Source of the DNA: Melanopsichium pennsylvanicum
Taxonomy: Eukaryota; Basidiomycota; Ustilaginomycetes; Ustilaginales
Direction of reading: 5' to 3'
Length of the DNA: 64,000 nucleotides
Assembly (NCBI GenBank): GCA_900208305.1
Contig: OAPG01000012.1
Location: 124,001-188,000, forward strand
Shown here: positions 1 to 64,000 of the stretch, one piece after another
How the letters are laid out: every line of letters starts with the position of its first letter
How positions within the stretch are numbered: position 1 is the stretch's first letter
Translations under genes and position numbers: made by a program
The notes under the pieces: model-generated
What the model was told of the DNA's origin: nothing
Databases searched by the model: none
What the model saw: the letters and a program-made list of their open reading frames with translations, nothing else

Positions 1-696
1 TCCTGGTGTGTCGGTAATAAGCCTCAACGCTAGGAGTTTGTTGTAGGCATCGACCCTGTCGCTGCGCTGATTGTACAGCTCCCTGAGTCGAGTGGTGAAG
101 TGGCTCCAATCATGGAAGAGCATCCCTTGACGATGCCGGTCGATGCGGAGCTTACCCTTCCACCACTCTCGAGCGGTGCCCTCGAGCTGGGCTGCCGTGT
201 GTAAGATCATCGAAGTATGGTCGTACACACCATTAGCCTTGAACCAAGCGTCGGCCTCGAGAATGAAGATATCGATGTCGCGAGTGTCGAGCTTGGGGAA
301 TGGAGTCTTGAGGGCAGCGTGGGGCTGAGTGTCCTGTTCACTGCCAGTGCCGGTCCATGCCTCCGGGGTCACCGGTTTGACATACCGAGGTCCAGTAGGC
401 GTAGCGTACTTCTCTTGATCGGTGTACGCTTGTCGGTCGAGAATGTCGAAGGTGACGGACCGAGGGTGTGGTCTAGTCGCAGGCGTGGGTGTCTCGAGAC
501 CACCGAGGTAGGACTCATCCGCCTGCTGCGAGGCTCGACGGGTCGGGGAGCTTAGATCATGCTCCCTAGCTCGTCGACCAGGGGAGGGAGTCTCCTGTTG
601 GTCGAGCCAAGCCTTGAGGGCGGCATTGTCTACCTGCTGCTGCTCAAGGAGGGCGATGAGGCGGTCGAGTCTGTCATGTAGTGCAGAGTCGGCCAT
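1..696 (-). CDS. Retrotransposon Gag-like protein, N-terminal 232 codons (runs off window)
   Basis: An open frame without stops runs on the minus strand from an ATG at 696 to the window edge. The N-terminus (MADSALHDRLDRL) is a short coiled-coil-like segment followed by a Ser/Thr/Pro-rich linker. From about residue 145 the pattern is that of Ty3/gypsy Gag capsid domains: F-ILEADAWF, then LEGTAREWW, then W-HFTTRLRELY, ending in a Leu-rich stretch. Gag packages the element RNA into virus-like particles. Zinc knuckle, protease and polymerase, if present, lie left of base 1, so intactness cannot be judged. The family call rests on the LEG-A--WW signature. The exact clade is unknown. The frame is uninterrupted, so the copy may be young. 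Confidence 0.7.
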   Translation of the reverse strand, partial: MADSALHDRLDRLIALLEQQQVDNAALKAWLDQQETPSPGRRAREHDLSSPTRRASQQADESYLGGLETPTPATRPHPRSVTFDILDRQAYTDQEKYATPTGPRYVKPVTPEAWTGTGSEQDTQPHAALKTPFPKLDTRDIDIFILEADAWFKANGVYDHTSMILHTAAQLEGTAREWWKGKLRIDRHRQGMLFHDWSHFTTRLRELYNQRSDRVDAYNKLLALRLITDTPG

Positions 697-1240
697 CTTG
701 GTGAACTTGGGGCGTTGCTTGTACGATCCACTCTAATGTCAGCGGTTGCGTGCCAGAGATCCGAATTCCCGTGAGAAAGCGCGACTCGCCGGATTTCAGT
801 GAATTCCGGCGGTTAAGCTTGGCCTCAACGGATATCGAAGAGAATCCCGCGAGTGGCGATCTCTCGACGGATATCGGCTGACCGCTGGTGACACTCCGTA
901 CAGAGGTAACGCGGCAAGCTCGGACGGGGTATTCGGTCGACGCGAGTGTCACGACGTCGACGGGATACTGCTGATGGCTGGGTTAGACCTCAGCCGTCGT
1001 TGCCGGTGGAGTTATGAGGGACTGGTTGTGGTGCCAGGCCCGCGGTTGAGGTTCCGCCTGTAGTTGAGGTGCTACAGCGTCGATTGTGGTGTCGACGACA
1101 TCTATACGTTGTTCTCCGTTCACCGACGGGGACACAGACTATATGGATCGCAATAAATGGTATTGCGATGTGCGACGTGTGAAGAGTATGGTAAGTACGA
1201 CGTACTGATAACTATGTGTGACTGAGATATAAGATAGAGT

Positions 1241-1260
1241 GGATGAGCTTCCGCTCATCC
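1241..1260 (-). repeat. 8-bp perfect hairpin with GGAA tetraloop in the element leader
   Basis: GGATGAGC and GCTCATCC flank a four-base loop. On the gag-sense (minus) strand the loop reads GGAA, a GNRA tetraloop. It lies about 20-40 nt downstream of the TATA-like run, at or immediately after the expected transcription start. Confidence 0.5.
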
Positions 1261-1277
1261 GATAGCGGGGAACAGAG

Positions 1278-1294
1278 TATTTATATATATATGT
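1278..1294 (-). promoter_or_regulatory. TATA-like element of the putative LTR promoter
   Basis: A 17-bp pure A/T run reads TATATATATAAATA on the minus strand, inside otherwise GC-rich sequence and about 580 bp upstream of the gag ATG. Its position just upstream of the hairpin at 1241-1260 fits an RNA polymerase II start near 1250-1260. Function is inferred from position only. Confidence 0.4.
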
Positions 1295-1540
1295 ATCGTG
1301 TGCGAGGTCCATCGGTACTGTACGACCTGCGTGCGTTGAGCTTGGACCCCCGCACGATAAGACTGCCCCCTAGTCCTTCGGCAGGGTGCTTCCGAGCACG
1401 CCCGCGTGCTCCCTCTCCGTTGCCCCCTGGGCGTCGATTGGCCCACGTGTCGTTCCGGCGTGGCGTTGGTCGCCGCCATCGCAGATGCTCCCCTTGCCAT
1501 CGATACCTTCGATATCCGGCAAGTCACTGCCACTCGCCGA

Positions 1541-1722
1541 ATTTCCGTGAGATCCGTCGAGACCTGCTCTCTCACCGGATTTTGTCCGATTCAACTTCTC
1601 GGTTCTGCGCTAACCTTAAATCCCATGAGCCCACCAATATCCACCAGATCTCCCTGAGATCCGTCGAGACATGCTCTCCCACCGGATCTCAGCCGATTCA
1701 ACATCTCTGCCCTGCGCAGACC
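1541..1722. repeat. Two imperfect direct repeats of about 75 bp, 107 bp apart
   Basis: The string TGAGATCCGTCGAGAC occurs at 1548 and again at 1655. Similarity continues on both sides (the C-TGCTCTC-CACCGGAT and CCGATTCAAC segments match). In minus-strand sense the pair sits upstream of the TATA-like run, where U3 enhancer repeats are often found. Confidence 0.7.
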
Positions 1723-1800
1723 TTTCCCTTGGGACCCACTCCCGTGACAGTCATGGTGAACTCTGAGCATGGATTGCCCAATCTGTGGCTTGACCAATCA

Positions 1801-2184
1801 GATCTGGGTTGCAACTGGCTGTGCCAACTTGCGCCCCTCCTGGTTGGCCCCATGGCTCTGACACCAGCAGATTCTCTATGTGGTGAAATCACTGCTAGAA
1901 TAGCACCTTTGCTCCCTCCACAAGCTTGAGACAAGTTGAGGTATGCCTGTCAAGATCACTAGAAGCATACCCAAGCTCAGGCCTCTGCTTACCAATGCTG
2001 ACTACCCAAGCCAGTACATGCCTCATGTAATTTACAGTACCATACAATGCTGCAGTGTAGGCTGAGGCAGCTCATACCAGATGACTGCCTGTGACCACCT
2101 TGGATGCTACCAGCAGCAGCCAATTGTCACCAACAGTTACCAACATGTTTATAGCTAGTTCAGGATCAAACCCTCTGGTTATTA
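1801..2184. other. Intergenic, no gene seen
   Basis: No convincing coding frame. GC falls compared with the retroelement sequence to the left. One TTTACAGTA heptamer-type motif occurs at 2031-2039, the same motif that clusters in other AT-rich intergenic stretches of this window. Confidence 0.5.
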
Positions 2185-2739
2185 GGGAGGTTTTGGGACA
2201 ATGCAATTGGCCATGAGCAAAAGTCAATTTTGGCCCATGAGTCAAATGTTTCAAAAGCAGGTTTGGTTCAAAAAAGCACTTTTTTGCGGCACATCATCCT
2301 TGGCTCCCAAAAGCCCACTTTCCTTTGCAACTTTCTCAATTTTTCAAAGCTAACATGGCTAAAAGAAACTGTGATTCTGTGAGCTGACTGGTATCCTGGA
2401 CTTGGATTGTATAGTGGTAGCTGATGGCCACCAGAGTAGCTGTGGAGAGGAGCAACATGTTGGAATGATTCATTGTGTCAAAGTCAAAGTGTGGTGGAGA
2501 GACAAAGGCATGGATGTGGCATTGATTGCAGCACAAGCAAGGCTGTGTCAGGTCAATGCCAGCAATGTGATGCTAGACTGAAGCTTAGAGATTTGCCCCA
2601 AAAAAGCAATGTTTCATGAGCCAAAAAGGGCCCAACTTGACTCATGCTAGATCCATGAGCAGAAGTCAAAAAGCTAAAAATGTGATTATAGAGGTGTTTG
2701 GCTCACAAAAAAGTCAAATTGGTTGTCCCAAAACCTCCC
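2185..2739. mobile_element. Putative 555-bp non-autonomous DNA element (MITE-like)
   Basis: The left end GGGAGGTTTTGGGACAA (2185-2201) is exactly the reverse complement of 2723-2739. Internal sequence also shows related segments in both orientations: CCATGAGC-AAGTCAA occurs near 2211 and near 2651, and the CATGAGTCAA/GGGCCC module recurs inverted. The interior has no transposase frame. No clear target-site duplication is visible beside the repeats (ATTA on the left, TGTC on the right), so the true boundaries may lie elsewhere or the element is old. It ends about 150 bp from a tRNA gene. Confidence 0.5.
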
Positions 2740-2880
2740 TGTCAAAAGGCATCCAGTATAAAATACACTCCAGCATCTACATAGTCATGCTGTTCTCACC
2801 TCATCCCAACATTGCAGGATGGTTGGCAAGCCCATGCCCTGGCTGAGATGTGAACAAGCATCATGAAAAGAGCTGAGCAC

Positions 2881-2885
2881 AAAAA
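2881..2885 (-). terminator. RNA polymerase III oligo-T terminator of tRNA-Ala
   Basis: Five T residues on the minus strand begin four bases after the discriminator base of the tRNA, the usual Pol III stop. Confidence 0.7.
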
Positions 2886-2888
2886 GCT

Positions 2889-2980
2889 TGGAGATGTGGG
2901 GGATTGAACCCCAGACCTTCTCGAAATTCGTACGATTTGCTCAATGCAAACGAGACGCTCTGCCACTGAGCTACATCCCC
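2889..2980 (-). tRNA. tRNA-Ala, anticodon UGC, with 20-nt intron
   Basis: The minus strand folds as a complete cloverleaf. The acceptor pairs GGGGATG with CATCTCC (one G-U), the D stem is GCTC/GAGC, the anticodon stem is TCTCG/CGAGA, and the T stem is TGGGG/CCCCA around TTCAATC, with discriminator A at 2889. The anticodon TGC occupies 2948-2946. A 20-nt intron (2925-2944) interrupts the loop one base 3' of the anticodon, the canonical tRNA intron position removed by the tRNA splicing endonuclease. Internal A and B boxes are intact. Without the intron the tRNA body is 72 nt before CCA addition. Confidence 0.95.
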
Positions 2981-3381
2981 CTTTATTAGATCCAACATTA
3001 CAAAAAAGATTCCTCATCATAATATATATATTTTTTGGCACGGGTACGAAGGGGGGGGACGGCGAACACTCAAATCGAACAAGGTTTGCATGCTCATGAT
3101 GACCGGAGGTGAAGAACGATATGTAAAAGTACGAGGCCGAATCTGACTCCGTCTGGGCCAAACCCGTGCACATCTTGACAAGGGGTGGAGGTTAGACGCC
3201 GAGTATGCAGGGTCTGATGCGAAGTGAATCATCCAGCGTGCCGTACAGGGCATGATGCCGGCGCTCTTCGTCTGCTCACATTTTCTCTTGTATTCATCAG
3301 CTTGAGCACAAGATCTTCTCAAACTCCAGCACAAAGACGAAACGAACAACAATCCAAACCGCCAGATTCGAAACCTTCACA
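2981..3381. other. Intergenic between tRNA-Ala and the FN3K-like gene
   Basis: No gene seen. It holds an AT run near 3020-3035 and a G-run near 3050-3057. It would contain the promoter of the plus-strand kinase gene. Confidence 0.5.
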
Positions 3382-4951
3382 ATGGCGCTAGACAGGACCC
3401 TTGAGCAGATCCTTCACAGTGAATGCTCGCATCTGGGGACATCTTTCGCCTCACGCGGCGCATCATGTGTGATCGTGCAGCCGAGCAATCGAGCGCTCTT
3501 CGCCAAGATCGAAAGCTCCGTCGAGCAAACTATTGGCGAGGCAGAGAGCTTGAAAGCCATGTTTGCTGCACTAGCATGGAGCGCAGGAAGACTCGTACCA
3601 AAGGTGCATGCTTCTGGCAAGACCTCGGACGGGCGACAAGCATATTTGATCACAGACTATCTCGATCTCAAGCCATCAGTCAACAGAGCAGGACAGAAGA
3701 TGCTAGGGCAGAAACTTGCCCAAATGCATCAGAAGGGACTGAACGAACGCGGAAAGTTCGGGTTCGATGTTGCTACCTTCTGCGGCGTGACAGTAAGTCG
3801 AGCAACAGTATGAGAGCTTAGATACCTGCTACACATGCTGACGTGGAGATCACTACTCGGGCACACCCCCTCGAAACAGCGCCAAGACAATACCTGGAGT
3901 GCCTCTTGGCCGAAGTTCTGGGCCGACCAACGAATTGGTGACCTCGTAAACAGAATTCACATCGACCGGCCCGATAATGAGCTCAAGGACTTAGAGACGC
4001 AAATGCGAGATAAGTAAGCTGTTAACAAGCTTTGGAGCATGATTTCCGAGTGGAACCCGATGCTGACCACCGCTGCTTCCCTTGTTCAGGGTCTATCCGG
4101 TGCTCCTCGCTCCATTGGAAGGAAAAGTCAAGCCAAGCATCTTGCATGGCGACTTATGGTAAGTGACAATCCGCATTGAGCCTCCTGTGGGAAGAGAAAA
4201 TATTCATGCATTGCTTCGAGAGGCTATTACAGGTCTGGCAACGCTGGCACCGTCGTCGACTCGGGCGAGCCAGCCATTTTTGAGTGAGTTCTCCAGCATT
4301 GAGTCAACTTACAGATTAAGATGTGCTCTTACTCACCTCCTTTGATCGAAATGCACGACTGCGTCGTCTACAGCCCGTGAGTTATCATCGATTTGACCTT
4401 GTCCTTGGCCTTCTGCTGACCACCTCATCTCTTCCGGCCGATCGCAGCTCGAGCTATTACGGTCACAATGAAGCAGAGTAAGTTCGGACCTACATGAACG
4501 GACGTCTCACTAAGGGTGCTGATGCTTTCGCTATGATGATATCAGACTCGGTATCATGAACATGTTTGGTGGCTTCACGCAAGATTTTTTTGATGCTTAT
4601 CATGAAGTGATCCCCAGGACGGAGCCATATTACGACGAGAGGTCGCAGCTGTACGAGTTGTACCACCAGTAAGTTGCCTGTTTCACACGAAGTCCAAGCC
4701 AATGTTTTTAACTTAGAAGCTGGTTAACTAATTCTTATTCATCATTGCTTTCACACATCGCTCAGCCTAAACCGTGAGTGTCCCACTTTGCACCACACAG
4801 TCGAGCTGATCGAAGGGCATCTGACGCAAAGGGTCGTTTCTGTGATGATTTTATAGACATGCTCATGTTCAGGGGCGGCTACAGATCGGGAGCTGTCTCC
4901 ATCATGCGTTCGCTGATCCGCTTCTGTGACTCTGTCGTCGACACAAAGTGA
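3382..4951 (+). CDS. Fructosamine/ketosamine-3-kinase (FN3K family), 9 exons
   Basis: Phosphorylates the third carbon of ketosamines on glycated proteins, which makes them unstable and so repairs glycation. Exons: 3382-3792, 3880-4013, 4090-4158, 4233-4283, 4374-4376, 4448-4477, 4546-4668, 4766-4773, 4857-4951. Together they encode 307 residues, the normal length for the family (human about 309). The catalytic loop HGDLWSGN is at 201-208, the metal-binding FDP segment at 221-223, and GGYRSGA lies near the C-terminus. Exon 5 is only 3 nt (one proline split over two junctions) and exon 8 only 8 nt. Both are flanked by good AG and GTGAGT signals and keep the conserved spacing FDP--YYGH and HLNHML. 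All phases were checked by hand. Confidence 0.88.
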
Positions 4952-4977
4952 CAGTACGACCTCCTTTTGTATTGCCT

Positions 4978-6765
4978 TCAGGCGAATCCAAATCCCTCGC
5001 CACCCTCATTCATCGCCAGAAGCAAACTCGAACGCAGCTTCTCATACGAGTCGTACTGCGGTAAGTCAAGCTGGTTGAAACACGTGTGTGCGGCAGGCAA
5101 TCTATCGGCTCCGTATGCCTTGTGGATATTGAATCTCTGCGTGCCCTGCACACCTTGGAGGTGGGCAAAGCCTTCTAGCGGCACCTTGCTTGTTCCTGTG
5201 ATGAATTGCAAGAGCTTGGCCTTTTCCGTCTGGTCAAAAGATCGGACCGCGCGCCACCACCACTGAATGACGGCGTCACCAGAGCCATATCCATGCAATT
5301 CGGTGTTGTTTTTCCATGCATCGACATCGATGTCGGGCAGACCAGAAATGAGCAATTCAAGCTCTTGCTCCGAAAAGATGCGGATGAGGTCGGCGGGAAT
5401 GATCTCATTGAAGCCGCCGAGAAAGGCATCAATCTGCGATTTGATCGACTTGGTGAGCCTTTGTTCTGTGACAAGACGCACATATTCGTGTTTGTTCTCT
5501 TCACTAACGGGAATGTTTGTGCCATCAGGCTTGAGCTCGATGACTTTGGTCTCGCCAAACTCTTCGTCGTCGACGCTGAAGGTGAAGTCGAGTATATCGG
5601 TGATGTCATTGTTGAGCATCCACTCGAGACTCTTGAAATACTCTGGATCGACAGATTCAATGTCACGGTAATCGACAGGTTTGCCGAGGATGTGTTTGTA
5701 GAAACTTCGAGTGAAGTAGGCGTCGAGCAGACGACCATCGTAGATTGCTTTGCCGATGATACGTCCAACAAATTTGAAGAAGGAGAGATGATCAGGATTG
5801 ACGTACGACATTCGATTTGGCTGATATGTGGTGCGATCCGCCGCACACGGTTGAAAGAGCGCATAGTCTGGATTGAACATGGCTCTCGCCAAGACTTGAA
5901 ACCATTCTCTGGTGACACCGCCTGCATCAATACCCTCCTCGTTGTTGAAGCGAACGTTCAACTTGCCATGCTTGACGTCGGGCCCATTCTTTCGTGAGAA
6001 GTATCGGTAGCTGTCCTCGAACACCGAGTTTCTACGGACCGACAACGAAAGAGGTGTGTAGTGGTCGCGACGACCCTTGTGCAGCTGCTGTGTAAAATAG
6101 TTCTTCTTGTTGTCAAAATCGAGTACCTTTGGGTTGCGAACGAGCATGGCGAACGAGCCAGACATGAGCGCGGGGTTCTGGCGCACCATGATGTTGAGGA
6201 TCTTGCGATGCTTCTCGGTAAAGGCGAAGAAGTCATCTTCCATAGCTTCTTTCCGTGACTTGGGTTCGCCTCCGGCATTTTGACGGCTGTGTGGTGGTCG
6301 CGCCTCAGAGCTCGAGCCCGAGCCCGAGCCAGAGGCAGAGGCAGAGGCAGAGCCAGAACTTTCGGGCTCGGAGCTGGTCACATGCTGCGAGACGACCATC
6401 ATGCTTTCGATCAATGGCAGCAGGATTTGAGCTGCACCAGGATCGTTCTTCATCCTCGAGAGGACCTCGCTGAGCTTTGACCATAAGGCATCGAAGTGGA
6501 AAGACTTGTAGATCTGGCTTAGCTTCGCTTGGTCTTCCTCCCGCTTCTTCTTCAAGGCTTCGCTGTGTGCGTTGTCGGGTTTCCGCCCGGACGGGCTGGC
6601 ACGTGCTTCGCCGGGATAAGGCATGCGAAGAAACATGTTGAGCGCCTCGAGACTAGGATCTCCAGATGAGCCGTCCATACTCTGCATCGAGCCATGTACA
6701 GGGATACCTCTGTGGTCGATCGCGATGAAGGCGCCCAAAGGGTGGTCGTGCGTTTGCTCCGGCAT
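4978..6765 (-). CDS. HECT-type E3 ubiquitin ligase, HUWE1/Tom1-like C-terminal part only
   Basis: Accepts ubiquitin from an E2 on a cysteine and transfers it to substrates. The 595-residue frame ends in the HUWE1/Tom1-type tail: RLPAAHTCFNQLDLP carries the active cysteine at about 562, followed by SLLLAMNEGGEGFGFA. The HECT domain fills roughly residues 230-595. Residues 75-140 resemble the conserved helix before the HECT domain in that family (LSEVLSR, LLPLIESMMVV). Family members usually exceed 3,000 residues with long armadillo and UBA/WWE parts. Here an in-frame TGA lies two codons before the ATG, and no similar coding sequence is seen up to the divergent E2 gene. It may be a truncated paralog or a genuinely short ligase. 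A 595-residue intronless frame argues against a dead relic. Confidence 0.85.
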   Translation of the reverse strand: MPEQTHDHPLGAFIAIDHRGIPVHGSMQSMDGSSGDPSLEALNMFLRMPYPGEARASPSGRKPDNAHSEALKKKREEDQAKLSQIYKSFHFDALWSKLSEVLSRMKNDPGAAQILLPLIESMMVVSQHVTSSEPESSGSASASASGSGSGSSSEARPPHSRQNAGGEPKSRKEAMEDDFFAFTEKHRKILNIMVRQNPALMSGSFAMLVRNPKVLDFDNKKNYFTQQLHKGRRDHYTPLSLSVRRNSVFEDSYRYFSRKNGPDVKHGKLNVRFNNEEGIDAGGVTREWFQVLARAMFNPDYALFQPCAADRTTYQPNRMSYVNPDHLSFFKFVGRIIGKAIYDGRLLDAYFTRSFYKHILGKPVDYRDIESVDPEYFKSLEWMLNNDITDILDFTFSVDDEEFGETKVIELKPDGTNIPVSEENKHEYVRLVTEQRLTKSIKSQIDAFLGGFNEIIPADLIRIFSEQELELLISGLPDIDVDAWKNNTELHGYGSGDAVIQWWWRAVRSFDQTEKAKLLQFITGTSKVPLEGFAHLQGVQGTQRFNIHKAYGADRLPAAHTCFNQLDLPQYDSYEKLRSSLLLAMNEGGEGFGFA

Positions 6766-7497
6766 GGTTCAAGATGCGCGTGACTTTTCTTTTGCGCTCG
6801 TGCGCAATCTGACGGGCTTCGATAGAGCGATGTATCGTTGCGATGAGTATGACAGGATACGAGCTGCCTCTGAAGCCTTACGTCGGAAGCTGCAAGGTAG
6901 CTGAGTTTTATCGTAAATCAAGGCTTGGTGGTACAGCCGAACGGGCAAGTACGCTGCTGCACCCGGCTATCGAGCCGTCCTGAGGCTGGCGTGATCTTTG
7001 TAAGAGGGCAGTTGCTGAATAGTAGGCCGACGGTCTGAGCCTGTGGAAGGGATGCTGTTGATCGATTTGGGAAGATGTTACCGAGAAGCGGAAGCTATAT
7101 GCAGCGCATAGTGTTGGTTGCGGATCACAAAGAGCGTCAGTCAGGAGCAAAGCCCAATTTGCCAAAACCCTTGACCAAAAGTGGACAAAGTGGAGCTCAG
7201 TTGTCTGAATCTCGATCAAAACTCGATTCAAAATCCCGATCCTGAAATGAATTTGACGCAGCCTTGACGCAATTCAGCTTTTAGACGTATATTATGGGTG
7301 TTGGATTGGTTGCATGAAGTGTTGCAGTGCTGCTCAGACCCTAGGAGACTCAGCTTGCCCCCGCAAAGCTCACACGAACCGGAGCAGGTCTGACTTGTAC
7401 CAAACTTGTCCTGCTCTCCTTCTAACCTTCTACGAATCCCCAACGAAAAGCCGACGCTCTCCAACAGGTGCCTGGTGGTCCTTGTGCAGTAGCCAAG
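6766..7497. promoter_or_regulatory. Divergent promoter region between HECT ligase and UBE2W-type E2
   Basis: 732 bp separate the two start codons. I find no continuation of the HECT reading frame and no other convincing gene. It should contain the promoters of both ubiquitin-pathway genes. No specific site can be named. Confidence 0.45.
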
Positions 7498-8171
7498 ATG
7501 AGGATTGCCACCAAGCGACTTCAGAAGGAGCTGTTCGTATCAAACTCCCGTCTTTTCCCATTTTGCTATACACGCAGTGACAGGCAAGGAAATCTGACTG
7601 ACCTTTAAAACGAAAATCTACCCATTACGAGGACGACAGCTCCGAAATCAGACTCAAAGGTCCTCCCGAAGGCTGTGCTATCATCAAAGCAGAGGATCTG
7701 CAAGAATGGCAATTCTCGATAGAGGTACTCGGCAACAGTCTCTACCAAGGCCAAAAGTTCGGACTTCGCTTCCGCTTCTCAGACACGTATCCCATGGAGA
7801 GCCCCGAAGTTGTCTTCATGACCACTGACGGATTCGAAGCTCCTATTGTGAGTCATCTTTCGTCCTTTCAGTCCTTCCTTGATGCATTGCAGGCAGACCC
7901 AGATGTGCTAACTCAGCGATGGCTTTCTTTGATTCTCGTTGGCGGGAAAAAACAGCATCCGCACGTGTATAGCAACGGCCACATCTGCGCTTCGATCCTA
8001 GGCAACGAGTGGTCGCCCGTGCTGACAATTAGCTCGGTACTTCTCACACTACAAAGCATGCTGGCTAGCTGCAAGCAGCTACAGACACCGCCGGATAACG
8101 ATGCTTATGTCAAGCGGGCACCCTTGTCTCCCAAGGACAGCCGCTTCGTCTACGACGACGACACAGTCTAA
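7498..8171 (+). CDS. Ubiquitin-conjugating enzyme E2, UBE2W type
   Basis: UBE2W enzymes attach ubiquitin to protein N-termini. Proposed exons are 7498-7536 (MRIATKRLQKEL plus one), 7632-7847 and 7956-8171, giving 156 residues. The UBE2W hallmark HPHVYSNGHICASIL is present with catalytic Cys at about 96, replacing the HPN motif of ordinary E2s. SSVLLTLQSML and PPDNDAY follow, and the tail ends in YDDDTV, like the human YHDDTC. The second intron (7848-7955) is clear. The first is not: its donor GTATCA and acceptor TACGAG are weak, and a different junction could shift a few residues around position 14. Divergent from the HECT ligase gene. Confidence 0.88.
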
Positions 8172-8317
8172 GCACTTCACAAACAACGCACGGGCAATGG
8201 CGAGAATTCATAGGGCAACAGGTGTCATTTGCAAATGAAGCGTGATGTTCAGATGTGCGATTGTGACAAGCTGCAGACCAGCATTTAGACCAGACAAGTT
8301 CCTTCGAAAAGGCATTT

Positions 8318-9601
8318 CTACTGCGAGATGCGGCCGAAGAAGGCCTTCTGTTCGCCACAGATCGAATTGACACAACCAGGACACCTGAGCAGCATCTGCT
8401 TGCTGGTGAATCCTTGGCTCCAGACATCTTCTCCACGCTTCTCGTCCTGGATCCTACTGGGTGTGCCGTCGACGGCGGAGATATGCGAGGCGCAGATCTC
8501 GGCCATGGCGCGGATGAAAGTCGGCTCGTCGTTGAGGGACTCGGCGCGTTTGAGAGTGATGCCATGCTCCTCCGCCTCCTCCTGCAGCTCAACGTCGATT
8601 TCGTAGAGCGTCTCAATGTGGTCACTGGTGAAAGCGATAGGGACAACAATTGCGTCCTTGTGACCCTGTTTGGCCCATCCTTTGATAGTATCGCTAGTTT
8701 GGGGACCAAGCCAGGCGGCGGGTCCGACTTGCGACTGCCATGTCACACGATACGGGTTGCTCCACTTCAAGCGGGTCATGACGGCAGCCACAGTGGCGGC
8801 AACTTCAGCAGGGTACGGATCACCTCGACCAGAGACGATCTGCATGGGGAGCGAGTGTGCGCTAAACATGATTGGGACCTTGCTGCGCTTATCTTCGGGG
8901 TAGGTGTCGAGGACAGCCTGGACACGGTTAGTGAACGCTTCTACGAGCAAAGGGTGAGTCGGCCATCGGTCGATGAGCGACCACGAGATGTCGCCTTCTG
9001 GGGCACCACGCTGCTTTCTCCTCTGGATCTCGCGGTAGAGCTCGTTCAGATTACTGCCAGTGGTACTGCAACTGTACTGGGGATACTGAGTGAAGCCGAC
9101 AGCGCGAGTGACACCGTCCTCGGCCATCTCGTCCAATGCCTCCTCAGTCAGAGGTCGTGCGTAACGGAATGCGACGTACACCTTGTGTGGAGCGGTTTCG
9201 GGGTGGAGCTCGTCGAGCAGCTCGGTCATAGCCTTGCCCTGTGTCCTGGTCCATCGCAGAATGGGCGAGCCACCGCCGATCTTCTCGTACTGATTGACGA
9301 TCTTTGGAGTTCTCCTACGTGCAATAAGGGGAGCGAGACGAGACTGGAAGGGAAGCTGAATAAGCTCACGGTCGTGGAAGAGACGCGAAAGGAAATCTCC
9401 GACCTCTTCGGTGGTCGATGTGGACGGACCACCCATATTCATGAGAAGGATACCGGTTGGCGGCTTGTTCTGATTTTTTACGGCAGTTGCCAATGTTCGC
9501 TGCAAAGGCATCGACCGAGTAAGCTTGGCCGTGGCGGAAACATCCATGGGCCTCGTGCGACTACAGGCGGCCAGCATGTTTCTTGATGAGCTCGAGATCA
9601 T
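8318..9601 (-). CDS. HEM15: Ferrochelatase, mitochondrial
   Basis: Inserts ferrous iron into protoporphyrin IX, the last step of haem synthesis, at the matrix side of the inner mitochondrial membrane. The start chosen (9601) gives 427 residues with a basic, Ser/Arg-rich presequence (MISSSSRNMLAACSRTRPM) followed by the first core motif ILLMNMGGPS. Upstream in-frame codons to 9898 look non-coding. Family motifs are YVAFRYARP, VGFTQYPQYSCSTTGSNLN, MFSAHSLPM with the catalytic His, WQSQVGPAAWLGP and PIAFTSDHIETLYEID. The tail RCPGCVNSICGEQK supplies the cysteines of the C-terminal [2Fe-2S] cluster found in animal and many fungal enzymes. Intronless. Confidence 0.95.
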   Translation of the reverse strand: MISSSSRNMLAACSRTRPMDVSATAKLTRSMPLQRTLATAVKNQNKPPTGILLMNMGGPSTSTTEEVGDFLSRLFHDRELIQLPFQSRLAPLIARRRTPKIVNQYEKIGGGSPILRWTRTQGKAMTELLDELHPETAPHKVYVAFRYARPLTEEALDEMAEDGVTRAVGFTQYPQYSCSTTGSNLNELYREIQRRKQRGAPEGDISWSLIDRWPTHPLLVEAFTNRVQAVLDTYPEDKRSKVPIMFSAHSLPMQIVSGRGDPYPAEVAATVAAVMTRLKWSNPYRVTWQSQVGPAAWLGPQTSDTIKGWAKQGHKDAIVVPIAFTSDHIETLYEIDVELQEEAEEHGITLKRAESLNDEPTFIRAMAEICASHISAVDGTPSRIQDEKRGEDVWSQGFTSKQMLLRCPGCVNSICGEQKAFFGRISQ

Positions 9602-10303
9602 TGTGATTAAGTTATACTGCGGGTGGAGCCGCAGCGGTGTATGATTCGGCTTGGAACTAGTCTGCGTAGGGTCGATGGTGTGAGAGGATGAGCAAGCAAG
9701 TGGATGTCCGAAAGTGGTTGTGAGACGAGAAGGGCGACGGGGAAGGCGATTCGAGACAAAATAGATGGGCTGCCACTTCGGAAGGCGCTTTCTAAGGTGC
9801 CGGGTTGAAGTCTTCGCTAGATTCCAAAAAATGCTGCCGCATCGCGTAATCTGAAGACCATCGTGCCTCGCCGCTGCAGCCAATCGTTTCGATTCCATTC
9901 ATCAATTCGGAAATCGGAACCAACTCATGGCTTAACAATTTAGCGCATAGCCCCCCACACTTCGAACAGTTCGAGGGGTCATTTATCTTGCTTTGCTCTT
10001 GCGACAAGCCATCGACGAGGATGCATGCCAGACCCTATTCGACGCAATGCAGGTGCTTCTCAATGTGGCTCAACCATCAGCAACGGTCTTGCTTCCGAAC
10101 TTATCTCATGCAGCAGTTCAAAATGCCAGTCGACAATTTGCGCCCAAGAAGCGGGGAACAACAGCAGCAAAAAACCGTGAAGTAATTGCCTTGCAAACAT
10201 GTATTTGACAGGACGGGTATTGTACAGGGGTAAGACAGTATGCGGGCCGAGTCATTGCGTGAGGATCGAAAAGCAGATCGGATTCGCCATACGAAGAGCA
10301 GAC
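9602..10303. other. Intergenic between ferrochelatase start and SNC1 3' end
   Basis: No gene accepted. Two overlapping plus-strand frames of about 70 codons (9988-10208) have no good ATG, splice support or recognisable motif. The left part should hold the ferrochelatase promoter. Confidence 0.4.
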
Positions 10304-11245
10304 TCAGTGCTTGACGACGATGGGGACTGTAAATAGGAGAGCATGGTCAGATGTTCACAGGTCAGTATTTGAAGTCTCGGTATTTGTAGCAGCGCATATC
10401 AATCGGAATGCTCTGGGAAATCTTGATACTCACTGATGATAACGCAAAGAAGGATGACGATACCGACTGTCGTACATGGACAAGGGGAAAGCCGATGAAG
10501 AGAAAAGTTTGTCAGCGAAAATCTCCTTAGAATCCGTCTTTCCGTGATCGCTCGCTGCTGGTACTTACTAGCAATGATGACTATGGCGAGCAAAGGCAGT
10601 AGAGCAGAGATGAAAAAAGACAATTGAAGGGGGGTAGATACTTTGTTCAGCAAACGAATTCTCTTTTCATGCGTGTGCAATACGTAGGCCAAACTTACTT
10701 CGCATCTTCATGTCCTTCCACCACATTTGCTTGCGGACGCGGTTGGCGCCTCGTCGGAAGCCCTGAGCGGACACGGCGAGGTTATCTGTTGGGCGTCAAG
10801 TGCAAGTCGGTGATTTAAGGAGCAACAAGTCAGCACATGATGCAATTTCGTCTCGAACGGAAAGTGTAGCTGGTGAATATAGCTCTTTGAGCTTTCAAAG
10901 CCATCCTGCGCATGTTGAAAACGTACCAGTCTTGTCCTGAAGGCTGTTGAGGTTTTCGCCACGCTCGTTTACTATGATTGTTGCAATCGCCAATCGCAAG
11001 TAGAATCCCGAAGGGTCAAACAATTTTCCAGGTCAGTAGCATGATCTATCGCATAATGAGTGCTTCAATTTTTGTATCTTACCCTTGTTGATGTTATCGC
11101 GCATGATCGAGATGGTATTGTCAATCTCGGAGTGGATGCGAGCGGTTTTCGAGTTTGAGAAGTTGGTACCACCGCCCGAAGGATCGGAGCTAGCGTTCCC
11201 CGAAGGGATGTAGGGATCGTAACGGCTGTCGTTCTGAGCAGACAT
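10304..11245 (-). CDS. SNC1: Synaptobrevin/VAMP v-SNARE (Snc1-like), 6 exons
   Basis: R-SNARE on secretory and endocytic vesicles that zips with plasma-membrane SNAREs during exocytosis. Exons on the minus strand: 11245-11083, 10971-10927, 10785-10699, 10581-10570, 10466-10434, 10326-10304, giving 120 residues (yeast Snc1 is 117). A short polar N-terminus is followed by the SNARE motif [20 protein letters not shown], then [18 protein letters not shown] with the zero-layer Arg at 58. [12 protein letters not shown] comes next, then a single C-terminal membrane anchor of about 20 residues ([16 protein letters not shown]) ending PIVVKH. Exon 4 is only 12 nt. All junctions are GT-AG, and the phases of exons 1-6 add to 363 nt. 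Confidence 0.93.
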
Positions 11246-11648
11246 GTCGTGTATGTGCTGGATGATGAGTTGTACCTAGAATAGTGGTGAGATCAGGATG
11301 GTGACGAAGACGAAAATGGAGGTTGGTAGGTCGCAGTAATGCAATCTTGGATTGGTGTCATTGAAAAGCGTCGCGCACAGCCATGATTTCAGATTTTCTG
11401 AGAGTGTTGCTTCTACCTCGCAGACGTTTAAAAGGCAAATTTCAAGCATAGCTCGTCCCTTCCAGGGGTTCATGGCTGTGGGGCGACATAAAAGGCTGCC
11501 GATCTGCTGCTTGCGATTTGAGCTATAACTTCGCGTTAGGGAAAAGGGGGAGAGGTTTGGTTAGCGCTTAGTGGGGCTGTGATACTGTAAAGGTTGTGTG
11601 TTCACGCTCTTTCTACAGCACATACCCACGAACTGCCTGATTTGTGTG

Positions 11649-11684
<36 letters not shown>

Positions 11685-12280
11685 CGTGTTGCCCCCGCAG
11701 TGCGTCACGCTAAATCACAAATCGGCTCGCTGGTCCCGCACCAAGTTTGGCTCTATGAAAGTCAAAATTGAGAGGCTCACATAGCTCCTCGGTTGAATTT
11801 GGCGCAGTTCCAGATCTTAATTGGAAATTTCAACTTTTGCCTGGCTCACACTTACACAATAGTGAATGTCTCTATCGACGTTGCTCAGCATTGGTGTGCT
11901 GTATCGTGCGTATGAAAGCGAGCTCAATGATGATGATGCTGGCACGTGCATTTGGGGTTTTTGCCTCCACTCAATGACTCTTCCTGAAAGAGCAAGGGGC
12001 AACAACTTTGCCGGAGCGCGAAACAGGAAAGAAAAAGGGTATCATGGCATCATCAGTGCGTTGCCAAGGCAGGTCGATGCGATCCTCTTTTTAGGCATGA
12101 GATTGATGGTTGATTGGCAGGCAGGCAACCAGGCAGAGAGGAATGCCATTGAAAAGCCCCACGTCGCTCTGCACGCTTGTCCACCAGTTCCAGATCACTA
12201 TTCATCCACTCTTTCGACCTATCCATCCATCCCATACCATCCCTTACCTCGTGTACGACAAAGCACATAACTTAATCATC
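11246..12280. other. Divergent intergenic region SNC1 / MAPEG
   Basis: About 1 kb without a supported gene. It contains a TG dinucleotide tract at 11651-11682. It should hold the promoters of SNC1 (minus) and the MAPEG gene (plus). Confidence 0.45.
11651..11682. repeat. (TG)16 microsatellite
   Basis: Sixteen uninterrupted TG units lie about 400 bp upstream of the SNC1 start codon. Alternating purine-pyrimidine tracts of this length can adopt Z-DNA and are usually length-polymorphic. Confidence 0.9.
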
Positions 12281-12978
12281 ATGCCTCTTTTCGTCCTCAG
12301 CCCAGTAAGTGGCCTTTCTCAACGCCCTTAGTGCGATTCTATGCTGTGATTATACGAAATGCTAACATGGTAACTCCTTCTCGTTTATTTGGGTTTCCTT
12401 AAATCACAGGCCTCTCTGGCCCACTCCGCCCTCTTTGCCGGCTACTACTCGTACCTCTCATGCAACGTCATTGTCAATAGACTCAACACCAACATCTTCC
12501 TCGGCTCCACCGACTCCGACAAGGTTTACGGTCCTGGTGACCAGAAGGTCAACTCTCCTGCCGACGTCGCCAAGCTCCAGCGTGCTGTCCGTGCACACGG
12601 CAACTTCTCCGAGTCAGCTCCCTTTGCATTCTTTCTCATCTTCCTCGCTGAACTCAACGGGGCCCCCACTTCGCTCGTCCACGCCGCCTACACCACTCTC
12701 TTTGTCGCTCGTGTCGCTCACGCTAACCTCGGCGTTCAGTCAGAGAATTCGGCTGGTATCGGTCGTCCCTTCGGTACTATCGCCACTCTTGCAGTTACTA
12801 TCGGTGCCGGTCTCTACAACGTAAGTACCGTTCAATCAGAGCGTTTCCAAGCTCCTATCCAGATTCTTTCTCAACTCCTTTGATCTGCGTGCTAACACTA
12901 TCCGTTTCACACACGCCTTTTTCATATCAGTTGAACCTCGGTTGGGAGCCTCTCAAGTCGTTCCTCGGCTTCAAGTAA
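12281..12978 (+). CDS. MAPEG-family membrane protein
   Basis: Exons 12281-12304, 12410-12820 and 12931-12978 encode 160 residues. The first exon contributes only eight residues (MPLFVLSP). The protein has four likely membrane helices and the MAPEG pattern QRAVRAHGNFSE with Arg/His/Asn/Glu, followed by LNGAPTSLVHAAYTTLFVARVAHA. MAPEG proteins are membrane enzymes of eicosanoid and glutathione metabolism. The bacterial and fungal YecN/YrbG-like branch has no fixed substrate, so I do not assign a reaction. The phases (0, 0) join cleanly. Confidence 0.88.
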
Positions 12979-13342
12979 ATTCGCTAACACACTGTCGCCT
13001 CGAGCATGCTCAACTGAGCTTAATCTGTGATCACAATGCGGGCGCTGAATGACTCGCCTCTGCGGAACGCACATGCTTTGTCCTTCTACACGGAATAATC
13101 AAACAAATTCAATAGTAGTATACAATGAATACACCCTCAAATGTATGTGCCTCATAGTGCTGTTTTTGAGCAGCGCGAAGTAGAGGAGGATCCACTCTCC
13201 TGTGATCGAGTCAGACAAATGCCCAAGGGAATCGGCGCACCGACTGGAAGCCCGCATCAAGCGGTGGGGAAGGAGGATGACTCCGAATCCAAAGCCCAAG
13301 ATTAGATCTTCCGTTGCTATGATTGAGTGGTGGATTGGGCAG
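12979..13342. other. Convergent intergenic region
   Basis: 3' ends of the MAPEG gene (plus) and the CDCA7-like gene (minus) meet here. Nothing else seen. Confidence 0.45.
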
Positions 13343-16036
13343 CTAAAGACCCGAGAACCTCGTCTCTGCGAAGAGATCGAGTGATCCTACTCCCGGATCC
13401 GTGTCAAGCAGAGGCGTCAATTCACCAGATTCTGAGCCCGACGATGGGTGGAAAGCCGACGGTTCCTGAAGTCGCAACATGTCGGGACTTACCGCCTTGC
13501 TTGCCCCGCCATAGCCTTCCAGTACCGCAAGGGCGAGTTGCTGCATGTTGTGCGGCATGCACAGCGACGTCTGCGGATACACGGCCGCAAAGGTGCCCTG
13601 ATGGGATGTGTCCATTTCTTCTACAGCTTCCACCTGCTGAGAAGAATCCTTATCATCGTCACTTAACTGAGAAGAAGCGACGGAAGGGCTGCTTAGAGTA
13701 CCATCCAAGCTGGAGAGCGGTGAGCCGCCCCGGCTGGCCACCGTGCTGGTATTGTCTTTGTGCTGCAGCAGCGACTTAGCAAAGTGTTGCGTGTGTCCTT
13801 CTTCAAACATGGCCTCGGCCAGATCTTCTGGCTCGGACTCGTCCGATTCGTCATCAGCGAGCTCGTCAAATTCGGACTCGGAGGTGCTGTAGTCAGCCGC
13901 GCTGCGTACCCACACGTCCTTCTCCTTGTCCTGATAGTTGAAGAGTTTCTTTTTCTCTTCGGCGACGTTGGCTAGAGGCACGGGTCGGTCTGAACTTGTC
14001 ATGCGTGATGGCATCTTGAGTCTGACGATGAGCTTTCTGGTGGATGTTTCAGAGCCTGACATGGCAGCCTGATGGGCGGCAGCCAGTTTGAGCACGCGAC
14101 GGGCGATGCTGAGTCTGCCGAGAGTATATTCTTCGAGCTGGCTGAAGACTTCTCCTTCTGCGACCTCATCGGACAGATTCAGCTTGATCTTGACGGGTAC
14201 GAAGACGTCGCGGCCTTCGTGCTTCTTCGGCGGTCGACCGCGCCGCTTGGGCGGGCCTGAGGCGGATGCGTCTAGACCCACCGAATTTGTTTTAGCTGGT
14301 TTGCGACCGGATCTGTCGCGTTTCGCTGGTGTAGACCTATCCACGTTGAGAGCTGCAGTTTCGGAGAGGGTATCGCCGGCACGACTTTCGATACCACTAC
14401 TACCTCGCTCGCCGGCGACCTTCTTGAGCTTTTTCGTCAAGGCCACAATGCGATCAAGGTCTCTGGAAATCATGTCACCGAAGCCTGAGCGTCTGAGACA
14501 GATCGAGCAGTTGCAATAGCCCAGACACTTGGGACAATGGAAGTTTCGGTCGCTAGGGTTGAAATCTATGTCGTATCGGATCGTGCTGCATCGTTCGCAG
14601 TACATGAGTGGGCATTGGTCGTCTTCTCGCATTCTGCGACATCGCATCTTGGCTCCAGGCGTTTTGCGTCTACACTGGTGGCAAGTGCTCAACATGGTGC
14701 CGTCCGGCAGCATGTCAGGCTGACGCGTTCTACGCTTTGAGATGCGTCGTCCCATGGAGTCGTAACGGGCAGGGCCTACGTCTTCGAGGACTATGTTCCA
14801 ACGTTTCGCCCGAACTCGCCCAGACTGCTCTCCTTCTTCTTCCTCTTCCTCTTCCTCTTGCTCTTCCTCTTCCTCTTCCTCTTGCTCTTCCTCTTCCTCT
14901 TTCTCTCCTTCCTCTTCTTCTTCCTCGTCCTCACTCCAGGTGATCAAGTCTTCAGGTCGGATTTCTGGCACATCTCTGATGAAGACGTAATCGTTCCTTG
15001 CTCGATCTCGCAGTGCAGGGATGTCAACGTAGGCGAGTTCAAAAGTTTCTCCGTGAAGAGGAGCGGACTTGGTTGTGCCGTCTTCTGCAAATTTTACTTT
15101 GCGGTCGTACTTTTTCTTTTTATGTGAACGAGCTTCACGTGAGCCTTCGGACGGTTGGACTGAATCGTCGCGACCGCGCTTCGGTGGTCGTCCGCGGCCT
15201 CGAGATGGTAGAGCATCAGTTTGGCTTGGCTCGTCCTCGTCGTCACTGTGCTCGTTCTGATGCTCCGAATCCTGCTCGATGGATTTGTCTGGCTTTGGTT
15301 TGATCGCGGCTGGCGCGAGTCCAAGCATGGCCAAAAGATTTTCATTCTCGCGCAGCTTGCGTTTGCGACGCTCCTCGTAGTCTTCATCGTCGTGCTCGCT
15401 ATCGCTTACCTGCTCTGTCTCGAGTTGAGTCATGATCTGGTTGATCTGCATGTTGAAGTCTTCGTGGTCGAAGATGGGTCGCTGATTCGCCAAGGAATCT
15501 GGCGGAAGCTCTGGCTCTGGGATTGATTGCTGTGTATCAGTGACCTCGATCTGAGCTTTGGTACTTTCAACGCTTTCATCGCCGTCGATCACGACTTTTG
15601 TGGATTGCATCGCTGCGTGCGTGCCGGACAGATGCGCGGTAAAATCTGGCAGCTCCGGCGCAGAAGCATCAGCAGGTGGAAGTTCGGGAGTGACGATATC
15701 ATCCAAGTCGACATTTTTGGTGCTCTGCCGAGATTGCACCTGTTTCTTGAGCGTTGGCTCCTCGTCGTCACTGCTGTCGAGCAGCTCGATGGCATGCTTG
15801 GGTGCTTTAATGATGCGGGTACTATGTGAGGCTGAGATCAGATGTCCAAGAGTGGCGTGACCGGAGCCATTTTGGCTTGGGGTCAAGTCATTGGTGCAAA
15901 GGCGACGGGAAGATTGCGTTGACCGTGAGGAGCTCGTCAAGTTGAAATGGTCGCCATTGACGCGTCGTGACGGTGAAGTGCATGGCTGAGAGCGTGAGGT
16001 TGACCTCCGCGAGGTGGCATGCCGCCTCAACGGCAT
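13343..16036 (-). CDS. CDCA7-like protein: zf-4CXXC_R1 zinc finger with AT-hooks
   Basis: A single-exon 897-residue nuclear protein. At about residues 448-520 it has a zf-4CXXC_R1 domain: CHQCRRKTPGAK, then MYCERC, RYDIDFNP, HCPKC and CNCSICLRRSG. This is the cysteine pattern of vertebrate CDCA7, the partner of the remodeller HELLS. Two AT-hook cores (RGRGRPPKRGR near 280, KRRGRPPKK near 595) suggest minor-groove DNA binding. Residues about 370-405 are an almost pure Glu run, and the rest is acidic and Ser-rich. In animals and plants CDCA7 proteins help HELLS open nucleosomes for DNA methylation. Whether that role holds here is inference, since fungi vary in having DNA methyltransferases. Confidence 0.82.
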   Translation of the reverse strand: MPLRRHATSRRSTSRSQPCTSPSRRVNGDHFNLTSSSRSTQSSRRLCTNDLTPSQNGSGHATLGHLISASHSTRIIKAPKHAIELLDSSDDEEPTLKKQVQSRQSTKNVDLDDIVTPELPPADASAPELPDFTAHLSGTHAAMQSTKVVIDGDESVESTKAQIEVTDTQQSIPEPELPPDSLANQRPIFDHEDFNMQINQIMTQLETEQVSDSEHDDEDYEERRKRKLRENENLLAMLGLAPAAIKPKPDKSIEQDSEHQNEHSDDEDEPSQTDALPSRGRGRPPKRGRDDSVQPSEGSREARSHKKKKYDRKVKFAEDGTTKSAPLHGETFELAYVDIPALRDRARNDYVFIRDVPEIRPEDLITWSEDEEEEEEGEKEEEEEQEEEEEEEQEEEEEEEEGEQSGRVRAKRWNIVLEDVGPARYDSMGRRISKRRTRQPDMLPDGTMLSTCHQCRRKTPGAKMRCRRMREDDQCPLMYCERCSTIRYDIDFNPSDRNFHCPKCLGYCNCSICLRRSGFGDMISRDLDRIVALTKKLKKVAGERGSSGIESRAGDTLSETAALNVDRSTPAKRDRSGRKPAKTNSVGLDASASGPPKRRGRPPKKHEGRDVFVPVKIKLNLSDEVAEGEVFSQLEEYTLGRLSIARRVLKLAAAHQAAMSGSETSTRKLIVRLKMPSRMTSSDRPVPLANVAEEKKKLFNYQDKEKDVWVRSAADYSTSESEFDELADDESDESEPEDLAEAMFEEGHTQHFAKSLLQHKDNTSTVASRGGSPLSSLDGTLSSPSVASSQLSDDDKDSSQQVEAVEEMDTSHQGTFAAVYPQTSLCMPHNMQQLALAVLEGYGGASKAVSPDMLRLQEPSAFHPSSGSESGELTPLLDTDPGVGSLDLFAETRFSGL

Positions 16037-17396
16037 GTCCTTCTGATGGCTGATGTGCTCAGCACAGCGCTATATTGTGATAGCGTCTCGCCGGAAGCGA
16101 CATGTGCGGACGCGTTGTGTGTGAGACGGATATCGTCAAGCGGTCGGCAGCAGTGTGTTGAGCGCTTAAGAGCAAATGTCGAATGTATAACAGAGGCTGA
16201 ACAAGTCCGAAGTGTTGTCAAAGATGCTGTATTAGGCGCACGCAAGGGCGTATTTGAAGTGTGCGATTCGATGTGGACAGCTGAGCAAGAGAATCGCGCA
16301 CCAATTTGATTTGTTGCGATGTTGATGGATGCGTTGGGTGTGGTGGTTGACGGGATTGATAGGATGTGAAACTTGCGGAGAAGTCCGATGTATGTGGACG
16401 AGACGATGTGATATGGATAGAGTGAAGGTAAGCAAGTGTGTGACGGTGAAGGAAGCAGAGGATGAAGCGCGAAGTAAGAGAGACCATGCCCGAATTCGAG
16501 TTGGAAATAATAGCGAAAGCAACCAAACTACTCTTAATACAACTCTGAGTGTGATCTCCTTTTTTGGACTTGACGGCGAGCGAGAAAGGGTCCAACTTCT
16601 CTCGCACTATTTTGCGGATACAAAACCACGGACCAAAGCCTTTTCGAAATTCTCAGCCCGAATTACCTCTCTCTTTTTTTGGCGTGGACGTGAGCCAGCC
16701 AGCCATCCAGCGCAGTCTTGTGTGTGCCTAGAAATTATTTAAAATAAGCCATATGCTTTGTAGCACACACCGAGATTCCAACAACACTGTACACTGTACT
16801 GTAGTTTAACTTTATTAATAATTTAAAATTACTGTACTAAATATGCAGTTTGCCGCAAGTGAGATGCTTCAGAGAGCCGCTCTCTCATACAACGCTCAGC
16901 TCAGCTGTTCAGAGCTGCGCTTATTTTTCGAAGCGCTCATTCTACTTGACCTCCACACAAATACCGGTGCAGCCACCGGGCAAAAATCAGGGTGAGCGCA
17001 GCCATGCCACAACAAGGTCTCACGCTGCCCATTTCGTTGGGAGTATGCCATCACAGCTTGACAGACAACTTACTGAATGGCTCTAGAAGCGTCACATACC
17101 GTTCTTTGAAAGCACAATCATCAGACTGCTCACTGATAGAATCCAGGTTCACATTGCTTGGAAAGATTGAGAAAATTCAATCGGTCTGAGACGGAAAGCA
17201 GATCGGAACGTGTCGTCACGGTGACATTGCAAAAAGTGAGCACACCTACAGTACAGTTCGCGTTACTGATGGGTATAGCAAAAACAGAAATCATGAAAGG
17301 CGCTGTGAGAGGCATAGACGAGTCATATATACTAAGCTCAGTTATTGTTCTCGAACTTGTTATGAGCTGACGTTGGTTAGTCGTCAAAAGCATGCA
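16037..17396. other. Intergenic, AT-rich in part
   Basis: 1.36 kb with no supported gene. The left part is the promoter side of the CDCA7-like gene. 16735-16850 is strongly AT-rich and carries TACTGTA/TGTACTG-type motifs. CTACAGTACAG appears near 17247. Short frames here lack family features. Confidence 0.45.
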
Positions 17397-19088
17397 TCAG
17401 AACATGGTTGCAAATGCGTCCGATGCATCTTTCGACGTGGATGAGGCGAAAAGCGGCTGTACATTGCCTGCAACACCGTTCTTGAACGTGAAGCCGGCCC
17501 ACAACGCGCGTCCACCAGCACCAGCGCCCCTCTCGCTTACTGCCTCGACGTTCTTCTGCTTCTCATGAACATCCTTGTATCGAGCCATGTCGGCAGGATC
17601 ATCAAAGTTGTCAAAGTAGCCCGTGTCCTCTTCGCTCTCGAGCTCCGGAATGAAAGGGGCCTTGAGCTCACGCAAACCACCCAGATCCAATGAGCGGAAG
17701 AAAGGGTGCGCTTGTACCACGTCGAGGTTGCTGTATCGTCGCTCGGGTGTATCCACAAGCTTAGTGATAGCGTCCCAAGCGACGTCGCTCAGATTGAATT
17801 GCATATTCTCCGGCGTGTCGTAGACAGGCCGCTGCAGCACCTTTTGCCAATTCTTGAGGTTGGCAAACGTCTCGTCCGGGTTACTGCCACTGAAAGGGGG
17901 AAAGCCGCACAAGAACTCGTACAGGATGCATCCCAAGCTCCAGTAATCCACACCAAAGCTGTACTGTCGGCCACGCAGCATCTCGGGAGCAATGTAGTCT
18001 GGGCTACCCACAATTGAGTTGGCGCGGTGCTGATTGTGTTGGATCATCTTCTTGTACATCGAACCACGCTCGGCAGGCGTGCGATACACAAAATCAATGT
18101 CCTTAACAGCGTCCAGCTTGGCCCTCATCGACTCAATCTTGCCTGGATTGAGTGCGCCGGATGCGAGTCCAAAGTCGGTCAGTTTGACGTGACCACTCGA
18201 GTCGACCAGGAAGTTTTCGGGCTTCAGGTCGCGGTGGATGTAGCCCAGACGGTGAAGCTCATTGACAGAGACGAGCATCTCGGCCATGTAGAATCGCGCG
18301 TACTCCTCCTTGAGAGCGCCGTTGTTGCAAAGAAGTGTGCGGAAATCTCCACCAGGCACGTACTCCATGGCCAGGAACACATGATCGGGATCCTGGAATG
18401 CATAGAGCAGTCGCACCAACCACGGCGTCTTTGTAGCAGTCAAAATATCTCTCTCTGTGAGAACATGACGAACTTCGTCCATCTTGACCAATATGCGCTT
18501 CTTGAGTCGCTTGAGGGCGCAAATCTCGCCCGTGTCACGCTTACGGGCGAGGAAGACTTCGCCGTAGCCTCCTGCTCCGACCTGAGTGATGATGTGGAAC
18601 TGATTGACACGTAGCTTGGTCCTCCTCTTGCGGAGTAAAGCACGCTCGCGACCAAAATAAGAGCTGCGCTCCTTGAGATATTCTGGAGTCGGATCTGCAT
18701 CCTCATCCAGCAGAAGACCGCGGGCGCGAGTGGACTCCTGAAAGCGTGCGTGCCTAGCTCTGCGGTCTGCAAGGTATCGAAGGTTGTCAAAGTAGTAGTT
18801 TAGGAAGTAGAGCTGAGCCACGTTGGCTTTGCGTTGTACTTCTGTACTGCGGACGATCTCGCTCTCCCACGGCTGCAAACCATCTCCGCGCCTCCAGCTC
18901 CTCCAACTACCCTTTGGGTCGAGTTGAGAGTCATTGGACGACTCATTGATGCGTGGGAGCTCGTGATGCTTTGGCGGCTTGGTCTGCTCGGTGACAAGTG
19001 GCAACTGCGAATAGCTGTTTTCTTTTTTCGAGGGAGCTAGAGGCGAAGGCACAGAAGTGCTCGGGTCCAGAGCTTGTACTGGTGCCAT
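17397..19088 (-). CDS. DBF2: NDR-family kinase of the Dbf2/Sid2 type (mitotic exit / septation)
   Basis: AGC Ser/Thr kinase that, with Mob1, drives mitotic exit and cytokinesis in yeasts. From the start at 19088 it has 563 residues. An N-terminal Mob-binding basic helix (residues about 80-145) precedes the glycine loop VGAGGYGEVF (about 170), CALKRL, HRDLKPEN (about 283) and DFGLAS (about 303). Then comes the long NDR insert before the activation segment ANSIVGSPDYIAPEM. A C-terminal hydrophobic motif, GFTFKN, has the phosphorylatable Thr. The insert and FVYRTPAERGS point to Dbf2/Sid2 rather than Cbk1/Cot1. In-frame codons above 19088 (to 19319) look like leader sequence. Intronless. Confidence 0.9.
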   Translation of the reverse strand: MAPVQALDPSTSVPSPLAPSKKENSYSQLPLVTEQTKPPKHHELPRINESSNDSQLDPKGSWRSWRRGDGLQPWESEIVRSTEVQRKANVAQLYFLNYYFDNLRYLADRRARHARFQESTRARGLLLDEDADPTPEYLKERSSYFGRERALLRKRRTKLRVNQFHIITQVGAGGYGEVFLARKRDTGEICALKRLKKRILVKMDEVRHVLTERDILTATKTPWLVRLLYAFQDPDHVFLAMEYVPGGDFRTLLCNNGALKEEYARFYMAEMLVSVNELHRLGYIHRDLKPENFLVDSSGHVKLTDFGLASGALNPGKIESMRAKLDAVKDIDFVYRTPAERGSMYKKMIQHNQHRANSIVGSPDYIAPEMLRGRQYSFGVDYWSLGCILYEFLCGFPPFSGSNPDETFANLKNWQKVLQRPVYDTPENMQFNLSDVAWDAITKLVDTPERRYSNLDVVQAHPFFRSLDLGGLRELKAPFIPELESEEDTGYFDNFDDPADMARYKDVHEKQKNVEAVSERGAGAGGRALWAGFTFKNGVAGNVQPLFASSTSKDASDAFATMF

Positions 19089-20109
19089 AATGAATGGCTT
19101 AGAATTGAGTTTTCGGAGTGGCGGGTGTGGTGATATGTATGAAGTTGTGAGTGTGGTAGTTGGCAAGGGTGATGATGGTGACAGGGGACAACGTGGATGA
19201 TAACAAGGTGATGCATGTATTGATTTGACACTTGTGGAAAGATGACAGGATGACAGGATGACTTGCTCAAATGGACCCCACCAAACGCAAACTCCAAGTC
19301 CGACGTGCATCATGATCAACGTCTCTGACGACGAAAGAACCCAAGCTGAGGCGGGAATTATGCAGCTGCAGATTAGTCTGTCATTGCCTGTTGCTCAAAA
19401 TTTACATGTTCCAACCCAACACATCAACGACTTACCTCACACTCCAGCCCTACCTGCTCGTCCTGCAGGGTGAAACTCGCAAAAGTCGTCGTCTCACTCT
19501 ACACCGCAAAGAGTGGAGTTGTTTCCGCCAAAAGATATTCGCGTAGCTGGAAAAGGCGAAGTGAGATGTTGATTGATTTATAAATAAGCACTGCCTGTGC
19601 TGTGTATCGTACAGTTTACAGTAAAAATTACGTTAGTAAATTTACATTATTACTGTAAATAAGTTATTTACAGTACACTTATTTACAGTACAGAATTGTG
19701 AATGGTTCGCATTGCAATTCGGCAAAGTGTTACTTTCGGTCCAAACCGCGACGCGATCACGTGCCTAGACTTATCACGACTTTTTAGTCTGCCATGCCAT
19801 CAACGCGCAGCAGATCAACACTTTTTCTGTGGCTCTGAGAGTTGGCCATTGGCTTTGTGGCTCACTGGAAACCCCATTCACGACACCATCCTACACTTGA
19901 AAGGTCACGACAACTTTTGATCCTACTACCTGCATCGCGACGAATAGCTTTTCTCATCAGGATTCATCAGAGGTGAAAGCTGCACAGCACCCATCGTACT
20001 CTCGCGCCTTGACCGACATATATCCTATTCACGTACCTCTCATACACAGTACCACAACCTAATCCACATTCGGGTCCGCCCAGCACGAGCACGTGCTGAG
20101 ACAGTCACA
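19089..20109. promoter_or_regulatory. Shared divergent promoter region DBF2 / SPC25
   Basis: 1.02 kb between the two start codons. 19600-19695 is AT-rich and holds four TTTACAGTA-type motifs (see separate repeat). Two mitotic genes leave this region in opposite directions. I cannot identify a cell-cycle element with certainty. Confidence 0.45.
19615..19690. repeat. Cluster of four TTTACAGTA motifs
   Basis: TTTACAGTA lies at 19615, 19667 and 19682, and its reverse complement TACTGTAAA at 19651, all within 76 bp of AT-rich sequence. Similar heptamers recur in other intergenic stretches of this window. Confidence 0.7.
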
Positions 20110-20946
20110 ATGGCAGCAACATCTCGTCCCTCCGTTCTTGCCACGCCCCGTAAACCATTCGGTTCAGTCAAACCATCCAATGCCGAGATGCGAAAGGTGT
20201 ATAACGACTTGGATAACAATGCCGTCTTTGACTTTTCAAGCATCGTATCCGCGGTTAAGACCTTTTCGACACGTTTTCGTGCCTACACCGAGAATGCCAT
20301 CTCCAACATCAACGATGACAAGGCAGAATACGATTCCAACCGCATGGAACACCGCAATCAGCTCAGGACGCTTGACCGCGAGATCGAGGATGCCAAAGCC
20401 AGCCAGGGTGAGCTTTGGCACACCATCGCGCAGGAGCGAGAGCAGGATGCCAACCTTAGGGCGAGACAGCAGGCACTTCAGGCACAAAAGGCGTCAGTCA
20501 CACAAAGATGCAACGAGCTGCAGGCAGAGATCGCTGAGCTCAGGCAGAACCTGGAGAACAAGAAGCTGGCCAAAGAGTCGCAACGAGAAAAGTTGAAGCA
20601 ACAGATCGACAAGAATGGACCCGAGTTGCGTTTGTTGGAAGCTAAGACCGGCTGTTCTGTCGTGCCAACCAAGGTGGGTGACCAGCTCAAGTTCAGCTTC
20701 AACTTGATGAACGCCAACGACTGGTCGCAGGAATGCCATTTCACCATCGACGTCAGCTCGAGCAAATACAAGATCACATCAGTATTGCCACACCTCGAAG
20801 CTGGCCTGCAAGAATCTCTGCTTCAAGAGCTCAACTCTACCCGCAAGTTTTACACTTTTGTCAAGAAGATGCGCGCCGCCTTGCGTGCTCAGGTCGAAAA
20901 GGAGCGTCTCGAGGTCCGTGATGCGGCTCGTCGCGGAGGCCGTTGA
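20110..20946 (+). CDS. SPC25: Kinetochore protein Spc25 (Ndc80 complex)
   Basis: Subunit of the Ndc80 complex that links kinetochores to microtubules. It pairs with Spc24 through its globular end. The 278-residue single exon has a short N-terminus, a long coiled coil at residues about 85-185 (heptads with REIEDAKAS, ELQAEIAELRQNLENKK) and a C-terminal RWD-like fold. There CHFTIDVSSSKYKITS and ELNSTRKFYTFVKKMR match the Spc25 signature (FxFxIDVSS-xYxVxxxxP; ELNxTxxFxxFxxxMR). Length is close to other fungal Spc25 proteins (220-280). The start at 20110 follows CACA, a good context. Confidence 0.9.
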   Translation: MAATSRPSVLATPRKPFGSVKPSNAEMRKVYNDLDNNAVFDFSSIVSAVKTFSTRFRAYTENAISNINDDKAEYDSNRMEHRNQLRTLDREIEDAKASQGELWHTIAQEREQDANLRARQQALQAQKASVTQRCNELQAEIAELRQNLENKKLAKESQREKLKQQIDKNGPELRLLEAKTGCSVVPTKVGDQLKFSFNLMNANDWSQECHFTIDVSSSKYKITSVLPHLEAGLQESLLQELNSTRKFYTFVKKMRAALRAQVEKERLEVRDAARRGGR

Positions 20947-21527
20947 GCGCTCCAGCTCTCTTTCCTTGCCTCATCTCATTCTGTTTCTGACCCTTTCTTT
21001 TGATACCTCTCGCTCTGTATTTGTACCTTTTTTGAGCCTGATCATGCTTTCATTCCGCAATATATTTGGCGAATTCACGCTTCGCCTGTGCATTATCCTT
21101 ATTCTACATGGCTTGTAGAAGCCAGCAACATGCACAAAGTCTGATGCTCCCTTCATGGTGGCAGTCTCGTTCCGTGCTGTCAGCATCGGCTTTCCCTTGA
21201 TGTTGAAGCATTCGATTCTTCATTCTTCGACTCATGCGGTCATGGCCTTGGCATCCTGTATCAACGTGAATAGAAATTTTGGACCCTTTTTTGTATCCAC
21301 AAATTTGATTTTTCTTTCCGAGTCCACATCCGAAAAAAGGGGACTGATATCGCCTTTTTCGACTCGATGACATGATGTTTCTGATCCATCAACTTCAGAC
21401 ATCATAAAGACACGGATTCGTCAACTGATGCGCAGGCAACCGGCTTGGCATCTGACTACATCGCTGACGGCTAGATCCGAGCAACAACACAGGTGCTCGA
21501 AACTTGAGCTATCATCATCTACCAACC
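20947..21527. other. Intergenic between SPC25 and the tRNase Z-TPK gene
   Basis: 581 bp, no gene seen. Contains the SPC25 3' end and the promoter of the downstream fusion gene. Confidence 0.45.
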
Positions 21528-23894
21528 ATGGTGGCACCACGTATGTCGATCAAGTTCTTAGGCACTTCGTCCATGCCAAACTCGTCCAGGAACTACTCTT
21601 CCCTACTTTTCAAGCTGGACAATCATACTGTAATGGTCGACTGCGGCGAGGGCACTCAGCGTCAGTTCCGCTCTCGATATGTTGGCGTGGACGAACGCCT
21701 TGCTAATCTCAAAACCATTTTGATCACGCATCTCCATGCCGACCACGTGCTTGGCCTCGTGCCATTACTCATGTCCATGATGGGTCCATCAGGCGGTTCT
21801 GCTCCGACAGAGAGCATAGCGCCCCGTGTCGAAATCTATGGCCCGCCTGGTCTGCGAGCGCTAATACGCACCACCCTTTCCTTGTGTTACTCGCAATTGA
21901 GCGGCAAGTATGTCGTGCACGAGTTCGTATGGCCATCCAACGAGCAGCTTACAGGCGACGCGCCTTATGCATTGAAAGACCAATCCGAACGCACAGTACC
22001 GAATCTGCCGTTGCATGACGGTGAGGCGAGCACAGGTCGTGATCTCGACATGGATCCAAGGTCCTCCAGCTGGCCCAATTTTCTCTCTTTCAAGACCTCA
22101 AACCAGGGTCCAAGCGTTCGTATCAGTGCAGCTCCTATTTCACATCGATGCCCAACACTCGCCTATGTGTTCGAAGAGGATGCAAGAGCATCGCCTCTCG
22201 ACCCCAGCATTGCTGAGGCACTCAATCGCAACGGACCAGCTCTGCTCGAACAAAGGGGCATTCGACACCCTCTCTCGCTTCTCTCTACTCTTACCACAGA
22301 GCGTCACTCAATCCATCTTCCCGACGGCACCGTTCTCAGTCCTCCCAAGTTAAATGTGCCAGGTCGCAAAGTCACTGTCATGGGAGACACAAGTGATGGC
22401 ACCGGTGGCTTCTCAGAAGCGCAACTTCACGCCGGCTGCGGTCTCCCAGCGCTTGCGTACGGATCCGACGTCTTGATTCACGAGAGCACCAACATTGCCC
22501 TTCCATCGCACCTTAACAAGAACGGCAAAGCTGACTCGCTAGAAGAAGTTGCAGCAAAAGCAAAACTGCGGGGCCACTCTGTTCCTCAAGTAGCCGGCCG
22601 ATTCGCTGCGTTGGTCAATGCAAAGCGTTTGATCCTCAACCACTTTTCCACAAAATACCCCAGCCCGCCGCACTATCTGCTCGACACAGCAGGGACCAAT
22701 GTCGAGTCAGCTCAGAATCAACAGCCAGCGCAAGCTCGACAACTTGGAGATCCAGAGAAAAAGGCTTTGATCATGAAAGAGTTCGAGCTGCAGGCACACC
22801 ACGCGTGGCAACAAGCGACTGAAAGCGTCACAGGGCTCGAAACATACTCGGCTTTCGATGGCTTTCACTTCGAAGTGCCACCTCGTCCGGAGAAGATCGA
22901 AGGAATACCGGCGAGTGAAGATGGCAATGTGTTCGCTAGGCCGTGGGAGCAAGCCTCGCCGTCTGCGGACAATGGAAACAGCCTCAAACGAAAACATAAG
23001 GAGTCTGAATCATCGATAGCCGGTAGGGAGCTATTATGGGATCCATCACCCTTGCTCCTACCGTCATCGCGCGATGATGTGCACAAGTACGCTATGGTGC
23101 TGCTAAATTGCCCTCTTGATGACCGTCAGATCGGACACTTTCGTCACTTGTGGGAGTCGGCGTCGCTCCGTTTGTGTGCTGACGGTGCGGCGAATCGCCT
23201 GCTCGACACGTTCGGTCTCGCAGCATTCGAGGGTCAGAACGGCGGGCCTTCGGTGGCTCTGCCCGACGCGATCCTAGGAGACCTTGACTCGATACGATCG
23301 GACACGCAAAGATTCTTCGAATCAAAGGGTGTCGCAGTTCATGACAGACCTTCTCAGTACGCTACTGACCTCCAGAAGACGATTCAAGAAGTGGAAGATC
23401 GAGAAGAAGGCGCTGGAGATGGTAAAGAGAATACATTGATCATTTTTGGCGGTCTCTCCGGTCGCTTGGACCAGAGCGTGCATACATTACACGTGCTATG
23501 GCAGCTCGCACCTGGAACGGAAGATCTGGGTAGCGTCACGGACCCAGAGAACCCAGACGAGCGAGGCAATAGGCTCAGGAAGCGACAGCGCACATTTGCG
23601 ATCGGAGAGGGTAGTGTAGCGTGGCTACTACCAAAAGGTAAACACACGCTCAAGATGTCACGCCAAGTCATGGGCAAGAGTTGTGGCATATTACCTCTGG
23701 GCGTAGGGAACAGCGGTGCAAAGGTGACGACAAAGGGATTGGAATGGAATTTGGAAGGAGACAGGACGACTTTGGGCGGTTTTTTGTCGACGTCGAATCA
23801 TGTGTACGACAAGGAGGGCGTGGTCGAGGTGGAGAACGATGAGCCTGTGTACTGGACTGTTGAGCTGCGTCCTGATGCCGAATGCAGCTTGTGA
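21528..23894 (+). CDS. tRNase Z (ELAC1-type) fused to thiamine pyrophosphokinase
   Basis: One uninterrupted frame of 788 residues with two enzymes. Residues 1 to about 420 are a tRNase Z, which cuts 3' trailers from precursor tRNAs: IKFLGTSSMPNSSRN, DCGEGTQRQ, metal motif THLHADH (H68, H70, D72, H73), ISHRCPTLAYVFE, VMGDTSDG, LIHEST, KLRGHSVPQVAG, LILNHFSTKY. After a polar linker of about 95 residues, 518-788 is a thiamine pyrophosphokinase, which makes thiamine diphosphate from thiamine and ATP: CADGAANRLLD, DAILGDLDS (580-588), QYATDLQK, FGGLSGRLDQ, GKSCGILPLG, GLEWNL, GGFLSTSN. All key residues of both halves look intact. The ATG at 21528 (CAACCATGG) is preferred. The two activities are normally separate proteins. 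Confidence 0.92.
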   Translation: MVAPRMSIKFLGTSSMPNSSRNYSSLLFKLDNHTVMVDCGEGTQRQFRSRYVGVDERLANLKTILITHLHADHVLGLVPLLMSMMGPSGGSAPTESIAPRVEIYGPPGLRALIRTTLSLCYSQLSGKYVVHEFVWPSNEQLTGDAPYALKDQSERTVPNLPLHDGEASTGRDLDMDPRSSSWPNFLSFKTSNQGPSVRISAAPISHRCPTLAYVFEEDARASPLDPSIAEALNRNGPALLEQRGIRHPLSLLSTLTTERHSIHLPDGTVLSPPKLNVPGRKVTVMGDTSDGTGGFSEAQLHAGCGLPALAYGSDVLIHESTNIALPSHLNKNGKADSLEEVAAKAKLRGHSVPQVAGRFAALVNAKRLILNHFSTKYPSPPHYLLDTAGTNVESAQNQQPAQARQLGDPEKKALIMKEFELQAHHAWQQATESVTGLETYSAFDGFHFEVPPRPEKIEGIPASEDGNVFARPWEQASPSADNGNSLKRKHKESESSIAGRELLWDPSPLLLPSSRDDVHKYAMVLLNCPLDDRQIGHFRHLWESASLRLCADGAANRLLDTFGLAAFEGQNGGPSVALPDAILGDLDSIRSDTQRFFESKGVAVHDRPSQYATDLQKTIQEVEDREEGAGDGKENTLIIFGGLSGRLDQSVHTLHVLWQLAPGTEDLGSVTDPENPDERGNRLRKRQRTFAIGEGSVAWLLPKGKHTLKMSRQVMGKSCGILPLGVGNSGAKVTTKGLEWNLEGDRTTLGGFLSTSNHVYDKEGVVEVENDEPVYWTVELRPDAECSL

Positions 23895-24262
23895 GTTGCA
23901 GATTATTACCATACCATCAATACTATGCTTTGCGTTGACGGTAAGCCTGCTTGCTTCACAAACACAGACTTCAGCATGCAGATTCTTTTCTAATACGCTG
24001 CTAGGACTATCAAAGCAATTTGTGAAGGTACGCAGAATCCTGTTGGGCATTGCGTGTAACAGCGTGGGATGCCAAAGTCGGCGTATAGTCATGGCTCCAT
24101 TTACTTCACTGTACACCATACTCTGGACGTCTGTGTATGAAGGCGGGACACAGGAGCAAACCTAAGCGTGAATATATGTATAATTCAGGCTGGATACTAA
24201 CTCTAGCGTGAAGTGTAATGAACAATTTCAAATGAGCAAAAGAAATTGTAATACCTGAACGT

Positions 24263-24290
24263 GCGTGTTGCGTGTTGCGTGTTGCGTGTG
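24263..24290. repeat. 7-bp tandem repeat, 4 units
   Basis: GCGTGTT three times followed by GCGTGTG. Confidence 0.85.
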
Positions 24291-24409
24291 GCAGGCGAGC
24301 ACGCTGTAACTTGAGAGTTGGAACAGAAAGGCTCTGATGAGAGAAGAAAGCAAGCGAGCAGGCAGGGCTACATGTAAATTGTGTATTTAATTCAAGGCTG
24401 AATACCAGA

Positions 24410-24442
24410 CGAGAGAGAGGAAAGAGAGAGAGAGAAAGAGAG
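24410..24442. repeat. GA-rich simple repeat
   Basis: GAGAGAGA-type purine tract with a few interruptions, about 370 bp before the septin start. Confidence 0.8.
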
Positions 24443-24806
24443 CGTGATTGGCGGTGGAAAATGAGAGCACTGCAAGTGTGCTCGTGCGCAACACTCAGAC
24501 ACACGCTCACGCCGAAGCCTTGACCATCTTCCAGAGAGCACGTCCCTCGCCATTATTGTCACTGAATGTTACCATCACCATCGCCACCTCCATCATCTCT
24601 TTCACCTTGTTCTTCTTCTTCATCATCGCCAACGGCATCACCTTCTTACGTTGCACCTGACCGAGCTGTGCATTATCTTCGACTCGTACGTCACAGCACA
24701 CCCTGCAACACTTCAGAGCTAGCCGCGAGCTTGTTCACTCAAAAGCATTCTTAAGCAACATTCCACCCCCCACACCGCCACCATTTCTTCTATAATCAAC
24801 TCCAGC

Positions 24807-26008
24807 ATGGCTTCGCGCCGTCGTGCGGCCAAGAAGGGTGTCTCCTTCTGCCTCATGGTCGTTGGCGCTTCGGGAACCGGCAAGACCACCTTTGTCAACA
24901 CCCTGTGTGAATCCGAGGTCATCGGCCACAAGATCAGCGACAACCCCGAGACTGCTCATATTGAGGAGGGCATTCGCATCAAGCCCGTACACGTCGAACT
25001 CGAGGAGGACGGAATGCGCATCGGTTTGACCATCGTTGACACCCCCGGTTTCGGCGACAACATTGACAACGAATATGCGTGAGTATTTTACCTCAGAAGC
25101 TGCAAATGCCGACCCATCGTCTTTTATCCGTAAAGCCGCATTACTGACGTTCTCTCCTCTATCTTTTGATCACGCACTGACTGTCCTCACGCTATCATAG
25201 CTTCTCTGAGATCGTCGGCTTCCTCGAACGACAGTACGATGACATTCTTGCCGAGGAGTCGCGAATCAAGCGTAACCCTCGTTTTCGCGATAACCGTGTC
25301 CATGCTCTCCTCTATTTCATCACACCCACCGGTCACTCGTTGCGAGAGGTGGATATCGAGCTCATGCGCCGCCTTTCACCCCGTGTCAACGTCATTCCCG
25401 TCATCGGCAAGGCAGACTCAATGACCCTCACTGAGCGACAAGACTTCAAGAGGCGCATCATGGAGGACATTGAGCACTATGGTATCCCTGTCTACAACTT
25501 CCCTTATGACGTCGACGAGGACGACGAAGAGACCATCGCAGACAACTCTGAGCTTCGTGGTCTCATGCCTTTCGCCATTGTCGGTTCCGAAGAGGATGTT
25601 GTCGTTAACGGCGAGCCCGTTCGCGCACGAAAGTACCCGTGGGGTATCGTCGAGGTGGACAACCCCAAGCATTCTGATTTCGCCCGTCTGCGATCCGCAT
25701 TGCTCAACACACATCTCACCGACCTCAAGGAGATCACCCACGACTTCCTTTACGAAAACTACCGTACCGAGAAGCTCTCCAGAACCGTCCACAGCGATTA
25801 TGCAGACACCTCGATCCCCGGTGAAGAGCTCGCCAACCAGTCTGTCAGACTCAAGGAGGAACAGCTCAAGCGCGAGGAGGACAAGCTCAAGGAGATCGAG
25901 CTCAGGGTACAGAGAGAGATCCAGGAGAAGAGACAGGAGTTGCTCGCAAAGGAAGAGAGCTTGAGGAACCTTGAATCACGTCTTCAGGCTCAGAACATCA
26001 ACGAATAG
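24807..26008 (+). CDS. CDC11: Septin Cdc11
   Basis: GTP-binding filament subunit that marks the bud neck or septum and scaffolds cytokinesis. Exons 24807-25078 and 25201-26008 (intron phase 2) give 359 residues. The P-loop GASGTGKTT is at 20-28, the switch is DTPGFGD, the G4 motif is GKAD, and the septin-unique element KYPWGIVEVDN is present. A C-terminal coiled coil of about 60 residues (LKEEQLKREEDKLKEIELRV) follows. RNPRFRDNRVH, RRIMEDIEHYGIPVYNFP and MPFAIVGSEE identify the Cdc11 branch rather than Cdc3, Cdc10 or Cdc12. Confidence 0.94.
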
Positions 26009-26390
26009 GCGTGTGCAGCGGCTCAGACTAGCGATACCGCGATTTAATCTTGGTCGCTACTAGACGGATATCTCTTGCAGACCGGCCCACCCGCACCGAC
26101 CATGTCATACCTCTGCCATACATCCCATTGCATCTGGCGAACCTTTGTTAATCTCAGCTGTCAGTTCTCGTTACGCATCCGTCCTGACTGTGCATTGCTG
26201 TTTCGAAGAAAGGGAGGCCTTTGTAAGTGCGCATTCTGGTTCCTGGGAAGAGCTGTTCAACATGTGTTATCGTCGCGGTGCGATCGACGCTGGAATCTGT
26301 AAGTCGTGGATGTGGATAGGCACATCGAACAGGGATAGGCGAGCCGAAGTATGTCTACTGCTTGGGTGTCGTGAGTTTTGGAAGCAAGGT
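26009..26390. other. Convergent intergenic region CDC11 / FAP7
   Basis: 382 bp, 3' ends only, nothing else seen. Confidence 0.5.
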
Positions 26391-27029
26391 CTATTCGAGA
26401 CCACGAGCCTGCCTCCAAGAGTGAATCCACTGAATGATCCTCTCGACGTTGTCTTCCACATCACCGGATTCCTGACTTCTGAGCTCGACGACAGCTTCTG
26501 CTGGGTACGACGAGCGAGCGTCATCCGCCACGACACCCATGATTTCTGCCTCATTGTTCTCCTGAATCTTTTTCAACGGGTACCCTCGCTTTTCCAACCT
26601 TTCCCAAAGAACGCTGTGATCGCATCTAAGGACTACCACAAGGTCAACCCATCGCTCCGGCCAAACATCACAAGTGTGCCAATCCAAGATCAGTCCTCCT
26701 CTCTCGTCACCATCCTCACCCTGCTCTTTCGCTCGTCTCAGCTCCTCCTCAACAAATTCATCACTTTCCTGTGGTTCCGGCGCGTTTGTGCCGGTGAGCG
26801 GTTCAAGATGGTCCAAGAGCTGATCCTCGTTCACTTCGTACGACTGCCATTCTTCCAAATAGTCGGTGTAAAATCCTTCGTCCTTGACCACCACTCCGAC
26901 ATCTATCTGGCGCAATGGGTGAGATGATGAGGACGAGGGAGAGTAGGTGGATGCTAGAAGGGAGCTGTGTGTGGATTTGCCCGTTCCAGGTGTGCCAGTG
27001 ATGACTATGTTGGGAAAGCTGCGAACCAT
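26391..27029 (-). CDS. FAP7: Adenylate kinase isoenzyme 6 homolog (Fap7)
   Basis: Small nuclear/cytosolic ATPase and adenylate kinase needed for the last steps of 40S ribosomal subunit maturation, where it works with Rps14. 212 residues from the ATG at 27029. The P-loop GTPGTGKST is at about 10-18. The AK6 marks DEGFYTDYLEEWQSY and LLDHLEP are present, followed by ILDWHTCDVWPERWVDLVVVLRC (here W-D replaces the usual D-H-S-C-E spacing), then RGYPLKKIQENNEAEIM. The acidic EEELRRAKEQGEDGDERGG segment (about 95-115) is an insertion relative to short homologs. In-frame codons upstream to 27137 are not needed. Confidence 0.9.
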   Translation of the reverse strand: MVRSFPNIVITGTPGTGKSTHSSLLASTYSPSSSSSHPLRQIDVGVVVKDEGFYTDYLEEWQSYEVNEDQLLDHLEPLTGTNAPEPQESDEFVEEELRRAKEQGEDGDERGGLILDWHTCDVWPERWVDLVVVLRCDHSVLWERLEKRGYPLKKIQENNEAEIMGVVADDARSSYPAEAVVELRSQESGDVEDNVERIIQWIHSWRQARGLE

Positions 27030-27626
27030 CTTGTCTTCTGAACTTGGTTGAGTGATTGAATCTTTCGGCGCGGAGGCGAAGACTGCGGCCACTTCCGTAC
27101 GTGGGCAGATGCAGACAAAATATCGCTGTTTTAGCAAGGTAAAGAAGTATTGGCAGTGAGACGATGTGGACGAATATATGCATGCACCCTGGGAAGGTCT
27201 CCAGAAAAAGTTTTGGACGTGGAGAATTCGAAAATAACAGAGAGATGTTAAATCCTAACATGATATGTTTTGCCACATGCCAACATGAGCGCGTGCTGTT
27301 GGCTTGTGACCTGCTCAGTCTCGAAGGCCTTTTCGCAGTGACGGGACGAGCCATGCAGCCCTTCTGACACCAGAATCTCAATACAAGAGAGCTGTAGGTG
27401 GTTGAAACTTCGTCTGATGCGTATGCCATGGGCCAGGCACATGGCAGGACGCACTGACTCGCTCTCACTTAGATTCCATCACGCTTTTCAGCACAGTACT
27501 GAATTGACAAGGACAGTCTAACTCACTCCGCCGATCGCGATTTTGTCGCTCTCGCATAAATATATTTTCACGTTGATTGAGGCATAAGAAGTTTCTGACA
27601 TTGAGCGCACGCTTACTTAGAAACAC
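27030..27626. other. Intergenic between FAP7 start and nitronate monooxygenase stop
   Basis: 597 bp, no gene seen. The FAP7 promoter should lie here. Confidence 0.45.
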
Positions 27627-28820
27627 TTAGAGACGGGCAACGCCACCAACAAGTAGCTGACTGCCGTTCCTGAGCACGTCAACAGCCTCGTTGATCATCT
27701 CGTCCATAATCTCCTTAGCGGGTTTAATGTCGTCAATGACACTGGCGCACTTGCCGAGCAAGAATCTCTTGCTGATCTGTGTCTCCTTGGTTCCCTCCTC
27801 GTCGTCGTTGTCCAAATCATGGTAGACGGGGATAATACCTTGTTCAGTCAACCTCTTGATGTCTTGAGGGCGGGATTCCCATTCCTCAATGTAAGGAGTC
27901 TTGAAGACTCGAAGGGGACGACCGGTGAAGATGATGGTGCGAATGTCGGTTTCGTGGGTGGACTTGAGAACAGCCTCCTTGTGAGCCTTGGGAGCGCCTG
28001 CCTCCTTGGAGGCGACGAAACGAGTGCCGACCCAGACACCGTCAGCACCGTAGCAGATAGAGGCGGCGAGACCGCGACCGTTGAAAATACCACCAGCAGC
28101 AACAGTGATGATGGGCTTGCCAGTGAGAGGCGATTTGCGACCACGGCAAATGTCGACAACACGAGGAGCGATGATCGAAAGAGGAACATCGCCAGTGTGT
28201 CCACCACCTTCACCACCCTGGAAAATGACCATGTCAACACCCGCGTCGAGCACCTTGGGAGCGTGCTTGGGGTGACCAATGATACCGGCTACGACGATGT
28301 TGGCTTTGTGGAGCTTTTGCACTACCTCGACGGGAGGAACACCGACAGCAGAGACGAAGAGCTTAGCGCCAGACTCGATAATGATGTCGATGAGTTCAGG
28401 GAGCTGTCCGTTGGTGTAGTCTGTATTGGTTTTTCGTGCACCACCGCCAACCTTCGGAAGCAGCAGATCAACACCGAAAGCACCGTTCTTGTCCTTCAGA
28501 TACGACTTGAGTTCCTGTACCTGCTTTCTCAAGTAAGCGGGAGTGTATCCCACGCCACCAATTACACCAATACCTCCGGCGTTGGTGACGGCGGCGGCGA
28601 GCTCAGGACCTGCAGCGACGTTCCTGTTTTGTACGACACGGCATGCAAGATAAAAATAATCGTATCAGTATGCACGAAGAAATGCTTAGAACGTGGTCGA
28701 CCTCGCCTCTCGAAGTGGATCGATGACGGAGAGGAGAACTTACATACCGGCAAGCATGATAGGATGCTTGAGGCCGAACTGCTCGGTGAGCGGGGTCTTA
28801 ATTTGCTGTGGGGAAGCCAT
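27627..28820 (-). CDS. Nitronate monooxygenase (2-nitropropane dioxygenase family)
   Basis: FMN enzyme that oxidises alkyl nitronates such as propionate-3-nitronate to the carbonyl compound and nitrite. Exons 28820-28744 and 28623-27627 encode 357 residues. The junction creates PIMLAGMNVAAGPELAAAVT, the conserved N-terminal FMN-binding segment. A TIM-barrel follows, with GGIGVIGG, VVAGIIGHPKHA, the active-site GGEGGGHTGD carrying the catalytic His, and the phosphate-binding VAAGGIFNGRGLAASICYGADGVWVGTRF (split over two strands). The tail KSTHETDIRTIIFTGRP is typical of fungal class II enzymes. The plus-strand neighbour NAA38 is divergent from it. Confidence 0.93.
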
Positions 28821-29330
28821 TGTGTACGTTGCGATTGATTCCTACGGGGTACAGTAGAAGGTGGGGGAAGGGAAAGGGTAGGATAGATTGAATATGGTGA
28901 CAAGCTATCCAGTCTATAAATGGGGGGCGAGATCGCACTGGATGCGGGATGGCAGCTCAGCTGTGGGAGCCAACCAGGGAAGAATAATAACCCAAAACTC
29001 GACCTCGCCACTAAGCATTGTACAGCATAATGACAGCGTGGACCTGACCAAAAAGACTCGGATTGAATTTACCGGTGTCTAGCCGGTCAACCCGGCGCAT
29101 TCAACATCGTCCTGCCAATTTTTTCGAAAGATGAAAATAGGGTCTCGTGGAGCATTTGCCTCCCGCACGGAAAGTAAATTTACTTTCTTCTTGAACCCTG
29201 TCTCGGCTCTGACTGTCCTTGATCATGAATGGCTTCGATGGTTGACAGCTTTGGCATCAACCATCCGTACACTCATCGCCTGCATTCTCTCACCTAAGCG
29301 CTGCTCGCGTCGGTGGAGCTGCTGATCAAG
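28821..29330. promoter_or_regulatory. Divergent promoter region (nitronate monooxygenase / NAA38)
   Basis: 510 bp between start codons, no other gene seen and no recognisable factor site. Confidence 0.4.
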
Positions 29331-29672
29331 ATGGACCGCAACGCTCAAGAAGCGGCCGATATGGCGTCTGCCACGATTGAAGCTAATTTCGTGGGACGCA
29401 CCTGTATCGTTCATATCCCAGACGGCCGTGCATTCTGCGGCACATTCGTCTGTGTCGACTCTGGTCGAAACATCATCCTCGCTGAGACCGAAGAGAGTCG
29501 CGTTTCAATCGAGGGTCGTACTTCAACCCGGAGCGTGGGCATGGTGATGATCCCAGGCAATCACGTCATTAAAGTCGAGGTTCAACAAAACGGTTCGCAA
29601 GGTCCTTCTCCAACGCAACACTCATCGCTGGGTCAAGCTGGGAGGTCAGACGATGACAACATGTATTCTTGA
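29331..29672 (+). CDS. NAA38: NatC auxiliary subunit Naa38 (LSM-domain protein)
   Basis: Small Sm-like subunit of the NatC N-terminal acetyltransferase. 113 residues in one exon. Sm1 is FVGRTCIVHIPDGRAFCGTF followed by VCVDSGRNIILAETEE, and Sm2 is GMVMIPGNHVIKVEVQ. The Sm2 form with IPG-H--KVEVQ matches Naa38/LSMD1 rather than the spliceosomal Lsm proteins. The acidic C-terminus is short. The ATG at 29331 (CAAGATGG) is a good start. The 3' end lies only 38 bp from the stop of the convergent gene on the other strand. Confidence 0.85.
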   Translation: MDRNAQEAADMASATIEANFVGRTCIVHIPDGRAFCGTFVCVDSGRNIILAETEESRVSIEGRTSTRSVGMVMIPGNHVIKVEVQQNGSQGPSPTQHSSLGQAGRSDDDNMYS

Positions 29673-29710
29673 CGGACAACCACACTCCTGCTGAATTGTA
29701 AAGATCAAAG

Positions 29711-30893
29711 CTAGACGTCATGGACCGCGTCGTAACAAAGGTTGTACAGGCCAGTTGAAATGGCATCAAGCTCGGCTAAATGCTCCTCGGAGGAACTGTG
29801 GACCGTTCGCTCGAGGATCCTGCTTAGCAGGGACGACAAGGGATTAAGGAAGTCCTCTTGGATAACAAAGATAGCTCGAGCTTCGTCTATTTCGCGAAGG
29901 ATGTCCAAACACGTTTCAAAAGCGACGCCAAGGCTCATCAAAGGGCTTTCTGACATGTCTACCTTGGTCCGATCTAGCTCCGCTGCGAGTTTGTCGACGA
30001 TGGCAGCACTGACTTGTTCAGCAATGGCAAAGGACCACATTCTTCCACGTGCTTTCAAACGATGTAAGATCCCCAATGCTATCTTCAGAACCATCTCGTC
30101 TCTGCACCAGATCAAATCTCCTAGCAGCCTCGCCGCCCTATCTGCCAACGTCAACTCGCCTATGATTGTCTTCTCTGCCCAGTTTATTCCTGCGAACGCA
30201 TCGAGCAATATACCCAGCAGTCCCATGACTGTCTTGACCTCCCCTGAGCCGTCCTTTACAGTCTCTGATGCTCGTTCGAGGCTGTCCAAAACAACATGCG
30301 CTGCCTTTGTCAGCTCTTCCCCACATGCCTCACCCTCATGGAACGCAGCTAGCCGGAACAGCAATCGTATGGTCAATGCACAAGGTCCACCCCAAAACTC
30401 TGGATATCCAATCAGCCGTCGATCCAGATCGTCCCGTTCAGCGGAGAGTGCGATCTCAAGCCATTTTCGCAGCGTGTCGATAGTATGACGGGCGTCAATC
30501 GATGGCGCTTCTGTGGTGCTAATTATAGAGTGTCAGAACCTTGCCTGGGATGCAGTGATGTTGACCGGAGCGAGTATACTCACCATTTCTCCACTCGGCA
30601 ACGAGGCAAAAGAACTTGCTATAGGCCTCAGTGGCAAAAGGGAGGTGTCCTGCTGGAAAGTGCTGCAGCGATCGCAGGAACAAGGAGACGTCTTGCTCTA
30701 GGGCATCGTGGGGGCCAACGATTGAATTTTGAGACCCGGCTGCGTCGCTGAGCACGATCTGGCGCTCGGATGAAGAAGTAGAAGTGTCAAACGTCAGTAT
30801 CTTGAGACGGCGCTTTGATGCAAGCTAAAATGAGCCATGTCGTTTTTCAGGCTCGATTCCTACCACAGCTGCTTTGATAATGCTCTTCATCAT
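29711..30893 (-). CDS. Unrecognised alpha-helical protein, 3 exons
   Basis: Exons 30893-30864, 30824-30584 and 30510-29711 join in phase to 356 residues. I do not recognise the family. The sequence is leucine-rich and predicted helical throughout (LLFRLAAFHEG, VMGLLGILLDAFAGI, ARLLGDLIWCRDEMVLKIALGILHRL), the look of an armadillo/HEAT-type repeat protein. There is no signal peptide, membrane segment or catalytic motif. The first exon adds ten residues (MMKSIIKAAV). The first intron is only 39 nt but is required, because reading through hits a TAG. The other two junctions are clear GT-AG. Convergent with NAA38 at 38 bp. Confidence 0.75.
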
Positions 30894-31579
30894 GGTGCGT
30901 TGTTGACAAGCCTGTGTAGTACGATGTTGGCTGTGACGATCGCCAACTCTGACAGATCATGGATCAGTTTCAAATTTCATCAGAATCTGTGAGCATGGAG
31001 CTGTAATTAGCGTCTAGAACACTCTCAAAGCTGTAGTTCAGTGGCAAAAGGAGTTTGTTTCGGCTATCGGAGTATCCGCAACAGTAATTGACAGCAACAT
31101 CCTGATGAGGTTGGCGATCCAAAGCACACCGTCGCACTGCAACACTTGATGCTGACGAGACTAGGATTTTAGAATGAAAGTGTGATCTCGACACTATTTA
31201 AAGGTCGTCTTCGGGAAATATCCGACATTCTTGCATTTGATGAAGAAGAGATGGAAGAGCCGACGTTGCAACACATAGGAAGTTCCGAGTCGTGAGAATC
31301 AGGATTTGAGATTGTGAACCACATAATATAACAGATTTGCTGTTTTTTTTTTTTTTTTTTTTTTTTTTTTTCTCTTTTTCGTCAATTTAACGCGGGGTGA
31401 GTTCGGCTATGTCCGGATTCATTGAGCCCGGGTCATCTTTCCCGCATTGAATTTGTATACCGCCCTGCCTTTTTCTTTCCGACATCGATATTGACACCGA
31501 CACCCTCGTCAAAGAAAGCACTCGTCGGCTTCTCAAGCTGACACAACATATAGCCAAAAAGAAAAAGCTCGCTTTTAAA
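30894..31579. promoter_or_regulatory. Divergent intergenic region with T29 tract
   Basis: 686 bp between the unrecognised helical gene (minus) and the nitrilase gene (plus). The only distinctive feature is the long poly-T run. Confidence 0.45.
31343..31371 (+). repeat. Poly-T tract, 29 nt
   Basis: Uninterrupted T run (poly-A on the minus strand) about 210 bp upstream of the nitrilase start. Such tracts exclude nucleosomes and may form a promoter element. The exact length could be affected by sequencing. Confidence 0.9.
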
Positions 31580-32695
31580 ATGACGAGCAAGAACAACAAC
31601 GATGAAGTGATGCTCTGCTGTGTCCAAGACAGCCCAGTCTCATTCGACCTCGAGGCATCGCTCGACAAGCTCAGCAGACTTGCCCTGCAGGCTGCCACAA
31701 AGGCCCGTGCTGCCGCCTCATCCCCTGATACTCCGACTGTCGTCCTCTTCCCTGAAGCCTTCCTTTCAGCCTACCCACGCGGGCTTGACTTCGGCGCAAA
31801 AATTGGCCATCGCACGGCTGAAGGTCGAAGCTGGTTCGCGCGTTATCATGGCTCCTCCGTTCCTGTGTGCAACACCGAAGGCCCGGAGATGACGGTGATT
31901 CGAAATGCGGCGAAGGACAACAGAATCACCCTCGTCGTTGGTGTCATTGAGAGGTGTGATGGGCCAGAAACGGGTAGAAAAAGGGAAGAATACGGTAGCA
32001 GCGTTGCCGGTGGAAGTGGGACGATGTACTGCACGGCAATCACAGTGGGAGAGACGGGTGAGTTGTTGAGCGCGCACAGGAAGCTGATGCCAACCGGTAC
32101 GGAGAGGCTGGTCTGGGGACAAGGTGACGGTCAGGGTATCAGGGTAGCCAAAACGAGAGCTGGTAACGTCGGCGCCGTGATCTGTTGGGAGGTAAGTATA
32201 TCCTTTCATCCCTCCTTAAGGACTACAACACCCTCATGTGCTGACCTCCTCCAATCTGCTTTTGACACATTGATGTTGCGGCAACAGAACTACATGCCGC
32301 TTCTAAGAAGCGCAATGTACGAGCGCGGCGTGGAAATCTACTGCGCTCCTACCGCTGACGGTCGGCCCACCTGGGTGTCTTCGATGCAGCACATCGCCAT
32401 GGAAGGCCGATGCTATGTTATCTCGTGCAATCAATTCAACACTCGCTCCGATTTTCCGCAAGACTATCCGGCACTTAATGATCTCAAGCCGGATGAAGTG
32501 GTGACACGTGGCGGCAGTGTCATCATTGGTCCACTTGGTGATATCCTAGCGGGCCCATTGTGGGATGAGGCTGGTATTCTGGTTGCCAAGGTGAACAAGA
32601 GCGAGCTGATCGAGGCCAAGATGGACTTTGATGTTGCTGGGCACTACGCACGACACGATGTCTTGAGACTTGAAGTCACCGATCAGAGCGCTTGA
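31580..32695 (+). CDS. Nitrilase-family carbon-nitrogen hydrolase
   Basis: Hydrolyses nitriles to acids (or, in the cyanide hydratase branch, to amides). Exons 31580-32191 and 32288-32695 give 339 residues. The catalytic triad is visible: Glu59 in FPEAF, Lys168 in HRKLMPT, Cys202 in ICWEN. Further nitrilase marks are YPRGLDFGAKIG, ERLVWGQGDG, YCAPTADGRPTW, MEGRCYVISCNQF and GGSVIIGPLGDILAGP. The intron cuts exactly between CWE and N, is 96 nt and has no in-frame stop, so an unspliced message would still be translatable. Plant-associated fungi use such enzymes on indole-3-acetonitrile or cyanide. The substrate here is unknown. Confidence 0.9.
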   Translation: MTSKNNNDEVMLCCVQDSPVSFDLEASLDKLSRLALQAATKARAAASSPDTPTVVLFPEAFLSAYPRGLDFGAKIGHRTAEGRSWFARYHGSSVPVCNTEGPEMTVIRNAAKDNRITLVVGVIERCDGPETGRKREEYGSSVAGGSGTMYCTAITVGETGELLSAHRKLMPTGTERLVWGQGDGQGIRVAKTRAGNVGAVICWEVSISFHPSLRTTTPSCADLLQSAFDTLMLRQQNYMPLLRSAMYERGVEIYCAPTADGRPTWVSSMQHIAMEGRCYVISCNQFNTRSDFPQDYPALNDLKPDEVVTRGGSVIIGPLGDILAGPLWDEAGILVAKVNKSELIEAKMDFDVAGHYARHDVLRLEVTDQSA

Positions 32696-34134
32696 GATGA
32701 CAAGTGACATTTGTGTTCTCCAACGTGCTTCAGTAAATCTCTTCTTGTGTGTTCTCAAGGACGATTGTTCCAGATGCTGTGCAGATCACGTCCCGAATCC
32801 TGGAATATTTTTAGAGCTTTGACACTTTCACGCACATGGCTTGGTAAGGGCTTACGAGAACAATCATCAAAGGCGCCTTTCTACTGGAGTAGTTCAAATC
32901 GAAAAGACCAAGAAAAGTCACAACCACGCGAAATTGAAGCCTTGGCTTGTGCCATTTAAAACTCTGGTTCAGGCTTGGCAAGATCAATCCATCTGAATCT
33001 GGCTCAAGGTTGCAAGAATTAATTTGGACGAGACAGTAGTGAATCATTTACTTTGCAGTACTGCATGTTTAAAAGGCTTGAACTTAGTTTAAGTCTGTTG
33101 CGGCTTTGAGAGCCGCGACTATGCAAAATGGGTTGGAAATGATTTTTGGAATTTCTGAATTTCTGAATTTCTGAATTTCTGAATTTGCTGTATTCTAGTC
33201 TGTAACCTTGATCATCAACTAACGTTACACTCTTCAACTGATTTCATTTCTGAACAAGGGTCTTCGGAATTAAGTCGAGCTATGATTTTCATTATTGCCT
33301 AAGTTAAGCGTTCTGTGTTTATTAATAAGCCGGCATCGTTTTGATAGCATGGCCCATCTCCATTCGAATTGCCCTTTTGCTGTCATTACAAGTTTACACG
33401 TTGTCCGATTCGAAAGGCTTTAGCTAAAAACCGAGTAAACTAGCATGGAATTTTGGTACGTCAATCGACTTTCAATCACCGCCGCGCTCTGTTTATTCAT
33501 TTCGGCCAATGCTCTTGTGTTTTTAAATGGTGTATAAGGTACAGTAGCAGCAACACCATCTCATGACTTTACGTGCAACATCTGTACAGGACAGTATGCT
33601 GTGCTCTGATTGAATTCAACACATAATCTGCTTGCTAGCGGATTGAAAGGAAACCATATAGACTATTCCTGGTAGAAGGTCAGTGCTTGGCCGGCATCGC
33701 TTGCTCACTATTGTTGCTCTGCTTGGTCGCCGCCGAAACCACTTTGCTTATACACTTTGCTGCCTTCTACAAGCCTTGTGGATAGGAACAGCAGCTCCCG
33801 ATTTCCGGGTCCCATCCATGCTCTTTGGTTTACCGCCAAGACTTCGCTGTCGTGACTATCATGTAACACTTTCAAAACAATCTGGTGCTACTGCACTGCC
33901 TTTGTCTCGTAATGTCATGTCCCTTCCTCCTCGTCCATCCCATCGGTACTGCCTTTCTTCTCCAGCACGACGACCTTTCGATATGAATTGAGTAACATAG
34001 AACCTCTCGTCCTCGATCACTCCCAATCGACTCGGTACGCATGAATCGATCCCATCATTCATAAACCCTCATCATTACGTTCAAGTTCATCCTGAAGAGC
34101 CTATCAAGGCTGCCAGTCTCTCCCCGCCGTCACT
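32696..34134. other. Intergenic 1.4 kb upstream of the ABC transporter
   Basis: No supported gene. An 8-bp tandem repeat lies at 33149-33186. The last 150 bp before the start are a C/T-rich leader. Confidence 0.45.
33149..33186. repeat. 8-bp tandem repeat GAATTTCT, 4.75 units
   Basis: Perfect units begin at 33149, 33157, 33165 and 33173, with a partial fifth unit at 33181. Confidence 0.9.
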
Positions 34135-37100
34135 ATGGCATCCACACCAAGTCATAATGAACCTATCACCTCTTCATCAACACCGCCAGTGGAAAATGCC
34201 ACCAAATCCTCCTCTCCAATAATGGTGACAACCTCCAAAGAGGTGCCGGACTCATCCTCTCCGTCCTCTCTACAACTCGTCGACTCTCAGTATGACCCCA
34301 ACTTGTCTGCTTTCGTCATCCGACGCAACCAATTCTACGCTCTCACCAGAAAGAACTGGATAGTCCTGAGAAGCTACTGGTTCATCAATCTCCTCCGCTG
34401 TCTCAACATCCCTATTGCCTATTACATCTTCCTAGGTGAGGCCAAAAACTTTTTCAACACCACCAATGATCTCGGTCTGGGCCAACCCGCCACCATTCGA
34501 CGTCTCGCGAATGACTTACACAATCCTGTGTACTGGCTAGATACGCGTACATCCACCACAGCGAGTCGCTTTAGTGCCCAACAAATTTTTGATCTTGTCC
34601 TTGAAGGTCTCGAGCCAAATCAACACTCGCTGATTCGACAGGTACAGAACGAGGAGGAACTAGGCCTCGCATGCCCACAAGCTTTCAATGGTCTTAGTTC
34701 ATGTTTCGGCGCGGTAGAAATCTCCGACATCACTGCTGCTGGTAGCGTTGTTTACACCCTCCGATTCGACCCCGGGCTCAACCGAGTCAAGGTGAGCACC
34801 AACAGTGGCGATGCTGAGACCCGCACTCTGCCTCTTCAATTCGCTGTCGACTCTGCCATCCTTCAGCTCAACGGCGCCCCAGCCTCCACGTACGACCAAG
34901 TGCCTCTGGAACAGCCCTACACAATCCAGACGAATGCCGAACAGGCCGAATCGCAGCGACGCGGCTTCCTGGGTGGGGTTGACCAGCTCACAGTCCTCGC
35001 TTTCTTCATTGGCATGCTCGGCGTCGTTTGGCACCTTCCCTCATCCATCTCTGAGGAACGTGGATCGGGCATGACTGCTCTTTTGACTACAATGGGATGC
35101 GGACAGCTTCCACGCCTGCTTTCTTGGCTTTGTGGACCTGGTGCAGCTTACCTCCCGGCATGGTTTGTCATGGGTGGCTCACTCAGCGCCACACTCTGGA
35201 CCACGAGCAACAAAGCACTCTGCATCTTTGCCCACGTTCTTCCCGGTCTGGCCATGGCGAGCTGGTCTCTTTTTGTTGCAACGTTCTTCGCTAGGGCCAA
35301 CGTGTCGAGTATCATCACCACAGCGTTAGCCATTTTGATGGCGATCGTGGCGCTTATTACCAAACAAATTAGTGAAGGAGGCGGAATTGTGATCGGCTTG
35401 CTCTTCCCCAGTGCCTCGTTTGTTTATGAGTTCATCGCGATCTCTGCATACGAGCACGAAGGTCTGGCTGCCGATGCCACCGCCTCACACGACGGCATCA
35501 ACAAAGGTCCTTCGATTCTGGGGCAAATTGTCGTTCAGGTGATTGCAATTTTCCTCTTCCCGGCGCTGACGATCTTGCTGGAACACAAACTGTTCTCTGC
35601 CCAGCCTTTCTTCCAGTGGCTGTTCCGCCGCACACCCTCGTCTTCCTCTGACCATAGCGCAACTCACTACTCGGAAAAAGGTCATGTACCGGCACTTCAA
35701 ATCAACAACCTCACCAAGCAATATAGCAAGAAAGCTTCCAGTCTCGCTGTCGACCAGCTCGATCTCACCGTACCACGAGGAACTATCACGTGTCTTCTTG
35801 GCTCCAACGGCTCTGGCAAATCCACTACGATTGGTGTCGTTGGCGGCACCATTCGCCCCACGTCCGGCTCCGTCTTCATCGATGGATACCCGCGCAATAC
35901 GGCTCCACCTGGATTGCTTGGCGTATGCCCGCAGAAGAATGTGCTGTACAACCAGCTGACGTGTGTTCAGCACATTGCGCTGTTCCGTGCTATCAAGCAC
36001 CGACGTGGCTCTCTTGAAGATCCATCCGATCTGCTCCAAAGATGCGAACTCGGACACAAGCTCAAGTCCAAACCGAACCAATTGTCAGGTGGACAAAAAA
36101 GGAGGCTGCAAACCGCAGCGGCGCTTGTAGGGCAGAGCACAGTCCTCATGTTTGATGAAGCAACTTCTGGATTGGATCCCTTGTCGAGGAGGGCGATCTG
36201 GAAGATCTTGTTGGCCGAGAGAGGAAAGCGTTCGATCCTACTCACCAGCCACTTCCTGGATGAAGCAGACCTGCTCGGTGATCACATCGTGATCCTCGCG
36301 GCACCAGGAAAGAAGCTTTGCGAAGGCACTCCGATTGAACTCAAGACTAGATTCGGTGAGGGCAGCACCATCCAAGTCTCACCTCAGGGTACCGGTGCGA
36401 TGCACGTACTGGAACAAATCGTTCCGGGAACCAGACAGATCGAAGGCATTGAGCCTGGGCGAGATACTTTCTTGGTTCCTTCCACCGAGCAAGCAGATGT
36501 TGCCAAGGCCTTGGAGGCAATTGAGGAAAAGAAAGGCGCTCTGGGCGTAGAAGGGTATGACGTCGCTGGACCTTCACTCGAAAGCGTGTTCCTGTCGCTC
36601 AACTCAGAGCACGCCCGGTCGAGCGGAAGACAAGACGAGGTTGACGAAATGGAAGGGAACGTTGGTCACGGCCAATCCTGTCTGTCTGACGGTGCCGTCG
36701 CCAGTGTCTTCGCTCTCATCTTGGCACAGTTTAGCAAGAGGATGGTCCTATACCGCCGCGTCTACATTCCCGCTATATTTGCGATTCTCGTTGCCGTGCT
36801 TGGCTCGATCGTCCCGCTCGCCTTCTTCTCCAACCGTGACCCTTCGTGTAGTCGAGGCTTTACCGATCGCGAGATTAGTGAAGGTGCTACTTTCTGGAAC
36901 AATGCCACTCGCACTACGGATCTGCTTTACGCGGCGCCCGAGGCCAACGCTCAAATTGTATTTGGCACAGGCTTTGCGCTAGACTCTGTTTCTTTCGATC
37001 GCGTGGCCCTTGACCAATATAACGCCACAGTAGCAAGGCTGTGGAACGAAGGGCAGCCACTACCAGCCGGTATTTCCCTGCCTGGCACCAACGGCGGCCT

Positions 37101-39075
37101 CAATCAATTTTCCTACCTTGCTGATGAAGGCCCCATCTACCCGATCGCAGCTCTCAACCTCGTCACCAACGCCGGTCTCGCGTCTGTCCGCAATGCCGCC
37201 AACGCAGCCAATGGTTCACCTACAATCACCGCTTCCTTCCGCCCTCTCAGCAAGCTATCTCTGGGTAACGGTTTGGGTTCTTCCCTAAAGTGGGCTGTAG
37301 TTTTTGGTCTGGTTCAAGCAGTATGGCCCGCCTTCGCTGCCCTCTATCCTTCTGCGGAACGCAACAACCGCGCCAAAGCCATGGCACTCACTAACGGCAT
37401 GCGCGCAACTCCTCTCTGGTTGGGGCACCTCTTCGCCGAAGTTCCAGTGATTTTGATCTCGACCATCCCCGTCGCTCTCGTCTACGCTTATGCTTCCCAG
37501 CAATTTGCGGGAGAAGGAGTCTTCTGGGTCGTACTCTTCCTTCACGGAGTAAGCTCAACGCTGCAAAGCTTCGTCGTAAGCTTGTTCGCGCCCAACCAGT
37601 TGGCTGCGTTTGCGATCGTCGCAGCGTGGAATGTTTTGGCCTTCTTGATCTATTTCGCCACGACATTGTTGACAGTGACCTACTACGTGGGTAACGGCTT
37701 GGCAGGTGCGTTGGACGCAGCGTATTACGTCGAGGCGATTCTTGCTCCGAGCGTCAGTGTTACTCGGGCTGGATTCGTGTCTGTTAACCTGTTCAATCTC
37801 CTCTGCAATGGAAGAGGTGGACGCAAGAGTGGAGGAATCGCAGCAATTGATCTGCTAGGTGCTCCCATCATCTACACAATTGTTTGGGCCATCATTTGCT
37901 TTGGTATCCTTTTCGCTCACGATTCGGGCTACCCACTCATCCCTGCCTGGCTTGGATTCCTCTCATTGCGCAAGCGCAAGAGCAAGGCTCGCACCGACAC
38001 TGACGAAGAGTCAAAGGTGCAACCAGATGGGCAAGGTGTGAGGGAAGAGGCGGTTCGACTAGACTCGGACTCTTGCGACGACGTACTGCAAGCAAAGCAT
38101 CTCGACAAGTCCTATGGCTCTCTCCATGCGGTCGACGACGTCTCTCTCGGCGTGCGTCGTCACGAGACTGTTGCGCTGCTCGGTATCAACGGTGGAGGAA
38201 AGACCACCACCCATGCTCTTATTCGCGGAGAACTCACTCCCGACTCCGGTAGTGTGACCATTGCTGGCATCCGTGTTACATCACGACGCACACTCGCGAG
38301 AAGCCACATAGCCTCCGTCCCTCAATTCGATGGTCTAGATCCTCTGCTCACCGTTCGAGAACACCTCAGAGCGTATGCCCGCGTCAAAGGTGTTGCGGCT
38401 TCAGAACGCAAGACCAACGTCGAATCCGTCATGCATCTTACCAATCTGACGCAATACGCCGATCGCAGAGCAGGAGCTCTTTCTGGAGGAAACATGCGCA
38501 AGCTCTCGCTCGCCATTGCTCTACTTGGCAATCCGAGCGTCTTGCTTCTCGACGAGCTTTCGTCCGGAGTAGATTCTTGGACCAAGCGAGGTCTCTGGCA
38601 AACTCTCCGACGAGCTGGACAAGGCAGAGCAACCCTGCTTACTTCGCACAGCATGGAAGAGGCTGCGGCACTGTCGAATCGCGTTGTCATCCAAGCTTCA
38701 CGCATCCTGGCGTTGGATACTATCACTAACCTGCGTCGTTCTCACCCTGCTTACGAGCTGCAGTTGGATATAGCCCAAGATCAACGCAACTCGAGCGAGA
38801 CCTATATCAAGCTGGACAGGTTTGTTCGCAACTTGTTCCCTGATGCAAAGATAAGTGACGAGGCGAGTGCACGTTTCGAGATCCCTCTGGATGGACAGGA
38901 GAACGTGGCGCATGTGTTTAGAAAGTTGGAGCTGGCAAAGGTGGAGAGAGACGAGGCTGGTGTGGTAGGGTATCAGGTTAGTCCCGTAAGTTTGGAGAGT
39001 TTGTTCCTCCAGATTGTACGCAAAGCACAGAGCGATGCTGCTAGGGATGAGATTGGAAAGCATCATCATCATTAA
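34135..39075 (+). CDS. Full-size ABC transporter, ABCA-like (TMD-NBD-TMD-NBD)
   Basis: Membrane ATPase of 1,646 residues in one exon. The first membrane domain has an N-terminal helix (about 80-102), a large extracytoplasmic loop and five to six helices at about 280-480. NBD1 has Walker A GSNGSGKST (556-564), signature LSGGQKRRL, Walker B VLMFDEATSGLD and the H-loop His in LLTSHFLDEA. The second membrane domain spans about 870-1290, again with a large loop. NBD2 has Walker A GINGGGKTT (1350-1358), signature LSGGN, Walker B VLLLDELSSGVD and the switch His in TSHSMEEA. The layout is that of the ABCA lipid-transporter subfamily. Substrate and membrane are unknown. The C-terminus is four histidines encoded in the genome. 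Confidence 0.9.
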   Translation: MASTPSHNEPITSSSTPPVENATKSSSPIMVTTSKEVPDSSSPSSLQLVDSQYDPNLSAFVIRRNQFYALTRKNWIVLRSYWFINLLRCLNIPIAYYIFLGEAKNFFNTTNDLGLGQPATIRRLANDLHNPVYWLDTRTSTTASRFSAQQIFDLVLEGLEPNQHSLIRQVQNEEELGLACPQAFNGLSSCFGAVEISDITAAGSVVYTLRFDPGLNRVKVSTNSGDAETRTLPLQFAVDSAILQLNGAPASTYDQVPLEQPYTIQTNAEQAESQRRGFLGGVDQLTVLAFFIGMLGVVWHLPSSISEERGSGMTALLTTMGCGQLPRLLSWLCGPGAAYLPAWFVMGGSLSATLWTTSNKALCIFAHVLPGLAMASWSLFVATFFARANVSSIITTALAILMAIVALITKQISEGGGIVIGLLFPSASFVYEFIAISAYEHEGLAADATASHDGINKGPSILGQIVVQVIAIFLFPALTILLEHKLFSAQPFFQWLFRRTPSSSSDHSATHYSEKGHVPALQINNLTKQYSKKASSLAVDQLDLTVPRGTITCLLGSNGSGKSTTIGVVGGTIRPTSGSVFIDGYPRNTAPPGLLGVCPQKNVLYNQLTCVQHIALFRAIKHRRGSLEDPSDLLQRCELGHKLKSKPNQLSGGQKRRLQTAAALVGQSTVLMFDEATSGLDPLSRRAIWKILLAERGKRSILLTSHFLDEADLLGDHIVILAAPGKKLCEGTPIELKTRFGEGSTIQVSPQGTGAMHVLEQIVPGTRQIEGIEPGRDTFLVPSTEQADVAKALEAIEEKKGALGVEGYDVAGPSLESVFLSLNSEHARSSGRQDEVDEMEGNVGHGQSCLSDGAVASVFALILAQFSKRMVLYRRVYIPAIFAILVAVLGSIVPLAFFSNRDPSCSRGFTDREISEGATFWNNATRTTDLLYAAPEANAQIVFGTGFALDSVSFDRVALDQYNATVARLWNEGQPLPAGISLPGTNGGLNQFSYLADEGPIYPIAALNLVTNAGLASVRNAANAANGSPTITASFRPLSKLSLGNGLGSSLKWAVVFGLVQAVWPAFAALYPSAERNNRAKAMALTNGMRATPLWLGHLFAEVPVILISTIPVALVYAYASQQFAGEGVFWVVLFLHGVSSTLQSFVVSLFAPNQLAAFAIVAAWNVLAFLIYFATTLLTVTYYVGNGLAGALDAAYYVEAILAPSVSVTRAGFVSVNLFNLLCNGRGGRKSGGIAAIDLLGAPIIYTIVWAIICFGILFAHDSGYPLIPAWLGFLSLRKRKSKARTDTDEESKVQPDGQGVREEAVRLDSDSCDDVLQAKHLDKSYGSLHAVDDVSLGVRRHETVALLGINGGGKTTTHALIRGELTPDSGSVTIAGIRVTSRRTLARSHIASVPQFDGLDPLLTVREHLRAYARVKGVAASERKTNVESVMHLTNLTQYADRRAGALSGGNMRKLSLAIALLGNPSVLLLDELSSGVDSWTKRGLWQTLRRAGQGRATLLTSHSMEEAAALSNRVVIQASRILALDTITNLRRSHPAYELQLDIAQDQRNSSETYIKLDRFVRNLFPDAKISDEASARFEIPLDGQENVAHVFRKLELAKVERDEAGVVGYQVSPVSLESLFLQIVRKAQSDAARDEIGKHHHH

Positions 39076-39401
39076 AATTCATGGAATGCATCGCTTCACT
39101 TTCTCGTTATTAGGTTGGAATCATAGACATTTTATTTTTTTTTACTCCCAAAACATTCTTCGCACCAATTCTGACTGCAACATGATGCTCCTGAGCCTGG
39201 TCTGTGTGAGAGAGAGAGGAAGAGATTGAGCTCATCGTAGGGAGGGACGAGACGGTTGCACTCATTTATTCGAAAAGAAGAAAGCCATGCATTGTCGTTG
39301 TCTCATTAAGCAATTCTATTCCATAACGATACGTTGAATGATCAGTAAGTACAAATTGCTCTAAGGATAGAACAAATTGTTTGAAATGTTATCTGTTTGG
39401 T
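39076..39401. other. Convergent intergenic region
   Basis: 3' ends of the ABC transporter and the lipase gene. AT-rich with short T runs, nothing else seen. Confidence 0.5.
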
Positions 39402-41255
39402 CTAAAGCCCAAATCTCTCCACAAAAGCCTTGATCAATCCCATACCCTTTCTATGGGTCTCCATCGTCGTCGTTCGCACAATAATGACTGCATGAGCGTT
39501 CAATACGTCTTCGAAGTGTGCTAGATGTTTCTTGACCTGAGGAAGGAGCGACTTGTTGTTCAAATTTGAAGCGGTTCTAAGCTGGATTTGTGTGAGCGGA
39601 GTTTCGCTGGTGGGGATATGGTATGACTCTAAAGGACTAAGTGGAATCGTTTCGTCGTTGGACTTGACAATGTATCGATCGTTGTATTTGTTTTCAGATT
39701 CGATCGTGTTTTGTTCCGTAGCCGAAGATGTGCAAGACGTAGACTCGGTCGTCGATTGAGCAGATTCTTCGGCGACATAATCCTCTCCTACTTCACGAAG
39801 TGTTTCTTCCACCTCTGCTTCGACTTCAGCCAACAATCCACGTATTCTTGTCCTTTCCAGTTTCTCCTTTGTAGCCTTATCCAATTTGATCACCTTGTTT
39901 CCCTTTTTTCCATGCTTTGATGTTTTGATACTTTCTACTGCTTCGTCGTGATCGTTTGGCAAATGTCCGTTATCTAATCCCCACATTCGCTCAAATTCTT
40001 CCACCCTCTTGTTCGACACCCTCGAATCACTTGTGAGTTTATGCAAGACCAAACCCAGCATGATCGGTAATAACACCGGCAGAGCCACCCAAGCAACGTA
40101 GTTCAGGGGAAAAGTGAATGGAATACGTTGCGGGTTGAGGATCCACGGCAGGTTCTTTGGACTCAATTTGCCCGCTACTTGTTTCCACATTGGATTCATT
40201 TCGGGTTCGGGAACTTTCGCAGCATAAGAAGAGAGGAGCACCGCATGATCCGAGTCGCGAGTGAGGGTGAGGTGTAAAGGAGCGACAAAAGGATCATGAG
40301 GTGAAAACGAGGCGGTCCGATAGGGAACGGTCAAATCAGCCACTGCGTTGGCGTAAATATCTATGCGGGAGAAGAGACGAAGAGCGCGGTGGAAAGTAAA
40401 TCTTGGATCCGAGAGAGCTTCAATGAGGCACATTCCTCCTTCTTGGCTTTCCGCATGCGCATGCGCATGCGCATTGCTTGTGAGTGCGTCCGAAGACGAT
40501 GCCGGGGGAGAAGAATTTGACGGGGTGTTGTCGGATGTTGACGAAGGGGGAATCCAGCCGCGATCAGCGAGATAAAGCTGTTTCCCAGAGCGTCCGAGGG
40601 AGCGGGAGCCGACATATTTCGCCACCTTGCTAAAGGTGGAGCCAGTCTCTGTAATGCCCAGATGTGGTGTTGCGATGGTCGAGAGCGATGCTGGGGTGGG
40701 TCTGGATTGAAACGAAAGCTGCGTTCTCTTCTTCTTCGCAGCAGATGAGCTGTTCTGATCAGCCAGGAGCATGCTGAAGAAGCCATCAGAAAGCATCACC
40801 CCGGCGGCATACCTGACGATCAACCCACCCAAACTGTACCCTATCAAGCTCAATTTGACAACTCTAGCCTCACCATTACCCCTACTGGCTCCCGTATCCT
40901 CTTCTTCGCCTTCGTTGATTGCTTCCTCTTCTTGCTCGATCCTCTTCACCTCGGCATAGACATCCGTGACAAGGCGCTCGCCACACCAATCGATACCGTC
41001 GTACGTAAAGTCACCCGCATTCACCCCACTGTTCAACACGACCAACCTGATATCACCCCTCTTGCTGTTAGGATGACTGTCCGCATGGGTTGCAATGGTA
41101 TCTAATGATTCCGGTGGGACAAGAGTAGATGCGGAGGCGGGGGAGATAGTGCCACCGTGGTACTTGGCTAGCGTGGATGTGAGAAAAGAGGTGTTCTGAG
41201 GTGTTCCCCAAAGGCCGTGATGGATGACGACTAGGTGAACTTTTAAAGCTGGCAT
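39402..41255 (-). CDS. DUF676 serine esterase/lipase, Rog1-like
   Basis: Alpha/beta hydrolase of 617 residues, intronless. It begins with the DUF676 N-terminal motif VVIHHGLWGTPQN (oxyanion region), followed by FTYDGIDWCGERL, the nucleophile elbow GYSLGG with Ser141, then TIATPHLG. The catalytic His is probably in SDHAVLLS (about 325-335). Yeast Rog1 is a monoacylglycerol lipase, and this protein is the likely counterpart, but the precise substrate is not shown. A hydrophobic segment (VAWVALPVLLPIMLGLVL, about 390-410) suggests membrane attachment. Residues 245-270 include a small Ala-His repeat (NAHAHAHAES) encoded by a GCATGC repeat. The C-terminal 180 residues are polar with coiled-coil character. 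Confidence 0.85.
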   Translation of the reverse strand: MPALKVHLVVIHHGLWGTPQNTSFLTSTLAKYHGGTISPASASTLVPPESLDTIATHADSHPNSKRGDIRLVVLNSGVNAGDFTYDGIDWCGERLVTDVYAEVKRIEQEEEAINEGEEEDTGASRGNGEARVVKLSLIGYSLGGLIVRYAAGVMLSDGFFSMLLADQNSSSAAKKKRTQLSFQSRPTPASLSTIATPHLGITETGSTFSKVAKYVGSRSLGRSGKQLYLADRGWIPPSSTSDNTPSNSSPPASSSDALTSNAHAHAHAESQEGGMCLIEALSDPRFTFHRALRLFSRIDIYANAVADLTVPYRTASFSPHDPFVAPLHLTLTRDSDHAVLLSSYAAKVPEPEMNPMWKQVAGKLSPKNLPWILNPQRIPFTFPLNYVAWVALPVLLPIMLGLVLHKLTSDSRVSNKRVEEFERMWGLDNGHLPNDHDEAVESIKTSKHGKKGNKVIKLDKATKEKLERTRIRGLLAEVEAEVEETLREVGEDYVAEESAQSTTESTSCTSSATEQNTIESENKYNDRYIVKSNDETIPLSPLESYHIPTSETPLTQIQLRTASNLNNKSLLPQVKKHLAHFEDVLNAHAVIIVRTTTMETHRKGMGLIKAFVERFGL

Positions 41256-42053
41256 CGTGCCCCTTAGTATCGGTGTGGAACTCGATGGGGGAAGCAGAGA
41301 TGGAGAGAGAGAGGTCAGCGAGATTGAAGCTCACCAGGACGATGATGACAGGACAATGTTTTGGCAAGTTTTATGAGAGAACAGCGGTGTCGGGTGGCAC
41401 GAGGAGGGTCAAGTGGAGGAAAGCGGCGGTGTTATCACATCAAGCGTGGTTTTTCAGTGTCCTCCGCGGGAATTGGATCGGCAGCAACTCCCTAAACAGT
41501 TGATGCAGATCCGCTTTTGGTTGTGTGCTGACGCGCTGAGTCTTCACAGCGGCACACAGCCTCCCAATAGCTCATCACAAAGTTCAATCCTTAAATGGCG
41601 AGCTGAAAGATTGGGGCGACAAGCTCAGATGAGATCGACCTCGACTGAACCTCGATTTTGCCTGATGTGGCAACTGTGCGCTTGACAAGGCAAGCGAAAA
41701 GCATACCAGCGTCTGTAACGGTTCATGCTTTGTTTGGTCTGCTCGTACGGTGACGCAAGCGTGTATGCCGTACCGCAAGCTTAGTCCTGCCGCGAGTGTG
41801 ACAATAAGACAGATCCTAGCTGACATAAGAAAACGGTGAGAGATGGATGCAATTGCAGCCTTACGTTTATAGCAAACCGGATGATGATGTAGAAGTACAG
41901 AAAGATATTAGATATGCGATGACTAAGAAAGGATGCGATATGCGGTGCGACTGTCATTCGAGAAGGATAGTGAAAAGCGAGAGAAAATGGCGACTTGCGC
42001 TCAACCTTAGCGCGTATGTATAAAAACAAAAATTGTCAACCTGTTGGATCAAC
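41256..42053. other. Intergenic, promoter side of the lipase gene
   Basis: 798 bp without a supported gene. Confidence 0.45.
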
Positions 42054-43598
42054 TCAGAAGGTGGTCTCCTTGCCAAAGTTGCAAAGGTACGCTTCCCAAT
42101 GATCGAAGTAGTCCCTCCGCTTGTCACCGTTCCCATTCTGCTTCTTAGGGGCAATGCGTAAAGGCGCAAAGGGTTGCTCAGCCTTGATCTTGGGGCTGGG
42201 TCGCTGAGCTTCGACTGTTTTCCGAGCAGCTTGGGCCCGAGTAAAGTCGATGACGCAAGCAAGTGTTGCACTTGGCGGAAGGAAGATGGACGCCTTGCGA
42301 TGGGATTCGTTGTCCACTGCATCACGTGCGTGTCTAGACACTTCGCGACGGGATGGGGTTCTTGCAGCCGTGCGGGATGGAGCTCCGGGAGTGAGAGGCG
42401 AATGCTCCTCATCGGAACTTCCCAAACCTTGGCTGGACGCCGCCCGGGCTGGAGGATGAGAAAACGACAGAAGCCGCGACTGGTCAGGGTGTGGAGGTAG
42501 GCCGGACCTGGGCGAGAGCGAGTCATCGCATACGAGCTGTGGCTTAGGTTTGCGATCAACGTTGGAGAGGAACAGCATTCGAGCACCGGTGTAGTCGAGT
42601 TGATGGTCAACGATGGGCCAGAACCGTTGATGGTCAGGGGCCCTCTTAGCTTCACGTTCATCATAGAGCTCGACAGGGGCAAACGACGAGGCACCAGCAA
42701 ATCGAGACCAGCCAATTGGGGCGGTGCGTGTGGCCGAGAGGAGTCGAAGTTCAGGCAGCACATCGGTCTTGCCGGCGCTCACTTGAGTCAGCGGCGCATG
42801 CGTGGTGGCGCGAGATGAGGTCGAGCGAGGGCCTTTCCTTCTGGATCGAGAAGAAGCGAACGTGGGCGAAGAGGAAACTTGTGCCTGGTAGCTTTTTGCG
42901 AGTTGGCGGTCGCGTTGCTGGTTGCGGGCCATGCGCCACGAAGCAACGGAAGGAGCACGAACATCCAAGTGAGAGAGGCGGGTCGAGCCGAAAGCGCTGT
43001 TGGCTAGGGAAGGAAGACCGATAGATCGCTTTCGGCTAACTGTATTCTGCGCGAGGCGACTCTTCTTGCTGGGTTGGGGCAGCATGATGTCGCCTTCGGA
43101 AAGTACCCGCTTAAATGTTAGGCTCGGTCGAACCTGGTCGAAACGGTTTTCGAAGGTGTAACTCTTGCGTGAAGCATCATGAGTGTAGCTGCCGGCGCTC
43201 GAGTCGGAAGCTTCTGTCGTTGGAGTCTGCGATGCAGGAGCCGCGAAAGAAGACTCGCTCGCAGGTGGCGATGGAGACAGACACTCTTCGCGCTCGACTA
43301 ATAGACTGGACCTTGAGTCGTTTGAGGTGTCATGCTCGATAGGCCAGGAGAAACCCGTTGTGACAGCCAAAGATGAGGCCGCGGATGGTGTGGACAGCGA
43401 CTGCATGCGAGCACGCATTTGCTGGAAGGAAGCCGACTGAAAGGGTTCAAGTTGTGCCGAAAATCTCGGCGATGAGGTACAAGATTCAAGTGTACTTATG
43501 GACGAGGCGGAAAGAGAAGCTCCACTCGATCGAAGCGACATGGCGATCAAAGAGGAGCCACAAGAGCAGCGAAAGGAGCGAGCCTGATGACGAGCCAA
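42054..43598 (-). CDS. Unrecognised Ser/Arg-rich disordered protein
   Basis: 514 residues, intronless. I do not recognise it. Ser, Ala, Arg and Pro dominate and most of it should be disordered. Short basic clusters (KKSRLAQ, SRKRSIGL, SRRKGPRS) look like nuclear localisation signals. The most conserved-looking parts are FWPIVDHQLDYTGARMLFLSN (about 325-345), SIFLPPSATLACVIDFTRAQ (about 435-455) and the C-terminal RRDYFDHWEAYLCNFGKE. The FxPIVDHQLDY and YFDHWEAYLC blocks could be interaction motifs. The length, steady codon use and absence of stops support a real gene. Function unknown. Confidence 0.75.
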   Translation of the reverse strand: MARHQARSFRCSCGSSLIAMSLRSSGASLSASSISTLESCTSSPRFSAQLEPFQSASFQQMRARMQSLSTPSAASSLAVTTGFSWPIEHDTSNDSRSSLLVEREECLSPSPPASESSFAAPASQTPTTEASDSSAGSYTHDASRKSYTFENRFDQVRPSLTFKRVLSEGDIMLPQPSKKSRLAQNTVSRKRSIGLPSLANSAFGSTRLSHLDVRAPSVASWRMARNQQRDRQLAKSYQAQVSSSPTFASSRSRRKGPRSTSSRATTHAPLTQVSAGKTDVLPELRLLSATRTAPIGWSRFAGASSFAPVELYDEREAKRAPDHQRFWPIVDHQLDYTGARMLFLSNVDRKPKPQLVCDDSLSPRSGLPPHPDQSRLLSFSHPPARAASSQGLGSSDEEHSPLTPGAPSRTAARTPSRREVSRHARDAVDNESHRKASIFLPPSATLACVIDFTRAQAARKTVEAQRPSPKIKAEQPFAPLRIAPKKQNGNGDKRRDYFDHWEAYLCNFGKETTF

Positions 43599-43830
43599 AG
43601 TCGCTGAGACGGTACCAGCTTAGCTGTCCTGAGAGTCGTTTGTGTTGCTAGCTAGAACTTGAGAAGCTGCTGTGGCAAAGCATAGATCTCTGACCAGATC
43701 AGGAAGAATTTTGTGCTGTATCCCGTGGTAAAGGACGAAGCGGGATCGACGTCGTTCTAAAGCGGTGAGGTGTCTCTGTAGCGTGTAACTTATAGAAGAG
43801 GTGGAAGGCACTGGGCTGACGGAGTGGTTA

Positions 43831-43852
43831 GTGGTGGTGGTGGTGGTGGTGG
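43831..43852 (+). repeat. GGT/GTG trinucleotide repeat
   Basis: Seven GTG-type units followed by GCGATGGTG, in the upstream region of the disordered-protein gene. Confidence 0.8.
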
Positions 43853-45045
43853 CGATGGTGAGTCAAGAAGAGGACAGAAGACGAGGAGAAAAGGTGTTGT
43901 CGTCCAGGGCACGAGGAAAAGAGCTTTATTGGGATCCCAACAAGCGGGCTGACAGGTGGGGCTTGGTGAGAGCTTGCATCAAAAAAAGAAAAGGGTCGGA
44001 TGCGCGACGTCGAGTAGACCCGCAAAAGAAGGCTAGAAGTGAGCGCAGCTCTGTGCCGATCTGGATGTAGCGGTGGTGACACCTCAAAGAGGCTGAGAGG
44101 GCCTCTACCTAAGGCTGCAAAGAGAGAATAGAGTTAAGAGGCGCAAGGATCGAGCTGAAGAACAGGCGGGGGGGAGAGACACTACAATACAGCAGCTCGA
44201 TCTTGGAGAGCATCGTGATCCAGACAAAGGGACGAATAGGTCAAAGGCACAAGATGAGTCAAGAGCCTTAATTTTGGGTGGTCTGGTGTCATTGAAGCGC
44301 CTCGATTGTGGTGCATGCTCTCTACAACACGGTCCATCCGCGTCACCATCACCAACCTTAGGGTGAGTTTCCTGGGTGCGAGGTGCGACGTGGGATGCTG
44401 ATGGGATAGCGCACACGAGCTCGGTCATGCTTTGCCCTTGCTCACAAAAGTGATTGCGTTCCTGTTCTCAAACGATTCGTACTCAACAGCCGGAATGAAG
44501 TGGCCCCGAATGCTTTGCTCAACTTGGACGTACAAGGGAACCGAATCAAGCCGAACACGCTGCCATGCACAGCAAAACAATCACACAAAATGCAAAATTA
44601 TGCACAGGTACTGTAGAAGTAGAGGGGCTGGTCATCGTCATTCATCTGTGCAGGAGCACCAATCTGTATTCGATGGTCAAATCGCTTTTCAGCGTTTTGT
44701 CGTGATCGATGATGGAGGAGGAAGCCGCGACCGTGTCTGATGCCGAATTAGAAGCCATATTCTGGGTCGCGCCTCAAGATCACGCTTGCTTTTGACTTTG
44801 GCTTCGAGTGGATCACTACTGCACATCGAGTAACCAGTAAAAGCGCTGCTCGTGTGACTCGCTTTGACAGGGATTTTAAATTTCCGTATTAAAGCGAAGG
44901 GCGAGTGCGTTAAGTTAATTCTGTTGTTTACAGCAGCCTATCCTATCAGCTGAGGTGCATCAGATTCTGGTTGTGTCAGCTTGTAAGTTTTTGGAAACGA
45001 CTCGAAGCGTCATACTCAAACGACGCACTGTGGGCCCGAATCCAT

Positions 45046-45066
45046 AAAAAAAAAAAAAAAAAAAAA
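45046..45066 (+). repeat. Poly-A tract, 21 nt
   Basis: Uninterrupted A run in the gene-poor region. No retroposed gene could be recognised immediately 5' of it. Confidence 0.9.
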
Positions 45067-45711
45067 GCAGAGCAAGAATGCATCAGAGCCAAGCCAGCTT
45101 TGTTTCTCGCTATTATGACCTTTTTCGTGGCAATCGGCACATCCGCTCGTCTCGCTTAGCCTCGCGTGCATCCGAACCAGCAGCCATCGTGCGCCAAATG
45201 GCAGGGACAAAGCGGCGGTCCATGGCCATCGGTGATTTTTGTTTGGTTTTACCCTTTGTTGGAAATTCTGCGCTGGAGGGGCACAAGAGAGAGGTCATAA
45301 CGTCACATGTAATTTCAGAAAAGATCGTCTAACACACCCAGATGTTTCTCTGAATGACCACAACGCGACCGCATACACCCACACACACTCACATGTAACA
45401 GACGCTCGATCGGGAGCTCACCGAAGATGGAAACCTGGCCATCGGATGCCACCTGCGTAGAGCAGTCCGAACCTGGCCACCTTTCTTTGATGACCGTCTC
45501 TGTGGCGTATGCGCGCGATGACGGGACACTTTGCTGTGTCTTGTTCCGTAGCATGAGGAGTAGTCGCATTGAATTTTTCGAGAAGCATATCGCACGACAA
45601 GTGGCAGCTTGGGTTTCAAAGAAAGAGTAAAGATACACATGAAGTGCTTCATTTCGAGATTGACAACGACGCAAAGGTGAGCCTCGACTCAACACTTTGA
45701 GCCGGTTGACC

Positions 45712-45767
45712 TTGCAGCTGGGTGGTTGCAGCTGGGTGGTTGCAGCTGGGTGGTTGCAGCTGGGTTG
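45712..45767 (+). repeat. 14-bp tandem repeat, 4 units, each with CAGCTG
   Basis: Unit TTGCAGCTGGGTGG starts at 45712, 45726, 45740 and 45754. The last unit differs in its final bases. Each unit carries the palindrome CAGCTG, so four E-box-like sites are spaced exactly 14 bp apart. Confidence 0.9.
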
Positions 45768-48700
45768 TGAAGGGAATGGGAAAGAATGCACTTTTCCCAA
45801 AGATCAGAAAGCCCTATTTCTACCAATCGAATCAGAGCCTCAGATACGCTCGTGTGAAGTAGTAGACACTCAGTCTCTTTCGCCAACTTGTTTGGCTGAG
45901 CGAGAGATGATGACAAGTTGGCACGGTTCCGAACTCAACTCGGTCGCAGTGGTGATTATACTGAGGATGACAGCATCTGATGTTGACACCACTACGCAAG
46001 AGGCACGAATACGGCCAGTGTACAAGCTTGCTACGCGAGGCTTCTTCTTGGCTTGCATTTTTGAGATTGCCTTGCAAACATCGAAACGAACATGCTATAG
46101 CTCGCGACTTCTTTTTTGGATATGGGTCTCTCCCCATTCACGATTCGGAAGAGGCTGAGTCGTCACACGTTTGCACTGCGACGAATGCACTTTAGGTTGC
46201 ACCCGATGCGATGAGAAGTTTGTGGTTGAAGCGCGAATTTGCGCAAGCAAGGCTGACGAACGCAGACCAGATGGCATGGCTGGCGCGACAAGCCACAGTA
46301 CCCATCAGCCGGAAGGTTACGTTCAAGACTTTAGACTTTCACCGATCGACGTCTCCATTGCCCTGAACAAGGTTGGATTCTGCCCCGCGCGCGGTTGTGA
46401 GCTTTAAATTCGATCAAGAAAAGCAGACGAGGATCGAGAAAAATTGACATTTCTGGATGTTGCCCCAAAAAATGAACTGATTGAAGGAGCACGAGGAAGC
46501 AGCTGTTGACAGCGCCTACATACTGTGATTAGCGATCGTAGATTTCTTATCCAGCCTCACTTTTTTGCATCTCTTTCTCTCTGTCTCATGGCTTCCCGAA
46601 CTGGATCTGAACACTAAGCCTCGTTGATCTGGACTACTCGACCAGCGTAAGCGCTTGCATCCCGAGCAACAGGGAATTTGCAAACTTGTCAAAAACCCGA
46701 TCCAAACGAGCTGCATACGTTCCTCTCCCTTTCTCTCCCTTCTTTGTCCACCCGAGAGCTCGTCCGAGGATGACTCAACCATCCACGAGTCTCGGACAAT
46801 GAGTCTTGCTCACAGTACCGGTGAAGCTCAAACGCTGGCTGAACGATGCCATCACTGTTTCGAATCATCGTCTCGATCTTCGGTGTTGCTTAATAATGGT
46901 GATGCGAAGGTTCCGGCTGGAAGCAGTAATGTGGAGCCGAGCCTGTTGCCTGTGCGCATTCTTCCCTGTTTGAATATAAGACTAGACTCACAGCAAGGCG
47001 GGCAACCTAAAAACGAACCAGCTTGACAACCCTATGCGAAAATGTAAGACCTGACCTCCCTGCAGCCCCCACGTGGGCCAATTGAAAAGCTAAAGATCCA
47101 TACGCACGCTGCTCAATATGGACTCGACGAACCACAGCTTTGAGCAAGAGTGTGTGGTACAGATCGAAGGAAGGCTGTGATGGAATAGGGTGAGAGGCTA
47201 GGCAAGTGTTCAACCCAAAGACGGGGGCGTGTTTTCATCATGCACCTTCCGATCTGACGTGCATGTTTTGTACACCAAATTCATAGTATGATGTTAAGGT
47301 ATTTCTTCCATACCAGTTTGCGGTCGGAAAAAAAATATGTACTCAATCGTTTTTGAGAAGGTTCCCTTCGTCGGCGTTGTCAAGGATTGCACAGCGCAGA
47401 GCGGAGTTTGACCCCAAAGCGTGAGATTCTAGACCCAGCGCAACCCACGCTAGACGCACATCCTTGTCTTCTCTCTCTTTGATTCTGATAGACTGCTTCA
47501 GCTTCGTCTCAATAGAGTAAATCTGGCCAAACCGTATGAGACCAAAGTCGACTTCTTTCATGCTTTTTCAGCTTAAAAAGTTTACTGCACCTACAGTGGT
47601 TAACTGATCTATGATCATCTCTCTCAAACTGCGACACTCTCTTTTTTCTTGATTGTTGTTTGATTTAAAAGCAAGTTTGAGTCTCTGAGACAGATGAAGC
47701 GCCTTTTAAGCATGCACGACAGTAGTGTAATGTAGTTTTAATTTTACATTACTTTATTGTAGACTGTGTGGTTGGTTGCTTTTCTTGTTTCTAAGCCGAG
47801 AACAATGGCATCCGCGGCACCGCCTGCACCATGTTTTTTTCTTTTGTACTTTTGGGTAGCATTTGACATTTTTTTTCGGTCCGTCGTCGTATGTGTGTCT
47901 GGGTTGCAGATGATGCGACCCAGACGATGGTGATGATGGTGGTGGTGGTGGTTCGGAGTTCGGCATGAAATTACAAAAAGCATATCTGTAGAGTAAATCA
48001 CAGTACGTTGTTGTCAACGATTTCAGTTTCCGAACATCATAAATTGCCTTTGACTTCGACCCCTTCTCTCTATTTTGTTCTTCTTCTTCTTCTTCTTCGT
48101 CTCAATTCATGTCTGACAGCTTTATTTAGGTTAGACTTCTACATATTGATACAAAATTTAGCTAGAGATTACTACTTTGGTCTCGCCTTCCTTTCCGCAA
48201 ACAAGCAAGCGAAACTTTGAAACAATTGTTTTATTGATGAGGAGCATGTCATTCGAACAAAACAAATCATTCGAGATGAGCGCTCCAGCTTTAGAAGGGG
48301 GAAGGTTTCGAACCCAAGATTGAGACAAACCGACGGAGCAGAACCCCATCATTCATCCAAAAATGGTCCTGTGTTGTACAGAGAGAGATGATCTTGATGA
48401 CTTGAGTGGAGCATTTCGTCTTCCACTTGCATCTGCACAGCGTACACAACATCTCGATCCTGTCAGGATAAACTTCGTTCATACTTTTGTGACACCATCA
48501 CAATGACTATCATGGACATCTCGTACCCGAGCTACACCGCGTAATGAGAAGAAAACTGTCATCTGGCACCGCAATTACACTCAATCAATTTCCCCCAATA
48601 ATAAAAGGAAGAAAAAAAAGGAGACAACAAGCCTATACTACTGCAAATTAATTACTGTACAGTTACAGTTCTGTACGATGCGTACATCTCGACATCATCG

Positions 48701-49241
48701 ATGACGACGAAACTTTAAACACTTCATACCGTATTCTATCCCCCCACCCTCTCCTTTCCTTTCTCTTCTTCCTTTCCTCGACAATTGCCTGATTGAGAAT
48801 AGTACAGTAAATTTCAAGTGCGAATCCCCGGGATCGTCATCATTGACCCTTTTTTTTTTGTACCCTCCACGAAATCCAGGTTTTTCTTTTTCCCTATCAA
48901 GGTCGAGTTTCCGTGTCCTACTGCGCCTACAATGCTTTATATTCCCTTAAAATCGACAATCGTCATACCATATCTTGCTTGTATCTGGTTCATGCTAGAC
49001 AACGGCGATCTGATAAAACTTTAAACTGTACTCGCTCCATACATTGTGGTGGGAATCATTTTTCCTACTTTTCGGCGACTTGTTCCTCCGGCGTTCAAAG
49101 CATAATAAAAAGCGGTACACTGGCACCGAAGTTTATCATCCTCAAATCATCTCGTGTCAAACTTGGCAAACTAACAACTTTTGACAGTCACTTGTATGTT
49201 TGAGCCCGGCGACGACTTGGTTGAGCTCCTTTTTGGAGGCA

Positions 49242-50621
49242 TTAAAGCAAACCTTGTTGGCGAAGAAACTCGATTTCCGATGACGCCAACCACCTCTTAG
49301 GCTCAAGAATCTCCTCCTCCTCCTCTGCTGCAGTCCCTTCCTCACTACTTTTGCACAACAGTCCACTTCGCGGCACAACCTCACCCATAACTCTTCCCCT
49401 TCCACTGTTAGGTCCAACTGCATACCTCGATTTGACGAGTTTGAGCTGTTGATGCCCCACATCAACCGGTATGATGCCGATTTTGGCTCGAATACCTAGT
49501 GGATCGTTCTTTCTTGCCTGAACTCTTTCTGTTAAGAAGCACGTCGATGAAGAGGACTCGGACGAAGAGGCGGTACAGGCAACATCTACAACCAACAGCA
49601 AAGGCGTTTCGTCCAGTATTCGACCATACAAACGACGTTGTGTTCGGACATGAGAATAGTCTCTTGGATGCGAATCCCACCCTTGTTTTCGTAACTCTTG
49701 CTTTCGATGTTCGGATCTTTCCATCTTGGTACGATGTTGCTCCATCTCGGTTTTAGCTCTCATGAGAAACGTTGTGCTTATCATCATCAACTTTGTATTT
49801 GTCAAACCTTTTCGTCGCGCCAACAATTCTTTTGAGAAGCGCTTGGGACGATTCGAAACGACTTCTGAGCGAGGTCTTGCTTTTTTCTCCAAGTGAGCAA
49901 ATATCGAACTCTCTTGGTCACCATTGGAAGAGCGAACAGTAGCAGCACTTTGTACGTCAAGAGGAACCATGACCTTTCTCAAATACGTTCTGATGAATCT
50001 CGCGTTTGCATTCGATACTCTTCTCCTTCCTTTGGCTTTACCAAATTGTTTCACCAGCGCATCATCTTCCGCTGGCAACCATGGCGGTGGAGCTCTTCCC
50101 GTGAGATGGCTCACGCTTTTCACCGGTGCACCATTCATGCTGACTTCGCTTAACAAGAGCGCCGTGATGATTGGCGAAAATTGCTTCTTCCGCAGATGCT
50201 TCTCATGATATTTGAGCTCGTTCGAAGATGTTGATGGGATAGGGGAAAGGTCGGAGAGGATGTCACGGCGAAGCTTCCCACTACGAGCGTACGCGAGGGA
50301 GAGTGCTCGATGGACTGAGTGTTCCCAGCCAAAGTTGGCGTCTGCCAGATGGCGACGATGGGTTCTTGCACGGAGGATGCGTTTGATGGAGGTAGGTAGA
50401 GGCCATAATGAAGATTTTCTCGGAGATGGTAGCGGAGTTGAAAGGAGCGGTTCAAGGTTCTTGCGTGCAAGAAAACGGTGGGACGAGTAGATGATGGGGT
50501 CATCAAGTGTTAATGAAAGCAAACGGGCTTGAGTGAGGATCGTTCGGTAGAGGTGCTTGAGACCTTCTTCAGAAGCTTGCGCTACCAGGGATGTAGATGA
50601 GGTAGAGGTTGATGCTAACAT
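49242..50621 (-). CDS. LYR-motif (Complex1_LYR-like) protein with long C-terminal extension
   Basis: The N-terminal part has GLKHLYRTILTQARLL (about residues 20-35), the LYR motif of small mitochondrial proteins that bind acyl carrier protein and assist Fe-S or respiratory-complex assembly. The remaining 400 residues are basic and not assignable (RRRVSNANARFIRTYLRKV, YSHVRTQRRLYGRILDE, a C-terminal Glu run then WLASSEIEFLRQQGLL). With the start at 50621 the protein has 460 residues and LYR lies near the N-terminus as in the family. An in-frame ATG at 50726 would add a hydrophobic/Ser-rich 35 residues that could be a targeting sequence, and one at 50855 looks unlikely. Divergent from PKR1. Confidence 0.72.
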   Translation of the reverse strand: MLASTSTSSTSLVAQASEEGLKHLYRTILTQARLLSLTLDDPIIYSSHRFLARKNLEPLLSTPLPSPRKSSLWPLPTSIKRILRARTHRRHLADANFGWEHSVHRALSLAYARSGKLRRDILSDLSPIPSTSSNELKYHEKHLRKKQFSPIITALLLSEVSMNGAPVKSVSHLTGRAPPPWLPAEDDALVKQFGKAKGRRRVSNANARFIRTYLRKVMVPLDVQSAATVRSSNGDQESSIFAHLEKKARPRSEVVSNRPKRFSKELLARRKGLTNTKLMMISTTFLMRAKTEMEQHRTKMERSEHRKQELRKQGWDSHPRDYSHVRTQRRLYGRILDETPLLLVVDVACTASSSESSSSTCFLTERVQARKNDPLGIRAKIGIIPVDVGHQQLKLVKSRYAVGPNSGRGRVMGEVVPRSGLLCKSSEEGTAAEEEEEILEPKRWLASSEIEFLRQQGLL

Positions 50622-50895
50622 GATTTTTGATGTCCCATGAGCCACCAGATGTGGTAGTTTATGGGATAGTGTGTGACTGACCGACGAGGAAGAGAGGAAG
50701 AAAGTCAACGTAGGAACAAAAGACATTATTGCTGGACCCTGAATTTTTGGGCGATTCTGGGCCGACTTCCGAAAATCGCTCTCAAGAAGAACGAGAAACG
50801 CACACGCACATGCCACGCAACACCTCCTCGCCCTTTTGTCACTTAACAACTTCACATCTCGTACTTTGACAAAAGCAACGACGCCTTAGCACACC
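50622..50895. promoter_or_regulatory. Short divergent promoter between the LYR gene and PKR1
   Basis: About 274 bp (or 169 bp if the LYR gene starts at 50726) separate the two start codons. No specific element recognised. Confidence 0.4.
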
Positions 50896-51320
50896 ATGTC
50901 GTCGTCATCCTCTTCGTCCTCAACATCAGCTCAAGCAAACAACAGCTCCTCTGCTGCAACAAGCTTCTGGGACGGCCTATTCAACTCGGTCTTTTCGCCG
51001 GAATACAACACCATCCCACAACGCATCATGAACTTTTCGTTCTACGGCCTCTTCATCGTCCTTTCCATCCTCATCTTCCTTACAAATTACAACCCGCATG
51101 TGATTGCGCTACTTACACTGGCAGTGGGGTTATGGATGAGCGTCAACTGGTAAGCCAAAATTACGCTGTATAATGTATAAGAGCAACATAGCAAAAATCC
51201 ACCTAACACGGATTTGTATTTGCGATCAACAGGTTCATGAAGGAGCTCGCCAAAATGCCTGCATCAACTAAGCAGGTACAGCAAATGCCAAATGCAGAAG
51301 AGATTAAAAAGGACCTCTGA
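50896..51320 (+). CDS. PKR1: V-ATPase assembly factor Pkr1
   Basis: Small ER membrane protein needed to assemble the Vo sector of the vacuolar ATPase. Exons 50896-51149 and 51233-51320 (phase 2, restoring Trp in SVNWFMKE) encode 113 residues. A Ser-rich N-terminus is followed by FWDGLFNSVFSPE and two membrane helices (FSFYGLFIVLSILIFLTNY and HVIALLTLAVGLWMSVNWF), then a short polar tail ending EEIKKDL. Topology and the F-SPE----I---N motif match the Pkr1 family. The Ser-rich N-terminal 20 residues are longer than in yeast. Confidence 0.87.
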
Positions 51321-51575
51321 ATCACGGCAGAATCGCACATGTTCTTTCCTTTTTTCTTTTTTTTTTCTCTTTTTCCAAACATTCTTCATCACAGTCCACG
51401 ATCGGAAACCTATGCAAGCAAAGATACCTTCAACCACAAACAACTTTTTCAGCATTTGTCCGCATGCACGACCACCAATTCAATGCCGAGTCCCAAAAGT
51501 AATTCATCGATTTGCATCTTAAAACCCAGGCCTAGTTATACGAATGCTGACAAGCGTACCAATACATGCACAATT

Positions 51576-53777
51576 TTACTTGACGGAAGGGTCCCTCCTC
51601 GTATGGGATGAATTGGACCGATTCAGCCTATCCGCTTTGGGCGATCCAACTCCCGAACCCTTATCCTTTAGCAAGGACTGGAAGAAGCTATGCAGCACCT
51701 CGGACTGTTTGGGCGCACCTGGCGAAGTGGTTCCTGAAACCGCTGGACTGGTAGGTCGACTGCTTTTGATATTATCGCCACCTGTCATTGCTGCCACGGC
51801 TGCTGCTGCGGCTGCCGAATTTGTCTCGCGTTTGGATGACGAGCTAGTGCTTGCCTCGAGTCGTGGACGTTCTGGTTTGGAAGGTGTGACATCGTCGGCA
51901 TTGACTTGTCTTGACATGTACTTTTCCACTGACGGAAGGCCAGCGCTGGAACCGGTCATAGGCCCAACAACGCCTCGTTTGCTGAATTTGGATCTCGGGT
52001 CGGGATCCTTTTGCAAAGCAGCATGGTGTTGACCCAGGAAAGCTTGCTCGTCGGGAATGCGCACTCTGCTCGTCGTATCCTTGCCCACGGGTGCTGCTTC
52101 CCAGTCCGAAACAATGTCTTCATATAGGTTCATGGCTGATTGCACTTCATCAGCGCCACCACTGCCATCGTTGGACGCATCGCTCCGTCGATCCGCTTGC
52201 AATTCTTTCTCCAATCGGTCTTCCACCTGTTTAGTCTTTGGGAGATTGCGAGTGCGACGAAGCTTGTCAATTTCGCAATCGTTGTCCCAAGCTTTGGCCA
52301 TGCTGCGGCAGTCAAAAGGCTCGCGAAGCGCTTTGATCTTACCCCAGCTATCCCAGCCGGCGGGTACGAGTAGCGTGTCTCTATCGGTTGTGGAGGCGCG
52401 GTAAGGGAAGCCAAAGACGGTGACTCCTCCGGCTGCTGCGCTGTTTGATGAAGAGTTTGTGGCGTTGAGCTGTTGTTGGGATTGGAGTTGAATGTTGGAA
52501 GGTGTGAAGAGGCGATGGAGGAGGTAGGAGCGCAGAATGTCGATCGACTGTGTACGCGCGGATGAAGTGTAGAAGAGTGCTGCGCCATACTTCATGCAGA
52601 TGGTACGAAGCACTTGCTGGATGTAGTCGAACTGCTCCTCTTTGAATTGCTTGTCACGCTCAAGGCGTGGAATTGCATCTGCCTTTGTGCAGACGACAAC
52701 GATTGGTATGCCGATATTGTCTGTGAGTGTACCGTCCGCGAGAGGATTGGATTCTTGGCCATCGAGCTGCACGCTGACGTTGGTGATGGGCGCTGGGAAG
52801 GCGTGGGTGCCGCTTGGTGAAGGCTCGGATGCGGAGCCATTTGGTTGTCGCGTGCCATCGGTTTGACCAGCGTCTGGGATCCTTTGTGAAGGCTCGACGT
52901 ACGCCCTGATGTATGCCTCGAGACGCTCCTGGATTTCGCCGAGAGCGACGCGCGTCCTGCTCCACTTTGTATCGCGCTGTTGCTGTGAAGAAAGTGCACC
53001 ATCGGAAGCACGGTCTACGAGCTCGTGAAGGATACTGAGCCAGTTTCGAAGATGTTCCAAAAACGTCCATGGATGCTCCCAGTCGAGCAAGATGACTATG
53101 ATGGTATCTTTGAGAGAATCGATGGACGCTTTGGGAGATACAGAGAGGGAGGGGTTGGGTGATGTGGTGGTGGTGGTGGTTGAGGAGAGAGTTGCTGAAG
53201 CAAGTGCTGCCATTGCGGCTGCTGTATCTTGTTCGGTGGAGCTGAGATTGGGTTCTGGGAAAGCGAAAGGGAGCAACGAGGTGTAGGCGTGTTGGGATGA
53301 GTGAAGGGTATAAGCGCCGACGCGAGCTACGATCTCGTCCTTATCGTTTTCATCGCCAATGTCAAAGTAGGCGTAAGCCAGACCAAGGTCATTTGACAAA
53401 GTGGTGTTGTTTAAGGAAGAAGAGGCAATTGAATTGTCGTCGGTTGGTGGTGTGGAAGTGGCGAGAGAGTATTGAGAGTTTGCAGTGATGAGCCCATGGG
53501 GTGATGTGGAAGCAAGAGCGGAGAGGAGGGATGTCTTGCCAGATTTTGGCTCTCCGAGCAGGACGATGTTCTTTGTCAAGATAGCTTTCGAGCTTTTGAC
53601 GCTGTTCAAAATGTTGGACCACAGATCTTGGTGAAGAGGCGTATCGTGTTGCGATGAGTGGGTGGGTGTTGCTTTGTTTGCGTGGGTGTGTGGAGATGTT
53701 TTGATTGAAGAGTTGGCATGGTCGAAAGCAGAGGATAGACTGGCTTGCGCCTTGTCAGGAGTAGCAGGTGGTGCCAT
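51576..53777 (-). CDS. Cytoplasmic dynein light intermediate chain
   Basis: Subunit of dynein-1 that links the heavy chain to cargo adaptors. 733 residues from the ATG at 53777, intronless. A Ras-like fold starts with KNIVLLGEPKSGKTSLLSAL (P-loop), followed by LAYAYFDIGDE, IVILLDWEHPWTFLEHLRNWL (the highly conserved DLIC segment, 21 residues from I), VVCTKADAIPRLERD, FDYIQQVLRTICMKYGAALFYTS and GWDSWGKIKAL. The C-terminal 250 residues are disordered with Ser/Arg and an Ala run. They would hold the adaptor-binding helix (HSFFQSLLKDK matches the short F-F--LL helix). Conserved DLIC motifs make the call safe. Confidence 0.92.
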   Translation of the reverse strand: MAPPATPDKAQASLSSAFDHANSSIKTSPHTHANKATPTHSSQHDTPLHQDLWSNILNSVKSSKAILTKNIVLLGEPKSGKTSLLSALASTSPHGLITANSQYSLATSTPPTDDNSIASSSLNNTTLSNDLGLAYAYFDIGDENDKDEIVARVGAYTLHSSQHAYTSLLPFAFPEPNLSSTEQDTAAAMAALASATLSSTTTTTTSPNPSLSVSPKASIDSLKDTIIVILLDWEHPWTFLEHLRNWLSILHELVDRASDGALSSQQQRDTKWSRTRVALGEIQERLEAYIRAYVEPSQRIPDAGQTDGTRQPNGSASEPSPSGTHAFPAPITNVSVQLDGQESNPLADGTLTDNIGIPIVVVCTKADAIPRLERDKQFKEEQFDYIQQVLRTICMKYGAALFYTSSARTQSIDILRSYLLHRLFTPSNIQLQSQQQLNATNSSSNSAAAGGVTVFGFPYRASTTDRDTLLVPAGWDSWGKIKALREPFDCRSMAKAWDNDCEIDKLRRTRNLPKTKQVEDRLEKELQADRRSDASNDGSGGADEVQSAMNLYEDIVSDWEAAPVGKDTTSRVRIPDEQAFLGQHHAALQKDPDPRSKFSKRGVVGPMTGSSAGLPSVEKYMSRQVNADDVTPSKPERPRLEASTSSSSKRETNSAAAAAAVAAMTGGDNIKSSRPTSPAVSGTTSPGAPKQSEVLHSFFQSLLKDKGSGVGSPKADRLNRSNSSHTRRDPSVK

Positions 53778-54528
53778 GATTAGCGAAGTTAATATCACTC
53801 TGTGAACGAGTAGCGCCAACGGAGGAAGTAGACCAAGTGAAAGAGATGATGATGTTGATGATGATACAATCCTAAAAGCAACTTGAATGTTACACATATA
53901 CATACACAAACACATATGAATTATTAATACTTTTCACAAAGTAACACACCAAAGTGTGTGTCTATGTAGTCCAATCGGGCGATCGGGATCAAGCTATTGG
54001 ACAAAATTGAGATTGGACGCCTGAGACCTACTTAAGCGTTGTTACAACCTAAGATTAGACATGTCCCGTTAATATTACCGTATTATACATATTAGGTGCC
54101 GCTAACTTAGCCAAAGTTACAGAAATCAGAAATTAAAAATTAGAAATGATAATTAAAATGAACAGACTGCACAATAAAGGTGAATATACTTACTCTGCAG
54201 TCGCTGTCGTCACGAGCAACATTCGCCCAATTTGTGCCTCAACGCCAGAGAGGTCAGACTATGTGACAGGCCTCTTGCCTTACCCCCTTACCCCCTTCCC
54301 CCCTTCCCCCCTTCCCCCTTTTGCCCCGCACTCTCACTCTCACCATCTTGATCACATTATCACTCAACCACCATCTCTCTCAAAAAAAAAGACCAGGCTA
54401 AACGATATCAGATCCTTGGTACCATAAACTAATCGTTTAATCTCTGCCATCAGCATTCGTACTTTTCATATACTTCACCTCTGCCACACGACACAATCTC
54501 TCTACAACCTTCCTATATTCCTCAAATC
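53778..54528. other. Divergent intergenic region dynein LIC / GLC8
   Basis: 751 bp, AT-rich on the left, with C-tract repeats at 54277-54320. No gene seen. Confidence 0.45.
54277..54320 (+). repeat. C-tract repeat (CCCCCTTA / CCCCCCTT units)
   Basis: At least five runs of 5-6 C separated by TTA or TT, about 210 bp before the GLC8 start. The opposite strand is G-rich with the spacing expected for a G-quadruplex. Confidence 0.85.
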
Positions 54529-55736
54529 ATGTTAAGCCCACGACATTCTCCCCCTCCTTCCGCCGCGGCTCCCAAGCCCAAAGGAATCCTCAAGAACGCC
54601 GGTGAGCGTACAACTTCTAAAGCAGAAGCTCTAGCCACTGAAGAAGATGCCGCCAACAGGTGAGTCACTTCTCCTGTCACACCCTTCAAAAAACACATCA
54701 GCCCACTAACGCTTTCACCTTGCTCTTTCTCTCTCTCTCTCTATATATGTATCTCTCTTTCTTCCTCTTTATACTCACTCTTCACACTCAATCAGACTGC
54801 AATGGGACGAATCCAACTTGACGCTTCACGAGATCGAACGCGAGCAGCAGGATCCACGTATGAAGATTGACGAGCCCAAGACTCCCTTCGTTCATGGCAC
54901 TGCGTTGGGACCCGTTGGAGATGAAGATTGTAAGTGGTACATGCACTTGACCTCGCTTGCACCAAAACTCGGTTCAGCTCGAGCCAAATATATTGACGCT
55001 TGTGCGCTTCTTGCCTTATCAATAGTCTTTGATCTTGATAGTACCGTGCCAAGTATAAGCGCTGGGAGCAGCCGACGTGGCTCATCAGCTCAACAGCTTG
55101 CCATCAACACTTCCGCCAACGCAGGAGCCGGTCATGCAGCAGGCGAACGTTACGGTCTGGCCGTTGGACTAGACGCAGCAGACTTGGCCAACAAAAGCAA
55201 CATCAATAACTTTAATAACAACAACGACAACGTGGTAATGACAGCATCCGAAGGCGCGGTTCGACCTCTCTCGGCCAGATCCACCTCTCGCTCGCCATCG
55301 TTTTCGCTTCCTCCCAAGAGCCCATCTTCGCGCCGATCCAGCTCCAGATCTGCCACCGCTGCTGCAGCTGACGACCAGAGGAGCGACGTTCGACAGCAGG
55401 CACACGATATGGAAATCGACGATCAAGGCGACGGTCAAGTCGAAGAGGAGGATGTTGATCCCGAAAGTAAGTAACACTCAACTCGATGTAGTATGCAGAG
55501 CTTAGAGTGCATGATTTGAAATGCTGACCATCAACATGTTTTGCCTGTCTGCTACTTTAGCCCAAGCCAAGCACGCCGCTTTTGCAGCAAAGAGAAACCA
55601 ACACTACGGTAACGAAGCAGAAGCCATGAAGATTGCGGCGGCACTCGCAGCACAGGGAGATGACGATGAGGAAGACGACGATGAGCCAGCCCTTCCTCCT
55701 GTACCCACTGTTCCCAACGGCACCGCTGCAAGATGA
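54529..55736 (+). CDS. GLC8: Protein phosphatase 1 inhibitor-2 / Glc8 homolog
   Basis: Regulates PP1 (Glc7-type) activity. Exons 54529-54659, 54796-54929, 55026-55466 and 55561-55736 give 293 residues. The three inhibitor-2 PP1-contact motifs appear in order: PKGILKNAG near the N-terminus, LQWDESNLTLHEIE followed by MKIDEPKTPFV (with the Thr-Pro phosphorylation site), and KRNQHYGNEAEAMK in the last exon (the HYNE helix that enters the PP1 active site). The tail is acidic. Between the second and third motifs is a roughly 135-residue low-complexity Ser/Ala/Asn insertion, which makes it longer than yeast Glc8 (229). Confidence 0.9.
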
Positions 55737-56440
55737 TGTGCCATTCTTGTCTCGCTGTGACCCTCTTCATACCCTGTCTATTTTCTTCCTGATATCTCTG
55801 TACCATGCCACTCTCATCAAGTTGTGCTTATACCATGCGCATGGCATCTCGCATGTCGACAACGTCCGTCATGTGGCTGATTGAATGCTTTTAATTGACA
55901 TTTCCATTACAGTCTGAATCCTCGTTTAGTGTGTAGATAGGGACGCTTCTCTGCTCATCGCATCTCAGTAGGTTTCAGTCTGAAAGGAATCAAGACCAAC
56001 ACACAACGCCTCACCATTCGTATGGCCCAATCCAACACTCAACCGCACCGCCCTCCTGCAATCTCCAATTTTTTTTTGCTTTTGTTTTGTTTTTTGTCTT
56101 TTTTATTTTTTTTTGGGATTTTGATTTGTTCGAAAGATTTCTGCACAGGAAAGGGGTCATAGAATTCAAGTGACCGAGGAGGTCTCAACCACCGACAACG
56201 CTTTCTCTATCACCAACACCATCACCCCGTCACCACCATCAGCAGCACTGGCATCCATACCCGCAACAATAACTATCATCCCTATGCACTCTGTGCAGCT
56301 GACATATCCTGGCAACAGCAACTATTAATGTAACCCCTTTCACGATTCAAGTTGACGAAATTTTCTCATCTACCTACAGCGTCTTGCCATTCAACCGCTT
56401 CGACACTTGCACCTCTCTCACTCGCTCTGAAACTCACACG

Positions 56441-56477
<37 letters not shown>

Positions 56478-56520
56478 TATACCACCTCCGAACTGCCTAT
56501 ATATATCAGGCCGTCTGAAC
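55737..56520. other. Intergenic with C37 tract
   Basis: No gene. Includes T-rich runs near 56069-56115 and the C37 homopolymer ending 43 bp before the next start codon. Confidence 0.5.
56441..56477 (+). repeat. Poly-C tract, 37 nt
   Basis: Uninterrupted C run (poly-G on the minus strand) at -80 to -44 relative to the ATG at 56521, so probably inside the promoter or 5' leader. Length is likely unstable and hard to sequence accurately. Confidence 0.9.
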
Positions 56521-57867
56521 ATGGACCTTTCAACGCTCAATCAATCGCTCAAGGAGGAAGAGTCGTCAAGCCAACGTCGTAGCACTCACCTTCGGGCTGC
56601 CGAGGATGAACTCAACGCTTTTTTTCGTTCTTCTGCACTCGGTCTCACTACACTTTATCGTCAAGGTGTAGCAGCGAGTAAGGTCAGTTATGAAAAAGGT
56701 TATGCGCATGCGTTGGCACATGTGTTGGAACTCTGGGATAAGGATAGGGGTTGGCTCAAAGGGTATTTGCAGCGAAGGATCGAAGCTATTGAGGCTTCGG
56801 TGGATGGTGAGGATGAGGGTGAAGATCTGAAAGATACCGTTGCAGTACAGCAACAACAGCAACAACAACAACAACAACAGACGCCGCAACAAAGCTCAAG
56901 TAGCAGTTTGCCGCCACCAACACCACACCAATCGACGAGGTCCACAGATTCACACAGACAGATCAATAAACGATCGCGCTCTGCTTTTTCTAACAATCAC
57001 CCTTCGAGCTCGCATCATCTTGGCTACCACCAAGAAGAGTCTCCCGAACAACAACGCCGATTTCACCGCATACCCCAAGCCTCAACAGCAGTGGCAGCAG
57101 CAGCAGCAGCATCATCATCGTCAATTTCCTCCGAGTCCTCCTCGCGACTCTATCAGTCTCCGTCTTCTTCGGCATCATCATCATTCAAATTCAGCACACC
57201 GCTTCAATATCCACCATCATCATCCACCGCCAATACCAAAGCTCATAGCAGTACTAGCATGAATTCCAAACTCGCACCAGCAACGCGAGCGGCAGATGGA
57301 GGAGGAGGGGTGATCAAAACTTGTTCGGATCGTGCCACTTTACTTCGAAGGTTACAAAAGTTGAAAGGTTTACGAGCGGGAGGTAGAGGTAGAGTGATTG
57401 ACAAGATTCAAAGCGAAATTGAGAGACCGTTGAAGGGAAAGGATGATATGGTGGATGAAGGGGAGGAGGAGGATGTTATAATTTCGACTTTGGGTGATGG
57501 AAATGTTGTTAATGATGATGGGGATGCATGGACGGATGAAGAGACGCATACTCATAGTGAGAATGATGATGATGATGATAATGATGATAATGATGGTGGG
57601 GGTGGTGGTAGAACGATGAAAAGTGGTTGTTTGACTCGTATTCATGGGGTTAATAAGAGGAACGTTTGGTCTGAAAGGACGGTTTTTCAACACAATCAGC
57701 CAAGCGATTGTAGTGATAGAAATGTAGAAGCGAATGAAAAGGTTTTGGAAAGGTTGGATCGACGTAAAAGAAGAAGAACTAAAAAGGTTGATGCGGTTAA
57801 TGCACATGTAGATGCAGAGGTTTTACGAGGAGATCAAAGTTGTGGTAGTAATGTAGATTGGAGATGA
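56521..57867 (+). CDS. HAPSTR1/UPF0472-like protein (tentative)
   Basis: 448 residues, intronless. Residues about 28-95 (LNAFFRSSALGLTTLYRQG, then SYEKGYAHALAHVLELWDKDR and YLQRRIEAIE) resemble the conserved core of human HAPSTR1 (C16orf72): F--AA--VT-LYK-S, S---G---G----VL-W and a basic helix. HAPSTR1 dimerises, acts in nuclear stress responses and is a partner of HUWE1. The match was made from memory of the family pattern and is not certain. The rest is low complexity: a Gln run (109-120), Ser and Ala runs, and an acidic Asp/Asn run. A C-terminal RLDRRKRRRTKK is a likely nuclear signal. The N-terminal third has different composition from the repeat-rich remainder. Confidence 0.6.
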   Translation: MDLSTLNQSLKEEESSSQRRSTHLRAAEDELNAFFRSSALGLTTLYRQGVAASKVSYEKGYAHALAHVLELWDKDRGWLKGYLQRRIEAIEASVDGEDEGEDLKDTVAVQQQQQQQQQQQTPQQSSSSSLPPPTPHQSTRSTDSHRQINKRSRSAFSNNHPSSSHHLGYHQEESPEQQRRFHRIPQASTAVAAAAAASSSSISSESSSRLYQSPSSSASSSFKFSTPLQYPPSSSTANTKAHSSTSMNSKLAPATRAADGGGGVIKTCSDRATLLRRLQKLKGLRAGGRGRVIDKIQSEIERPLKGKDDMVDEGEEEDVIISTLGDGNVVNDDGDAWTDEETHTHSENDDDDDNDDNDGGGGGRTMKSGCLTRIHGVNKRNVWSERTVFQHNQPSDCSDRNVEANEKVLERLDRRKRRRTKKVDAVNAHVDAEVLRGDQSCGSNVDWR

Positions 57868-58234
57868 GCTGTTTTGTAATTTTTTTTTATATTTTTTTTT
57901 TTTGGGTGCACAATAATTACATATGTACTTTGCTGCTATTGCTATGTGTGTATATTTTGTGTGTTTTGCAAGGATTCCCACATTCAATTAACATAACGGA
58001 ACAGATGTCAATGACCAACTTCATCAAGAAAGTCGTTCTTCCAACACAACAAATGCGCACCTATTACTGCTTTTGATTTACTCTCCAACCCCGAAACACA
58101 CACACACACACACATCACATGCAAATCCATTGAGCACAAACACACGTTGGTAAGATGGAATTGTTTTGGCAAAAAAAAAAGAAAAGAAAAAGATGTGAAT
58201 TGACAAACACAAGTAAAGTAGTAACTTAGTAAAA
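57868..58234. other. Convergent intergenic region
   Basis: 3' ends of the HAPSTR1-like and lipin genes. Contains T runs and a CA microsatellite (58096-58114). Confidence 0.5.
58096..58114. repeat. (CA)n microsatellite
   Basis: About nine CA units in the shared 3' region. Confidence 0.8.
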
Positions 58235-61200
58235 CTAACCCTTCCATTCAAACCTTATCTCACCAGTCTCCAAGAGTTCGTCCCCATCATCATCTTCCAT
58301 CATCCCCTCCATCTCCTCATCTTCATCTTCATCTTCATCCTCTTCCTCTTCCTCTTCCTCGTCATCCATCGCTTCATCCTCACTTGGCCTCTTGGCTTGT
58401 TCGCCTTGCAACACTCTTGACCCTCCCTCACCCATTCTCTTTGCTCTACCTTGTTGCTTTTGTTGTTGTTGATGATCAAAGGCAAACTCATCGCCTTGAT
58501 TATTAGAAAAACTGTTCAACCTCGACCTCAACTCTCCCCCACCAAAACTCGATACATCATCATTGTCATCCGCATCCAGACCTTCACTGTCGTAAAATTC
58601 CTGCCCTTCATCCTCACTTTCGGGCTCGGCTGTAATCACCGGTCCAACCAGTGGACTTGTTGCTCTCTTTGTCGTCATCGAATCGTTCGACGGCTCAGGA
58701 CTTGCGGCTCTCCGTCTCCAAGGAGCTGTCCAACTCGATCCCGATGGTGAGGATGTTATGTTGGTACTCGACTCTAGCGTAGGTTCAGCCGAGGTCGCCC
58801 TTCGAGTTCGATCATACGCATCACCTCCAAATTCGGGCGGAACGGAATTGGAATGTTCTGGTTTTGCCCAACCCGTCGTTGACGACTGACTACCTTTCCT
58901 ACTCAGACCCAATGAACCTAGACCGAATCTCGAAAGTCGACCAGGCTTCTCCTCTCCCAGACCACCACCCGCCGCTCCCTTTTCCATCCCACCACCACCA
59001 CCAATCGTCGTCGTCGCTCCGGAATCAGACGTAACACTTCTAACACTCCTCAACGACCTCCCCGACCTAGCACTCAATGCCGGACTAACAGGTGGCGTGC
59101 CCAACAACTCTTCATCATCCGGCAGCTCTATATCCACGATTCCCGGTCTCCAGTAGTTGAAATCATTGTACTCGGGCTTCCTAGGCTCCTTTTCCTCCTT
59201 TGCTGTAATCGGTGGAAACATCTGATCCACCAAATCCGTCATGTGGATATAACTCGATTTGTATCCCGCGAGTTCCAACAGCTCCATTTTGACCTCGCCA
59301 TTGGTATCAATGGTGAAAATGCGAGACGAGGGGATATTGACAGATCGATACGAGAGCGCATCGGTAATGCGATTGCCGAAACCGGCATAGAAGGGTGTGG
59401 GATGGTCTTCTTTCTTCTGCGGCTTCATCTCGTTTGTGATGAGCGAAAGAGCGGGCGACGAAGGAGATGGGGAAAGAGCACGTTGTGTTGTTGAAGAGGA
59501 TCGGATGCTAACAGTATCGTCAGCTCCGGCAGTGGTGGCTTCTGAAGACAATGCTGCAGTTGCTGCTCCTGCACCGGGACTGTCATCTACACCAGCACCC
59601 GTCTTGGCCTTCTCCACAGCTTTCGGGTCCAAATTCTTGATGTCCCCTCCAGGCTGACTCTGAGCCGTCCTGGGATCCGCACCAAACAGCCTCGCAATGT
59701 CCCTCAGACAAGCCATCTTGAAAACCTCGGGCTTCCTCAGAATCACCTCTCGATGCAGACTCGCAATCAATCGATCGGGCGACATGATCACTGGTCCATC
59801 CGGCAATTGATAGCCACTCTGCCTGATGCCCTTGAGATAATCCCTGGTCGAGTCAGCCTGACCAATGGCTCTGGAGGTGAGGTACATGATACGGTATCCG
59901 TTCCTCGCAATATCAGTGTAAAGTTTCGCAACTCCAATGTGCGTCCAATCTCGACCGATCATAGTGAACACGTGACCCAGTGCATCCGACTTGGTAATGG
60001 TTCCGTCAATATCCGAAACGACGATCTTGTGGTTCGACTCCCACACGAAGATTCGAGCAGTACACGACGCAACACCAGAGTAAGAAGATGTGACCGAGAA
60101 CGTGATGCTGTTGGATCCTTTGCGGAGGTTCAGCGACTTGAGTTGGTCCGAGGTCAATCGAAGCGTCTTGGCATATGTCTTGCCTGCTCGTTCAGTCGCA
60201 GCAGCGGACTTTTCGGCGATTTTGTCCTTGGCGAGTTTGTCCGCCTCAGCCTTGTCTGCATCGAGCAGGACCGAGTCGGTGCTGGACCTTTCGAGATGCA
60301 CCTCTGTGTCTGCAGCCGCTTTCTTGGGCTTGGACGCGGCGGAATCGTCGGCGGCTTGAACGTCTGCAGCCTGCTTCAAATCAGGAATGCTCTTACTGCT
60401 CCCCTTCCACCAGCGCGACCAATAACTAGCCCGCGACGAGCGATTTGCTCCCTCGGCTTCCTCATCCATGTTTGTGGCCGATGTGTCACCAGAAAGCGTG
60501 CGACGATAGAGCGACAGCGTTGCTAGGACCGCTGATGCGTTCTCCCAGGTCAAGAATCGATCGTGATATCGAATGACCAATCGCTCATCATTGACCACAT
60601 CTTCATCATGCGCAAAGCGCTCGAAGGAGACCCTGTTCTCCCTGAATGTATATTCATCGGCCTCCTCGTCTTGGCCAAACGCCCCACTGTAGCACAAGCT
60701 CAATTCGAAAGAATGCGAACTGGCTTCAAGTTGTAGCAGGAACGTGTATGGTTCGGACTCGGAGCTGGTGAGCTTACCCGCAACTTCACCCTCAGCCGTG
60801 TGACGGCGAAGCGCTTCGAGTGCGGATGCATCTGAGGATCGAGATGCTTCGTAGCCATCTGTGCTGGCGAAGCGGGTACGACGGCGACGACGGGGCTCGC
60901 CGGTGGGTGTGGACGACGAGGACTCGCCAGCTGGGTCAGCCCACTGCCAGCGACTGTTGCTCGACAGCCCCAAGTGGGCTGCGCTCGTGTCACCCAGATA
61001 GACAGGCGGCGCCTCCTCGCTTGGCAAACGTAGCTCGCGGAGACTCGAAACGACCTTCGATACCGAGTAAGATGAGGTCAGGCCTTCTGTGGAGTTTTCG
61101 ATTGAATTGTGACCTGAAGCAGACCTAGCTCGAGCGACCTCAGCCTCGGTGTCCGAAAGCGAGAATTCGTGGGTATGACGGGAGCGAGGTCCGTTCGGAC

Positions 61201-63274
61201 GGCGCCTTCGGTCAGGCTTCGCGTTGTCTTCACCAGCCTGCTTGTTACGGCTGGTGAGGGAAGCGTGGCGACGGAGTGTCTTTGGGCCTGTTGGCTGGCG
61301 TCCTCCTCTTGCACGCAGATCACCGCCGTTGTCTCCAGCTCTGTTCATCCGAGCAAGTCGGACCAAGTCACGCGACAGTTCGAGCTCATCCTGGTTGCCG
61401 CTCTGAGTTGAGACTGTGCCGAGGTGAGGTGAACCATGTGTCGAGTTGAACTTGGATAGATTTGCCGCGGCTGTGTCATCGAGACTTTCGCGCCGCTCCC
61501 GGCTTTGCGAATGAGAGGCACGGTTAGCGCGATAGTCGACCGAAAAGCTAGGTCGATGGGTTCGCGAGCCAGATCCGCGACGCATGGCAATCGTCGAAGA
61601 GCCGGGCAGCGAGACCTTGTGCTGATGCCCTGGACCGTTGAGTCGATCCGAATGGCCATGTCGGCCTTTACCACCGTGACGCCGCCCGAGGGGCATCTCG
61701 TCTGCAAAGCGATGTCCTTCTTGGAAGGCAAGGTCTTCGCCATCTAGAGTCATCTTGTATCCATCCATGTCGAGCATATATTGCAGGTCCTCTTTGCGTT
61801 GCTTGACCTTTACCGCTCCGATCACGTCATCGTCTCCTGCGGCAACCTCTGCGTGATTGCTTTGCCTGTGACGTGGGTCTTTCGCCTCGTCATCATCGTT
61901 GTCATCTACTGCGGTATCGTCATCATCATCAACACTGTCATCTTGATGTTGGACATGTTTGCTGTCACGGCGTTGCTGCTGACGCTGCTCGTGTCGATAG
62001 ATGTGGGTGGAAGCGTCGGTCATTGCAGGGTCGATGGTCCGGCTACCATCACCGATGGGAACAGGCTTGAGACGCTTGCCGCCGAGATACTCGGAGTGGT
62101 GAATCGAAGCGACTGCTTGGGTTTTGCTCTTGGTCTTGGAATTCGTCCCAGCTCCGAACGGAGCCGGGTAGGCCTCCTCGCCAGAGTCGACGCTGATGAT
62201 GCTTTCGTCGTCACCCTCGCTTCGCGCCTCATCCTCGACAACCTCGAATGCCTTGTTACGAAGTTGCATTTCGAGCCTCTCGGTTTCGTTGGAAGGCTGC
62301 TTGTGTGTTGAAGATTCCCGAGCCCCATCCTGCGCTTCTTGCCTCTTTTTGCCCTGTGGACCGCCTTGTTCCGGCTCGTAGAAATGAGCATCTTGCCGAT
62401 CCTCATCCACGGGAGCGCCAGTCAAGTTGTCGGTGCCCCTGTTGCTTTGAGCCTCTTCAGTCGCCTTGTCGAGGCGTGGATTGGTACCGCCCATGACGGC
62501 TCTTCCTGCTGCCCCGATGACACCGCTGGCCTTGGACGCGGCCGAACCGACTTTATCGAGCAAGGAGTCGGAGCCGGCAGCTGCACCAGAGCCAACCCTT
62601 GTCGAATCGGAAGGGACGTTGAGATCGCCCTGATCGTCTGGTGGGCCGCTGCGCTTATTTTCCTTGAGCTTCGCTTTGGAATTGACATCCAGATCTTGCT
62701 CGTCTTCATCGAGGTTGGTGAGAAGTCCTCCTTCGGCCTGTCCGAGCTCCAGTGGCTCCACCTCTGCCGAGCTGTTTTGTCCATCGGCGATTGCGCCGTT
62801 TTCTGGCGAGGTCATAGGACTGGAAGCTGCACTTAGAATGGGACTTGTGACGAGATCTGCGGGAATGCTGTTACGTTCATCTTCATCGTCGATCTCGAGC
62901 ACAAAGAAAGCTTCGCCGGAGTCGCCGACCTTCATAGCAAAGGGCAGTGGATCGGTCGAGTTGTTGAGATGAAGCGTCACTTTCCTTTCCCCTGGACGGA
63001 GCACGCTCATCTTGCCGAATCGGACATGGAAGGGTGTACTGGCGAGTTCGGTGATCTGACGCTCCACTTTCTTGTACTTGCGCTCGTTTTCGGGCAGTTT
63101 GCCGCGCTCAGAATCAGAGAGGATATTGCCCTGTCCATCGACTTCGACCTCTTCTTCGACATCGACCGTGCGCTCTACCACAATGACATCGATAGCACCG
63201 CTGAGGGTTGCAGGATTGATGTTGGGTGTGATGGTGTTGTACACCGTGGAAAAGACCTTTCCAACTAACTGCAT
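58235..63274 (-). CDS. PAH1: Lipin: Mg-dependent phosphatidate phosphatase (Pah1/Ned1)
   Basis: Converts phosphatidate to diacylglycerol at the nuclear/ER membrane, controlling triacylglycerol versus phospholipid synthesis. 1,679 residues in one exon, about twice yeast Pah1 (862). The N-LIP domain starts at Met1 (MQLVGKVFSTVYNTITPNIN, amphipathic helix) and includes TPFHVRFGKMSVL. The catalytic C-LIP/HAD domain carries DIDGT with Asp1088 and Asp1090, then SDALGHVFTMIGRDWTHIGV, YLTSRAIGQADSTRDYL and GPVIMSPDRL. Between them lie about 950 disordered, Ser- and Asp-rich residues with many possible phosphorylation sites. The C-terminus has a strong acidic tail (Glu/Asp run) ending EIRFEWKG. In yeast the acidic tail docks to Nem1-Spo7. 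Confidence 0.93.
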   Translation of the reverse strand: MQLVGKVFSTVYNTITPNINPATLSGAIDVIVVERTVDVEEEVEVDGQGNILSDSERGKLPENERKYKKVERQITELASTPFHVRFGKMSVLRPGERKVTLHLNNSTDPLPFAMKVGDSGEAFFVLEIDDEDERNSIPADLVTSPILSAASSPMTSPENGAIADGQNSSAEVEPLELGQAEGGLLTNLDEDEQDLDVNSKAKLKENKRSGPPDDQGDLNVPSDSTRVGSGAAAGSDSLLDKVGSAASKASGVIGAAGRAVMGGTNPRLDKATEEAQSNRGTDNLTGAPVDEDRQDAHFYEPEQGGPQGKKRQEAQDGARESSTHKQPSNETERLEMQLRNKAFEVVEDEARSEGDDESIISVDSGEEAYPAPFGAGTNSKTKSKTQAVASIHHSEYLGGKRLKPVPIGDGSRTIDPAMTDASTHIYRHEQRQQQRRDSKHVQHQDDSVDDDDDTAVDDNDDDEAKDPRHRQSNHAEVAAGDDDVIGAVKVKQRKEDLQYMLDMDGYKMTLDGEDLAFQEGHRFADEMPLGRRHGGKGRHGHSDRLNGPGHQHKVSLPGSSTIAMRRGSGSRTHRPSFSVDYRANRASHSQSRERRESLDDTAAANLSKFNSTHGSPHLGTVSTQSGNQDELELSRDLVRLARMNRAGDNGGDLRARGGRQPTGPKTLRRHASLTSRNKQAGEDNAKPDRRRRPNGPRSRHTHEFSLSDTEAEVARARSASGHNSIENSTEGLTSSYSVSKVVSSLRELRLPSEEAPPVYLGDTSAAHLGLSSNSRWQWADPAGESSSSTPTGEPRRRRRTRFASTDGYEASRSSDASALEALRRHTAEGEVAGKLTSSESEPYTFLLQLEASSHSFELSLCYSGAFGQDEEADEYTFRENRVSFERFAHDEDVVNDERLVIRYHDRFLTWENASAVLATLSLYRRTLSGDTSATNMDEEAEGANRSSRASYWSRWWKGSSKSIPDLKQAADVQAADDSAASKPKKAAADTEVHLERSSTDSVLLDADKAEADKLAKDKIAEKSAAATERAGKTYAKTLRLTSDQLKSLNLRKGSNSITFSVTSSYSGVASCTARIFVWESNHKIVVSDIDGTITKSDALGHVFTMIGRDWTHIGVAKLYTDIARNGYRIMYLTSRAIGQADSTRDYLKGIRQSGYQLPDGPVIMSPDRLIASLHREVILRKPEVFKMACLRDIARLFGADPRTAQSQPGGDIKNLDPKAVEKAKTGAGVDDSPGAGAATAALSSEATTAGADDTVSIRSSSTTQRALSPSPSSPALSLITNEMKPQKKEDHPTPFYAGFGNRITDALSYRSVNIPSSRIFTIDTNGEVKMELLELAGYKSSYIHMTDLVDQMFPPITAKEEKEPRKPEYNDFNYWRPGIVDIELPDDEELLGTPPVSPALSARSGRSLRSVRSVTSDSGATTTIGGGGGMEKGAAGGGLGEEKPGRLSRFGLGSLGLSRKGSQSSTTGWAKPEHSNSVPPEFGGDAYDRTRRATSAEPTLESSTNITSSPSGSSWTAPWRRRAASPEPSNDSMTTKRATSPLVGPVITAEPESEDEGQEFYDSEGLDADDNDDVSSFGGGELRSRLNSFSNNQGDEFAFDHQQQQKQQGRAKRMGEGGSRVLQGEQAKRPSEDEAMDDEEEEEEEDEDEDEDEEMEGMMEDDDGDELLETGEIRFEWKG

Positions 63275-64000
63275 GGTTGCGGTCCAAGTGTGGAAGAATT
63301 AGGGAGGAGACTTGAAGTGATGTATGATCACTGTGGGATCGCAGGTTTATCTGCGTCGGGTGTCCCTGAAACGAGTGTATCGCCCACTGGATCAATTGCT
63401 GAACGCCTAGGTTCCCATTCGCAGTCGGCTGTTCCGACTGGACGAGATGTTTGACGCCCAAGAAGAGCGAAGCTTCTCGTGAGCGACCAGAAGATATATG
63501 AGATCCTTGTAGATGTGATCAGAGACGCCAAATCAGGATTAGAGATAGCAATCCTGCTGTTACGTCCAAGCCGATCGGAACAACCGAGTCCCGCTTAGCT
63601 GTTGAACGTCAGGCAAACCGTGCGTGAAAGTATATGAGAAGTGGTCAGCAGCACACCTGAAGCGTTGAGAGAGTGGGTCTGAATTCCTAACTGACGTTGT
63701 CGATGTTGGTAGAAGCGACAGTGAAAAGACAGGAGCAGGAGGAACAGGAACTCTCAACAGGTCAGGAGCAAAGAGAGGGTCCATCGACGATTGTCTGGGG
63801 TTGCGAGTTGCAACGTGCTCCACTAATGCAGCAGCAGCCCCTTTGCCAAACAGGGCTGAGCGAGAGTCTCGGCAGAAAGTAGTAATAATAGAATTGAGCC
63901 GTGAGCTCATTTTTTTGGCTGCCTTGTCACTGCACTGATTTTCTTGCTCCTTTTATTCCGAAAATCATTCTTTGATGAAAAGTGACGTCGCGGGATGAGC
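63275..64000. other. Upstream region of lipin to window edge
   Basis: 726 bp with no supported gene. It should contain the lipin promoter and leader. Short frames show no features. Confidence 0.45.

What the first reader, a model, noticed from the sequence alone, without database searches (positions are those of the whole stretch)
21528..23894. tRNase Z and thiamine pyrophosphokinase fused in a single intronless ORF
The sequence shows one 788-codon frame with a complete tRNase Z (HLHADH metal motif and downstream His/Asp motifs) followed, after a linker of about 95 residues, by a complete TPK (GDLDS, GGLSGRLDQ, CGILPLG, STSN). Both families are normally stand-alone enzymes. I know of TPK fusions to Nudix domains in fission yeast but of none to tRNase Z. 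A fusion could simply co-express two housekeeping enzymes. It could also couple tRNA 3' processing with thiamine diphosphate supply, or reflect a tRNase Z(S) kept alive by an essential partner domain.
Basis: partly seen in the sequence, partly recalled or inferred. Interest (0 to 1): 0.85.

Follow-up and report, generated by a model that had tools for sequence, protein, structure and literature searches.

The report
Smut-fungus tRNase Z–thiamine pyrophosphokinase fusion
In smut fungi, an enzyme that trims or repairs the ends of transfer RNAs and the enzyme that makes the active form of vitamin B1 are built as one two-headed protein; the fusion looks old and intact, and why it was kept is not known.

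Summary
Window 21528-23894 (+) is one 788-codon frame. It holds a complete short-form (ELAC1-type) tRNase Z, residues 1 to about 457, and a complete eukaryotic thiamine pyrophosphokinase (TPK), about 502 to 788, joined by a partly disordered linker of about 44 residues, not 95. Twenty further database proteins carry the fusion; nine named species are Ustilaginomycetes, in three orders (the other rows are unnamed or one likely contaminant). In eight sister-class species the enzymes are separate proteins. Fused rows need one change in each domain tree. Both halves keep their catalytic motifs and evolve at similar rates; the linker evolves fast. The ORF is the only TPK detected in its genome; a long-form tRNase Z lies elsewhere. 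Most likely this is a bifunctional housekeeping protein formed once by end-to-end fusion, each half working alone; functional coupling is unproven. One Sporisorium record already names both enzymes; five paper searches aimed at the fusion found no description. Caution: the database model of this very gene is TPK-only, 373 aa.

The parts
21528..23894 (+). Fused tRNase Z(S)-TPK gene, 788 codons plus TGA, open without an intron
   Evidence: ten relatives co-linear over 99-100% at 77-81% identity
21528..22898 (+). Short-form (ELAC1-type) tRNase Z domain, residues 1-457
21729..21746 (+). HLHADH metal-binding motif, residues 68-73
   Evidence: aligned with HLHGDH of ELAC1
22899..23030 (+). Linker, residues 458-501, fast-evolving; disordered core 476-497 (22953-23018)
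   Evidence: 18-52% identity against 60-85% for the domains in 12 relatives; pLDDT under 50
22986..22997 (+). KRKH basic stretch in the linker, possible nuclear localisation signal (pattern recalled, unproven)
   Evidence: KRK in the linker of 15 of 21 fused proteins
23031..23891 (+). Thiamine pyrophosphokinase domain, residues 502-788
23277..23291 (+). GDLDS motif of TPK, residues 584-588
22773..22775 (+). Internal ATG (M416) where the TPK-only database model P0089 of this gene begins
   Evidence: Met in 20 of 21 fused proteins

Best explanation
This is a bifunctional housekeeping protein. Early in Ustilaginomycetes, before Ustilaginales, Urocystidales and Violaceomycetales parted, a native short-form tRNase Z gene was joined end to end with the native TPK gene, and no separate TPK remained (inferred). 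Each half folds and works on its own, tethered by a flexible linker. The C-terminal half makes thiamine diphosphate from thiamine and ATP and is the only TPK detected in the genome. The N-terminal half is a zinc phosphodiesterase of the ELAC1 type that trims or repairs tRNA 3' ends, while bulk 3' processing of pre-tRNA belongs to the separate long-form enzyme. The fusion fixes 1:1 expression and one location for the two; no direct chemical coupling is needed. Shown: architecture, motifs in place, predicted folds, distribution, single-group trees, one detectable TPK. Inferred: both activities, the ELAC1-like repair role, the absence of coupling, one mRNA.
Against: No transcript, protein or activity data. 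The database model P0089 of this gene is TPK-only from M416, so a separate TPK isoform is not excluded; a second TPK-only row, P0090, is 80% identical. The TPK-tree support for one group is only 80, and both trees are quick ones without bootstrap. Violaceomyces rests on one model that ends before the thiamine-binding part. The six-frame genome search could miss a highly diverged or finely split second TPK. The bacterial RNase Z models of NCBIfam do not reach their cut-offs (TIGR02651 135.9 against 292.95 bits).
Confidence: 0.78

Rival explanations
1. The locus makes two products: the full-length protein and a TPK-only form, from an internal promoter or internal AUG (M416 or M523).
For: Database model P0089 begins at M416 in frame. 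M416 is Met in 20 of 21 fused proteins, with A at -3; M523 has G at -3 and G at +4.
Against: M416 lies inside a predicted helix of the tRNase Z half (residues 408-430), the place is Met in 4 of 10 unfused relatives too, and Testicularia has Ile. M523 is Met in only 13 of 21. A start at 416 leaves a tRNase Z remnant, which looks like a gene-model error.
Confidence: 0.12
2. The fusion couples the two activities: thiamine, thiamine diphosphate or AMP binding at the TPK half tunes the tRNase Z half (or the reverse), or the shared address sends both to one compartment, so tRNA repair follows vitamin B1 state.
For: The fusion is kept across three orders with no clear case of re-splitting in the rows seen; a basic KRK stretch is kept in the linker of 15 of 21.
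Against: The linker is fast-evolving, variable in length (32-56 residues) and disordered in its core. The KRK stretch is missing in 6 of 21 (P0012, P0015, P0017-P0020; P0020 has another basic stretch). Retention alone is explained by TPK being essential in yeasts (PMC2515308, passages) and having no detected second copy. No interface between the halves was analysed.
Confidence: 0.1
3. A repeated gene-model merge or assembly artefact of two neighbouring genes.
For: Models that look like merges of this same tRNase Z(S) with a neighbour do occur elsewhere (P0036, P0044).
Against: Here the frame is open without any intron in raw DNA, and 20 further proteins from several sources show the same order.
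Confidence: 0.02

Closest known systems
Human ELAC1 (tRNase Z short form, PDB 3zwf)
   Different: Stand-alone in human; here longer loops and a TPK fused to its C-terminus
Human and mouse TPK1; Candida and yeast TPK (PDB 9hjc, 1ig3, 2hh9, 1ig0)
   Different: Stand-alone there; here a C-terminal half
Unfused tRNase Z(S) of Malassezia, Tilletia, Exobasidium and other Exobasidiomycetes
   Same: Nearest relatives of the N-terminal half, 38-52% identical (P0022-P0047), kept to about the same C-terminal end
   Different: No TPK; the TPK is a separate protein
Sporisorium reilianum record 'related to Ribonuclease Z / related to thiamin pyrophosphokinase 1' (P0003)
   Same: Same fusion, 81% identical over 100%
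   Different: An annotator's double name only; no study found in the searches made
Fission yeast TPK with a Nudix-type domain (Tnr3; recalled)
   Same: A TPK fused to another enzyme domain in a fungus
   Different: Other partner; no Nudix domain reported here

Membership tests
tRNase Z short form (ELAC1/RNase Z) | HxHxDH and the other metal motifs (HR, GD, HFS) | tested here: met
   aligned with ELAC1; complete in 15 of 21 fused proteins; P0019 and P0020 also keep them, P0014, P0016 and P0018 lack the N-terminus, P0021 is garbled
tRNase Z short form (ELAC1/RNase Z) | One metallo-beta-lactamase half rather than two | tested here: met
   a single such domain, residues 1-454
tRNase Z short form (ELAC1/RNase Z) | tRNase Z fold | tested here: met
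tRNase Z short form (ELAC1/RNase Z) | Flexible arm (exosite) for tRNA binding | not tested
   the arm varies among fungal short forms (PMC2942849 section 8); not examined residue by residue
tRNase Z short form (ELAC1/RNase Z) | Curated score of the bacterial RNase Z equivalogs | tested here: inconclusive
   TIGR02651 135.9 bits against a cut-off of 292.95, NF000801 132.1 against 252, both below; the cut-offs are set for bacterial and archaeal annotation
tRNase Z short form (ELAC1/RNase Z) | Cleaves or repairs tRNA 3' ends | not testable with these tools
   needs purified protein
Thiamine pyrophosphokinase (EC 2.7.6.2) | TPK_catalytic and TPK_B1_binding domains over cut-off | tested here: met
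   98.3/30.7 and 54.2/22 bits; TIGR01378 97.4/76.4
Thiamine pyrophosphokinase (EC 2.7.6.2) | Conserved aspartates and thiamine-site residues (CADG, GDLDS, Q..TD, GRxDQ, W, STSN) | tested here: met
   roles of single residues recalled, four conserved metal-binding aspartates mentioned in PMC2515308 (passages)
Thiamine pyrophosphokinase (EC 2.7.6.2) | Activity and dimer | not testable with these tools
   yeast and Candida enzymes are dimeric (PMC2515308, passages)
tRNase Z long form (Trz1/ELAC2) | Two metallo-beta-lactamase halves | tested here: not met
   one such domain in the protein; the genome's long form is elsewhere, G000:C9
Nudix-TPK fusion (Tnr3 type) | Nudix domain next to TPK | tested here: not met
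   none reported at E up to 0.001

The most novel reading that the evidence does not exclude
In Ustilaginomycetes the tether is functional: a single, probably essential vitamin B1 enzyme carries the tRNA-repair (ELAC1-type) nuclease with it, so recycling of tRNAs released from stalled ribosomes is tied to thiamine diphosphate supply, by shared expression and location or by ligand cross-talk.
Probability: 0.1. Interest if true: 0.75.

Novelty: new variant of a known kind. Interest (0 to 1): 0.45.

Why it matters
Two known housekeeping enzymes from unrelated pathways appear as one protein across three orders of a class of smut fungi, with no second TPK detected in this genome. It gives a candidate marker for the class, a natural test of whether a long-kept fusion must mean shared function, and a warning for annotation: five Malassezia TPKs carry the name 'ribonuclease Z' in public records, a likely spill-over from this fusion. 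If coupling were shown, it would link vitamin B1 metabolism with tRNA quality control.

Tried and rejected
Literature, all 10 searches (PMC open licences only). Aimed at the fusion: 'thiamine pyrophosphokinase' + 'tRNase Z' + 'fusion' 0 papers; tRNase Z + Ustilago + fung 1 paper, off topic by title and start of abstract; thiamine pyrophosphokinase + domain fusion + fungi 0; ribonuclease Z + thiamin pyrophosphokinase 0; thiamine + pyrophosphokinase + Ustilago maydis 2, seen as listing only. Background: tRNase ZS + tRNase ZL + Basidiomycota 2; ELAC1 + ribosome-associated quality control + tRNA 13; ELAC1 + ANKZF1 + cyclic phosphate 0; ELAC1 repairs tRNAs 13; tnr3 + thiamine pyrophosphokinase + pombe 6. 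The fungal tRNase Z survey PMC2942849 (abstract, sections 5 and 8, word look-ups) has no 'maydis', 'ustilagin', 'thiamin', 'fusion' or 'pyrophosphokinase' in its main text and gives short forms of 376-554 aa; its supplements were not read.

A thiamine riboswitch or other known RNA near the gene: the only Rfam match at gathering threshold in the window is a tRNA at 2889-2980.

A companion database model for the missing N-terminal part of P0089: none among proteins of about 251-800 aa in the best 120 of 1480 rows shown.

A second short-form tRNase Z in the genome: the whole protein finds only itself. Of the nine PF12706 places, one is this ORF and one the long form; the other seven were not identified.

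Pseudogene reading of the tRNase Z half: rejected, motifs kept and rate as in the TPK half.

Rows left out of counts: P0021 (garbled, filed under Cichorium endivia, likely contamination) was left out of the trees and segment identities. P0016 was left out of the tRNase Z tree and P0019 out of the TPK tree as too short, P0036 as a merged model. Outgroup rows were limited to P0022-P0049 and P0210-P0236 (tRNase Z), and to P0091-P0163 of 230 aa or more (TPK). Segment identities are for 12 full-length relatives; the shorter models were not tabulated. TPK homologs: best 120 of 221 shown.

Full report
Check of the observation. The frame is real and at the stated coordinates: ATG 21528, TGA 23892-23894, 788 codons. 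The ATG sits in CTACCAACCATGG, and an in-frame stop lies upstream at 21465. Under the ORF's own base composition 32 stops would be expected, P(no stop) about 6e-15. Pfam and NCBIfam assign the front to the metallo-beta-lactamase/RNase Z group and the back to TPK, the latter over the curated cut-offs of PF04263, PF04265 and TIGR01378. The bacterial RNase Z cut-offs are not reached. Against solved structures the best match of the front is human ELAC1 (3zwf) and of the back human TPK1 (9hjc).

Distribution. A search with the whole protein returned 86 proteins. By motif, 21 of the 269 proteins then held, the window's included, have both halves. Fifteen have every motif checked in place, three lack the N-terminus (P0014, P0016, P0018), two lack the C-terminus (P0019, P0020), and P0021 is garbled. 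Of the 20 besides the window's, ten are unnamed, nine are named smuts (Sporisorium reilianum, S. graminicola, Ustilago nuda, U. loliicola, Pseudozyma hubeiensis, P. flocculosa, Testicularia cyperi, Thecaphora frezii, Violaceomyces palustris) and one is filed under the plant Cichorium endivia and looks like smut contamination. Taxonomy was looked up for Testicularia (Ustilaginales), Thecaphora (Urocystidales) and Violaceomyces (Violaceomycetales), all Ustilaginomycetes; the other six are placed from recall.

Sister classes. Eight species of Malassezia and Exobasidiomycetes gave both enzymes as separate proteins: Malassezia sp. CBS 17886, M. vespertilionis, M. pachydermatis, Tilletiaria anomala, Parajaminaea phylloscopi, Sympodiomycopsis kandeliae, Tilletia horrida and Exobasidium rhododendri. 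Class was looked up for M. vespertilionis and Tilletiaria. In 7 of 8 the two are listed on contigs of different length, but in T. horrida the locus prefixes show two different assemblies, so that pair is uninformative, and for M. pachydermatis the assembly is not known. The Tilletiaria TPK record is partial.

Against this, two TPK-only rows are 80% or more identical to the window's TPK. P0089 is this very gene from M416 (373 aa, 100% identical). P0090 is an unnamed 250-aa record with unrelated letters before the TPK part, which looks frame-shifted (inference). No N-terminal companion of P0089 was seen.

Origin. In quick trees of each half (SH-aLRT only, midpoint root) the fused rows need one change: support 97 for tRNase Z (19 fused of 73 rows) and 80 for TPK (19 fused of 81 rows). 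Both sit inside a group (100 and 99) with the rows of Malassezia and Exobasidiomycetes named, so both halves look native, joined once as far as the data say.

Constraint. Identity to the window protein over 12 full-length relatives is 61-85% (tRNase Z), 60-83% (TPK) and 18-52% (linker). Similar constraint on the two halves and motif retention argue that both are in use.

The rest of the genome. In G000 (21.1 Mb, 61 contigs) PF04263 and PF04265 each find only this ORF at E up to 1. The search is six-frame and intron-blind, so a finely split or very divergent second TPK is not excluded. A long-form tRNase Z lies at C9:717807-720731 in a 1206-residue open frame with the N-terminal PF13691 domain and a C-terminal half holding HIHADH. 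Thi4, thiamine-phosphate synthase and a Vms1-type domain (PF18826) are matched.

What is new. One public record already names both enzymes (P0003). Five searches of an open-licence library aimed at the fusion found no description, and the fungal tRNase Z survey does not mention it in its main text. The distribution over three orders, the separate state in sister classes, the single detected TPK and the corrected linker were not seen in print in those searches.

Noticed in passing
P0041, P0044 (Malassezia sp. CBS 17886, M. vespertilionis): In two Malassezia models the same short tRNase Z carries a tubulin-binding cofactor A domain at its front. P0044 lacks the start of the tRNase Z fold, which suggests a gene-model merge of neighbours; P0041 keeps it and could be a second fusion.
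   Followed up: partly
P0091-P0094, P0118: Five Malassezia TPK-only proteins of 222-298 aa are named 'ribonuclease Z' in public records, probably a name carried over from the smut fusion.
   Followed up: no
P0036 (Tilletia horrida): A 1216-aa model joins a family 47 mannosidase to the short tRNase Z; a stand-alone T. horrida form exists (P0027), so this is likely a merged gene model.
   Followed up: partly
P0204 and P0167: Unnamed TPKs joined to part of a response-regulator receiver domain (P0204) or to a weak Trp-repressor-like match below cut-off (P0167).
   Followed up: no
window 2889-2980 (-): tRNA gene, the only Rfam match in the window at gathering threshold; 92 bases against a 71-position model, so it may hold an intron or a long variable arm.
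   Followed up: no
window 20110-20946 (+): The ORF upstream of the fusion matches the Spc25 kinetochore family.
   Followed up: no
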